This document shows, in pieces, positions 1 to 42,841 of a stretch of DNA of 42,841 bases; positions within the stretch are counted from its first letter, which is position 1; the number at the start of each line of letters is the position of its first letter. Made by a program: the position numbers and the translations under genes. Source of the stretch: Acidobacteriota bacterium (GTDB lineage: Bacteria > Aquificota > Aquificia > Aquificales > Aquificaceae); contig RFFP01000021.1 in the NCBI GenBank assembly GCA_003696155.1, positions 1 to 42,841 of the forward strand, read 5' to 3'. Under the pieces are notes generated by a model, which was given only the letters and a program-made list of their open reading frames with translations, was not told the origin of the DNA and did no database searches.

Positions 1-1729
1 AATTTTCATAATTTTCAACCGCCTTTAGAGCTCTCTCTTTTGACCAAAGCCACTGTCCCTTTTCTATTTTTATTCCTAAAAGTTCGTATCTCATCGTAGG
101 TCTATCATAGAATAAGCCACTTTTATAAAAATTAGCCCAATGCCCTTTCTTAATTTCTTCCAATGTTCTATAAGGTATTTTAAATTTTACTTGCGTTTTG
201 GAAAACCATAAAAGATTATCATATGTAATTCCAAGCTTATCTAGTTCCCCAAATTGTTTAAATAGCAAAGAAATTGGAGCACCACCTCTCTTTACAACTA
301 TCTCATTCCTAAAATTCTCCTCTCCAAAAACCTCATTCATTAAAAGCCTAACATACATATTGCCGTTGTAATCACACCTTACAAAAATGCTTCCTTTGTC
401 ATTTAATAAGTCTCTTGCCAATCTCAATCTATTTTCAAGCATAGTAATCCAAGTAGCATCTTTATACTTCACAGAATAAAAGTAATCCGCTTCTTGCTCT
501 TTATTAAAAGGCGGGTCTATATAAATAGTCTGCACTTTCTCTTTAAACTTTGGCAAAATTGTAATCAATGCTTGATAATTCTCACTCTTTATAAGCCAGC
601 CATCTAAAGCGGAATCTAAATCATCAAAAAGGGAAAGTATCTCAAGCTCTAAATCTTTGAAGTATTTCGTATCAATGGGAAGATGCTTGTATTTTGTCAC
701 CAAATACTTACCAGTTAAATCCTTCTTAAAAACATCGCTTATCTTAAAGTTTTCATCCACTAGTCCTAATTCCCGCCACTCTTTTATCTGCTCCTTGATA
801 TTTTCGTAATTCAGAATTTTTTCAATAACACTATTCCCATTTTCTTTATCTGCAATCCTATCCAGTGTAATTACATAGTTTGAATTTTTAACAAACTTTG
901 GCTTATTCCAAATCTTTACAAGCTCATCCTCAAACTGTGAGATAAAGTCAATTATTTTAAAAGCAATATCCTTCAGTATCTGTAGCTGATTTACTCTATC
1001 CGCACTCCATTCTTTTGCACCATCCCAGAAATACTGATAACTCCAAAGTTTGAATTGCTCCTGTAAGAATACCTTTGCGTTCTTGTTAATAAAGAAGTCT
1101 ACCTCACTTTGCTTTTCAAAAATCTTAAAAGCCCTTTCCAATTGCTCTTCTGTAATTTTAATGCCTTCTTTCTTTATCTTTCTTAATATCCCATCGGTAT
1201 CTGTCTTTATACCCTTTTCAGAATATAGCACATTGAAAACAATGGTCTTTTCTTCCCTTATCTTATCTAACTCAAAAACAAGTTTTCGTTTTTCATTCGC
1301 TTTTTTATTTTCAAGTTTTGATGCGTCAAAGTAAAACTTCAGCCCATCAATTTCTACATCCATACTTCTAAAAATCCTATCAGTCTTAACATAATAAAGC
1401 GAATAAGTCTTCCAGAAGAGAATTACATCTTTGTTATCAGTATAAACCTTCTCATACACATTGTTGTGAAAAGGTGTTGAGTTGAAATAAACCGAACCAC
1501 TTTCGCTAAAGTATCTGCTAAAGAAAGAATAAAGCTTATCAAAAAGCTCATCTCTAAAATGGGGATATTTCTCTAAAGCCTTTTCAATATCCTCCTTGAG
1601 AAGGCTCTCAATCTTACTGTAGTAATTGGATTTTATTTTCATCAAGTTTACAAATCCTCCAACACCCTCAATCTTAGCTCCGATAAAAATATCTTGTAGT
1701 GCTTTGTAAAATTTTTGTTCCTTTGTCAT
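1..1729 (-). CDS. Type III-like adenine DNA methyltransferase (Mod), C-terminus cut by window edge
   Basis: Open from ATG at 1729 to the window edge: 576 codons with no stop. The catalytic motif IV reads TIYIDPPFN, with Asp405-Pro-Pro-Phe408, preceded by a motif-X-like SENYQAL. That order (X, then DPPF, with FxGxG expected further on) is that of beta-class N6-adenine methyltransferases such as type III Mod subunits; the FxGxG motif would lie off the left edge. About 390 residues precede the catalytic core, a long lysine-, phenylalanine- and aspartate-rich extension typical of very large Mod-like proteins. The DNA is visibly more AT-rich than everything to its right, which suggests horizontal acquisition. 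A TATAAT at 1743-1738 lies 8 nt before the ATG with no Shine-Dalgarno, so the mRNA is probably leaderless. Whether a Res/helicase partner follows cannot be seen. Confidence 0.88.
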   Translation of the reverse strand, partial: MTKEQKFYKALQDIFIGAKIEGVGGFVNLMKIKSNYYSKIESLLKEDIEKALEKYPHFRDELFDKLYSFFSRYFSESGSVYFNSTPFHNNVYEKVYTDNKDVILFWKTYSLYYVKTDRIFRSMDVEIDGLKFYFDASKLENKKANEKRKLVFELDKIREEKTIVFNVLYSEKGIKTDTDGILRKIKKEGIKITEEQLERAFKIFEKQSEVDFFINKNAKVFLQEQFKLWSYQYFWDGAKEWSADRVNQLQILKDIAFKIIDFISQFEDELVKIWNKPKFVKNSNYVITLDRIADKENGNSVIEKILNYENIKEQIKEWRELGLVDENFKISDVFKKDLTGKYLVTKYKHLPIDTKYFKDLELEILSLFDDLDSALDGWLIKSENYQALITILPKFKEKVQTIYIDPPFNKEQEADYFYSVKYKDATWITMLENRLRLARDLLNDKGSIFVRCDYNGNMYVRLLMNEVFGEENFRNEIVVKRGGAPISLLFKQFGELDKLGITYDNLLWFSKTQVKFKIPYRTLEEIKKGHWANFYKSGLFYDRPTMRYELLGIKIEKGQWLWSKERALKAVENYEN

Positions 1730-1749
1730 GGGTTATAATTATATACAAA
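1730..1749. promoter_or_regulatory. Shared divergent promoter, methyltransferase / tRNA-Gly
   Basis: The 20-bp gap contains the perfect palindrome TATAATTATA (1734-1743). It gives TATAAT on the + strand 10 nt before tRNA-Gly and TATAAT on the - strand 8 nt before the methyltransferase ATG. I see no good -35 on either side. Confidence 0.6.
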
Positions 1750-1821
1750 GCGGGCGTAGCTCAGGGGTAGAGCGTCTGCTTCCCAAGCAGAAGGTCGCGG
1801 GTTCGAATCCCGTCGCCCGCT
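1750..1821 (+). tRNA. tRNA-Gly (CCC anticodon)
   Basis: Full cloverleaf: acceptor GCGGGCG (1750-1756) pairs with CGCCCGC (1814-1820), with D-arm GCTC, anticodon stem TCTGC/GCAGA around loop TTCCCAA (anticodon CCC, reads GGG), T-loop TTCGAAT, and discriminator T1821. The CCA is not encoded. Its last base is shared with the stop codon of the convergent mutS gene. Confidence 0.96.
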
Positions 1822-4358
1822 TAGGGCTTCTTAACAAGGGCTTTCACCTTTTCCTTTATCTCTGACAGCTTCAGAAGAGCCTGAAGGGGTGTAAGGTTCA
1901 GAAGGTCAAGCTCTAAAATCTCCTCAAGTAGTGCCCTTTCCTCTTCTTTTACGCTTTCTTGATAGGTCTTTTCAAGAATGGGTAGCTGGTGGTTCAACTC
2001 AAGAGTTTTTAGAACCTCTTCCGCTCTCCTTATTATCTCCTCGGGAAGGCCTACCTTCTGGGCCACCCTTATGCCAAAGCTACCCTCCGCAGGACCAGGT
2101 TTTAGAGTGTACAGAAAGTTTATATCCTTGCCCTCCTTTGAGACAGCCATATGGTAGGTCCTTATCTGGCTATAGTGGTTAGAAAGGTCGGTGAGCTCTA
2201 AGTAATGGGTTGCTATGAGGGTTCTTGCCCTTAACTTCTTTACTATGTACTCCACTATGGCTTTACTTATAGCTATACCATCGTAGGTGGATGTGCCCCT
2301 ACCCACCTCGTCAAGGACTATAAGGCTTCCCTCGTCGGCGTTGTTCAGTATGGCGCTGACCTCAAGCATCTCGTTCATAAAGGTGGAGATACCAAGAGCC
2401 AGTATGTCTCCAGATCCTACCCTTGCGTGTATAGAGGATACAAGTCCAATGGTTGCCCTTTTGCAGGGAAGAAAAGAGCCCATATGTGCAAGAAGGGTAA
2501 GCAAGGCCACCTGTCTTATGTAGCTGGACTTTCCAGCCATGTTGGGTCCAGTTATTATGAGCAGTAAGTTCTCCTCGTCCATGTGGGTAGGGTTGGGAGC
2601 GTAGGTCTTCACAAACTCCTCTATTGTAGGATGTCTACCCTCCTCCACATAGAGCAATTTATCTTCCACGATTTCCGGCTTTGTCCAGCCCTTTTCAGAG
2701 GCTATCTGAGCCAAAGACTGAAGGTAGTCCAAAAAACCTATGAGCCTTGCATTTTCTGCCACGTCCGCAAGGGCATCTACTACCTTCCCCCTCAGGGAAA
2801 GAAAAATTTCGTACTCTATGTTGTTTATCTTCGTCTGGGATGAGAGAATCCTGTCTTCAAGGTTTTGCAGTTCATCGGTTATGAACCTCTCGGCGTTGCT
2901 CAGGGTCTGCCTTCTTCTAAAGTGGGGGGGCACGTGCTTGAGGTTTGCCTTGGTTACTTCTATGTAGTAGCCCATGACCTTGTTGTAGCCAACCTTTAAG
3001 CTCTGTATGCCCGTCTCCCTCCTAATCTTCTCTTCGTAGTCTTGCAAGAGCTGTTGAGCTTTGTCTCTGTATGCGCGGAGCTCATCCAAAAGTGGGTCCA
3101 CACCATCCCTTATAAGCCCACCGTCCTTTACACTTATAGGTGGCTCCTCCACCAAAACCCTGTCTATTTCCTCGTATAGCTCCCTCAGGTTCCTTAGTTG
3201 GCTACCTATGCCTTTGAGGGCATCCGCTGAGGCTACATCCAAAACCTTCTTTAGGTTTTGAATGCGTAAAAGAGCATGCTTTAAGAGTATAAAGTCCCTG
3301 GGTGTGGAAAGACTGCCACTTATCCTACTTACCAACCTATCAAGGTCTGCTATGTGTTTTAACTCCTCCCTTATGGCTTCCAACAGTCTTTGTCTGTTCT
3401 TGAGCTCCTCCACAGCAAGCTGAACTTTCAGTATGGTAGCCTTGTCTCTAAAGGGATGGAGTAGATGAAACCTAAGCCTCCTTCTTCCCATACCCGTGCA
3501 CGTCCTGTCTATGACCTTAAAGAGGGAGAGATCTTCCCTACCATCGTAGGACTCAAGGAGCTCTAAACCCCTCCTTGTTCTGTAGTCTATCCTGAGGTAA
3601 CCCTCGTGGCTGTAAGGTTTGGGTCTTCTTACAAAAGGTGTAAAGGATTTCTGGGTTCTCTTCAGATACAGATACAGCCCTCCAAAGACCAGAAGGTCCT
3701 TATCCTCAAAGCCCAAGGCTATAGGGTTGTATATGTTCATGTCATACATGAGCTCTTTTGCGCCTTCCTCAAAGAACTCCCAGTTTAGCCCACTTACGTA
3801 TGCGTTCAACTCTTTAAGATCAAGGTCTAAATCTTTGGGAATTAGTATCTCTTTAGGTGAAAACCTAAGGAGAAACTCCTTAGCACCTTGCAGGTCAAAC
3901 CTACCACCTACAAGCTCGCCCGTTGCAGGGTTCAGATAGGCACACAGATATTGGCTTTTTATTCTTAGCACACCACCCAGACCGCAGAGTTCCTTTTCAA
4001 AGTATGTACCTGGCGTTATAACCCTTACGACCTCCCTCCTTACCAATCCCTTAGCCTGGCTTGGGTCCTCCACCTGCTCGCATATGGCTACCTTGTAACC
4101 CTTGGATACAAGCTTGCTTATGTAGGAGCTTGCCGAATGGTATGGCACACCGCACATGGGTATGCGCTCCCTATCCTTGCCAGCAGGCCTTGAGGTCAGG
4201 ACAAGTCCAAGCTCTTTGGAACCTATATGGGCATCCTCGTAAAAAAGCTCGTAAAAGTCCCCAAGCCTAAAGAAGAGAAGGCTATCCGCATACTCCCTCT
4301 TAAAGTGGTGGTACTGGGCGAGCATGGGCGTAAGGTCTTCATTTGGCGTATTCCACAT
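1821..4358 (-). CDS. mutS: DNA mismatch repair ATPase MutS
   Basis: 845 residues, full length for bacterial MutS. It binds base mismatches and small loops as a dimer and starts repair. The mismatch-wedge Phe-x-Glu motif is F35-Y36-E37 in GDFYELF. After the connector, lever and clamp domains the ATPase domain carries Walker A GPNMAGKSS at 604-612 and the Walker B/signature LDEVGRGTSTYDG near 676, followed by a His switch in ATHYLEL. The C-terminal helical tail is present. The start codon lies 20 nt inside the 3' end of rny, so the two genes are translationally linked. The stop overlaps tRNA-Gly by one base on the other strand. No mutL is present in the window. Confidence 0.98.
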   Translation of the reverse strand: MWNTPNEDLTPMLAQYHHFKREYADSLLFFRLGDFYELFYEDAHIGSKELGLVLTSRPAGKDRERIPMCGVPYHSASSYISKLVSKGYKVAICEQVEDPSQAKGLVRREVVRVITPGTYFEKELCGLGGVLRIKSQYLCAYLNPATGELVGGRFDLQGAKEFLLRFSPKEILIPKDLDLDLKELNAYVSGLNWEFFEEGAKELMYDMNIYNPIALGFEDKDLLVFGGLYLYLKRTQKSFTPFVRRPKPYSHEGYLRIDYRTRRGLELLESYDGREDLSLFKVIDRTCTGMGRRRLRFHLLHPFRDKATILKVQLAVEELKNRQRLLEAIREELKHIADLDRLVSRISGSLSTPRDFILLKHALLRIQNLKKVLDVASADALKGIGSQLRNLRELYEEIDRVLVEEPPISVKDGGLIRDGVDPLLDELRAYRDKAQQLLQDYEEKIRRETGIQSLKVGYNKVMGYYIEVTKANLKHVPPHFRRRQTLSNAERFITDELQNLEDRILSSQTKINNIEYEIFLSLRGKVVDALADVAENARLIGFLDYLQSLAQIASEKGWTKPEIVEDKLLYVEEGRHPTIEEFVKTYAPNPTHMDEENLLLIITGPNMAGKSSYIRQVALLTLLAHMGSFLPCKRATIGLVSSIHARVGSGDILALGISTFMNEMLEVSAILNNADEGSLIVLDEVGRGTSTYDGIAISKAIVEYIVKKLRARTLIATHYLELTDLSNHYSQIRTYHMAVSKEGKDINFLYTLKPGPAEGSFGIRVAQKVGLPEEIIRRAEEVLKTLELNHQLPILEKTYQESVKEEERALLEEILELDLLNLTPLQALLKLSEIKEKVKALVKKP

Positions 4359-6048
4359 GCCTCGTCTCCCTGATGACCACCACCTTTATCTGACCTGGAA
4401 ACTGCATCTCCTCCTCTATCTTTCTGGCTATGTTCTTAGACAGCATATAAGCCTCTTCGTCGCTCATCTCCTCTGGGTTCACTATGACCCTTACCTCCCT
4501 ACCTGCCTGCACTGCGTAGGCGTTTTGCACCCCCTTAAAGGACTTGACTATCTCCTCAAGCTTCTCAAGCCTCTTGAGGTAAGCTTCCAGGGTCTCCCTT
4601 CTTGCTCCCGGCCTTGCCGCTGATAGCGCATCCGCTGCACACACAAGGGCAACCTCTGCATATCTGACCGGCTCTTCGTTGTGGTGCGCCCTTATGGCAT
4701 TGAGCACAGGGTCAGGCTCTCCGTAGCGCTTGCAGAGTTCAATGCCTATGTCCGTGTGTGAACCGCCCAGCTCGTGGGATATGGCTTTACCTATATCGTG
4801 CAAAAGCCCTGCCCTACGTGCCATTTTAGCATCAAGCCCAAGCTCTTCAGCCATGAGACCAGCCAGATAAGCCACCTCCTTTGAGTGTAGAAGTACGTTC
4901 TGAGAGTAGCTAGTTCTGTAGTAAAGCTTACCAATGTAGTAATAAAGCGAGGGGTTTATATCATAAAGGCTTAGTTCTATGCAGGCTTCTTCACCCGTCT
5001 TCCTGACCTTTTCATCCATCTCCTTCTTAACCTCTGAAACAACTTCCTCTATCCTCGCTGGGTGTATCCTCCCATCCTCTATAAGCCTTTCAAGAGCCTC
5101 TTTTGCAAGCTCCCTTCTCATGGGGTCAAAAGAGGATATGGTGACCACATCGGGGGTGTCATCTATTATCAGGTCCACACCAGTTAGGAGTTCAAAGGTC
5201 CTTATGTTTCTTCCCTCCCTACCTATTATCCTACCCTTGAACTCGTTGCTGGGAAGCTCTACCGTGGTGGTGGTGTAGTTTATGGCTATCTCCGGGGATA
5301 GTCTTTGGACCGCTGTGGTTATTATCTTCTTAGCTTCAAACTCCGCCCTTTCTTTTGCCTCCTCCTCTATTCTCTTCATTATCTTTAACCCTTCCAGCCT
5401 TGCCTCCTCTTCAGCCCTTCTTAAAACCTCAAGCCTTGCCTCCTCCATTGTCAAGCTTGCTATTCTCTGCAGTTCTAAGATTTCTCTATGCCTTAGACTT
5501 TCTATCTCCTTCTCCTTATCCTCAAGGTTTCTTATCCTGCTCTGAAGTTCCCTCTGAATCTGCTCCAGTTCCTTCTCCCTCTCTCTTATGTCCCTCTCTC
5601 TCCTGTAAAGCTCCTCTTCTCTCCTTTCAAGGGCTTCGAGCCTTCTTTCTACCATTAACTCCTTCTGTTGAAGTGAATTTTCCAGCTTTTGCACCTCTTG
5701 CTTTCTCTCCGCAAGATAGGACTCGGTTTCTCTCCTCTTTATCTCAAGGTCCTGTCTTAGCTTTTCCGCCTCTTCCTTTATAGTGTTCCTTATCCTGTCA
5801 GCCTCTTCCTGTGCAAGCTTTATAATTCGCTCGGCCTCCTTCTCCGCAGTAGACTTTATCTCTTTTCCCTCCTCTAGGGCTTTTCCAACTATTTCCTGCG
5901 CATCTCTCAGGGCTTGAGCCCTTATCTCTTCCAGGTCCACCGCAGGTTGGGTGGGAACCCCTTGGACCTTTTTCCTAGTAAGAAGTAGATAGCCTACAAC
6001 AAAAAGCAGTGCTACTACGCTTATCCCTAAAAGGAGCTCCAAGTTCAT
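4339..6048 (-). CDS. rny: Ribonuclease Y
   Basis: 569 residues. RNase Y is a membrane-anchored endoribonuclease that initiates mRNA decay. The N-terminus is a single transmembrane helix (about residues 3-24, ending in TRKK). A very long Glu/Arg-rich coiled coil follows (about 40-250), then a KH domain with IGREGRN, and the HD phosphohydrolase domain with LLHDIGK (H417, D418). It is about 50 residues longer than the Bacillus enzyme, the extra length being in the coiled coil. The ATG overlaps the fthC stop as ATGA, and its 3' end overlaps the mutS start by 20 nt, so fthC-rny-mutS form one translationally coupled leftward unit. Confidence 0.97.
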   Translation of the reverse strand: MNLELLLGISVVALLFVVGYLLLTRKKVQGVPTQPAVDLEEIRAQALRDAQEIVGKALEEGKEIKSTAEKEAERIIKLAQEEADRIRNTIKEEAEKLRQDLEIKRRETESYLAERKQEVQKLENSLQQKELMVERRLEALERREEELYRRERDIREREKELEQIQRELQSRIRNLEDKEKEIESLRHREILELQRIASLTMEEARLEVLRRAEEEARLEGLKIMKRIEEEAKERAEFEAKKIITTAVQRLSPEIAINYTTTTVELPSNEFKGRIIGREGRNIRTFELLTGVDLIIDDTPDVVTISSFDPMRRELAKEALERLIEDGRIHPARIEEVVSEVKKEMDEKVRKTGEEACIELSLYDINPSLYYYIGKLYYRTSYSQNVLLHSKEVAYLAGLMAEELGLDAKMARRAGLLHDIGKAISHELGGSHTDIGIELCKRYGEPDPVLNAIRAHHNEEPVRYAEVALVCAADALSAARPGARRETLEAYLKRLEKLEEIVKSFKGVQNAYAVQAGREVRVIVNPEEMSDEEAYMLSKNIARKIEEEMQFPGQIKVVVIRETRHVEYAK

Positions 6049-6605
6049 GACACCTTACCTCCATATATGTTTTCTTCTGTTACCACCATGTCTACAGGTC
6101 TGTCCCAGCTATCCCTTGGCACCTCGTCCACCACCTGAAATTCGTAAGCTACGCCCACCTTTAGGCCACCGAGCCTATCCATGAGCCTGTCATAATAGCC
6201 CCTGCCAAAGCCAAGGCGATAGCCTTTCTTATCAAAGACAACCCCGGGTATGAGGGAGAGCTCAACGCTCTCCGGGTTTACCTCTTCACCTTCTGTGGGT
6301 TCGAGAATGCAGAAGGACCCAGGCTCAAGCCCTTGGGTATCAATGACCTTTATAAGCCTGAGCTCTTCTCCTTCCACCCTTGGAAGGATAACGTCCTTTC
6401 CCTCACCTATGGCCCATTTAAAGAGGGGTGTTATGTCCGGTTCGCCCTTATGGGGACAGAAAAGTAGGATCCTTTTTGCCCTTCTTAGAGCCTTCAAGGA
6501 TAGAAGCCTATTTACTATAAGCTCTGAAAGCTTCTCCCTTTTCCCTTCCTCTAAACCCTCCCTTGTCTTAAGGTAGGACCTCCTTAGCTTTTCTTTTAAC
6601 CTCAT
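6045..6605 (-). CDS. fthC: 5-formyltetrahydrofolate cyclo-ligase
   Basis: 186 residues from ATG 6605. It converts 5-formyl-THF to 5,10-methenyl-THF using ATP. Family signatures are the basic N-terminus MRLKEKLRRSYLKTRE, the DITPLF segment, and the C-terminal glycine/tyrosine motif YRLGFGRGYYDRLMDR. I chose this start over an in-frame ATG 36 nt upstream because a perfect AAGGAGG (6618-6612) lies 6 nt before it; the extra residues do not look like this family. It lies directly downstream of the 6S-like RNA, an arrangement (ssrS-ygfA) known from many bacteria. The stop overlaps rny as ATGA. Confidence 0.95.
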   Translation of the reverse strand: MRLKEKLRRSYLKTREGLEEGKREKLSELIVNRLLSLKALRRAKRILLFCPHKGEPDITPLFKWAIGEGKDVILPRVEGEELRLIKVIDTQGLEPGSFCILEPTEGEEVNPESVELSLIPGVVFDKKGYRLGFGRGYYDRLMDRLGGLKVGVAYEFQVVDEVPRDSWDRPVDMVVTEENIYGGKVS

Positions 6606-6632
6606 CTTCCACCTCCTTTGTAAGTAAGGAGG
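6606..6632 (-). promoter_or_regulatory. Shine-Dalgarno and possible sequestering hairpin of fthC
   Basis: On the minus strand CCTCCTT (6632-6626) is a perfect 7-bp complement of the fthC ribosome-binding site AAGGAGG (6618-6612), with a 7-nt loop between them. The SD is 6 nt from ATG 6605. If the hairpin forms, it hides the SD. Whether it does so in vivo is inference. Confidence 0.5.
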
Positions 6633-6645
6633 GGAAGGCAAGACA

Positions 6646-6803
6646 CCCGCCCATGCCGTGGTAGGAAGAAGCCTCCGGTGGGCCCCAAAGACTAAAGGTG
6701 GGTGTCCTCCCGGAACGCCTATCAGACAGCCCCGGAGACCGGACTCCCTATCGCCTCACCATGTGGACCCCAATTTAAGCTCCTTCTCCACGTACAGGGC
6801 AGG
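6646..6803 (-). ncRNA. ssrS: Probable 6S RNA (RNA polymerase regulator)
   Basis: About 160 nt without a credible ORF between pheT and fthC. The RNA read leftward folds as 6S does. The closing stem is CCUGCCC (6803-6797) with GGGCGGG (6652-6646), one U-G pair, then CGUGG with CCACG across a 4x4 internal loop, then AGAAG with CUUCU. A large open centre follows, then a terminal stem GGGAGUCC/GGACACCC (one A-A mismatch) capped by an irregular G/C hairpin. The 5' side of the bubble contains GAGGCGAUA, close to GAGCCGAUA in E. coli 6S RNA. The position just upstream of the 5-formyl-THF cyclo-ligase gene matches the known ssrS-ygfA linkage. A 6S RNA has been reported in Aquifex. Exact ends are uncertain; the 5' end may begin in the last codons of pheT. 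Confidence 0.72.
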
Positions 6804-6805
6804 TT

Positions 6806-9112
6806 CTATCTAAGCTTTGCGTAAAACCTGTCTTCTAGCTCCGCTATCAACTCTTCCATAGTCTGATTAACCACTTGGTCTGATAGCGTAGCCTCTTTAC
6901 TTCTAAAACTTATCCTCAAGCTTACACTCTTCTTGCCTTCCCCAAGTTTTGGATCTGTAAAAAGGCTAAAAACCCTAACCTCTTCAACCATTTCCTTGCC
7001 CTTGATATGGGATATTAATTTATCCACCCATAGACTTTTGTCTACAACCAAGGTCAGGTCCCTTATAACCGGTGGATAGTTAGATATGGGGGTGTATGTC
7101 TTCTTTACCCTTTTGAGAGTATGTAGCTTAACCTCTCCCAATATAACCCTTCCCCTAAGCTGGAGCCTGCTCTGTATGGATGGATGTAACAGGCCCACGA
7201 AAGCGATGGACTCTCCACCAGACCTGAAGGCTCTCTGTATATGCGGATGTAAAAAGCCCAGCTTGGACTTTTCCTCCTCCCACTCCTCACAGTAAAGCCT
7301 TAGTATATCCAAGACTATGGAAAGACCATCGTAGGGGCTGTAAAGTTCTTCAGGATAGAGACTTTTCTCCCCGGTCAGCAAAAATCCAAGCCTCTTCTCC
7401 TCTCCAGTAGGGCTGTAGACCTTCCCAAGTTCAAAGACACCCATGCTGTAGTTATGCCTGCGTTGGTTTTCAACGCATACTCTTAGGAGCGAAGGAACCA
7501 AGGAAGACCTCAAAAACCTCTGAGACTTTGTAAGTGGGTTTAGAATTTCCAAGGTAGGCCTCTCAAGACCCAAAATCCCATATAGCTCCTCATCCTCAAA
7601 GGAGAAGGTTATAACCTCGCTCAGACCCCTACCTATGAGGAGCCCTCTTATCTGCTCCTCTAGGCTTTCCTGGGCTTCAGCTCTCGAAGGTACAGGCAAG
7701 ACCTCACTCTTAAAGCTGTCAAGGCCCTTGACCCTCATTATCTCCTCTATAAGGTCTACGTCTTCTGACATGTCAAAACTTCTGTGACTTGGTATGTAAG
7801 CTTCCACGCCACACCTTAGCATTTTGTGGGGTATATCCAAGGCAGAAAGGGTCTTACTGACCGACTCCCTGTCAAAGTCCTCTCCCGAGTATCTTCTGAA
7901 CTTCTCAAGGCTGAGAAAGACCTTCTTGGGCAAGTAGGGCTGTGGGTAGCTGTCCCTGAGTGCGGTAAGTCTGCCTCCGGCAAGTTCCATTATGAGCTCT
8001 ATGGCCAGATCCTGAGCTAACCTTACCCCCTCTATATCCACACCCCTTTCAAACCTGTAGGAGCTGTCCGTCTGGATGGAGAGAGACCTTGCAGACCTTC
8101 TTATCCTGTAAGGTTCAAAGTAGGCAGACTCTAAAAGCACCCTCTTGGTACTTTCCAAGACACCACTTTCCAAACCTCCTATTAAACCCGCCACCGCTAT
8201 GGGGCCCCTTGAGTCCGCAATGAGGAGGTTCTTCTCTATGAGCTCCCTTTCCGAACCCATGAGGGTAAGTAGCCTCTCTCCCTCTCTTGCATCCCTTACA
8301 ACTATGGGAGGTTCTATCCTATCTAGGTCAAAGGCATGAAGAGGTTGGCCCTCTTGTAGCATTATGTAGTTGGTTATGTCCACCAAGTTGTTTATAGACC
8401 TCAATCCGCACTGCCAAAGTCTCAACCTGAGCCATAGGGGAGAGTTTTTTACCTGAACATCTTCTATTATGGCTCCTCTGTATCGCTTACAGTCAAAGGA
8501 CTCTATCCTTATGTTTAAGTGTCCAAGCTCCTCGAACTTTGGATAGCTCCTTTCCCTTCTTCTTAAACCCATAATGGCCGAGAGCTCCCTTGCAAGCCCC
8601 TTAACAGAGAGAAGGTCCCCCCTGTTGGGTGTGGGCTCTATCTCAAGAAGAAGCTCACCAAAGCCCAAGAGGTCATAAGCGGAAGTCCCCAGCTTTATAT
8701 CCTCGTGGAGCACCAGCACACCCTCTGAATGGCTCTCTAAACCGAGCTCCTTTGCAGAAAGGAGCATGCCCTCAGAGATAACGCCGTCAAACTCCCTCTT
8801 GGTTATGCACATGTTCCCAACCCTTGCGTTGGGTAGGGCAAGAAGCAAACCATCACCTACATTGAGGCTTTTGTCTGCGGAAACCACCTGCAAGTAAAGA
8901 CCTTCTCCTACTTGAACTCTATAGATGCTGAGCTCAAGCCTTGGATGGGGCTTCTTTTCTACTAACCTTCCAAAGACAACACCGTCTATATCCCTATCCC
9001 ACCTTTTGAGGCTCGCCTCTACGCTCTTGAGGGTAAGCTCCTCCGCTATAAGCTCTGGGCTTACATCTTCAAGGTATAAAAACTCAGAAAGCCAGGAGAG
9101 GGGAACTATCAT
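6806..9112 (-). CDS. pheT: Phenylalanyl-tRNA synthetase beta subunit
   Basis: 768 residues, full length. With PheS it forms the (alpha-beta)2 enzyme that charges tRNA-Phe; the beta chain supplies editing and tRNA binding. Visible domains are the N-terminal MIVPLSWLSEFL segment, an OB-fold tRNA-binding domain (about 40-150), the B3/B4 editing domain (LVDITNYIMLQEGQPLHAFD), B5, the catalytic-like core, and a C-terminal anticodon-binding FDX-ACB domain (about 675-768, starting YPPVIRDLTLVV). PheS is not next to it. A TAAAAT at 9124-9119 ends 6 nt before the ATG and there is no Shine-Dalgarno, so a leaderless transcript may start here, 12 bp after cysM. Confidence 0.98.
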   Translation of the reverse strand: MIVPLSWLSEFLYLEDVSPELIAEELTLKSVEASLKRWDRDIDGVVFGRLVEKKPHPRLELSIYRVQVGEGLYLQVVSADKSLNVGDGLLLALPNARVGNMCITKREFDGVISEGMLLSAKELGLESHSEGVLVLHEDIKLGTSAYDLLGFGELLLEIEPTPNRGDLLSVKGLARELSAIMGLRRRERSYPKFEELGHLNIRIESFDCKRYRGAIIEDVQVKNSPLWLRLRLWQCGLRSINNLVDITNYIMLQEGQPLHAFDLDRIEPPIVVRDAREGERLLTLMGSERELIEKNLLIADSRGPIAVAGLIGGLESGVLESTKRVLLESAYFEPYRIRRSARSLSIQTDSSYRFERGVDIEGVRLAQDLAIELIMELAGGRLTALRDSYPQPYLPKKVFLSLEKFRRYSGEDFDRESVSKTLSALDIPHKMLRCGVEAYIPSHRSFDMSEDVDLIEEIMRVKGLDSFKSEVLPVPSRAEAQESLEEQIRGLLIGRGLSEVITFSFEDEELYGILGLERPTLEILNPLTKSQRFLRSSLVPSLLRVCVENQRRHNYSMGVFELGKVYSPTGEEKRLGFLLTGEKSLYPEELYSPYDGLSIVLDILRLYCEEWEEEKSKLGFLHPHIQRAFRSGGESIAFVGLLHPSIQSRLQLRGRVILGEVKLHTLKRVKKTYTPISNYPPVIRDLTLVVDKSLWVDKLISHIKGKEMVEEVRVFSLFTDPKLGEGKKSVSLRISFRSKEATLSDQVVNQTMEELIAELEDRFYAKLR

Positions 9113-9118
9113 GAAGAT

Positions 9119-9124
9119 ATTTTA
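9119..9124 (-). promoter_or_regulatory. Candidate -10 of pheT
   Basis: TAAAAT on the minus strand, 6 nt before the pheT ATG, in the 12-bp cysM-pheT gap. One mismatch from consensus; no -35 recognised. Confidence 0.35.
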
Positions 9125-10072
9125 TCATGCAGTGCTGTAAGGCGCAGTTGTCAGATACTTCTCACCTCCATCGGGGAATATAACCACTATAATGCCCTCC
9201 TCCAGCTCCCTTGCAAGGATCAAAGATGCATAAAGTGCAGCACCGCATGACTGACCGGCTAGTATACCCTCCTCTCTTGCAAGCCTTAAGGTCATCTCGT
9301 AGGCTGGCTCCGTCTCCACAAAGATGGTCCTATCTAGAAAGGTTTCATCAAATATGCCCGGCTTTATAGAGCTCTCTATATGCTTTAGCCCCTCTATTCC
9401 ATGAAAGGGGTAGGCTGGCTGGACGCCTACTACCTGTATCTCTGGGTTGAAGACCTTTAGCCTTCTACCCGTTCCCATTATGGTTCCGCCCGTGCCAATA
9501 CCTGCCACCAGATGGGTTATCCTTTTACCCGTCTGATTCCAAAGCTCTATGCCCGTAGAGTAAAAGTGAGCCTTCCAGTTGGCTGGGTTGTTGTACTGGT
9601 CCAGGTATAGGTATCTATCTGGTTCCTTTCTGACCTTTTCCCTCACAAAGAGTATGGCACCGTCTGTGCCTTCCAAAGGGTCTGTTAGGTATACCCTGGC
9701 ACCGAAGGCTTTTATTATTCTCTTCCTCTCCTCGCTAACGTTAGCAGGCATGGCAAGCTCCACAGGCACACCAAGGCAGGCACCCACCATAGCCAGAGCT
9801 ATACCCGTGTTTCCAGATGTTGCATCTATTACCACCTTACCCTCTTTTAAAAGACCCTTTTCCATGGCGTCTAAGAACATGCTCAAAGCTGGCCTGTCCT
9901 TTACCGAGCCACCAGGGTTGAAGCTCTCAAGCTTTGCGTATATCTCCACCTTTGGGGATATATCTTTGGGTATTATTCTTTTTAGCCTCACGAGGGGTGT
10001 GTTTCCCACAAGGTTTAGGATGGAGTTTCTCAGCTTTCTGTAGGGCTCGTCATGCTGGCCAAGTATCCACAT
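9125..10072 (-). CDS. cysM: Cysteine synthase (O-acetylserine sulfhydrylase family)
   Basis: 315 residues. A PLP fold-type II enzyme making cysteine from an activated serine and sulfide. The Schiff-base lysine is K57 in NPGGSVKDRP. The substrate/PLP loop is TSGNTGIALA, the phosphate-binding loop GTGGT follows, and AGQSCGAAL matches the C-terminal PLP-ring serine motif. The sequence alone does not separate O-acetylserine from O-phosphoserine or cystathionine use, so the cysM/cysK letter is tentative. It has about 16 extra N-terminal residues before the usual start of homology. TATAAT at 10086-10081 lies 8 nt before the ATG and overlaps the stop of the preceding glycosyltransferase gene; there is no SD. 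Confidence 0.9.
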   Translation of the reverse strand: MWILGQHDEPYRKLRNSILNLVGNTPLVRLKRIIPKDISPKVEIYAKLESFNPGGSVKDRPALSMFLDAMEKGLLKEGKVVIDATSGNTGIALAMVGACLGVPVELAMPANVSEERKRIIKAFGARVYLTDPLEGTDGAILFVREKVRKEPDRYLYLDQYNNPANWKAHFYSTGIELWNQTGKRITHLVAGIGTGGTIMGTGRRLKVFNPEIQVVGVQPAYPFHGIEGLKHIESSIKPGIFDETFLDRTIFVETEPAYEMTLRLAREEGILAGQSCGAALYASLILARELEEGIIVVIFPDGGEKYLTTAPYSTA

Positions 10073-10080
10073 CTATGAGA

Positions 10081-10086
10081 ATTATA
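10081..10086 (-). promoter_or_regulatory. Candidate -10 of cysM
   Basis: Perfect TATAAT on the minus strand, sharing bases with the TAA stop of the GT9 gene and ending 8 nt before the cysM ATG. It predicts a leaderless transcript. Confidence 0.45.
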
Positions 10087-10864
10087 CAAGGCTTTGGAAG
10101 AGCTCTACAAACCTACGGTAAAGCCCTACAACCTCTAAACATCCCCTCTCTTCGCAAACCTTTGGAAAGCAGGGGCTGCAAGGCATGTTTAGGGATATTT
10201 GAAAAACCCTTCTACCTATAGGCTTCCAGACCAATGGGTCTGTTGGTCCGTAGAATACAAAGGTGGGAAGTCCGCAGTAGCTAGCAAGGTGGGAAAGCCC
10301 ACTGTCAAGCCCAATAAAGAGCTTAGCACCTTTTAAAGCCCTTCCTATCTCAAGAGGTCTGAAGCTTTCCCAATACTCCCTCAAGTGAGCCTTCAGGTGG
10401 CCGTCCGCCTCACCTAAGAGGTAAATAGTCTTAAAGCCCTTCCTTTTTAAAAAATCCTCAACCATAAGGAAGAGCTCCAAGGGTGGGTTTTTCTTCCTTG
10501 AACCGCTCGAGGGGTGTAGCACCGCAGTGCCCACTAGGGGACTATCCTTGAGAGGTTTCAGAGGAAGCTCTTCTGAAAACCTACCTTCTAGCCCTGCAGA
10601 CCTTAGGTAGTGCTCTACTACCCATACCCTACCTTTGGGAAAGGGCTCTACGTTGCCATCGTAGGATATGATGGTCATGCCTTCAAAGTCCATGTTTGGC
10701 AACTCAGAGCTCACAACGTCAGCCCAACCTACCTCCTTAGCTATTTCAAAGTAGTCCGTGTTTCCAACAGCCCAGGCTCTTTTCCCATATCTCTTGTACA
10801 GCTCCAAGAGGGGAAAGGTCAGCAGGGTATCACCCAGTCCACCCCGCCTGTAAAGAAGCCACAT
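10082..10864 (-). CDS. Glycosyltransferase family 9 (heptosyltransferase-like)
   Basis: 260 residues from ATG 10864. Similar to ADP-heptose:LPS heptosyltransferases, which add sugars to the LPS core on the cytoplasmic face. The N-terminal donor-fold loop RRGGLGDTLLTFPLL and the C-terminal FIGLDSGLSHLASYCGLPTFVFYGPTDP are family hallmarks. The end is Cys-rich (PCSPCFPKVCEERGC), as in several GT9 proteins. It is shorter than the usual 320-350 residues. An upstream ATG at 10900 is open but would overlap the divergent gene, and family homology begins at MWLLYRRGG. It suggests an LPS-bearing diderm; sugar specificity cannot be told. Confidence 0.85.
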   Translation of the reverse strand: MWLLYRRGGLGDTLLTFPLLELYKRYGKRAWAVGNTDYFEIAKEVGWADVVSSELPNMDFEGMTIISYDGNVEPFPKGRVWVVEHYLRSAGLEGRFSEELPLKPLKDSPLVGTAVLHPSSGSRKKNPPLELFLMVEDFLKRKGFKTIYLLGEADGHLKAHLREYWESFRPLEIGRALKGAKLFIGLDSGLSHLASYCGLPTFVFYGPTDPLVWKPIGRRVFQISLNMPCSPCFPKVCEERGCLEVVGLYRRFVELFQSLV

Positions 10865-10886
10865 GATATAATTAAAAAGCCTTGGC
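10865..10886. promoter_or_regulatory. Shared divergent promoter, GT9 / SPOUT methyltransferase
   Basis: 22-bp gap. TATAAT (10867-10872) faces right, 14 nt before ATG 10887. On the minus strand TTTAAT ends 6 nt before ATG 10864. Confidence 0.5.
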
Positions 10887-11459
10887 ATGACAAACCACAA
10901 CGTCTTTATAGCCCTGCTCCACTATCCGGCCATGGATAGAGAGGGAAGGACCATAATAACATCCTTCACCACCATGGACCTTCACGACATTGCAAGACCA
11001 GCAAGAGCATATGAGATAAACACCTACTATATAGTACAGCCTGTGGACGGTCAGAGGCTCATAATAAAAAAGCAGATAGACTACTGGCTTTCGGAGGAAG
11101 GTTTAAGCACCAATCCAACACGGAACGAGATTGTGAAACTTGTAAAACTCTGCTACACCTTTGATGAGGTTGTTGACGATATTCAAAAGAGCAGGGGTGA
11201 AAGGCCCATAATCGTAGGAACGGATGCAAGGAGCTATCCAAACACCGTACCCTACCGGTGGTTGAGTGAACATATTCAAAAGAGGGAAAGGGACTTTCTT
11301 ATAGTCTTTGGCACGGGTTATGGCATCCCTCCATCTCTTATGAAAACCTTTGATTACATCTTGGAGCCCATCTACGGTGCGGGCCACTGGAACCACCTTT
11401 CGGTCAGGAACGCAGTTGCCATAATTTTGGATAGACTCCTAAGCAGGAACAGGTGCTAA
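10887..11459 (+). CDS. SPOUT-family RNA methyltransferase (PF09936 type)
   Basis: 190 residues. The sequence matches the family of putative SAM-dependent RNA methyltransferases with a TrmD-like trefoil knot. The N-terminus [20 protein letters not shown] and the central [18 protein letters not shown] are characteristic. The knot/SAM loop is in the C-terminal half: [12 protein letters not shown] and [27 protein letters not shown]. In other bacteria it often sits in the trmD-rplS operon; here it precedes mraY with 1 nt between them. The substrate RNA position is not known to me. Confidence 0.85.
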
Positions 11460-11460
11460 G

Positions 11461-12540
11461 ATGCTTTACCACATAGCCTTCTATCTCAAAGACTACCTTT
11501 TTGTCTTTAACGTTTTTAAGTACATAACCTTTAGGTCCTTCCTTGCCATCTTTATAGCCTTTGCTCTCACCCTTTTACTCACGCCCCTATTCATGAAGAA
11601 GATGAAAGCCCTTCAGAGGTTAATGGGTGGATATATAAGGGAATACACGCCGGAGGGGCATGAGGTCAAGAAGTACGTACCAACAATGGGTGGGCTTATA
11701 GTAGTGCTTTCCGTTTTGGTTTCTTCCCTCTTTCTTATGAGACTCGACCTGACATATTTCTGGATAATAACCTTCTGCGTCCTTGGATTTGCCCTCATAG
11801 GCTTTTGGGACGACTTTACGAAGCTAAAGAACAAAAAGGGTATATCTGGGAGGGTCAAGTTCTCTGCCCAGGTTATAACCGCTACCTTGACTGCTCTATT
11901 TATATACCTTTTTACAGACGTGGGAACAAGGATCTACTTTCCCCTGTTTAAAAACCTTCAGATAGACTTGGGGCTTCTCTATATACCCTTTGCTGTGCTA
12001 GTGATAGTTGGGGCGTCTAATGCGGTGAACCTCACCGATGGTCTTGACGGTCTTGCGGTCGGACCCATTATGACAACAGCCGCATCTCTTGGCATTATTG
12101 CCTACGTAGTAGGGCATGGACCACTATCAAGGTACCTGAACATACCTTACGTTCCCTACGCAGGCGACCTTACGGTGCTCTGCTTTGCTATAGTGGGTGC
12201 TGGTCTTGGTTTTCTCTGGTTTAACGCCTTCCCTGCCCAGCTCTTCATGGGTGATGTGGGAGCTCTATCCCTGGGTGCATGTCTTGGTGTGACGGCCCTC
12301 ATATCAAAGTCAGAGCTCCTTCTTCCCATCGCCGGTGGTATATTCGTCTTTGAAACCCTTTCTGTCATACTTCAGGTGCTTTACTTTAGGCTTACCAAAG
12401 GCAAAAGGCTGTTCAGAATGGCACCCTTTCATCACCATCTTGAGCTTTCTGGTCTGCCAGAACCCAAGATAGTTGTAAGAATGTGGATAGTCTCCATTCT
12501 GCTCGGCGTTTTAGCCCTTGCCATGCTAAAGCTAAGGTAA
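11461..12540 (+). CDS. mraY: Phospho-N-acetylmuramoyl-pentapeptide transferase
   Basis: 359 residues, about ten membrane segments. It transfers phospho-MurNAc-pentapeptide to undecaprenyl phosphate, giving lipid I, on the cytoplasmic face of the inner membrane. Signatures are PTMGGLIVV, the first aspartate motif [27 protein letters not shown], the magnesium/substrate motif [19 protein letters not shown], and APFHHHLE. It is separated from murC, which is also in this window but 27 kb away. It follows the SPOUT gene directly and overlaps the DUF192 gene by 9 nt at its 3' end. Confidence 0.98.
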
Positions 12541-12912
12541 GCCAAGGACCTTACCCATGTATATGCATCTTCTTCCCCTTATTAGCTCCACCACCTTATC
12601 TACAGGCTCTGGGGAGCTAACCACCATCAGCCCAGCCCTCTCTACGGAGGGTAAGAAGGATCTGCCCACTAATCTATCACCACTGAACCAGTATACCTCT
12701 AAGTCTAAGTAGGTGTTCTTGTTCCAGAAGTGTCTCATCTGTTTATCCCCATATAAGAAGACCATACCGTCAAAATCCTTCAAGTCTCTGACAAACATAA
12801 GCCCCTTTTCCCAATTGGGTGGGCTTTTAGCAAACAAAAGTTTACAGCTCTCAAGTGCCTGAGCTAAGCTAATCAGAATCAGAATCAGAATCGTATTGAA
12901 AATCATTAGCAT
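12532..12912 (-). CDS. Secreted DUF192 (COG1430) protein
   Basis: 126 residues from ATG 12912 (an in-frame ATG two codons later is an alternative). A signal peptide is visible: MLMIFNT, then a run of alternating Ile-Leu, then SLAQALES. The mature part has the DUF192 core, a beta-rich fold with [18 protein letters not shown] and the [14 protein letters not shown] end. Function is unknown for the family, which is usually exported. The start is supported by TATAAT at 12927-12922, 9 nt upstream; no SD is seen. The signal peptide is encoded by an AATCAG tandem repeat. Confidence 0.82.
12871..12893. repeat. Hexamer tandem repeat in a signal-peptide coding region
   Basis: AATCAG repeated about 3.8 times (12871-12893, the last copy AATCG). 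On the coding minus strand it reads ATT-CTG repeated, giving Ile-Leu pairs in the hydrophobic core of the DUF192 signal peptide. Confidence 0.85.
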
Positions 12913-12932
12913 ATGGTCTATATTATATGAAC
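12913..12932. promoter_or_regulatory. Shared divergent promoter, DUF192 / Fur
   Basis: 20-bp gap. The minus strand has TATAAT (12927-12922) 9 nt before ATG 12912; the plus strand has TATATT (12919-12924) 8 nt before ATG 12933. The two hexamers overlap. A Fur-type regulator could bind here, but I see no convincing operator. Confidence 0.55.
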
Positions 12933-13361
12933 ATGAACAAGGAAGCAAGGGTACAAGAGTTTATAGATGTGTGTAAGAGGATAGGGTTAAAGATAACACC
13001 CCAGAGGATAGCAGTCTATGAGGTGCTCCTGAGCAGGGAAGACCATCCCACAGTGGAGGAGGTCTACAACGAGATAAAGAAGAAATACCCCTTCGTATCC
13101 CTTGCCACTGTGTACAGAACGGTTGAAACTTTGGAGGAGCTTGGCTTTGTCAAAAAGGTTGCTTACTGGGGTGGTTCGGTTCGTTACGATGCAAACACAA
13201 GCGACCACCACCACCTTATATGCACCAGATGCGGTGCTATAAGGGATGTGGAGTTTTGCATAAATTGGGAGCCGCCAGCCTATATGGAAGGCTACAGAGT
13301 TAACAAGTACTCGCTCCACATATACGGCACATGTCCCAAATGCCTTGCGGAGGAGAATTGA
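12933..13361 (+). CDS. Fur-family metal or peroxide regulator
   Basis: 142 residues from ATG 12933 (ATG 12927 two codons earlier is possible). A winged-helix N-terminus (LKITPQRIAVYEVLL, then PFVSLATVYRTVETLEELGF as recognition helix) is followed by the dimerisation domain with a His cluster SDHHHLICTRCG. Four cysteines form the structural zinc site: CTRCG and CPKC. The motif HIYGTC near the end supplies further metal ligands. The sequence does not separate Fur from PerR or Zur. It is probably leaderless. The 3' end overlaps the start region of the broken diguanylate cyclase gene. Confidence 0.92.
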   Translation: MNKEARVQEFIDVCKRIGLKITPQRIAVYEVLLSREDHPTVEEVYNEIKKKYPFVSLATVYRTVETLEELGFVKKVAYWGGSVRYDANTSDHHHLICTRCGAIRDVEFCINWEPPAYMEGYRVNKYSLHIYGTCPKCLAEEN

Positions 13362-13572
13362 GGTCTATATAGACTTGCAAAAGCTCTCCCATAGCTTTGA
13401 ACTTAGTAGATTGAGACCTGAGCTTTTTCTGTATTCGGGACCCATGGTGTTTTTTTACTGGGGGAACTCAGAAGGTTGGCCTGTGAGGTTTGTTTCCCCC
13501 AACGTGTTAAACCCCTTTGGCTATAACGCAGAGGAGTTTATTTCCAGGCATGTGAACTATGCAGAGCTAAGG

Positions 13573-14176
13573 TATAGAAAAATGTGGTATTAGCTTACAA
13601 AAGTATTCATTTAACCACATCTTTCCATCCACCCTGCAAGAGATAACTCTTGCTTACTACTCCCTATCCCAAGTAGAGACTCGGGAGATACTTTGTAAAG
13701 GAAGTCTATAAGTTTTAGTTTGATGGGATTGCAGAGCTTAGTAAACAAAACTTTTAAGTTATTGTAGCAATCAAGTTTAAGGAGCTTAGCTCCTACTCTT
13801 AAGATATTCAAAGCACCAACTAAATCTGCATGAAAAACTTTGTTAACGACGAAATCTTTGAAAATATTACCGCTTCTCTCTCCCTGACATATATACTTAT
13901 CTTTCTTCTCCCGGACCTCAAAAATATCTGCAAAAGGTGAAGTCTTTGAAGTGTAGCTCTCATCAACTTCTATTACTTCCATCTGCTCTGTCCAAGAATT
14001 CTATCAGAGTCCCCCTAACCTGAATATCTCCATGTCCTCATCAACTCCACCATACTCACCTCCTACACCATCCCAGCTCTGGTAAACGGTGGTGCTATTA
14101 CCAACTCCTTGTTATACTGACTCCAGTCCATACTCATGGGTAGGCATTTTATCTCTAAAACCCTTTCTGGACAAAG
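13573..14176 (-). mobile_element. Remnant of an IS200/IS605-type insertion
   Basis: About 600 bp lie between the two halves of the diguanylate cyclase gene. It holds a C-terminal tnpB fragment (13611-13982) on the minus strand. A 7-bp inverted repeat, ATGTGGT (13582-13588) and ACCACAT (13614-13620), spans the end of that fragment and may be what is left of an element end. The part at 13983-14176 is not recognised; minus-strand 14147-14004 is open for 48 codons apart from one TAA. Cyclase coding sequence is missing at the junctions, so this is an insertion plus deletion, not a clean hop. Confidence 0.6.
13611..13982 (-). pseudogene. C-terminal fragment of TnpB (IS605 OrfB-like)
   Basis: 123 codons starting with VIEVDESYTSKTSPFADIF and ending near HADLVGALNILRVGAKLL. 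This is the last third of a TnpB RuvC-like nuclease: YTSKT precedes the region where a zinc ribbon usually sits, and the Asp in HADLVGALNI is the final RuvC catalytic Asp. The first 250 or so residues, with the first catalytic Asp and the Glu, are absent. No CxxC pairs are seen; only one Cys lies between the YTSKT and HAD motifs, so this belongs to the ribbon-less subtype or has decayed. Non-functional. Confidence 0.75.
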
Positions 14177-14525
14177 CAAGACGATTTTAAGCGTATAAAC
14201 TATACATACGGACATCATGTGGGGGACAGGGTTTTAAAGGAGATTGTAAGAAAAGTTAAAAAAAAGGCTCAGGAAAAGCGACATCCTTGGTAGGTGGGGG
14301 GTGAAGAGTTTATAGTCCTTATGCCCATGACCTCAGAGCCCTATGCGGTTGCAGAGAAGATAAGGAAAGCTGTGGAGAGCTCCTGTTTTATTGAGGGTTT
14401 AAGAATAACCATATCCTTAGGGGCTACAGCCTATAAGAAGGGAGATAGCATAGACAGTCTAATTGCTAGGGCAGATAACGCCCTCTATATGGCAAAGAAG
14501 GAGGGAAAGAACAGAATAGTGGTTT

Positions 14526-15023
14526 TTAAGGAAGAGCCCTCTGTAGCTCTTCATCCATCTGTTTGACCTTTTCCTTCAGCCTTTCTCTGTAGCTTTTGAG
14601 CTTTTCCCTTATCTCTTGGTGTTTTATAGAGAGAATCCTTAGAGCCAAAAGTCCCGCATTTACTCCATTTCCGATGCCCACAGTGGCAACTGGAACGCCG
14701 GCGGGCATCTGAACTATAGAATGCAAAGAATCAACGCCGTTTAGATGTTTGGAAGGTATTGGTATACCTATTACTGGTAGGTTTGTCATGCTTGCAGTCA
14801 TCCCCGGTAGATGTGCCGAACCACCTGCGCCTGCTAATATAACCTCTAAACCTCTTTCTTCTGCCGAGCTTGCATACTCGTACATAAGCTCTGGCGTACG
14901 ATGTGCAGAGACCACCCTTACCTCGCAGGGTACTCCAAACTCTTTAAGAAGGTCGTAAGCTGGCTTTAGCCACTCCCAATCGGAGATACTCCCCATTATT
15001 ATGCCTACAATAGGCCTTTCCAT
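14526..15023 (-). CDS. purE: N5-carboxyaminoimidazole ribonucleotide mutase PurE
   Basis: 165 residues, normal length for class I PurE. It converts N5-CAIR to CAIR in purine synthesis. The active-site loop is [16 protein letters not shown] near the N-terminus, followed by [15 protein letters not shown] and the glycine-rich [26 protein letters not shown]. The C-terminal helix is charged. No purK is adjacent. Its 3' end overlaps the GGDEF fragment by 41 nt. TATAAA at 15038-15033 lies 9 nt before the ATG. Confidence 0.97.
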
Positions 15024-15041
15024 GCATATAATTTTATAACC
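15024..15041. promoter_or_regulatory. Shared divergent promoter, purE / coiled-coil gene
   Basis: 18-bp gap made almost wholly of A and T. Plus strand: TATAAT (15027-15032), 9 nt before ATG 15042. Minus strand: TATAAA (15038-15033), 9 nt before ATG 15023. Confidence 0.55.
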
Positions 15042-15305
15042 ATGCCCTGCGGTAAAAGTCCATCCAAAGAGGAACTTCTAAACTTTCTGGAAGATATGGA
15101 GCAGAACCTGTGGAAAAGGAGGATGAGGCTGTTGGACCAGTACGCGCGTTTACAAGGAATATGGGAAAGGCTCAGAAGGTTTCCAGACCCTGACCTCTTC
15201 AGGGATGCTTTGAACATTGAGAGGGATCTCCAAGACATGGACAGGGAGATAGACACGGTTATGCTTGATGTAGAGCGCATCAGAAGGAGGGTTGAAAAGC
15301 TTTGA
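15042..15305 (+). CDS. Small coiled-coil protein of unknown function
   Basis: 87 residues, not recognised. Apart from the N-terminal [11 protein letters not shown] it is predicted all-helical, with heptad-like spacing of Leu/Met/Ile through [20 protein letters not shown] and [19 protein letters not shown]-like segments, so it should form a helical hairpin or coiled coil. The only cysteine is Cys3. Its stop overlaps the TTG start of the ferredoxin gene (TTGA), so the two are co-translated and probably work together. It is likely real: it has its own promoter, good codon structure and the coupled neighbour. Confidence 0.7.
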
Positions 15306-15823
15306 AAAGACCTATCATGATTATAGACCTTGACCGTTGTATTGGTTGTCTCTCTTGTGAGGTGGCCTGCAAGCAGGAAAAGGGTATACAGCACATGGGG
15401 ATAAGCCCAATGAAGGTCTTCAGGTTGGGTGGCTTTGGAGAAAAGCCAGACTCCTTTTTCTTGCCCATGAACTGCTTTCATTGTGAACCGGCCCCCTGCG
15501 TTTACGCCTGCCCCACCTCGGCTATGAGGAAAAGGGACTTGGACGGCATTGTTTACTTAGAAGAGCTAAGGTGCATAGGCTGTAAGGCTTGCATAATAGC
15601 CTGTCCCTACGGTGCTATAACCTTCAACCCTAAGACTATGAAGGTGGAAAAGTGTGATTACTGCTACAAAAGGTTGGAGAAGGGCCTTCTACCCTCATGC
15701 GTTTCCAAGTGTGTCACCAATTGCCTGTACTTCGTTGAGCTGGATGACGTGCCCAAGGAGAGACATATTGCTAAAAGGATAGATTCGGAGCTCTACAGGG
15801 AGCTCTTCAACTGGAAAGGATGA
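15302..15823 (+). CDS. Four-cluster 4Fe-4S ferredoxin-like electron transfer protein
   Basis: 173 residues from TTG 15302; GGAGGG about 10 nt upstream supports it, with ATG 15317 as the alternative. Sixteen cysteines fall in four groups: CIGCLSCEVAC, CFHCEPAPCVYAC, CIGCKACIIAC and CDYC...C...C...C, the arrangement of the iron-sulfur subunits of DMSO-reductase-type enzymes (HycB/NrfC/DmsB family). It would pass electrons between a catalytic subunit and the quinone pool or another carrier. No molybdopterin or membrane-anchor subunit is adjacent, so its partner is unknown. No Tat or Sec signal, so it is cytoplasmic. Confidence 0.9.
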   Translation: MKRPIMIIDLDRCIGCLSCEVACKQEKGIQHMGISPMKVFRLGGFGEKPDSFFLPMNCFHCEPAPCVYACPTSAMRKRDLDGIVYLEELRCIGCKACIIACPYGAITFNPKTMKVEKCDYCYKRLEKGLLPSCVSKCVTNCLYFVELDDVPKERHIAKRIDSELYRELFNWKG

Positions 15824-16562
15824 ATCTTTTCAGGTCAAAGATTAAACCAAGAAAGCATCCAAGGGATAGAAAGGGCCCATAGGGAACTGCAAACTGAAAA
15901 CTCCTATTCTTTATAACAAGAGGTAAGGCATACAAAAGTCCAAGCACAGAACCTATAAAAACGCCGTATGCTACAGCCCACACGCCACCCACAGAACCTA
16001 TGAAAGCCATAAGCTTTACGTCCCCAAAACCAAGACCTTCAAACCTTCTAAGCTTTACGTAGTAGAGGTATATGAGCAAAAAGGGTACAGCTCCAGACAA
16101 ACTTCCAACAAGGCTATCCACAAAGCTAAAATCCTCTCTAAAAAGGGAGCTGATAAGACCGAAAGCCAGCCCACCTAAGGTGAGACTATCGGGCAATGTA
16201 AAGGTGTCCCAGTCTATCAGGCTTGCGACCAAAAGTATGGAGAAGAACACGTAAAACACAAGAGCACTAATAGGCTCCTGCCATTTTAAAGCACATAGAA
16301 CCGCAAGAGAGCCACTTGATAGCTCCACCAAAGGATACCTTAGGGGGATGCTTGCACCACAGTAGGCGCATCTTCCCCTTAGTAGCAGGTAAGAGACTAT
16401 GGGTATGTTGTTATACCATCTTATGGGTGTACCACACGCCGGACAGTGGGATGAGGGCTTTACAATGGACATTCCCCTAGGAAGTCTGTAGATGATTACA
16501 TTGTAAAAACTTCCCAATACAGCTCCTATGACAAAATACACTATATGTTGAAAATACTCCAC
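15807..16562 (-). CDS. pilD: Prepilin peptidase / N-methyltransferase
   Basis: 251 residues, GTG start. It cleaves and N-methylates type IV prepilins or pseudopilins at the inner membrane. The N-terminal domain has GSFYNVIIYRLPRGMS, then the zinc-binding CPAC and CAYC pairs. The two catalytic aspartates are in DWDTFTLPDSLTLGG and GFGDVKLMAFIG. About eight membrane segments. No pilin genes are adjacent. TATAAT at 16579-16574 is 11 nt before the GTG. Confidence 0.96.
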   Translation of the reverse strand: MEYFQHIVYFVIGAVLGSFYNVIIYRLPRGMSIVKPSSHCPACGTPIRWYNNIPIVSYLLLRGRCAYCGASIPLRYPLVELSSGSLAVLCALKWQEPISALVFYVFFSILLVASLIDWDTFTLPDSLTLGGLAFGLISSLFREDFSFVDSLVGSLSGAVPFLLIYLYYVKLRRFEGLGFGDVKLMAFIGSVGGVWAVAYGVFIGSVLGLLYALPLVIKNRSFQFAVPYGPFLSLGCFLGLIFDLKRFILSS

Positions 16563-16583
16563 GTCCGTCTAAAATTATAAGGC
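16563..16583. promoter_or_regulatory. Shared divergent promoter, pilD / thioredoxin-like lipoprotein
   Basis: 21-bp gap with TAAAATTATA (16570-16579). Plus strand: TAAAAT, 8 nt before ATG 16584. Minus strand: TATAAT, 11 nt before GTG 16562. Confidence 0.55.
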
Positions 16584-17063
16584 ATGAGAAAGCTCCCGGT
16601 TTTAGTGCTAACTCTTTTCCTTTTCCTCTCATGCAAAAAGGGGGAAGTTTCCCGCTCTTCTGAAGTGAAGGATATCACACCCAAGGGCAACTATGCCATG
16701 CTGATAGTTGAGAGCGAGAGCTGTATATACTGTAAACAGCTAAAAAAAGACCTCCAGCAAGATGAGAGGCTAAGGCAGGCAACAACTGGCATCGATATAT
16801 ACAGTATACTGTACGAAAGCAATGCAAAGGTAAACTATAAGCTGGACGGAGTTTCATCCATATCTACGGAAGAGGAACTGGCAAGGAGGTTAAAGGTTAG
16901 CTATTTCCCTCAAATTTTCTTCTACGATAAGGAGGGCAAAGTAATACTCCATCTGCCCGGTTATCAGCCGCCGGAAATCCTTGCGTGCAGTGTCAAGTTT
17001 GTAAAAGAAGAAGTTTACAAGATAAAGAGCTATATGGAATATGTAAGGTCTCAATGCGGTTAA
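16584..17063 (+). CDS. Thioredoxin-like lipoprotein
   Basis: 159 residues. A lipoprotein signal peptide ends in the lipobox LFLSC (Cys17), so the protein is anchored in the envelope. The mature domain is a thioredoxin fold with active-site C47-I-Y-C50 preceded by VESESCIYCK, and cis-Pro in YFPQIFFYD. It resembles SoxW/thioredoxin_2 periplasmic reductases. A further Cys lies at the C-terminus (SQCG). The likely role is thiol-disulfide exchange in the periplasm, for example for cytochrome c or Sox proteins; the substrate is inferred. Its end overlaps the gph start. Confidence 0.85.
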   Translation: MRKLPVLVLTLFLFLSCKKGEVSRSSEVKDITPKGNYAMLIVESESCIYCKQLKKDLQQDERLRQATTGIDIYSILYESNAKVNYKLDGVSSISTEEELARRLKVSYFPQIFFYDKEGKVILHLPGYQPPEILACSVKFVKEEVYKIKSYMEYVRSQCG

Positions 17064-17695
17064 GAGCTGTACTCTTCGACCTAGATGGAACTCTAATAGA
17101 TTCTTACAGGGACATAGCCCTTCACCTTAACAGGACACTAAGGGACTTTTCCATGGAGGAGGTGGATGTAGAGAGTGTGAGACACATGGTCGGGGGTGGT
17201 GCAAAGAACCTCCTTAAGAGGTTTTTTAGCGATGGTACCCTTGAGGAGGCCATAGGGGTTTTCATGGAGTACTACATGCAAGAGCCCGTTATACATACAA
17301 GGACTTTTGAAGGGATAAAAGAGCTCCTTGCCTGCTTAAAAGAAGAGGGTATTTGTATGGCTGTGGTGACCAACAAGATGGAGAAGCTTTCAAGAGAGAT
17401 ACTTAATAGGCTCTCCCTAACGAATTACTTTTCTTTTATAGTGGGTGGTGACACCTACGCTGAAAAGAAGCCATCCTCTATTCCCGTGCTTAAAACCCTT
17501 GATGTTTTGGGTATAAAGAGCAATGAGGCTATTATGCTGGGTGATACGGAGGCGGATATAACTGCAGGCAAGCTTGCGGGTACTTGGACAGGTCTTGCCA
17601 AATGGGGTTATATAAAAAGCATGGGAGAAAAGCCCCACTTTGAGTTTGATAGACCTTTGGACCTCTGCTTACTCCTCAGGCAGGGGACGGGGTGA
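17054..17695 (+). CDS. gph: Phosphoglycolate phosphatase-like HAD hydrolase
   Basis: 213 residues from ATG 17054; an upstream in-frame start would lie inside the previous gene and adds residues foreign to the family. HAD motif I is VLFDLDGTLIDS, motif II VVTNKMEK, motif III lysine in EKKPSS, and motif IV GDTEADITAGKLAG, with an alpha-helical C1 cap. The Gph/PpaX-type family dephosphorylates 2-phosphoglycolate or similar small phosphates. It starts 10 nt inside the lipoprotein gene and overlaps the next, opposite gene by 27 nt. Confidence 0.88.
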   Translation: MRLRAVLFDLDGTLIDSYRDIALHLNRTLRDFSMEEVDVESVRHMVGGGAKNLLKRFFSDGTLEEAIGVFMEYYMQEPVIHTRTFEGIKELLACLKEEGICMAVVTNKMEKLSREILNRLSLTNYFSFIVGGDTYAEKKPSSIPVLKTLDVLGIKSNEAIMLGDTEADITAGKLAGTWTGLAKWGYIKSMGEKPHFEFDRPLDLCLLLRQGTG

Positions 17696-17875
17696 GCGGT
17701 ACTTTACCGTGTAGAGAACGACGAAGCCATCTATTCCGTGCTCCCTTGCGAGGCTTGTTTCTACGTCCAGTATCTGCCCTCCTTCCTCTTCTATGCCTGA
17801 GAGAACCTCGTTTAGCCTTTCTGTTATCTCGTTGTCCTTTCCTTCCAAGGATAGGACTATGCATCTGTAGACCAT
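17669..17875 (-). CDS. Small protein of unknown function
   Basis: 68 residues, not recognised. The sequence reads as beta-alpha-beta: VYRCIVLSL, a helix NEITERLNEVLSGIEE, then QILDVETSLA and GFVVLYTVKY strands, like small single-domain proteins that oligomerise through beta sheets. It begins 5 nt after the epmA stop and so belongs to the tRNA-His/epmA unit. Its 3' end lies 27 nt inside gph. No signal peptide or metal motif. Confidence 0.65.
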   Translation of the reverse strand: MVYRCIVLSLEGKDNEITERLNEVLSGIEEEGGQILDVETSLAREHGIDGFVVLYTVKYRSPRPLPEE

Positions 17876-17880
17876 GACTA

Positions 17881-18747
17881 TTAGTATAACTCCTCAAGGC
17901 TTGATAGCCCCATATAGACCATGAAGAGCCTCTCCAATCCTATGGAACAGCCAGCACAGGGTGGAAAGTTCTCATAACACTGCAGAAGGTCTTCATCTAC
18001 GGGCAGGTCCCTACTCTGACGGTACACCTCTATGCGTCTTTTTATCTCTTCCATGTTTGTCTCTTCTGTCCAGCCGTTGGCTATTTCAACCCCCTTTATG
18101 TAGAGCTCAAACCTCTCCGCGTAGCCGTCTTTAACCTTGGCGTAGGCACTCAGCCTGGCGGGAAAGTGAGTCAGGAAGGTGGGCCTTTCAAAGCCGAGCT
18201 TACGCTCTATATCCACGTATATCCTATAGAAGAGCTCCTCCCAGCTTTCCTTATCGTCAAACTGGTAACCGTAAGCTAAGAGGTTGTTTTTAAATATCTC
18301 CTCATCTTCGGAGAGTATTATGCCCGCATATTCTTCAAAAGCATGCTCAAGCCTGAGCTCTTCGTAGTCTCCTGCAATCCCTAAGAATCCTAGTAAATCT
18401 CCTATCTCTTCCATGAGCTGTCTGTAATCGGCGCCCATTCTGTACCATTCGAGCATGTTGAACTCCACTCTGTGTAACTTCCCACACTCCCTGTTCCTAA
18501 AAACCCTCGCTATCTGGAAGACGTTCCTAGGGGTCCTGCTTATGAACTTTTTCATGGAAAACTCCGGTGAGGTATGTAGCCATACCCTTTTCCTCTTACC
18601 GCAGCTCTCTACATCCAAGCTTATGGGTTCCACATTGGGGTCTATATTGGGAAAGTCCTGAAGTATGGGGGTGTGTATCTCCGTATAACCCCTTGCCTTA
18701 AAGAAGTTTCTAACCCTATCTATAAAGTTGGACCATTCTACGAGCAT
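17881..18747 (-). CDS. epmA: Elongation factor P beta-lysyl-transferase-like protein (GenX/PoxA)
   Basis: 288 residues, a class II lysyl-tRNA synthetase catalytic core without the anticodon-binding OB domain. In the known case EpmA attaches (R)-beta-lysine to a conserved Lys of EF-P. Motif 2 is RNVFQIARVFRNRECGKLHRVEFNMLEWY-like (FRNREC, HRVEF). The lysine pocket GVEIANGWTEETN and motif 3 GCSIGLERLFMVYMG are clear. Neither efp nor epmB is in the window. TATAAT at 18759-18754 lies 6 nt before the ATG with no SD, so it may have its own leaderless transcript just after tRNA-His. Confidence 0.88.
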   Translation of the reverse strand: MLVEWSNFIDRVRNFFKARGYTEIHTPILQDFPNIDPNVEPISLDVESCGKRKRVWLHTSPEFSMKKFISRTPRNVFQIARVFRNRECGKLHRVEFNMLEWYRMGADYRQLMEEIGDLLGFLGIAGDYEELRLEHAFEEYAGIILSEDEEIFKNNLLAYGYQFDDKESWEELFYRIYVDIERKLGFERPTFLTHFPARLSAYAKVKDGYAERFELYIKGVEIANGWTEETNMEEIKRRIEVYRQSRDLPVDEDLLQCYENFPPCAGCSIGLERLFMVYMGLSSLEELY

Positions 18748-18753
18748 TTAAGG

Positions 18754-18759
18754 ATTATA
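18754..18759 (-). promoter_or_regulatory. Candidate -10 of epmA
   Basis: Perfect TATAAT on the minus strand in the 17-bp gap between tRNA-His and epmA, ending 6 nt before the ATG. Confidence 0.45.
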
Positions 18760-18764
18760 AGCTA

Positions 18765-18841
18765 TGGGGAGAGCGACGGGAGTCGAACCCGCGACCCGTG
18801 GATCCACAGTCCACTGCTCTGCCAACTGAGCTACGCTCTCC
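18765..18841 (-). tRNA. tRNA-His (GTG anticodon)
   Basis: Full cloverleaf on the minus strand. Acceptor GAGAGCG (18840-18834) pairs with CGCTCTC. Anticodon stem GTGGA/TCCAC encloses loop CTGTGGA with anticodon GTG. T-arm is GCGGG TTCGACT CCCGT. An extra 5' G at 18841 can pair with discriminator C73 (18768), the tRNA-His hallmark. The 3' CCA is encoded (18767-18765), unlike the other two tRNAs here. TTATAT at 18856-18851 is a possible -10. Confidence 0.96.
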
Positions 18842-18874
18842 TGCACAAGGATATAAATTATAAACCCTTCCCTT

Positions 18875-19570
18875 CTAGCAAGCAAGGTTGATTACTAAGG
18901 CAACCGCCACCGTGCCTGCGATTTCAGACCTCATTATGTAAGGTCTTATAAAGACAGGTAAAAAGCCCTTTCCCTCTAAACCCTTAACTTCTTCCACACT
19001 TAGACCGCCCTCAGGACCTACCAGCACGCCGTAGCTATCCCTTCCAAGGGGTATGTCCCTTATACCTCTTTCGATGGAGAAACTATCAAGGAAGAGTCCT
19101 ACCTCTTCCCTCTTTTCAAGGTCTTCCAAACTTATGGGTTCATCTACGATTAGGGGGCTAGGTCTCTTGCATTGCTTCATAGAGGAGAGGGCTAGCCTTT
19201 CCCATCTATCCCTCCTTTCCCTTATAACCCTTTCATTTTGAAAACTTCTACTACTTATAACTGGGACAAGTCTTTCCGCCCCTACCTGGCTTACACTGTC
19301 TACTATATCGTCCATCTTTCTTATATCTACTGGTACGCACTGATAGAGGATGACTGTGGGTTTCAAAGGTGTTGGTACTATCTCCTCTTCTATTTGGCAC
19401 AGGGCTTGACTCCGGTCTAGGCTCCTTATGGTGCAAAGAAATACTCTACCCTCGCAGAAGACCTCTAAGGCATCTCCTGGTTTCAACCTCAAAGCCCTTA
19501 AGTGCTTCAGTTCCTGACCTGATAGTATAAACAAATTACCCTTTCTATGGGAGCATATAAGCCTTTCCAT
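18875..19570 (-). CDS. rsmE: 16S rRNA m3U1498 methyltransferase
   Basis: 231 residues. RsmE methylates N3 of U1498 in 16S rRNA. It has an N-terminal PUA-like part (HLRALRLKPGDALEVFCEGR) and a C-terminal SPOUT knot. The knot signatures are SQVGAERLVPVISSRS, ALSSMKQCKRP, LVGPEGGLSVEEVKG and the final RSEIAGTVAVALV. Typical length. The ATG lies one base after the T-run of the hup terminator. Confidence 0.96.
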   Translation of the reverse strand: MERLICSHRKGNLFILSGQELKHLRALRLKPGDALEVFCEGRVFLCTIRSLDRSQALCQIEEEIVPTPLKPTVILYQCVPVDIRKMDDIVDSVSQVGAERLVPVISSRSFQNERVIRERRDRWERLALSSMKQCKRPSPLIVDEPISLEDLEKREEVGLFLDSFSIERGIRDIPLGRDSYGVLVGPEGGLSVEEVKGLEGKGFLPVFIRPYIMRSEIAGTVAVALVINLAC

Positions 19571-19598
19571 AAAAGGGTGGGGCCGTCCTAGCGGCCCC
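19571..19598 (-). terminator. Intrinsic terminator after hup
   Basis: On the minus strand GGGGCCG (19598-19592), a 6-nt loop, CGGCCCC (19585-19579), then ACCC and TTTT. A perfect 7-bp G/C stem with a short T run, 10 bp after the hup stop and immediately before rsmE. It is the only clear intrinsic terminator I see in the window. Confidence 0.75.
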
Positions 19599-19608
19599 TA
19601 TTGTGGTG

Positions 19609-19881
19609 TTACTTTATGGAATCTCTGAGGTTCTTAGCAGGTCTGAAGGAGACCACCTTCCTAGCGGGTATGTTGATTACTGCGCCTGTCCTTGGGTTCC
19701 TTCCCTTCCTCTCTGCCCTTTTCCTCACCGCAAAGATGCCAAAGGCTGGTATGGCCACCCTTTCGCCCTTCTTGAGCGCATTTGAGACAGCTTCTATGGC
19801 TGACTTCAGGGCAGCATCTGCCTGCTTCTTGGTTATACCTGCCCCTTTGGCTATAGCTGAGACAAGCTCTGCCTTTGTCAT
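19609..19881 (-). CDS. hup: HU-family DNA-binding protein
   Basis: 90 residues, the standard HU/IHF length. HU is a homodimeric nucleoid protein that bends DNA. Clear features are the helical N-terminus MTKAELVSAIAKGAGITKKQADAAL-like body (MTKAELVSAIAK), GERVAIPAFGIFAVRKRAERKGRNP beta arm with the proline at its tip (RNPRTGAVINIPARKV) and the C-terminal helix FRPAKNLRDSI. Strong SD AAGGAGG about 8 nt before the ATG, its own promoter and its own terminator: a single-gene unit. It is one of the few genes here with a conventional leader. Confidence 0.98.
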   Translation of the reverse strand: MTKAELVSAIAKGAGITKKQADAALKSAIEAVSNALKKGERVAIPAFGIFAVRKRAERKGRNPRTGAVINIPARKVVSFRPAKNLRDSIK

Positions 19882-19915
19882 GGCGTTCCCTCCTTAAGGT
19901 TTTTTAGCTTTTAAA

Positions 19916-19944
19916 ATAATATAGCAACTCAACACAGTATGCAA
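19916..19944 (-). promoter_or_regulatory. Sigma-70 type promoter of hup
   Basis: On the minus strand -35 TTGCAT (19944-19939), a 17-bp spacer and -10 TATTAT (19921-19916). Transcription would start about 27 nt before the ATG, leaving room for AAGGAGG. This is the only full -35/-10 pair I could assign. Confidence 0.6.
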
Positions 19945-20026
19945 GCGGAATTGAAGGAAAATGGGGTTTTGAAAATGTATTTTTTTAAGGAAGTAGAGTA
20001 GGAACTGATTGTATTCTATTAAGGTT

Positions 20027-20452
20027 ATGATTGGTGTAGTATTTGCTTTACTGGCAAGCCTTGTTTGGGGAACAGCGCCCCTACTCTTTAAGCTGGGACT
20101 AAGGGGAGAGGTACCACCCATACTGGCACTAATGGTTCATAACCTATCCGCTTTCTTGCTTGCCTTTTTACTCACACTAGCTTTCGGATACAAGCTCGAC
20201 TATCCCCTTAAAGAGCTTCTTTTGATTGCCCTTGGGGGCATTATGTCTGGTTTTTTGGGTCTTTTCTTTTTTTTCCTTGCAGTGAAAAGGGGTGATGTGT
20301 CCGTCGTATCTCCCATAGCCTCCACATCACCCCTCTGGGCTTCCCTAATGGCTTTCTTGTTGCTAGGTGAACCCCTCGGCCCTCTAAGGCTGTTGGGTAT
20401 AGTGTTGGTAGTCTTGGGCACTGTTCTCATATCCCTCTCGTCAGGAAGATGA
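20027..20452 (+). CDS. EamA/DMT-type small membrane transporter
   Basis: 141 residues from ATG 20027; an upstream TTG at 20009 with a weak AGGA is the alternative. Four to five membrane segments. It has the EamA pattern FALLASLVWGTAPLLFKLGL at the start and GDVSVVSPIASTSPLWASLMAFLLLGEPL in the second half, followed by a final helix. A single EamA half-unit, which would need to dimerise to match ten-helix transporters. The substrate is unknown. The last codons overlap the lnt start (ATGA). The 145 bp between hup and this gene holds the hup promoter; nothing else is recognised there. Confidence 0.85.
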   Translation: MIGVVFALLASLVWGTAPLLFKLGLRGEVPPILALMVHNLSAFLLAFLLTLAFGYKLDYPLKELLLIALGGIMSGFLGLFFFFLAVKRGDVSVVSPIASTSPLWASLMAFLLLGEPLGPLRLLGIVLVVLGTVLISLSSGR

Positions 20453-21783
20453 AAAAACTTCTGCTTGTATTCCTGGCTGGCCTTATGCTCTATCTACCCT
20501 TCTCAAAGTATGCTATCTGGTTTGCGGGCTTACCTGCTTTGTACATCCTTATGCGATACAGGGACTCAAGGTTTTGGCTCTTGGGGGGGGTTGTTTTCTT
20601 CTTCCTCTCCCTGAGATGTGTAAACATAGCCAGTGTAAAGTACGGTGGTATAAACCCTATGCTTTCTTACGGCATGTTTACCCTGTTTACCCTCTTTCTA
20701 AGCCTCTATCAGTTTTACCTGCCGGTCAAGCTGTTGAATAGGTATTTTAGAGGTATTACCTTAGCTTTACCCCCTCTTTACGTCCTTTTTGAAGTTCTTA
20801 GGTCCTACTTCCCTTATGGTGGCTTCCCATGGTTGATCCTTGGTTCTATCCTTGTTGACGTACCCTTCATAAAAAATAGCTTTCTCTACTCTAACGTGTA
20901 CCTTCATAGCCTGTTTATTCTCTATGCTGTTCTCTTTGTGGCAGAAAGGAGGATTGTACCTCTTACACTTATGGGCCTTCTGGTCTTTACTCTGAGTTTT
21001 TACAGTCTTTATGAGAAAGAGAGAAGAATGCAAGTAGCCCCTGCTTTAAAGGTTGCCCTAGTGCAGACGGCCGTACCCCAAGAGGACAAACTGGACAAGG
21101 ATAAATTCAGGAAACATACGGATGAGATACTGGACCTTACCGAGCAGGCTCTGCAGGAAGGTGTGGGTTTGGTTGTCCTCCCCGAGTCGGCCCTGCCCTT
21201 TTTCTACTCTCATGAGTACGAAGAGGGATACCAGAGGCTCATGTTCATGAGCTTTAAGGCCCCTATCCTTGTTGGGCTCGTGGATGTGAGAGAGGGTTTA
21301 AGACCCTATAACTCTGCCTATCTGTTGAGCGCTGGCATGTCTGTGGATCACTATGACAAGGTTAGGCTCTTACCCATCGGGGAGTACATGCCCCGGCCTT
21401 TCGGTTTTCTCAAGGAGGTCTTTTCAGCCATAGGTGGCGTTGATTACCTGCCCGGAGAAAGTCTAAAACCCCTTTACCATAAAAACCTCAAGCTTGCCAC
21501 CCCCATATGCTTTGAAATAGCTTACTACGACCTTGTGAAGAAGCTTTCCAAGGATGCAAACCTTATAGTGGTCCTCACCAACGACGGATGGTTTGACGAC
21601 TCTGATTGTACTGCACAGCACCTGAGGTGGGCGAGGGTAAGAGCCTTAGAGAGTGGGAAGTTTGTTCTGTGGGTCAACAACTCGGGCTATACGGGTATAA
21701 TAGACCCTTACGGTAGTGTGTCTCAGCTGCTATCCTATGGAAAGAGGGCGGTGCTCTTTGGGGAGGTACGTCTTATTGAGTAA
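20449..21783 (+). CDS. lnt: Apolipoprotein N-acyltransferase
   Basis: 444 residues. Lnt adds the third acyl chain to the N-terminal Cys of lipoproteins in the inner membrane. The first 200 residues hold about seven hydrophobic segments with FRGITLALPPLYVLFEVLR and YGGFPWL. The C-terminal nitrilase domain has Glu in VVLPESALPFFY, Lys in HYDKVRLLPIGEYMP, and Cys in ATPICFEIAYYD, followed by NDGWFDDS and GYTGIIDPYG. It is shorter than the usual 500 or so, mainly in the membrane part. Works after Lgt, which is also in this window. Confidence 0.95.
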   Translation: MKKLLLVFLAGLMLYLPFSKYAIWFAGLPALYILMRYRDSRFWLLGGVVFFFLSLRCVNIASVKYGGINPMLSYGMFTLFTLFLSLYQFYLPVKLLNRYFRGITLALPPLYVLFEVLRSYFPYGGFPWLILGSILVDVPFIKNSFLYSNVYLHSLFILYAVLFVAERRIVPLTLMGLLVFTLSFYSLYEKERRMQVAPALKVALVQTAVPQEDKLDKDKFRKHTDEILDLTEQALQEGVGLVVLPESALPFFYSHEYEEGYQRLMFMSFKAPILVGLVDVREGLRPYNSAYLLSAGMSVDHYDKVRLLPIGEYMPRPFGFLKEVFSAIGGVDYLPGESLKPLYHKNLKLATPICFEIAYYDLVKKLSKDANLIVVLTNDGWFDDSDCTAQHLRWARVRALESGKFVLWVNNSGYTGIIDPYGSVSQLLSYGKRAVLFGEVRLIE

Positions 21784-22285
21784 ACTACCCAACCTCATAT
21801 CCTTGGCTCGTGTAGTCTTAAGTCCCTTCCTTCTCCTCGTGCCAGAGGCTCACCTGTTTAGCTTCTTTTTGGTGCTTGCCCTTTCCGATGCCCTAGATGG
21901 CTTTTTTGCAAGGCTCTTTAAGGCGCAAAGTGAGCTTGGTAAGATATTGGACCCTCTGGGGGATAAGGTAATGTTACTGTGTGGTCTGTACGTATGCACC
22001 TTCAGGCTAGGTATGCTCCCTTCCTACCTTCTCTACCTTCTGCTTGTCAGAGACCTCTTCCTTCTTGTGGGTGGTGCGTTGCTCCTTATAAAAAAAGGAA
22101 GAGTACCCTCCGCAAGGACCTTTGGAAAGCTTACCACCTTTGGAGTTTCTCTTTTAATAATTCTTTCCCTTTTGGGTTATCACAGCCAGTTTTTGCTTTT
22201 GTTTGTACTACTTACTGCTGCTCTTTCTTGGCTTGACTATGGCCTTTTGGGTTATAGAAGGCTCAGAAGTCAAACTTTCTCCTGA
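21776..22285 (+). CDS. pgsA: CDP-alcohol phosphatidyltransferase (PgsA-like)
   Basis: 169 residues from TTG 21776, supported by GGGAGG 9 nt upstream. The starting sequence LSKLPNLISLARVVLSP matches the family. The catalytic signature D-x2-DG-x2-AR-x8-G-x3-D-x3-D is present as SDALDGFFARLFKAQSELGKILDPLGDKV. Several membrane helices. The product is most likely phosphatidylglycerophosphate, but other CDP-alcohol transferases cannot be excluded. It begins 8 nt before the lnt stop ends and its 3' end overlaps tamB by 23 nt. Confidence 0.87.
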   Translation: MSKLPNLISLARVVLSPFLLLVPEAHLFSFFLVLALSDALDGFFARLFKAQSELGKILDPLGDKVMLLCGLYVCTFRLGMLPSYLLYLLLVRDLFLLVGGALLLIKKGRVPSARTFGKLTTFGVSLLIILSLLGYHSQFLLLFVLLTAALSWLDYGLLGYRRLRSQTFS

Positions 22286-25200
22286 GCCGTACCCTTATCT
22301 CTTGGGACCTGTCCGAATACACCCTTCCACCTAGGGATGTGTTTGGAGTGAGCTTGAGCTCCCCTCCCGTATAGGTGTCCCTTGGATTTCTGCTGGTGCT
22401 CAGCTGATGCTCCAGTTCAAGCCTCTCCGTTACCTCTTTAGAAACCTTTACGTTTACACCCGCTTCACCAGTAGGAGCTAGGGAAGGTGAAGCCTGAAAC
22501 TTCAGGTCCAATCCTGCAGCCCTTTGGGCACCCCTCACCACATTGCTTATTTCTGGCACTGCGCTAACCAGAGCACCGCTTAGGGATAGGAGTCCCTCTC
22601 CTGTACCACCGCCCAAAACCAAGGTAGAAAGTACCTCTCTTGTGTCCCTGGGCGGTTCTGACCTGACAAGGGCTTTCGGAAACTGGGGATTCCCCTTTAG
22701 GTCTATGATGATGCTGTAATCGGGCGCTGGTGCTATAAGTGTTAGGTCAAGGTTACTTTCCTTGTTTGATACGCTAATGCTACCCCTCCTTATGTAGAAC
22801 TGCCTTTCGTAATAGGTCAGGTTTCCACCTTTGAGAGTGGCAAGGAGGGAATATTGGGGATCGTAGAGATTTCCCCTTATCCTTGCCCACAGGTCTGTAT
22901 AAATAAAGCCCTCTGGTATGTTCAACCTTATGGGTTCCCTTGAATCTATGACAAGGTCAACTCCCACCCTTTTAAAGATCTCCGATTTTCCCCCCTCCGC
23001 CTTTGGCAACTTCTGGAGGTTTGCCACACCCCATACCTGAACCTTTCCCCTTAGATTAAGGCTTCTATAGTCTGAGAAGGCTTCCACAGCTCCTGAAAGG
23101 AGTAAGTTTGCCCTCATATTCTCCTTTTTGTAGAGTATGGGGATCTCCGAACCATCAACGGTAGCCTTAGCCTCCTTTAGATTGCCAGTTAGAACAGCGT
23201 TAAAACTTGCCCTGTTGTTTCCCCTCAATGACAGCTTGCCCGCTATATAATTCCCATCAAGCCTGAGGTTTAGACTGCCGGTCATAGGAAAGGCTATGTA
23301 CCTTGAGCGAAGGTACAGGTCTTGGGACTGTGCTGAGAGGTTTACCTTCCCCCCTCTGTAGGATAGGGTGTATTTAAGGCTACCCTCTCCGTCTGCCAAC
23401 ATCCTGCTTCTTACGAGGGAAAAGAGCCTGCTTAGGTCAAGGGTGCCGTTAGAGTTAACCGTAAGGCCAATCTTTTCCTGAAAGCTCAGCGCTACAACAC
23501 CTTCTGCCAGACCAGAAACCTTACCCTCCTTCAGATAAAGGGACCTTTCCTTAAGGTTGAAGCTTCCCTCCTTAAGGTCGAGCCTCATCTCTTCCCTGTC
23601 CCCCACATAGAGAAGAATAGGAAGGACCCTTATCCTGCCCTCATCCAACGTCCCTTCCACTGTGCCACCATCGAGGCTTATCCTTACTATCCCCTCCCTC
23701 AAAGAAAAGCCCTTTAGATAACCTTCGAGCTTTCGCCCTGTTATGGACAGGCTTCCATCCACTGGGAAGGAAAGCTTTTTATAGGTTCCCCTTCCGCTAA
23801 ACTGCACGCTTGTTTTATCCCCTTTTCCCCTTATGCTATAACTGGTGCTAAGGACAAGGTCCTTATAAGTTTCCTTCAATGAGCCTTCAAAGACGTAAAG
23901 CTTTTCCCTAAGGTCGTAGTAACCCGCAAGGGTAAGCCTATCGTCTAAGTCCACAGATAACCCAAGTTTTTCCTTCTCAAGGCTACCCTTAAAACTGCCC
24001 CTTTCAAAAAGTTGGTTGAAAGCCCTCAGGTCTCTAAGCTTGCCTTCAAAGCTGCCCTCCCATTCTTTCTCTTTTAAAGTCGTCCTCAACTCTGAGCTAA
24101 AGTGGGAACTTATCCCCCCCTTAAGCACCTGTCCGTCTATACTTCCCAAGAGGGTTAACCTTTCAGGACTTGCATCGATCCATAGCATTCCCCCAACCCC
24201 CCTAAGGTCAAAGCCGCCGTAGCTAAGGTTAAATCCAGAGAGGTGGAGGTTTCCTTTAAAGGTTTTATACTCTAAACTGCCCTCGCCTAAAAGGTTAAAG
24301 CCCTGACCTGCTATGTTAAGGCTGTACTTGTTTAATCTGTCAACCCTGATGCTGTATGAGGAATCCCCAAGCATAACATCTCTGTAGCCAAGATTGTGTA
24401 ACTTCCCACCGCCCTCCAAACTCAGTGTTCCATCGGTAAATGTAAATCTGCCCATGTAGGAAAGCTCGGAAGAGACTTCTCTGGCTCGTAGAGGATAGCC
24501 ACTTAGAACCGCATGCCCCGATAGCAAGCCGCCCGCATAGCTACCTTTAACAAATAGCTGGAAGGGATGGTACGAGCTCAGCTCAAAACTGCCCATGAGC
24601 CCCCTAAGATAGCTTAAACTCAACCTAAGGTTTACCATCCTCAGGCTGTGTTCCATAAACTGCATCGGGTCTAAGAAGGCTTCTAAGCTTAGCTCCTTCT
24701 TCTTGAGCTCTAGGCTTAGCCTACCGCTGGCCAGACCGTAAACTTTCCTGTCCGTACGGAGGAGCCTGCTGTCCACCTCTAAGTTCTTAAAATCCATCCT
24801 AAGGGATTTGTCTCTAAGGGAGTAGTCCAAAGTGGCCGCAGTCATACCACTTTGCAGGTGGGACTTTACAAAATGCTCCCCTCTCCACTTCCAAAGATAG
24901 GTGCCCTTTATTTCAATATCCCTAAAGCTCTTCCTATCCTTCATTTCAAGGTACGGACTTTCGCCGGTAAAGTCTGTGTTTATCCTCGTGTAGCTGATGC
25001 TTCCACCAAAGCTAAGCCTTATGGTATCAAGGTGGTAGTCCTTTCCCTGAAAAGGTCCTATGAGGGCCTTCCCTTTAAAGCTCCCTCTTTTACCCTCCCA
25101 CCTGCCCGAGAGTTCTAACCTGTAGTGTCCCCCATCTACGAGAGCCCTATCCACCACAAAGTTGGAACCCTCCACATGAGCCCTTTCCAAATATACCCTG

Positions 25201-25679
25201 AGAGGGCGGACGTCCGCACCCTTAATCCAGTATACCTCAGCCCAGTCCTTAGAGCTTAATACACCACCTCTAAGCTCCGCACCCCTTATAAAAAGGGTAA
25301 GGCTTTCCTCATAGGGTACATAATTGGAGGATACGTAGATACTTTCCGTTTTAAGGTTCAGTCTGCCTGCTAACCTTACGAGGGGAGAAAAGTCGTAGTC
25401 AAAAGGCTTGTCTGTGGGTGGTCTTTGAGAGACCTCTACAAGGCTCAGCTCCTCCACACTAAACTCCCATGGCTTTAGGCTTGCCCCCTTCACGTAGAGG
25501 GAAAGGGTCAGCTCTCTTAGTGGGATTAGGAGAAGAAAGCCCTTAAAGCTTAGCCCCTTTCTAAAGCTCAGCTCAAGCCCCTCCACATCCCATTCTACCC
25601 TCTTGAGCATAAGGTAGGGTTTTACGAAGATAAAGTAGAGTGTGAGGATAAGAAGCACGAGATAGCCCAGTACACGCAC
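22263..25679 (-). CDS. tamB: TamB-like translocation and assembly module protein
   Basis: 1138 residues, GTG start. One N-terminal membrane helix (GYLVLLILTLYFIFVKPYL) is followed by a very long repetitive beta-strand region of the AsmA-like bridge type, and a C-terminal TamB/DUF490 domain (about 900-1138) with RLNIPEGFIYTDLWARIRGN, RRGSISVSNKES and NPRDTYTGGELKLTP near the end. TamB-like proteins span the periplasm and are implicated in phospholipid transport and outer-membrane protein assembly. Its divergent partner is plsY, and pgsA lies just beyond its 3' end, which fits a lipid role. No TamA/BamA gene is adjacent. Confidence 0.9.
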   Translation of the reverse strand: MRVLGYLVLLILTLYFIFVKPYLMLKRVEWDVEGLELSFRKGLSFKGFLLLIPLRELTLSLYVKGASLKPWEFSVEELSLVEVSQRPPTDKPFDYDFSPLVRLAGRLNLKTESIYVSSNYVPYEESLTLFIRGAELRGGVLSSKDWAEVYWIKGADVRPLRVYLERAHVEGSNFVVDRALVDGGHYRLELSGRWEGKRGSFKGKALIGPFQGKDYHLDTIRLSFGGSISYTRINTDFTGESPYLEMKDRKSFRDIEIKGTYLWKWRGEHFVKSHLQSGMTAATLDYSLRDKSLRMDFKNLEVDSRLLRTDRKVYGLASGRLSLELKKKELSLEAFLDPMQFMEHSLRMVNLRLSLSYLRGLMGSFELSSYHPFQLFVKGSYAGGLLSGHAVLSGYPLRAREVSSELSYMGRFTFTDGTLSLEGGGKLHNLGYRDVMLGDSSYSIRVDRLNKYSLNIAGQGFNLLGEGSLEYKTFKGNLHLSGFNLSYGGFDLRGVGGMLWIDASPERLTLLGSIDGQVLKGGISSHFSSELRTTLKEKEWEGSFEGKLRDLRAFNQLFERGSFKGSLEKEKLGLSVDLDDRLTLAGYYDLREKLYVFEGSLKETYKDLVLSTSYSIRGKGDKTSVQFSGRGTYKKLSFPVDGSLSITGRKLEGYLKGFSLREGIVRISLDGGTVEGTLDEGRIRVLPILLYVGDREEMRLDLKEGSFNLKERSLYLKEGKVSGLAEGVVALSFQEKIGLTVNSNGTLDLSRLFSLVRSRMLADGEGSLKYTLSYRGGKVNLSAQSQDLYLRSRYIAFPMTGSLNLRLDGNYIAGKLSLRGNNRASFNAVLTGNLKEAKATVDGSEIPILYKKENMRANLLLSGAVEAFSDYRSLNLRGKVQVWGVANLQKLPKAEGGKSEIFKRVGVDLVIDSREPIRLNIPEGFIYTDLWARIRGNLYDPQYSLLATLKGGNLTYYERQFYIRRGSISVSNKESNLDLTLIAPAPDYSIIIDLKGNPQFPKALVRSEPPRDTREVLSTLVLGGGTGEGLLSLSGALVSAVPEISNVVRGAQRAAGLDLKFQASPSLAPTGEAGVNVKVSKEVTERLELEHQLSTSRNPRDTYTGGELKLTPNTSLGGRVYSDRSQEIRVRLRRKFDF

Positions 25680-25702
25680 AACAGGGTATTATAATTTTTT
25701 CT
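25680..25702. promoter_or_regulatory. Shared divergent promoter, tamB / plsY
   Basis: 23-bp gap with the palindrome ATTATAAT (25688-25695). TATAAT on the minus strand ends 8 nt before GTG 25679; TATAAT on the plus strand ends 7 nt before GTG 25703. No SD for either gene. Confidence 0.62.
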
Positions 25703-26284
25703 GTGGATACCTTCCTCCTTGTTCTCTTCGCCTACCTCTACGGCTCGGTGCTCTTTGGCGAGCACATTGCCAGGTTAAAGGGTGTGGACATAAGGTCTGT
25801 GGGCAGTGGTAACGTAGGTGCCACAAATGTGGCAAGAGCTCTGGGCAAAAGGTATGCTCTTATAGTCTTCTTCCTTGACTTTTCAAAGGGTTTAATTCCC
25901 ATGCTTCTTTCAAAGCTTTACTTTGGGCTTGAAAGCTGGGCTACCTTCTTTGTTGGCATGGCTAGCCTCCTTGGGCATATGTATCCCATATTTCACAACT
26001 TTGGAGGTGGAAAGGGTGTGGCCACAGCCTTCGGAACTTTAACCGCCCTTTCTCCCCTTACCGCCCTTCTATCCATAACCTTTTGGGGTCTAATGTTCAG
26101 GTGGAAGAAAATAGTGTCCCTCGCATCCCTGAGTAGCTCCCTCTTTGCCACCTTCTTGCTCCTCTTGCAGGGCTATCCTAAAAACGTCTTGCTTCTGTCC
26201 CTTCTTATGACTGTCCTTATCTTTTACTCCCATAGAGAAAACATAGTTAGGCTCCTTGAAGGCAAAGAGTACCGCTTTAGATGA
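25703..26284 (+). CDS. plsY: Acyl-phosphate:glycerol-3-phosphate acyltransferase PlsY
   Basis: 193 residues, GTG start. PlsY makes lysophosphatidic acid at the inner membrane, the first step of phospholipid synthesis. The three conserved motifs are present: GSVLFGEHIARLKGVDIRSVGSGN-type start (SVGSGNVGATNVAR), GHMYPIFHNFGGGKGVATAFG, and the C-terminal YSHRENIVRLLEGKE. About five membrane helices. Stop TGA overlaps the ATG of the glycosyltransferase gene. Confidence 0.97.
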   Translation: MDTFLLVLFAYLYGSVLFGEHIARLKGVDIRSVGSGNVGATNVARALGKRYALIVFFLDFSKGLIPMLLSKLYFGLESWATFFVGMASLLGHMYPIFHNFGGGKGVATAFGTLTALSPLTALLSITFWGLMFRWKKIVSLASLSSSLFATFLLLLQGYPKNVLLLSLLMTVLIFYSHRENIVRLLEGKEYRFR

Positions 26285-27702
26285 TGCTCTACCTTCTTGC
26301 TCTTAACCTACTTCTTCTTGTTCTTCGTATACTCTACGTTGTATACCACCCCTTAGACCTTACGCCCGAGGAATCCCAGTACTGGGACTGGTCCAGACAT
26401 CCTGATCTTAGCTATTACTCCAAGCCCCCTATGGTAGCCTATGTGAACCTTCTAAGCAGGGAGCTCTTTGGCGTGTCCGAGCTGTCTGTGAGGATTACAC
26501 CCATAGTCCTGTCCTTACTACTCTCGGTGCTGTTGTATCTCTTTCTGAGGGACCTTTTTGGTACAAGAGTTGCCCTTATATCTAGCACCCTTCCACACTT
26601 TACCGTAGGCTATGCCATAAACTCCCTTCTGATGACCACCGATGCCCTTCTGATCTTTTTCTGGTCTTTGGCTGTCATGAGCCTGTTTTATGCCTTTGAG
26701 AAGAATAGGCTCTACCTTTGGCTTCTATCGGGTTTTTTCGCAGGGCTTGCCTTTTTGAGCAAATACACCGCCCTTTTTCTGCTACCTTGCGCTCTTGTCT
26801 ATGGATTGCTTTACAAAAGGGAAGTACTCAGAAGCTACAAGCCCTACCTTAGCCTTCTGCCTGCCTTCCTTCTCGGTCTTCCTGTTCTTTATTGGAATTA
26901 CAAAAAGGACTTTGTCTCCTTTAGGCACGTATCCACCCTTGCCAGTAAGTCTGCAAGCCTCTTTAACCTAGACAGTCTCTTTGAGTTCTTGGGTGGTCAG
27001 GTTATTTTGCTATCAACCATACCCTTCCTTGTACTTCTCTATGGATGGTTTAAGGGCTGGAGTGATAGAAGGCTCGCCTTTTTCTGCTCCTTTTCCTTGC
27101 CCGTCTTTCTCTTCTTTCTTCTTCTGTCCCTCTTCAAGGATGTGGAGGCCAATTGGTCGGGTTTTGGCTACTTTGGGGGTTTTGTCCTTGTAGGATATTA
27201 TCTTTCCAGGAGCTCCCTTCTCCTCCCTTCTTACCTTTTTGGCTTTTTCCTAACCCTGCTATTACACTTTACCCCTATTCTGGATAGCATGGGACTTTCT
27301 GGTCTTCTTCCACCCAAGAGGGACCCGACCAAGGCAGGCATAGGCTGGTCAGAGCTCGGAGCTGTTGTGTCTCAGATGAGAAGGGAGGGAGAGAGGATCA
27401 TAAGCCCCCACTATCAGATAGCAGCAGAGCTTGCCTTTTATGTGAGTGGAAATCCCAGGACATACTGCATAAACCTCGGAAGACGCATGAACCAATATGA
27501 CCTCTGGGAGAAGAACTACGAGGGTAATGCCATATTTGTGGACTATGTGCCCATAAACCCAAAGGTCCTCTCCTCCAGCGATGGTATAATAGATCAGAGA
27601 GAACTTTCCATACGCTGGAGAGGTCAGGAGATAAGAAGGTTTTATATATACAGGCTAAAAAACTTAAGGAAAGTGGAGGAAGACATGCCGGGGAGTTATT
27701 AG
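26281..27702 (+). CDS. Membrane glycosyltransferase, GT39/ArnT-like
   Basis: 473 residues with about ten membrane segments. The first periplasmic loop carries LTPEESQYWDWSRHPDLSYY and SKPPMVAYVN, the DxE/PPM-type signature of polyprenyl-phosphate-dependent transferases (PMT_2/ArnT). Such enzymes move a sugar from a lipid-linked donor to lipid A, glycolipid or protein on the periplasmic side. The acceptor is unknown. A short C-terminal soluble domain (from about 360) follows, as in ArnT relatives. Starts with ATGATG overlapping plsY. Confidence 0.88.
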   Translation: MMLYLLALNLLLLVLRILYVVYHPLDLTPEESQYWDWSRHPDLSYYSKPPMVAYVNLLSRELFGVSELSVRITPIVLSLLLSVLLYLFLRDLFGTRVALISSTLPHFTVGYAINSLLMTTDALLIFFWSLAVMSLFYAFEKNRLYLWLLSGFFAGLAFLSKYTALFLLPCALVYGLLYKREVLRSYKPYLSLLPAFLLGLPVLYWNYKKDFVSFRHVSTLASKSASLFNLDSLFEFLGGQVILLSTIPFLVLLYGWFKGWSDRRLAFFCSFSLPVFLFFLLLSLFKDVEANWSGFGYFGGFVLVGYYLSRSSLLLPSYLFGFFLTLLLHFTPILDSMGLSGLLPPKRDPTKAGIGWSELGAVVSQMRREGERIISPHYQIAAELAFYVSGNPRTYCINLGRRMNQYDLWEKNYEGNAIFVDYVPINPKVLSSSDGIIDQRELSIRWRGQEIRRFYIYRLKNLRKVEEDMPGSY

Positions 27703-27724
27703 GCTTTCCCTAAGTCTCTATCTG

Positions 27725-28495
27725 GTGGGCTTTTTACTTTACCATGCTTTGCCCGTTTACTTTGTACAACATATTAGCCAGCCCCTGCAAGAGCCCGCAC
27801 CCATACCCTTTCAGAAGCAGTGCGCCTATGCACTGAACGTGAAAACCGTTTTCAACAGCCCCCTAGGGAACCCCAAAAAGCTTCAGAGGCTCCTAAAGTA
27901 TAAGGGATTAGACCTTACATACCTTGAGGAGCCTACGTATGGATATATGGACATCCCCCCTTACCTTTGGTTTTCCTACCTGCTTTTTGAGTATATACCT
28001 TTACGCCTTTTGGGAAAAGAGCCTTCTGACCCCTATTCACTGCTTTCCATGCGTAGGTGTCTCCCTCTTAGCTCCGATATGCCTATAGTACTATCCCTTT
28101 GGAGTTTAGACCTTCCGGGATACGGTTTTATACTGGGAAGGAGGAAAAACCTGCAGTATTCGGATTCGTGCGAAAAACCCAAGGCAGATAAGCTTGTCCC
28201 TTACGTGGGTTCCAGTAGGGTGGATATTTATGCCTACTCGAGTAAAGGTTTTTATTTTGCGGGTGATAGCTTCCAAGCACCCGCTAGCTTGGTGTTTAAT
28301 AGCTTTGATAAAAAGGTGCTCATCTTCCTTTTCAAGGATGGAAGGGTTTATCGGGTTTTTGACCAGAACTTGGTAGGGGTAGAGCTCCAAGGTGGGAGCT
28401 ACAGCGTGCTGGCCTACCGCTACAGGTTCAAACTCTGGAAGTTCTACTTCGGGATGCGCTCCCTTTTGTGTACACCAGCCTTTCACGCTATGTAG
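27725..28495 (+). CDS. Unknown membrane-anchored protein
   Basis: 256 residues from GTG 27725; not recognised. The reading frame is open further upstream through 27680, and the residues before the GTG (RLSLSLYLVGFLLYHALPVYF) would complete a signal anchor, so the true start may be ATT 27698 or another non-standard codon. The rest is soluble and probably periplasmic, with many Tyr and Pro residues and about five Cys. The C-terminal third is beta-rich (GSSRVDIYAYSSKGFYFAGD, VLIFLFKDGRVYRVF). It follows the GT39 gene directly and may act with it in envelope glycosylation (inference). The 3' end overlaps recG by 13 nt. Confidence 0.7.
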   Translation: MGFLLYHALPVYFVQHISQPLQEPAPIPFQKQCAYALNVKTVFNSPLGNPKKLQRLLKYKGLDLTYLEEPTYGYMDIPPYLWFSYLLFEYIPLRLLGKEPSDPYSLLSMRRCLPLSSDMPIVLSLWSLDLPGYGFILGRRKNLQYSDSCEKPKADKLVPYVGSSRVDIYAYSSKGFYFAGDSFQAPASLVFNSFDKKVLIFLFKDGRVYRVFDQNLVGVELQGGSYSVLAYRYRFKLWKFYFGMRSLLCTPAFHAM

Positions 28496-30858
28496 GACAG
28501 ATCCATTCTGTCGCCGTACCTATGATGGAGAAGATTTTTAAGATACTTAAAAGAGTCAAGCTTTGGGGAGATGCTTAGAAGCTTCTTTGCGCCTTCCTGA
28601 GCCAGCTCTAAAAGCCTTCTGTCCTGAGCCCTTGCGAGGTTTGCCACCATAAAGCCGAAGTATCCTGACTGAGATTCTCCTAAGAGCTCTCCCGGACCCC
28701 TTAGCTTTAGGTCCTCTTCCGCTATTTCAAAGCCATCTGTGGAGCGCACAAGTACCTTCAGCCTTTCCATGGTCTCTCTGTCCCTCTTTAACTCCTCGGG
28801 CACCACAAGGTAGCAATAGCTCTGCCTTTCAGACCTTCCTACCCTACCTCTTAGCTGATGTATCTGGGAAAGACCAAAGCGATGGGCAGACTCTACTATC
28901 ATAAGGGTAGCCTCGGGCACGTCCACACCCACCTCAACCACCGTAGTAGAAACGAGAATATGACCTTCCCTCCTAAGCTCCTCCATAACCTTCCTCTTTT
29001 CCTCATCTTTGAGCCTTCCATGGAGCAGAAGGACCCTTCTGTTTGGAAAGAGCTTTTGCCATCTTTTGTATTCCTCCACTGCGGACTTGAGCTGTAGCCT
29101 CTCTGACTCCTCTATAAGCGGGTATATCACGTAGACCTTGTTTCCTGCCGAGATCTCCCTTTCCACTGCGCCCAGCACCATATCCATGTCCTTTTCAAAT
29201 ACCAGATGGGTTATTACGGGCTTTCTACCTACTGGCATCTGGTCAATGGTGGATAAATCTAAATCTCCGTACAGAGATAGGGCAAGGGTCCTTGGTATGG
29301 GTGTGGCGCTCATAACCAGGCAGTGGGGGTAAAAGCCCTTACCCTTCTCTAAAAGGAGCTTTCTTTGCATCACACCGAAGCGGTGTTGTTCATCTATAAC
29401 CACAAAGGCAAGCCTATTGAACTGCACACCTTCCTGAAAGAGGGCGTGGGTTCCCACGAGAATATGCAGGTTTCCCCTCTCCGTATGCAGAAGGAGGCTG
29501 TCCCTTAGGGCACCCTTAACGCTACCGGTCAGAAGCCCCACCCTTATACCCAAGGGTTCAAGAAACCTCTTAAAGTTTTCATAGTGCTGGCTTGCCAGTA
29601 TCTCCGTAGGTACCATGATGGCGCTTTGGTAGCCCTCCATAGCAAAGGCATAAGCTACGGCCATGGCAACTACAGTTTTACCGCTTCCCACATCACCCTG
29701 TAGGAGTCTGTTCATAGGTCTTGGCTGGCTTATGTCTTTACATATCTCCTCAAGAACCCTCCTCTGTGCCTGGGTTAGCTTGAAGGGAAGGCTCTTTGTA
29801 AACTCCTCAATGCTCGCTGGGGCAGACTCTAAAGCCACCGCAGGCTGGGAAATGACTTCCCTTTTTCTTATCTGCAATGCAAGATGAAAAAGCAAGAGCT
29901 CTTCGTATATAAGCCTTTTTTGAAAGGGTGTGCTAAAGCTGTTTAGGGCATCCTCAGAAAAACCAGCAGGTTTGTGAAGAAGGTAGAGGCTTTCAGCGAT
30001 GGGAGGGAAGGATTGCTCCTTAAGAAGCTCCTCAGGAAGATACTCGGGCATGTACTTGGAAAGCTCTGCAAGTTTGGAGAGTACAGTCCTTATCCTTTCA
30101 TGCCTACTCTTGGCGGAGAGCCTTTTAAGCTCCCCATCCACCCTTATGTAGTAAAAGGGTAAAATCCTTCCTGCTTCACCTTCCTTAAGTATCTGTGGGT
30201 GTACCATGTACTTCTCTCCCTTAAACTCCTTCAGCCTGCCATAGGCAACAATTTCCTGCCCCTTTCTAAAGGAGTAGAGGGGTCTTTGGTCCTTGTACCT
30301 GAATCTGAGAAAGAGCCTGTCCGTGCCATCCTCACACTCAATGAAGGCTGGATACTTCTCCTCTGGGTTAAAGCCGGTGTTTACAACCCTCAGCTTTAAT
30401 GCTACCTTTTCACCGGGTTTTGTGGTCTTTATGCAACTGTTAAGCCTTCTGTCCTCGTACCTAAGGGGTGCAAACCATAGAGCATCGTAGAGGGTCTTTA
30501 TACCCCATGCCTTTAAAAGCTTCTTCTCCTTCTCATCAAGAACCCTTAGGTTTTCTATGGATGAAAAGAAGGCGCTTAGTGGCTTTTTCTCAACCTTCGA
30601 GAAGTCCACATCTAAGCTGGCTGTAGGTTTCTCAAGTCTATCCTTGATGAGTTTAAGAATCCCCTTCTTCTTTTCAAAGGTTAAGCGATCAAAGTCTTTG
30701 AGTAGCTCCAAGTAAGAGGGCTCAATGGAATCCCTCAGCAAGTTGAAGAGATATAACCCGACACCCAAGCTTCTCCTGAGCTTGAGAAAATCCTTCTCAG
30801 AAAGTTCTTCTATAAGAGCGTTTGCCTTTTTTATCCTTTCCTCACTGGCCTGTTGCAT
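28483..30858 (-). CDS. recG: ATP-dependent DNA helicase RecG
   Basis: 791 residues, full length. RecG reverses stalled forks and branch-migrates Holliday junctions. An N-terminal helical extension of about 110 residues precedes the wedge OB domain (LKLRVVNTGFNPEEKYPAFIE). Helicase motifs follow: Q-motif region LTQAQRRVLEEI, Walker A LQGDVGSGKT, motif II VIDEQHRFGVMQR, motif III MSATPIPRTLALS, and motif VI QLRGRVGRSERQSYCYLV. Its C-terminal TRG-like helix is present. It begins 3 nt after the tadA stop, so the pair is an operon. Confidence 0.98.
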   Translation of the reverse strand: MQQASEERIKKANALIEELSEKDFLKLRRSLGVGLYLFNLLRDSIEPSYLELLKDFDRLTFEKKKGILKLIKDRLEKPTASLDVDFSKVEKKPLSAFFSSIENLRVLDEKEKKLLKAWGIKTLYDALWFAPLRYEDRRLNSCIKTTKPGEKVALKLRVVNTGFNPEEKYPAFIECEDGTDRLFLRFRYKDQRPLYSFRKGQEIVAYGRLKEFKGEKYMVHPQILKEGEAGRILPFYYIRVDGELKRLSAKSRHERIRTVLSKLAELSKYMPEYLPEELLKEQSFPPIAESLYLLHKPAGFSEDALNSFSTPFQKRLIYEELLLFHLALQIRKREVISQPAVALESAPASIEEFTKSLPFKLTQAQRRVLEEICKDISQPRPMNRLLQGDVGSGKTVVAMAVAYAFAMEGYQSAIMVPTEILASQHYENFKRFLEPLGIRVGLLTGSVKGALRDSLLLHTERGNLHILVGTHALFQEGVQFNRLAFVVIDEQHRFGVMQRKLLLEKGKGFYPHCLVMSATPIPRTLALSLYGDLDLSTIDQMPVGRKPVITHLVFEKDMDMVLGAVEREISAGNKVYVIYPLIEESERLQLKSAVEEYKRWQKLFPNRRVLLLHGRLKDEEKRKVMEELRREGHILVSTTVVEVGVDVPEATLMIVESAHRFGLSQIHQLRGRVGRSERQSYCYLVVPEELKRDRETMERLKVLVRSTDGFEIAEEDLKLRGPGELLGESQSGYFGFMVANLARAQDRRLLELAQEGAKKLLSISPKLDSFKYLKNLLHHRYGDRMDLSYIA

Positions 30859-30861
30859 CCC

Positions 30862-31314
30862 TTATCTAATTTTATGTCTCAAACCTCTGAAAAAGCTCCT
30901 CAGCATTTCTCTTGCTTCTTCTACCGGCACGTATTCCCACCTTACCCTATGGTTAAAGGCTGGCTCCTCCAAAAGGTTAAACTTGCTCATAACCGCACCG
31001 CATAGCTCATCCTGAGCCAGAAATACGACCCTCTCCACCCTTGCAAGCACCAGAGCATAGGCACACATGGGGCAGGGCTCGAGGCTCACGTATACCTCAC
31101 ATCCATAAAGGTACTTCTCCCCACTGTTCTTAAGGGCCTTCTTAAGGGCAAGAAGCTCCGCATGGGCTGTGGGGTCCCTAAGCTCCTCCACCCTGTTGTA
31201 AGCCTTTGATAGAACCTTACCCTCTCTAACCACTATACATCCTATAGGTACTTCGCCCTTCTTATAGGCCTCCCGTGCAAGCTTTAGGGTGAGGTTTATA
31301 AAGGGTTCCTCCAT
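30862..31314 (-). CDS. tadA: tRNA-specific adenosine deaminase TadA
   Basis: 150 residues. TadA makes inosine at position 34 of tRNA-Arg(ACG). The zinc deaminase motifs are HAELLALKKAL and SLEPCPMCAYAL; the N-terminus has VPIGCIVV, and FNLLEEPAFNHRV follows the second zinc motif. Normal length. AAGG about 8 nt before the ATG acts as SD, and a TATTAT at 31337-31332 is a likely -10. Confidence 0.95.
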   Translation of the reverse strand: MEEPFINLTLKLAREAYKKGEVPIGCIVVREGKVLSKAYNRVEELRDPTAHAELLALKKALKNSGEKYLYGCEVYVSLEPCPMCAYALVLARVERVVFLAQDELCGAVMSKFNLLEEPAFNHRVRWEYVPVEEAREMLRSFFRGLRHKIR

Positions 31315-31343
31315 TGCTAACCTTCAAGCCTATAATATAAACT
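31315..31343. promoter_or_regulatory. Shared divergent promoter, tadA / mini thioredoxin
   Basis: 29-bp gap. Plus strand: TATAAT (31331-31336), 7 nt before ATG 31344. Minus strand: TATTAT (31337-31332), 17 nt before ATG 31314, which keeps a short leader with AAGG. Confidence 0.55.
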
Positions 31344-31613
31344 ATGCTACTTTTTGCCATGGTTACCCTATGTCAGGTCCTTCTCTTTGAACAGCCGGGC
31401 TGTGCATCTTGCAAACAGTCTTATAGAGAGCTCTCTCAGCATCCAAGCATAAGCTTGCAAGTTTACGATGTCACAAAGGAGAGGTCCTTGGCCAACTCCT
31501 ATGGGGTTTTTGGTGCACCTGTGGCCATATTTCTCAGGGAGGGCAAGGAGATAGGGAGAGTTTACGGCTACAACCCATCCTTACTGCGGTCTCTTGTGGA
31601 CAGGTGCTTGTGA
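31344..31613 (+). CDS. Minimal thioredoxin/glutaredoxin-fold protein
   Basis: 89 residues with active site C20-A-S-C23 in EQPGCASCKQ and the cis-proline segment VFGAPVAIFL. The pattern is that of a very short thioredoxin fold. There is an additional Cys10 near the start and Cys88 at the end. The N-terminal hydrophobic run is too short for a sure signal peptide. It may reduce disulfides in the cytoplasm or envelope; the partner is unknown. The stop overlaps the start of the EVE-domain gene (TGATG). Confidence 0.8.
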   Translation: MLLFAMVTLCQVLLFEQPGCASCKQSYRELSQHPSISLQVYDVTKERSLANSYGVFGAPVAIFLREGKEIGRVYGYNPSLLRSLVDRCL

Positions 31614-32002
31614 TGTCCTATCTTTTAAAAACCGAACCCTCTGAATACTCCTTTGAAGACCTGCAAAGAGAAGGTAGAACACGCTGGGATGGTGTAAGGA
31701 ATCCATTGGCCCAGAGGTACATCTCCTGTATGAGGGTTGGAGACCTGTGCTTTATATACCACACGGGCAGGGTGAGGGCTGTTGTTGGCACTGCCAAAGT
31801 CGCATCAGAACCCTACAGGGATGAAAAAGGTCTATGGGTGGTGGACATAACTCCAGAGCAAAGACTAAAGAAGCCTGTAGTATTGGATATACTGAAGAAG
31901 GAGCCAAGCTTTGAAGACTCACTCCTTCTTAGAATGGGCAGGCTTTCCGTGGTACCTCTCACGAGGGAGCAGGTCAAGAGAATCTTAGAGCTCTCCCAGT
32001 AG
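31613..32002 (+). CDS. EVE-domain protein
   Basis: 129 residues from ATG 31613. The EVE fold (PUA-like) is seen in SYLLKTEPSEYSFEDLQREG, TRWDGVRNPLAQRYI, GDLCFIYHTG and KVASEPYRDE. EVE domains bind modified bases in DNA or RNA (for example 5-methylcytosine derivatives), and are linked in bacteria to modification-dependent restriction and RNA modification. The sequence gives no catalytic residues. An in-frame GTG at 31604 is a less likely start. The 3' end overlaps the next opposite gene by 18 nt. Confidence 0.9.
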   Translation: MSYLLKTEPSEYSFEDLQREGRTRWDGVRNPLAQRYISCMRVGDLCFIYHTGRVRAVVGTAKVASEPYRDEKGLWVVDITPEQRLKKPVVLDILKKEPSFEDSLLLRMGRLSVVPLTREQVKRILELSQ

Positions 32003-32281
32003 CTCCTTTGCCTGAACAACCCTGCTGTTGGGCACCACAAGGTCTGCACCCATCTCCCCCGCCCTCTGCATTAGCTCAAGGTTCTTGTGCCCACAGTAGG
32101 CTACCACCTTTGCCCCCGCAGACTTGTACTCCTTGATTTTCTCTACTGGGTAAGCCTCTAGGTTTATAAAAACCACATCCTCACCGCCGTAGTCTTCACC
32201 TGCCTTAACTTCATACTCCCCAAGGGAAGACCTTATCCTGCTAAGCATTAGGAGGTTTTTCTCCAAGATTAACACCTTCAT
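31985..32281 (-). CDS. Degenerate receiver-like (CheY-fold) protein
   Basis: 98 residues. The outline of a receiver domain is visible: MKVLILEKNLLMLSRIRSSL (beta1-alpha1), EDVVFINLEAYP (beta3), GAKVVAYCGHKN (beta4) and AGEMGADLVVPNSRV (alpha4-beta5). However, the acidic pair is replaced by Glu7-Lys8, the phospho-acceptor Asp by Asn40, and the C-terminal Lys is absent, so it cannot be phosphorylated in the usual way. It starts 41 nt inside resB, behind GGAGGAG, and is thus coupled to it. The receiver call rests on pattern only. Confidence 0.55.
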   Translation of the reverse strand: MKVLILEKNLLMLSRIRSSLGEYEVKAGEDYGGEDVVFINLEAYPVEKIKEYKSAGAKVVAYCGHKNLELMQRAGEMGADLVVPNSRVVQAKELLGEL

Positions 32282-33890
32282 GTTTGAGCTCCTCCAAAGA
32301 ACTTATAAAACTCCTTCTAAACTCCTCTTTGAACTTGTGGGACCAAAAGGCTACCTTTAGATCTTCACCTTCTATCCTCAGCCACACTTTACGATGAACG
32401 GTGTAGAAGGCTAGGACCATGCCTCCCACAACGAGTATGGAGCCAAGCCATATTATGGGGGTGCCTGGCTGGCGTGATACCTGAAGACCACTGAAGAACT
32501 GAGGTTCAAAATCCACAAGGAAGAAGGTGTAGGGAAAGTCTCTAAGCTGTGGTATCTGGCTCTGGGCAATTATGGATAGCTCTGGGGAGTAGACCACGGG
32601 CACGTCGTAAGCCTTACCCTTTATAAGCACCTTTACAAGCAGGGCTGGCTTTAGCTCACCCTCAAAGCCCTTCCTCTCATCCTCCAAGTTGAGTGTAGAG
32701 CGTTCAATGGAAAGGAGCAGGTCTTTAAACTCCGAAACCTTACCCGCTTTTAGTTCTACTTCACCCAGAAAGGCCCTCTGTGGGTCTTTCGGAGCTAAAG
32801 CCTTGTCAAAGATGGCTATCCTTGCCCTGCCAGCTTCGCCTGTCAGCCCATAGGTTGCCTGAAATATCCTGTAGGTACCAAAATCAAAGGGTGAGTTTAC
32901 CGCTGTCATACCTTTGGCCACAACCTTACCATCCTGAATGACCCTTATGTCGCTCTCAAAGCTCGCTATGGCATCTTTGAAGGGTGTATTTGCCTGCTTC
33001 CCCTTTTTCCTAGCTTCCTCCTCATAGCTGACAATTCTAAAATCCTCCAGTTCTATCTGGAAGGGCAGTTTTATGACCTTCTCCTTGGCGGGAATAACAA
33101 GATTGTCGCTCTTTGAGCCCTCAGGAACTATGACTGAGCCTCTCACGCCCAAAAGGGCGTCTATCAGAGCCCCGGCCATTATAACGAGAAGACCTATGTG
33201 TACCACGTATACACCAAGCCTTGAGTATCTTCCCTTCTCTGCATACAGATAGGTTCTATTCGCCTCCTCCTCTACGTAAACCTTAAAACCAAGCCTGCCC
33301 AGTAGTTTAATCACACTCTCCTTTGTAGCCCCTGTCCTAAGGCTCAGAGGCTTTAGATGCCTCTCTAGGTTTTCATCCAGCTTTTGAAACCTCTCCTTTG
33401 TAAAGGTATGAACCCATACCCTTGGTAGCCTTTTGAAAGAACAGGCTGTTAGGTTTATGGCAAGAAGTACTATAAAACCTATGTAATACCAGGAGTGAAA
33501 AACATCGGTTATCCAAAGCTTCCAGAGCCAAAGGCCAAGGTCTGCGCCAAACCTATCCAAATAGAACTCTATACTTTGGTTTTGTTGGACATATGTGGAT
33601 CCAAGCATAGAAAGTATGCCGATAAATAGCATGATGAATATGGCAAGCCTTAGGTCCGCAAGGAAATCAAAGAGAAAGGACCAAAGACTACTTCGTTTTT
33701 TGTATTCTTGTCTTAGAAAGTTCAGAACTTCCCAAAGGTACGACAGGAGAGAAAAGCTAAAGAGCGCACCACTACCACCAAGAAGGGCAAAAAAGACCAA
33801 GCCCCTTTTCTCCATATGAAAGAGACCAGTAATCAGCACGCCCGTAAAGAGAAGGAAGGAGATTACAAGAAAAGCATAACCTTTAACCAT
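32241..33890 (-). CDS. resB: Cytochrome c biogenesis protein ResB (Ccs1)
   Basis: 549 residues from ATG 33890; the 22 codons upstream run across the divergent promoter and into hisD. ResB with CcsA forms the system II heme exporter and ligase that attaches heme to periplasmic apocytochromes. There are two N-terminal membrane helices, then LADLRLAIFIMLFIGILSMLGS and the SWYYIGFIVLLAINLTACSF hallmark. A helix with VVHIGLLVIMAGALID holds a heme-ligand His. A large periplasmic domain follows, and a last helix WLGSILVVGGMVLAFYTVHRKVWLRI with the second His. ccsA is not adjacent. Confidence 0.93.
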   Translation of the reverse strand: MVKGYAFLVISFLLFTGVLITGLFHMEKRGLVFFALLGGSGALFSFSLLSYLWEVLNFLRQEYKKRSSLWSFLFDFLADLRLAIFIMLFIGILSMLGSTYVQQNQSIEFYLDRFGADLGLWLWKLWITDVFHSWYYIGFIVLLAINLTACSFKRLPRVWVHTFTKERFQKLDENLERHLKPLSLRTGATKESVIKLLGRLGFKVYVEEEANRTYLYAEKGRYSRLGVYVVHIGLLVIMAGALIDALLGVRGSVIVPEGSKSDNLVIPAKEKVIKLPFQIELEDFRIVSYEEEARKKGKQANTPFKDAIASFESDIRVIQDGKVVAKGMTAVNSPFDFGTYRIFQATYGLTGEAGRARIAIFDKALAPKDPQRAFLGEVELKAGKVSEFKDLLLSIERSTLNLEDERKGFEGELKPALLVKVLIKGKAYDVPVVYSPELSIIAQSQIPQLRDFPYTFFLVDFEPQFFSGLQVSRQPGTPIIWLGSILVVGGMVLAFYTVHRKVWLRIEGEDLKVAFWSHKFKEEFRRSFISSLEELKHEGVNLGEKPPNA

Positions 33891-33915
33891 GCGCAGTAAA
33901 GTATATAATATACCC
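33891..33915. promoter_or_regulatory. Shared divergent promoter, resB / hisD
   Basis: 25-bp gap with TATATAATATA (33902-33912 region). Plus strand: TATAAT (33904-33909), 6 nt before ATG 33916. Minus strand: TATTAT (33910-33905), 14 nt before ATG 33890. Confidence 0.58.
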
Positions 33916-35196
33916 ATGAGAATAGAAGACCTAAGAAACTCCGCATGGCGTTTCAACCAGAGGCTTAACTATCTGGCGGGCAGAGGACAGGTTCTTACCT
34001 CCGAGTATGAGCCTACGGTTAGGGATATAATCCAAAGGGTACAGAGGGAGGGAGATAAAGCTATACTGGAATACACCAAGCAGTTTGATAAGGTGGAGCT
34101 AACTCCAGAAAGTATGGAGGTGCCCTACGAAGAGCTTGAAAACGCCTACAACGAGATAGAGGAGGAAGTTCGCTCCGCCCTCGAGATAGCCCATGAGAGG
34201 ATAAGGAGGTTTCATCAAAAGCAGCTTGAAAATAGCTTTTTTATGGAAGAGGAGGGCATACTACTAGGCACCAAAGTCATGCCAATAGAAAGGGTTGGGG
34301 TCTACGTGCCCGGGGGTAAGGCCGCCTATCCTTCAACGGTTCTTATGAATGTGGTTCCCGCGGTTGTTGCCGGGGTGGAAGAGGTTATCATGGTCTCTCC
34401 AAAACCCAACCCTTATACCCTTGCGGCAGCCTTCATAGCGGGGGTCAGCAGGGTCTATCAAATAGGTGGAGCTCAGGCTGTAGCTGGGCTTGCCTTTGGT
34501 ACAGAAAACATACCAAAGGTGGACAAGATAGTGGGTCCGGGCAACATATACGTGGCCCTAGCTAAGAAACTTCTTTATGGCGTTGTAGACATAGATATGG
34601 TAGCCGGTCCTTCGGAGATACTTATAATAGCGGACGGTAGCGTAGACCCACAATGGACAGCGGCAGACCTGCTTTCTCAAGCGGAGCATGACGAGCTTGC
34701 CGGTGCTTTCATGGTCACCACAGACCAGGATTATGCGAAGGAGGTATCCCATTGGGTAGATAAGCTCCTGAGGGACTTTCCAAGGGAAGAGATAGCCCGC
34801 AAGTCTATAGAAAGGTTTGGAACCATATTTATAGTGGAGGACCTATACAAGGCTTGTGAAGTTGCTAATCAGATAGCACCCGAACATCTTGAGGTTCTTA
34901 CAGAAGATCCCTTCTCCCTTCTGCCTTACATAAGACACGCTGGAGCTATCTTTTTGGGTAGGTATGCCACCGAGCCCCTGGGTGATTACGTGCTGGGACC
35001 AAACCATACCCTGCCCACAGGTGGAACCGCAAGGTTCTTCTCGCCATTGGGAGTATATCACTTTCTAAAGCGCTCATCGGTTATATACCTATCAAAGGAA
35101 GGCTTTGAAAGGGTCTCAGAGCCTGCAGAAAGCATATCCAAGGCCGAAGGGCTTTATGCCCATTACTATGCGGTAAGGGTAAGGAGGGAGCTATGA
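33916..35196 (+). CDS. hisD: Histidinol dehydrogenase
   Basis: 426 residues from ATG 33916; an upstream ATG at 33889 lies across the promoter. HisD carries out the last two oxidations to histidine, with NAD and zinc. Signatures are RVGVYVPGGKAAYPSTVLMN, GGAQAVAGLAFGT, the long GPGNIYVALAKKLLYG/DMVAGPSE region, the zinc ligands in LLSQAEHDELAGA, and APEHLE...GPNHTLPTGGTARFFSPL. No other his genes are adjacent. It overlaps the lipoprotein gene as ATGA. Confidence 0.98.
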   Translation: MRIEDLRNSAWRFNQRLNYLAGRGQVLTSEYEPTVRDIIQRVQREGDKAILEYTKQFDKVELTPESMEVPYEELENAYNEIEEEVRSALEIAHERIRRFHQKQLENSFFMEEEGILLGTKVMPIERVGVYVPGGKAAYPSTVLMNVVPAVVAGVEEVIMVSPKPNPYTLAAAFIAGVSRVYQIGGAQAVAGLAFGTENIPKVDKIVGPGNIYVALAKKLLYGVVDIDMVAGPSEILIIADGSVDPQWTAADLLSQAEHDELAGAFMVTTDQDYAKEVSHWVDKLLRDFPREEIARKSIERFGTIFIVEDLYKACEVANQIAPEHLEVLTEDPFSLLPYIRHAGAIFLGRYATEPLGDYVLGPNHTLPTGGTARFFSPLGVYHFLKRSSVIYLSKEGFERVSEPAESISKAEGLYAHYYAVRVRREL

Positions 35197-35732
35197 AGAG
35201 GCTACTCTTTCTACTCTTTCTCCTCATGTCCTGTGCCCCCCTACTCTGTCCGGATGAGGATGGGGTAAGGAGGGACTTTTCTCAGTTTGGAGCACCCCAG
35301 GAGTACAGAGCCCAACTTTCTGTAAGGTATGGACTGCTGCGTATGCCTATAAGGCTTGAAAAGACGGGAGGAAGGTTTATAATAGGCGACGGTGAGAGGA
35401 GCATAGAACTCCAGAATCTATGCATAAACTCCGTGTGTTTTGACCTTCCCATAACCCCAGATGGTCTTATATTCGGAAAGCTACTCAGGGGTGATGAAAA
35501 GGCCAGCTGTGGTAGGGAGGGTTTTCTGTTCACAAGGGACGAAGGTCCCTTTGAAAGTAGATACGTGTTCAAAGATGGAAAGCCTGCCCTTGCAGAGTTT
35601 TACGACAAAAAGAAGGAGAGGCGCATAACCCTTGAGTACCTTGATTGGGCGCCGCAAGGCTATGCGAGAGCTTTAAGGTTAAAGCAGGGTGGTATTAGCC
35701 TTCTTCTTACGGTAGATGACTTAAAATTTTAG
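35193..35732 (+). CDS. Lipoprotein of unknown function
   Basis: 179 residues. The signal peptide MKRLLFLLFLLMSC ends in a lipobox (LMSC, Cys14). The mature part is predicted mostly beta: SVRYGLLRMPIRLEKTGGRF, RSIELQNLCIN, SRYVFKDGKPALAEFYDKKK, RITLEYLDW. The shape recalls LolB-like outer-membrane lipoproteins, but no defining motif is present, so I leave it unnamed. Additional Cys residues are near positions 19, 77, 82 and 106. SD GGAGG is 5-6 nt before the ATG. The gene is between hisD and lgt, the enzyme that lipidates such proteins. Confidence 0.8.
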   Translation: MKRLLFLLFLLMSCAPLLCPDEDGVRRDFSQFGAPQEYRAQLSVRYGLLRMPIRLEKTGGRFIIGDGERSIELQNLCINSVCFDLPITPDGLIFGKLLRGDEKASCGREGFLFTRDEGPFESRYVFKDGKPALAEFYDKKKERRITLEYLDWAPQGYARALRLKQGGISLLLTVDDLKF

Positions 35733-35734
35733 CC

Positions 35735-36547
35735 ATGTTCCCCGTGCTTTTTGAGTTCTTTGGCTTTAAGATATACACCTATGGGGTGTTGGTTGCCCTA
35801 GGTGCCATATTGGCTTACTACCTCTCTCTAAGGCTTGCAAAGAGAGAGGGCATAAACCCAAACCACGTGGAGAATACCCTTCTCCTTGCCCTACTCCTTG
35901 GCATAGTGGTAAGCAGGCTTTCATACATCGTTGAACATCCTGAGCAGGTAGAAGGGCTTATGGATATAGTAGCTATATGGAACGGGGGTATGAACTTTTT
36001 TGGGGGGCTTGCCGGTGGCATAGTGGGTGCGCTTATAGGTATATACAGGTATAGGCTCCCCATCTGGAAGAGCGCAGATATGGCGGTGGTTGCTCTGAGC
36101 ATAGCCCATGCCATAGGCAGGCTGGGATGTACCTCTGCCGGATGCTGTTATGGAAAGCCCTTTCCCATAGACGGTTCTATAAGTCCTGGTCTGCACCTGG
36201 CGGACAGGTTTCCCTTCTTCTATGTGGTCTTTCCGCAAGGGGGTGTTGCACCCCCCTACATGCCCCTATATCCAACCCAGCTCATGGAGTTTCTGGGTCT
36301 ATCTTTTCTATTTCTTATCCTCTTAGTCTTTTACAGGAAAAAGCCCTTTGACGGTAGCGTCTTTGCCCTTTACATGTTCCTTTATGGACTCCTGAGGTTT
36401 TCCCTCGAGTTCTTTAGGGGTGTCACACCACCCATAGAAGGCTTGGGTCTCACTTGGAATCAGCTAGTCTCTTTGGGTATGGTCCTTGTATCCCTTGCGC
36501 TGTTTTTAAGCCTTAGTAGGTTAAAATCCCATGAGAAAGTGGCTTAA
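35735..36547 (+). CDS. lgt: Prolipoprotein diacylglyceryl transferase
   Basis: 270 residues, seven membrane helices. Lgt attaches diacylglycerol to the lipobox Cys, the first step of lipoprotein maturation. Signatures are KIYTYGVLVALGAI, the NGGMNFFGGLAGG loop, the Lgt signature AHAIGRLGCTSAGCCYGKP, YPTQLMEFLG, and the C-terminal RFSLEFFRG. The order of essential residues looks complete. It serves the lipoproteins seen here and acts upstream of Lnt; lspA is not in the window. TAAAAT at 35722-35727 ends 7 nt before ATG, so an internal promoter is possible. It overlaps sppA by 17 nt. Confidence 0.97.
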   Translation: MFPVLFEFFGFKIYTYGVLVALGAILAYYLSLRLAKREGINPNHVENTLLLALLLGIVVSRLSYIVEHPEQVEGLMDIVAIWNGGMNFFGGLAGGIVGALIGIYRYRLPIWKSADMAVVALSIAHAIGRLGCTSAGCCYGKPFPIDGSISPGLHLADRFPFFYVVFPQGGVAPPYMPLYPTQLMEFLGLSFLFLILLVFYRKKPFDGSVFALYMFLYGLLRFSLEFFRGVTPPIEGLGLTWNQLVSLGMVLVSLALFLSLSRLKSHEKVA

Positions 36548-37382
36548 GAGGTTTATATTTGTTGGCATAATAGTTTTACTCATGGTCACCCTAGGATCTA
36601 TACTTTCAAGAATACCCCTAGGTGAGAGGGTTGCGGTCATAAAGGTAAGCGGTCCTATAGTAGACCCAACTTCAACGGTAAGGAGGATAGAGCACGCAAA
36701 GGAAGACAGGAGCACAAAGGCCCTAGTCTTAAGGGTTGACAGCCCAGGGGGTTCTGTGGGTGCCTCCCAGGAGATATACAGAGCTTTAGAGGACTTTAAA
36801 AGCTCTGGCAAGCCCCTTGTGGTTTCCATGGGGAACGTGGCAGCTTCAGGGGGCTACTACATATCCGCACCGGCGGACCTAATATACGCAAACCCCGGAA
36901 CCATAACGGGGAGCATAGGCGTCATAGTCCAGCACACAGAGCTCAGAGCTCTTCTTGAGAAGTTTGGAATAAGGATAACATCTATAAAGACGGGCAAGTT
37001 CAAGGATACCCTTTCACCCTTTAGAGAGCTTAGCCCTGAGGAAAAGGAGTACATCAACCAAACTATAGAGGATGCCTACGAGCAGTTCCTTCAGGCTATT
37101 CTAAAGCACAGGTCAAAGAAGATATCTGAGGAAAAGCTAAGAGAGGTTGCGGACGGGAGGGTCTTCACAGGAAAGGTTGCCAAGGAGCTTGGTCTTGTGG
37201 ACGAGCTTGGAAACCTTCAGGACGCCATAAAGAAGGCCAGGGAGCTTTCAAGATCACCCGAAGCAAGGGTCTACTACATGGAGGAGAAAAGAGGACTTAT
37301 AAGGAGGCTGATGGATGGAGAAATGGGGGCAATACCGGGGGTAGGAGACTCACCCCTCATGTTGTACTATATGATGAGATAA
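36531..37382 (+). CDS. sppA: Signal peptide peptidase SppA
   Basis: 283 residues, the short single-domain form. SppA is a membrane-anchored Ser/Lys peptidase that degrades cleaved signal peptides. N-terminal helix FIFVGIIVLLMVTLGSIL, then VDSPGGSVGASQEIYRAL, the nucleophile Ser in GNVAASGGYYISAPAD, and the general-base Lys in IKTGKFKDTLSPFR; DGRVFTGKVAKELGLVDELG is the C-terminal signature. It starts inside lgt, so lipoprotein maturation and signal-peptide clearing are linked. The end overlaps the Memo gene by 26 nt. Confidence 0.95.
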   Translation: MRKWLKRFIFVGIIVLLMVTLGSILSRIPLGERVAVIKVSGPIVDPTSTVRRIEHAKEDRSTKALVLRVDSPGGSVGASQEIYRALEDFKSSGKPLVVSMGNVAASGGYYISAPADLIYANPGTITGSIGVIVQHTELRALLEKFGIRITSIKTGKFKDTLSPFRELSPEEKEYINQTIEDAYEQFLQAILKHRSKKISEEKLREVADGRVFTGKVAKELGLVDELGNLQDAIKKARELSRSPEARVYYMEEKRGLIRRLMDGEMGAIPGVGDSPLMLYYMMR

Positions 37383-38145
37383 AAGCATATCCCCCGTATC
37401 CCACAACCCTTTCCTTTCCCCCACCACTATCTCCCGAGGTCCTATAGTCTACAAGGGTTGCCCTAAGGCCCTTTGAACCTGCGTAGATAAGAGCCCCTTC
37501 TATGCCTATCTTCCCGCAGGCTTCGCACCTGAGTTTAGCCTGCCTTTCTCCCTTGGTTATCCAAAGGTGGCAATAGCCGTCTAGAGTTTTCGCAGTCGCA
37601 TAGTCGTAGTAGTGGCTTAGGTCTGAGCTTATCACAAAAAGGGTCCTGCCATCGCAAAAGTTCTCCAAAAGCTTGGCTATTTCCTCAGAGCTGACCCTTC
37701 CGTAGACTACGGGTACGAGAGAAAAGTCTCCCAAAACCACCTGGAGGAAAGGGAGCTGAACCTCTAAGGAGTGCTCGTAAAGGTGGGGAAGGCCATCAAA
37801 GTACTTTCTGTCTTCTGTGAAGCTAAAGATAGCCTCCCTGTCAACCTTAACTGCTCCGAGGGGTGTCTCAAAGAGGTCAAAGTCTCCAAAGGAATAGCCC
37901 TCGAAGTCCACAAAATGGGAGGGTCCTATGAGGAGCACTCTCCTGTAGTCCTTCCCCATTAGAAGACCGTAAACTCTACCGGCTGTATAGCCCGAGTACA
38001 TATAACCTGCGTGTGGTGAGATAAGACCCTTCATGCTCCCTTCCAAGTTGGGTGGGTCCTCCATAAGCTTTTCTACGTAAGTTCTCAGCCTTTCCGGGTC
38101 AGAGGGATAGAAGCTGCCTGCAACCACTGGCTTTCTTACCTTCAT
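37357..38145 (-). CDS. amrB: Memo-family protein (AmmeMemoRadiSam system protein B)
   Basis: 262 residues. Memo proteins resemble class III extradiol dioxygenases. Signatures are MKVRKPVVAGSFYPSD, the first metal-ligand His in LISPHAGYMYSGYTAG (His44), VLLIGPSHFVDFEGY, LYEHSLEVQLPFLQ, VISSDLSHYYDY, and the final SGDSGGGKERVVGYGGYAF. The biochemical role in bacteria is not settled. It diverges from the radical SAM gene of the same set, with only 18 bp between them; the third member, AMMECR1, is not in the window. Confidence 0.93.
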   Translation of the reverse strand: MKVRKPVVAGSFYPSDPERLRTYVEKLMEDPPNLEGSMKGLISPHAGYMYSGYTAGRVYGLLMGKDYRRVLLIGPSHFVDFEGYSFGDFDLFETPLGAVKVDREAIFSFTEDRKYFDGLPHLYEHSLEVQLPFLQVVLGDFSLVPVVYGRVSSEEIAKLLENFCDGRTLFVISSDLSHYYDYATAKTLDGYCHLWITKGERQAKLRCEACGKIGIEGALIYAGSKGLRATLVDYRTSGDSGGGKERVVGYGGYAFISSYSTT

Positions 38146-38163
38146 ACCTTTAAATTTAAACTT
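38146..38163. promoter_or_regulatory. Shared divergent promoter, Memo / AmrS
   Basis: 18-bp gap with the palindrome TTTAAATTTAAA. TTAAAT lies 8 nt before each of the two start codons. Weaker match to -10 than the other gaps (4 of 6). Confidence 0.4.
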
Positions 38164-39174
38164 ATGAAGTCAGTAGCGTGGCTAAGTGAGGCTAAGAATG
38201 GCAGGGTTCTCTGCAAAGCTTGCAAGCAGAGGTGCACCCTTAAGGAGGGGGAGTACGGCAAGTGCGGCGTGAGGATAAACGAAGGTGGAAAGCTCTACCT
38301 TACAGTTTATGGACTTGTTTCAGCTATAAACCTAGACCCCATAGAGAAAAAGCCACTTTTCCACTTTTTGCCCTCAACGCAGAGCCTTTCTATAGGCACT
38401 GTGGGATGTAATTTCTCCTGTCAGTTCTGCCAAAACTGGGAGATATCCCAGCATCCGCAAACTCACAACTACGAGGTTTTTGGCGAGGAGATAAGTCCCG
38501 AGGAAATCGTGAGGCTTGCCAAGCTCCACGGGGCGCAATCCATCTCTTACACTTACAACGAGCCCGTTATATTCTTCGAGTTTGCCTACGACACCATGAA
38601 GCTTGCAAAGGAGAAAGGCTTGAGAAACGTCTTTGTAACGAGCGGATACGAGACGGAGGAGGCTATAAATATAGCCCTTCCATACCTTGACGCCATGAAC
38701 ATAGACCTAAAGTCCTTCTCCGACGAGTTTTATAAGAGAATATGCGGTGCAAGGCTAAAGCCAGTTCTGGAAACCATAGAGTACGCATACAAGAAGGGCA
38801 TATGGATAGAGATAACGACCCTGCTTATACCCGGTTATAACGACTCGGAAGAGGAGATAAGGTCCATAGCACGCTTTGTAGCAAGCCTTTCAAGGGATAT
38901 ACCTTGGCATATATCAAGGTTCTTCCCAGCCTATAGGATGCTCGATTTAAAGCCTACACCCGTGGATACTCTGAGAAGAGCTTACGAAATTGGAAAGGAA
39001 GAAGGGCTTAACTTTGTTTATGTGGGAAATTACTTGGATGAGAGCTTAGAGTCTACCTATTGCCCAGCTTGTGGTTCTAAGGTTATAGAAAGGAGGGTTT
39101 ATAAGACTTTAAACCATCTTAAAGATAGCCATTGTCCTAACTGTTCCTATTCAATCCCCGGTGTTTGGTCCTGA
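38164..39174 (+). CDS. amrS: AmmeMemoRadiSam system radical SAM enzyme
   Basis: 336 residues, similar to pyruvate formate-lyase activators. An N-terminal zinc-ribbon-like part (C17, C20, C24, C34 in CKACKQRC and GKCGVR) precedes the radical SAM motif C82-x3-C86-x2-C89 in GCNFSCQFCQNW. Next come SYTYNEPVIFFEFAYD and NVFVTSGYETEEA, with DAMNIDLKSFSDEFY in the barrel. A second Cys pair set at the C-terminus, CPACGS and CPNCSYSIPG, is typical of this long form. Its reaction is not established. Its stop is 1 bp from tRNA-Arg on the other strand. Confidence 0.94.
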   Translation: MKSVAWLSEAKNGRVLCKACKQRCTLKEGEYGKCGVRINEGGKLYLTVYGLVSAINLDPIEKKPLFHFLPSTQSLSIGTVGCNFSCQFCQNWEISQHPQTHNYEVFGEEISPEEIVRLAKLHGAQSISYTYNEPVIFFEFAYDTMKLAKEKGLRNVFVTSGYETEEAINIALPYLDAMNIDLKSFSDEFYKRICGARLKPVLETIEYAYKKGIWIEITTLLIPGYNDSEEEIRSIARFVASLSRDIPWHISRFFPAYRMLDLKPTPVDTLRRAYEIGKEEGLNFVYVGNYLDESLESTYCPACGSKVIERRVYKTLNHLKDSHCPNCSYSIPGVWS

Positions 39175-39175
39175 G

Positions 39176-39249
39176 CGTGCCCGGGGGGACTTGAACCCCC
39201 GACCTTGGGTTCCGGAGACCCACGCTCTGTCCAGCTGAGCTACGGGCAC
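39176..39249 (-). tRNA. tRNA-Arg (CCG anticodon)
   Basis: Cloverleaf on the minus strand: acceptor GTGCCCG (39249-39243) with CGGGCAC (39183-39177), discriminator G 39176, anticodon stem TGGGT/ACCCA around CTCCGGA (anticodon CCG, reads CGG), T-arm GGGGG TTCAAGT CCCCC. CCA not encoded. TATAAT at 39260-39255 ends 5 nt upstream. Confidence 0.96.
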
Positions 39250-39268
39250 TCAGGATTATAATATAGCA
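39250..39268. promoter_or_regulatory. Shared divergent promoter, tRNA-Arg / murC
   Basis: 19-bp gap with the palindrome ATTATAAT (39255-39262). Plus strand: TATAAT, 6 nt before the murC ATG. Minus strand: TATAAT, 5 nt before the tRNA 5' end. Confidence 0.62.
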
Positions 39269-40636
39269 ATGTTCAGAGAGAGGGTAAAAAGGTTTCATTT
39301 TGTGGGCATTGGCGGTATAGGTATGAGCGGCATAGCCCAGATACTTCTGGATATGGGTTATGAGGTAAGCGGTTCAGACCTCAAGGAGAACAAAAATACA
39401 CAGCTCCTAAGGAGGAAGGGTGCAAAGGTCTACATAGGTCACTCGGAGGAAAACCTTGGGGACGCTCAAGTTGTGGTTTATTCCTCAGCTGTTGGAGAGG
39501 GAAACCCGGAGATAAGGAGGGCAAGGGAAAGGTCCATACCCGTCATATCGAGGGGTGAGATGCTTGCAGAGCTGTTCAGGCTGGGCGAGGGTATAGCAGT
39601 TTGCGGTTCTCATGGCAAGACCACAACCACCTCCATGATAGCCCATGTCTTCCACGAGGCTGGATACGACCCGACGGTTCTGATAGGGGGTGTTCTTCAG
39701 AGGTTTGGAAGCAATGCAAAGCTTGGAAGGGACGGGCTTATAATCTCCGAGGCTGACGAGAGCGACGGCTCTTTTCTAAAGCTCCTGCCCACGGTAGCGG
39801 TCATAACCAACATAGACAGAGAGCATCTTGGCTTTTACAGTGGTATAGAACAGATAAAGGAGGCCTTTTTAAATTTTGCTAACTTAGTACCCTTTTACGG
39901 CTTTGTGGTGCTGAACGCAGATGACGAGAACTGCCGATGGGTCATGGAAAGGACAAAAAAGAGGGTTCTAACCTTAGGTATGGAGAGGGAGGCTTATCTC
40001 AGAGCACAGAAGCTGAGGCTTGAGGGGGGAAGGTACAGGTTTGAAGTCCTTAAAGATGGAAGGGTCTTAGGAGAGGTTCATCTGGGAGTGCCCGGTAGGC
40101 ACAACGTCTATAACGCCCTTGCCTGCTCTTTGGTATGTCTAGAGGCAGGCATAGACTTTAGAACCATAAGCTCAGCCCTTGGGAGCTTTCGCAACGCAGA
40201 AAGAAGGATGGAGCTTAAGGGGTATTATAGGGGGGCACCACTCTACGACGACTATGGACACCATCCTACGGAGATAGAAGCGGTACTTAGGGCTCTAAGG
40301 GATGTGCATCCAGAAAGAAAGCTTATCCTTGTCTTTCAACCCCATAGGTATTCTAGGACATACTATCTTTTTGATGACTTTGTAAGGGTCTTAAAAAACG
40401 CGGATGTGGGCTTTCTTACGGACGTGTATCCGGCGGGTGAGGAGAACCTGTACGGTGTGAGTGCAGAGGTGCTTGCACAGCTGGCCGGTTATACCTTCTG
40501 CCCCACAAAGGAGGAGCTCTTTAATATTCTTGAGGACACTATCTCCAGTAAGGATATGGTGGTGTTTATGGGTGCGGGCAATATATCCAAGTGGTGTGAG
40601 GAGTTTTTAAGCAGCTATGAGAGGCATATCGGGTAG
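39269..40636 (+). CDS. murC: UDP-N-acetylmuramate-L-alanine ligase
   Basis: 455 residues, standard length. MurC adds L-Ala to UDP-MurNAc in the cytoplasm. Rossmann start HFVGIGGIGMSGIAQILL with GYEVSGSDLKEN, ATP loop VCGSHGKTTTTSMIAH, EADESDGSFL, NIDREHLGFY, and the C-terminal domain with DDYGHHPTEIEAVL and FQPHRYSRT. TATAAT 6 nt before the ATG and no SD: a leaderless start. It shares its last 20 nt with recJ. It is far from mraY, so there is no dcw cluster here. Confidence 0.98.
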   Translation: MFRERVKRFHFVGIGGIGMSGIAQILLDMGYEVSGSDLKENKNTQLLRRKGAKVYIGHSEENLGDAQVVVYSSAVGEGNPEIRRARERSIPVISRGEMLAELFRLGEGIAVCGSHGKTTTTSMIAHVFHEAGYDPTVLIGGVLQRFGSNAKLGRDGLIISEADESDGSFLKLLPTVAVITNIDREHLGFYSGIEQIKEAFLNFANLVPFYGFVVLNADDENCRWVMERTKKRVLTLGMEREAYLRAQKLRLEGGRYRFEVLKDGRVLGEVHLGVPGRHNVYNALACSLVCLEAGIDFRTISSALGSFRNAERRMELKGYYRGAPLYDDYGHHPTEIEAVLRALRDVHPERKLILVFQPHRYSRTYYLFDDFVRVLKNADVGFLTDVYPAGEENLYGVSAEVLAQLAGYTFCPTKEELFNILEDTISSKDMVVFMGAGNISKWCEEFLSSYERHIG

Positions 40637-42245
40637 GGATTGGGTTCTTCTAAGCCAGTTTATAAAACCCAATGAGGAGCTCCTTTCCAAGTTTGGAGAA
40701 GTTAAAGCTCAGATAATCTCTAACAGAAACCTGGATGAGAACCTCCTTGAGAGCAAGCTAAAGGACCTAATACCTCCGAGCAATCTACCTGCCATGGATG
40801 AAGCGGTGGAAAGGATAAAGGACAGTGTGCTCAAGGGTAAGAGGATAGTCCTCTTTGGGGATTACGATGTGGATGGAATAACCGGAACGGCCATACTCTA
40901 CGACTTTCTTAAGTCTGCAGGGGCAAGGGTTGTACCCCTCCTACCCTCAAGGAGGAGGGGTTACGGACTCACCAAGGAGCTTGCACGTAAACTAAGCAGG
41001 TATGCAGACCTACTTATAACTGTGGACAACGGCACCAACGCTACCGAGGAGCTAAGAGAATTAGACTTGCCCGTTATCATCCTTGACCATCACAATCCAA
41101 GGGGAGAACTACCCAAGGCTACTATGGTAAACCCAAAGCTCAGCGGTGAGGTGCCCCGTGAGTTTAGGGAGATATCTTCATCTGGTCTTGCCTTCTATAT
41201 GTCCGCTCTGCTAAGAAGAGAGCTCCAGCTAGACAAGGACGTAAGGGAGTACCTCTGGCTGGCCTGTATGGGCACTGTGGCAGATGTCATGCCCTTAAAC
41301 CGTCTAAACAGGATAATAGTCTCTAAGGGTATACAACTTCTTAACTACATTCTCAAGGGCGGTGGTAAGGCGGAGGGTATAAGAGCCCTGATGGAAAGAA
41401 TAGGAATAAGAAACAGCGTGAGCTCTAAGGACATAGCCTTTTCTATTGCGCCAAGGCTAAACGCACCGGGTAGGGTTTCCAAACCTTACCTGTCTCTAAA
41501 ACTACTGCTTACAGAGGATGCGGTAAAGGCAAGGCTGTTTGTGGAGGCTGTGGACAGGCTTAACGAACTTAGAAAGAGGCTTACCCAGCAGGCCTTGGAG
41601 GAGGCCATGCATCAGGCAACCTCCCAAACAGACAAAAACCTCATCCTAGTAACCCTTGACCAGTGGGCGGGTGGTGTGGCTGGGATAGTGGCCGGAAGGT
41701 TGGCTTCCCAGTTTTCAAGGCCGGCCATCGTCTTTTCCATAGCCAAGGAATACTCTACCGCCTCGGTCAGAGGTTTGGAGGGCATGGATGTTTACACACC
41801 GCTTGAAAGTATATCCCATCTCTTCTTAAAGTGGGGAGGCCACTCCAGTGCGGTTGGACTTACCATAAGGACCGAAGACCTCCCCATCTTTCAGAGGCTC
41901 GTGAGGGATGCCTTTTCCCATGTGGAAAGACTGCAACCCTCAGTTTACGTAGACATGGAGTTGCCCACAACGAAGATAAACGATAGGTTGATAGAGGACT
42001 TGAGGAGCCTTGAACCCTACGGAGAGGGTTTCCCAGAGCCCGTATTTCTATCCGAGCCACTCAGGCTTGAACCAGTTTATGTGAACAGGGATAGGGTTAT
42101 ACTGAAGGCTGGCAAACATCGTCTCGTTTCGTGGAACGAGTCTCTAAACAGCGTCCTTCCAAGTCTAAAGGGGCTAGTGAGAAAGCTTCTGTATCAGGTA
42201 GATGGGAGAAACAGGGACCTTATCTTGGTGGATGCGGAGGCCTAA
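40617..42245 (+). CDS. recJ: Single-stranded-DNA-specific exonuclease RecJ
   Basis: 542 residues. RecJ is a 5'-3' ssDNA exonuclease in recombination and mismatch repair. DHH-family motifs: GDYDVDGITGTAIL (motif I), LLITVDNGT (II), VIILDHHNP (III), and later CMGTVADVMPL (IV). The DHHA1 domain has GGVAGIVAGRLASQFSRPAIVFS and the nucleotide/DNA loop KWGGHSSAVGLTI. The OB domain (LPTTKINDRL, EPYGEGFPEPVF) follows. Somewhat shorter than the E. coli enzyme. Start overlaps murC by 20 nt; stop is followed directly by the next ATG. Confidence 0.96.
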   Translation: MRGISGRDWVLLSQFIKPNEELLSKFGEVKAQIISNRNLDENLLESKLKDLIPPSNLPAMDEAVERIKDSVLKGKRIVLFGDYDVDGITGTAILYDFLKSAGARVVPLLPSRRRGYGLTKELARKLSRYADLLITVDNGTNATEELRELDLPVIILDHHNPRGELPKATMVNPKLSGEVPREFREISSSGLAFYMSALLRRELQLDKDVREYLWLACMGTVADVMPLNRLNRIIVSKGIQLLNYILKGGGKAEGIRALMERIGIRNSVSSKDIAFSIAPRLNAPGRVSKPYLSLKLLLTEDAVKARLFVEAVDRLNELRKRLTQQALEEAMHQATSQTDKNLILVTLDQWAGGVAGIVAGRLASQFSRPAIVFSIAKEYSTASVRGLEGMDVYTPLESISHLFLKWGGHSSAVGLTIRTEDLPIFQRLVRDAFSHVERLQPSVYVDMELPTTKINDRLIEDLRSLEPYGEGFPEPVFLSEPLRLEPVYVNRDRVILKAGKHRLVSWNESLNSVLPSLKGLVRKLLYQVDGRNRDLILVDAEA

Positions 42246-42737
42246 ATGGCCCTGGGCAGAAGGCACGACCTTTTTAACCTTCTGGCGCTCCCGCCATGCC
42301 TTTACCTCTTGCCTAAGGAGGTGTACCTTCCCTTTACCGCAGGATACCTAATAGGCACTTTCTTTCTCTCCCCAGACCTGGACCTGAGGCATTCAAAACC
42401 TTCCAGAAGATGGAAGGTCTTCCGTTATATCTGGAGGCCCTATCAGGCTTTTTCAAGACACAGGGGTATTTCCCACGTTCCCCTTTTAGGCGTATTTATA
42501 AAGCTTCTTTATCTTTTTATCTTTCTTCTTTTCCTCTACTTTTTCCTTTTAGGCCTATCATCAACCCATATGCCAGAGTTTACAGAAGGCTTGCTTAACT
42601 TTGACCCTTTTAAACTTCTATCTTACCTTTCTCAAAGGGAGTGGGCTTTTTACCTTATTTTAGGTATATTTACGTCGGAGGTCTTTCATATAGTCTTAGA
42701 TATCTTGTCATCCTCCCTAAAAAAACTGTTAAAATAA
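42246..42737 (+). CDS. DUF2227 membrane protein, putative metal-binding
   Basis: 163 residues with three to four hydrophobic segments. Motifs GRRHDLFNLLALPP, FFLSPDLDLRHSKPSRRW, and SRHRGISHVPLLG hold several conserved His and Asp residues; they match the DUF2227 family of putative metal-binding membrane proteins, related in outline to YdjM-type hydrolases. Function unknown. It starts right after the recJ stop and precedes maf, so it is in the murC-recJ unit. Confidence 0.82.
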   Translation: MALGRRHDLFNLLALPPCLYLLPKEVYLPFTAGYLIGTFFLSPDLDLRHSKPSRRWKVFRYIWRPYQAFSRHRGISHVPLLGVFIKLLYLFIFLLFLYFFLLGLSSTHMPEFTEGLLNFDPFKLLSYLSQREWAFYLILGIFTSEVFHIVLDILSSSLKKLLK

Positions 42738-42746
42738 GAGACGGCA

Positions 42747-42841
42747 ATGAAGCTTCTCATCCTTGCCTCTGAATCCAAAAGAAGGGTTCAGATACTCAGC
42801 ATGTTGGGTTTTAAGTTCTTTGTAATACCCTCTTACGTGGA
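42747..42841 (+). CDS. maf: Maf-like nucleotide pyrophosphatase, N-terminus only
   Basis: 31 codons before the window ends. MKLLILASESKRRVQILSML and FKFFVIPSYV match the Maf/YhdE start (LASxSxRRxxLL). Maf proteins hydrolyse non-canonical or modified nucleoside triphosphates. ATG 42747, 9 bp after the DUF2227 gene. The rest lies off the window, so identity rests on this segment alone. Confidence 0.8.
   Translation, partial: MKLLILASESKRRVQILSMLGFKFFVIPSYV

What the first reader, a model, noticed from the sequence alone, without database searches (positions are those of the whole stretch)
6646..6803. 6S RNA candidate between pheT and fthC
A 158-nt non-coding stretch folds into a closing stem, large central bubble and terminal stem, holds GAGGCGAUA in the bubble like E. 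coli 6S RNA, and lies upstream of the 5-formyl-THF cyclo-ligase gene as ssrS does in many bacteria. It appears to sit within a leftward operon, so processing from the pheT transcript is possible.
Basis: partly seen in the sequence, partly recalled or inferred. Interest (0 to 1): 0.5.

Follow-up and report, generated by a model that had tools for sequence, protein, structure and literature searches.

The report
6S RNA gene between pheT and fthC
This heat-loving bacterium carries, between two ordinary genes, the gene for 6S RNA, a well-known RNA that holds back the cell's gene-reading enzyme; next to it lies a conserved small hairpin that covers the ribosome landing site of the following gene and whose purpose is not known.

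Summary
Rfam RF00013 matches 6640-6808 (-) as the only hit in the genome (38.7 bits, E 1.4e-6). That is under Rfam's gathering score (46.4), but so is the locus at the published Aquifex aeolicus 6S RNA coordinates (43.8). A model built from 34 relatives outside the window's genus finds it at 122.8 bits. The rod covaries (18 of 40 pairs with two-sided changes). It follows pheT in 60 of 60 family loci and precedes fthC in 56 of 60; 21 of 21 second-family loci have both neighbours.

Processing is plausible: published A. aeolicus data suggest mostly 5'-monophosphate ends.

Beyond the finding: a conserved hairpin (6606-6637) sequesters the fthC Shine-Dalgarno sequence, in both families with different sequences; the rny start shows no such lock. 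In the second family a covarying stem encloses 6S RNA and, in several genera, competes for the anti-SD arm. The RNA is a new member of a known kind; whether 6S maturation and fthC are linked is open.

The parts
6645..6805 (-). 6S RNA (limits of model R2; Rfam limits 6640-6808)
6788..6803 (-). 5' strand of the closing stem, beginning two nucleotides after the pheT stop codon
   Evidence: helix 1: 6 of 12 pairs with two-sided changes, 98.4% of cells paired
6647..6661 (-). 3' strand of the closing stem
   Evidence: helix 1, columns 170-184 of A1
6749..6762 (-). 5' strand of the central bubble, contains GAGGCGAUA
   Evidence: unpaired columns 59-72 of the consensus
6687..6699 (-). 3' strand of the central bubble
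   Evidence: unpaired columns 131-144 of the consensus
6763..6763 (-). invariant C at the bubble edge, proposed template base for a product RNA starting with G (inference)
   Evidence: invariant C46; PMC4227106 section 26 proposes that Aquificaceae product RNAs start with G
6606..6637 (-). hairpin CUUCCCCUCCU-loop-AGGAGGUGGAAG that covers the fthC Shine-Dalgarno sequence
6806..9112 (-). pheT, phenylalanyl-tRNA synthetase beta chain, directly upstream
6045..6605 (-). fthC, 5-formyltetrahydrofolate cyclo-ligase, directly downstream (ATG start with SD)
4339..6048 (-). rny, RNase Y, next gene of the same run

Best explanation
Window 6645-6805 (-) is the 6S RNA gene of this Aquificaceae genome. The RNA is a rod with an internal bubble that imitates an open promoter, binds the housekeeping RNA polymerase holoenzyme and blocks it, and is released when the polymerase copies a short product RNA from the bubble edge (mechanism taken from the known family, not tested here). 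It is probably made inside a pheT-6S-fthC-rny transcript and cut out. Next to it, and separate from it, the fthC ribosome-binding site is locked in a conserved hairpin, which most likely keeps fthC translation low although the transcript must be made in large amounts to supply 6S RNA. Shown here: family membership by sequence and structure, covariation, synteny, the predicted hairpin and its conservation. Inferred: polymerase binding, product RNA start, cutting-out, role of the hairpin.
For: RF00013 is the single genome hit, E 1.4e-6. Model R2 from 34 relatives of other genera: 122.8 bits, E 3.3e-25. R1 (which includes the window) finds one copy in 60 of 64 family genomes, 42 of 42 of good quality. 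Covariation: 94.8% of 1877 cells paired, 18 of 40 pairs with two-sided changes, 150 two-sided cells against 59.9 in shuffles, 0 of 500 shuffles as high; sliding partners lowers pairing to 41-64%. pheT is directly upstream in 60 of 60 family loci and fthC downstream in 56 of 60; 21 of 21 second-family loci have both. The G001 hit 1219725-1219886 + lies inside the published A. aeolicus 6S RNA entry 1219679-1219903 + (PMC4227106 Table 3). In L074 6S RNA is kept although fthC is not there. In that paper the maximal 6S read counts are 382 in the library treated with 5'-monophosphate-dependent exonuclease and 1384 in the untreated one, against 5239 and 456 for SRP RNA.
Against: The match is below Rfam's gathering score (38.7 of 46.4). 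The energy is only mildly better than shuffles. 17 of 64 family genomes gave no RF00013 match under stricter filters, and 4 of 64 none with R1; those four are 86-89% complete. R2 does not find E. coli 6S RNA (L051) at E up to 10. One of five covariation measures, further pair types, does not exceed shuffles (248 of 500), and the structure was derived from the same alignment. There are no expression data for this organism.
Confidence: 0.96

Rival explanations
1. The rod is a cis-acting leader of fthC (riboswitch-like or attenuator), not a free small RNA.
For: It lies directly before fthC in 56 of 60 family loci, and the fthC Shine-Dalgarno sequence is locked in a hairpin next to it.
Against: It matches the 6S model, and no riboswitch family was listed for it. 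In L074 the RNA persists with a gene on the opposite strand downstream and no fthC. The A. aeolicus relative was identified as a small RNA by experiment, as stated in PMC4227106.
Confidence: 0.03
2. A 6S pseudogene or chance fold.
For: Score under the gathering threshold; energy z only -1.92.
Against: A single copy is kept in 60 of 64 genomes with compensatory changes; the window scores 122.8 bits with a model that did not include its genus.
Confidence: 0.01
3. The SD hairpin is a 3'-end processing or exonuclease-stop signal for 6S RNA rather than a control of fthC.
For: It lies close behind the 6S 3' strand (seven nucleotides in the window); in the second family the same linker takes part in a covarying stem that encloses 6S RNA.
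Against: It is centred on the Shine-Dalgarno sequence, and where fthC is gone (L074) 6S RNA is followed by a U-run, with no such hairpin seen by eye.
Confidence: 0.3

Closest known systems
Aquifex aeolicus 6S RNA (PMC4227106; the original 2005 report is not held)
   Same: Same family, same place after pheT (G001 locus L038), both below Rfam's gathering score (43.8 and 38.7 bits)
   Different: Different genus label; many stem positions differ in sequence; no expression data for the window's organism
Escherichia coli ssrS (NC_000913.3 3055983-3056165)
   Same: RF00013 rod with bubble; followed by the 5-FTHF cyclo-ligase gene fau
   Different: zapA rather than pheT upstream; GAGCCGAUA is not at the place of window GAGGCGAUA; not found by model R2
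6S RNA of Verrucomicrobia contig L151
   Same: 6S match (61 bits) about 300 nt after pheT, with an fthC-like frame further downstream
   Different: A RarA-like ATPase frame lies between 6S and the fthC-like frame (both named by eye)
fthC motif of Streptococcus (PMC11109978)
   Same: A structured leader before fthC that involves an SD-like region
   Different: Three hairpins with a small upstream frame and a terminator-like stem, Streptococcus only (passages); '6S RNA' does not occur in that text

Membership tests
6S RNA (RF00013) | Covariance-model match | tested here: met
   38.7 bits, E 1.4e-6 genome-wide, only hit; under the curated gathering score 46.4, as is the A. aeolicus locus
6S RNA (RF00013) | Rod of closing stem, central bubble, terminal stem, supported by covariation | tested here: met
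6S RNA (RF00013) | Stable RNA of about 160-200 nt, abundant late in growth | not testable with these tools
   Predicted length fits (161 nt, 169 nt); no RNA data for this organism
6S RNA (RF00013) | Binds RNA polymerase holoenzyme with the housekeeping sigma factor | not testable with these tools
   none
6S RNA (RF00013) | Template for product RNAs | not testable with these tools
   Only an invariant C at the bubble edge (6763) that fits a G start
6S RNA (RF00013) | Neighbourhood with 5-FTHF cyclo-ligase, as in E. coli (not defining) | tested here: met
cis-regulatory leader of fthC | Found only with fthC downstream | tested here: not met
   L074 keeps 6S RNA without fthC; one locus

The most novel reading that the evidence does not exclude
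In Aquificota the pheT-6S-fthC transcript is one regulated unit: maturation of 6S RNA decides whether the fthC ribosome site is open. In the second family the arm that covers the fthC Shine-Dalgarno sequence can, in several genera, instead pair with a strand right behind the pheT stop, closing a stem around 6S RNA; the two pairings exclude each other, so an uncut precursor would leave fthC open and a cut one would close it, tying one-carbon metabolism to the polymerase regulator. In the window's own family only the hairpin half is seen.
Probability: 0.15. Interest if true: 0.6.

Novelty: new member of a known kind. Interest (0 to 1): 0.3.

Why it matters
As a 6S RNA it is one more member of a widespread family. 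It also shows that Rfam's gathering score misses likely true members in this group: 16 of the 47 family genomes matched by RF00013 score below it, the A. aeolicus locus among them. Worth more is the setting: 6S RNA keeps the same two neighbours through two families, fthC is also its neighbour in E. coli, and the fthC ribosome site is predicted to be locked in the loci examined. That gives a concrete, testable handle on why 6S RNA and 5-formyl-THF cyclo-ligase stay together in distant bacteria.

Tried and rejected
Rejected: GAGGCGAUA as a conserved 6S signature. Rejected for the window's family: a long-range stem between the end of pheT and the linker; the own-pair duplex energy (mean -20.4 kcal/mol) does not beat swapped partners (-19.9) or shuffled strands (-19.8) in 57 loci, one of them a repeat. 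A separate promoter for 6S RNA: the scan found one weak site, within pheT, against 3.0 expected, which is no evidence either way. pheT linkage outside Aquificota: 1 of 38 pheT loci from other phyla (L151) has a 6S match at gathering score; these 38 are a part of the 74 such loci fetched, some have short flanks, and the threshold is strict, since the Hydrogenothermaceae locus L091 gave no match either. The pattern CCTCCT-N3-12-AGGAGG occurs at 8 places in the genome against 1 for the reversed control; of these only fthC and one 84-aa frame have it at a start codon.

Papers: PMC4227106 was read as passages and sections 26 and 30; PMC11109978 as passages; all others were seen only in search listings. 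The listings and passages showed no report of the fthC SD hairpin or of the enclosing stem, but they cover only open-licence papers; the 2005 A. aeolicus report is not held and a 2015 paper on A. aeolicus 6S RNA that I recall was not looked up. Absence from print is therefore not established.

Full report
What is there. The gap between the pheT stop (6806-6808) and the fthC ATG (6603-6605) on the minus strand is about 200 nt. Pfam confirms pheT, 5-formyltetrahydrofolate cyclo-ligase and RNase Y in one leftward run. The strand folds as a rod with a weak centre; shuffles give z -1.92, with 7 of 200 folding as well, so folding energy alone is not decisive.

Is it 6S RNA. Rfam at gathering score lists only three tRNAs in the window. 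With E-values shown, RF00013 matches 6640-6808 (-) over its whole length, 38.7 bits against a gathering score of 46.4; over the whole genome this is the only match, E 1.4e-6. Among 64 genomes of the family, 47 match RF00013 and 31 of them pass the gathering score. The relative G001 matches at 1219725-1219886 + with 43.8 bits, inside the published A. aeolicus 6S RNA entry 1219679-1219903 + (PMC4227106 Table 3); its contig length of 1551335 fits the A. aeolicus chromosome as I recall it. So a 6S RNA that was found by experiment in this group also falls below Rfam's line.

Independent model. A model from all 47 loci (R1, includes the window) finds one copy in 60 of 64 family genomes and in 42 of 42 of good quality; two of the 60 are fragments at contig ends, and the four misses are genomes 86-89% complete. 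A second model from the 34 of these 47 loci that lie outside the window's genus (R2) finds window 6645-6805 (-) at 122.8 bits, E 3.3e-25, and all 12 loci tested of a second family at 41-56 bits, but not E. coli 6S RNA at E up to 10. The opposite strand scores 15.9 bits, as one expects for a nearly self-complementary rod.

Covariation. On the 47-sequence alignment the consensus has 40 pairs, 18 with two-sided changes. 94.8% of 1877 cells pair; 150 cells have two-sided changes against 59.9 in shuffles; 0 of 500 shuffles reach the pairing percentage, the number of two-sided pairs or cells, or the covariation score; the number of further pair types does not differ (248 of 500). Sliding partners by 1-3 columns lowers pairing to 41-64%. 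The structure came from this alignment, which favours it.

Neighbours. pheT lies directly upstream in 60 of 60 family loci (47; 13 more, L064-L076). fthC follows in 56 of 60: in L047, L064 and L076 the contig ends, and in L074 a frame that reads like hisF (by eye) lies on the other strand, while 6S RNA is kept, overlapping the last bases of pheT and followed by a U-run. L077 repeats L026 and is not counted. In the second family, the 21 genomes with an RF00013 match (genomes without a match are not all listed there) have both pheT and fthC in 21 of 21 loci. E. coli has zapA-ssrS-fau. Of 38 pheT loci from other phyla scanned, out of 74 fetched, one (L151, Verrucomicrobia) has a 6S match shortly after pheT, with an fthC-like frame further on.

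The E. coli segment GAGCCGAUA aligns with Rfam consensus GAgCCgAaa, opposite window GGUCCACAU; window GAGGCGAUA begins 12 positions further along, next to the terminal stem. Only 2 of 47 family members have GAGGCGAUA. The conserved element is GGGGYCYACA. If Aquificaceae product RNAs start with G, as PMC4227106 proposes, the invariant C at 6763 is the likeliest template base; this is inference.

How it is made. In A. aeolicus the maximal read counts at 6S are 382 in the library treated with 5'-monophosphate-dependent exonuclease (33,697 reads) and 1384 in the untreated one (25,816 reads), the reverse of SRP RNA (5239 and 456) (PMC4227106). That points to mostly 5'-monophosphate ends, so to cutting from a longer transcript, in that species; it is my reading of the table, not a statement of the paper that I saw. 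In the window the first stem base follows the pheT stop after two nucleotides, so a promoter of its own would have to lie in pheT; the promoter scan is uninformative.

A second element. Between 6S RNA and fthC a hairpin covers the fthC Shine-Dalgarno sequence: window 6606-6637, CUUCCCCUCCU-loop-AGGAGGUGGAAG. In 69 loci of both families (one a repeat) the mean pairing probability of the SD is 0.99, with 67 at 0.9 or more and two at 0.80; the rny SD in 44 of the same loci has a mean of 0.46 and 1 at 0.9 or more. The comparison is not fully even: fthC starts had to have GGAGG or AGGAG, while rny starts could have any of five motifs, weaker ones included. Of 14 other window genes with a recognisable SD, 3 reach 0.9 (starts chosen mechanically). 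All 56 family loci with fthC have CCTCC-loop-GGAGG; 43 of 56 have the full CUUCCCCUCC/GGAGGYGGAAG; 19 of 21 second-family loci have a different solution, CCUUCC/GGGAGG. Different sequences forming the same lock in two families speak for selection on the pairing. The window's hairpin is computed to weaken from -17.9 kcal/mol at 37 C to -5.4 at 75 C and -0.3 at 95 C, so an effect of temperature cannot be excluded. The simplest reading is that it holds fthC translation down on a transcript that must be abundant for 6S RNA.

In the second family a further stem encloses 6S RNA: a strand right after the pheT stop pairs with the linker before the SD (for example GGAAGG...CGCGG with CCGCG...CCUUCC, and in another genus GCUGAAAAAGUG with CACUUUUUUAGC). 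Its duplex energy in 21 loci averages -28.3 kcal/mol, against -21.1 for swapped partners and -12.1 for shuffled strands; in the window's own family, tested with the last 60 bases of pheT, there is no such excess (-20.4, -19.9, -19.8; 57 loci, one a repeat). Where the strand is GGAAGG it competes with the SD for the same CCUUCC. This would make precursor stem and SD lock exclude each other, but nothing here shows that the cell uses this.

Verdict. A genuine 6S RNA, new member of a known kind; the finding itself is ordinary. The conserved SD lock and, in the second family, the competing enclosing stem are the parts worth a bench test.

Noticed in passing
window 6606-6637 (-): Conserved hairpin sequestering the fthC Shine-Dalgarno sequence, in both families with different sequences.
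   Followed up: yes
L052-L063, L166-L174, around 6S RNA: Covarying stem enclosing 6S RNA, from just after the pheT stop to just before the fthC SD; in several genera it competes with the SD hairpin.
   Followed up: partly
L074 1500-2500: 6S RNA overlapping the last bases of pheT, without fthC downstream; the 6S 3' strand is followed by a U-run that looks like a terminator.
   Followed up: partly
window 6637-6642 (-): CUUGCC after 6S RNA, present in 50 of 56 family loci, resembles the 6S 5' strand CCUGCC and could pair with the 6S 3' strand; purpose unknown.
   Followed up: no
L151 2501-7502: Verrucomicrobia contig with pheT, 6S RNA, a RarA-like frame and an fthC-like frame in one run, hinting at an old neighbourhood.
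   Followed up: partly
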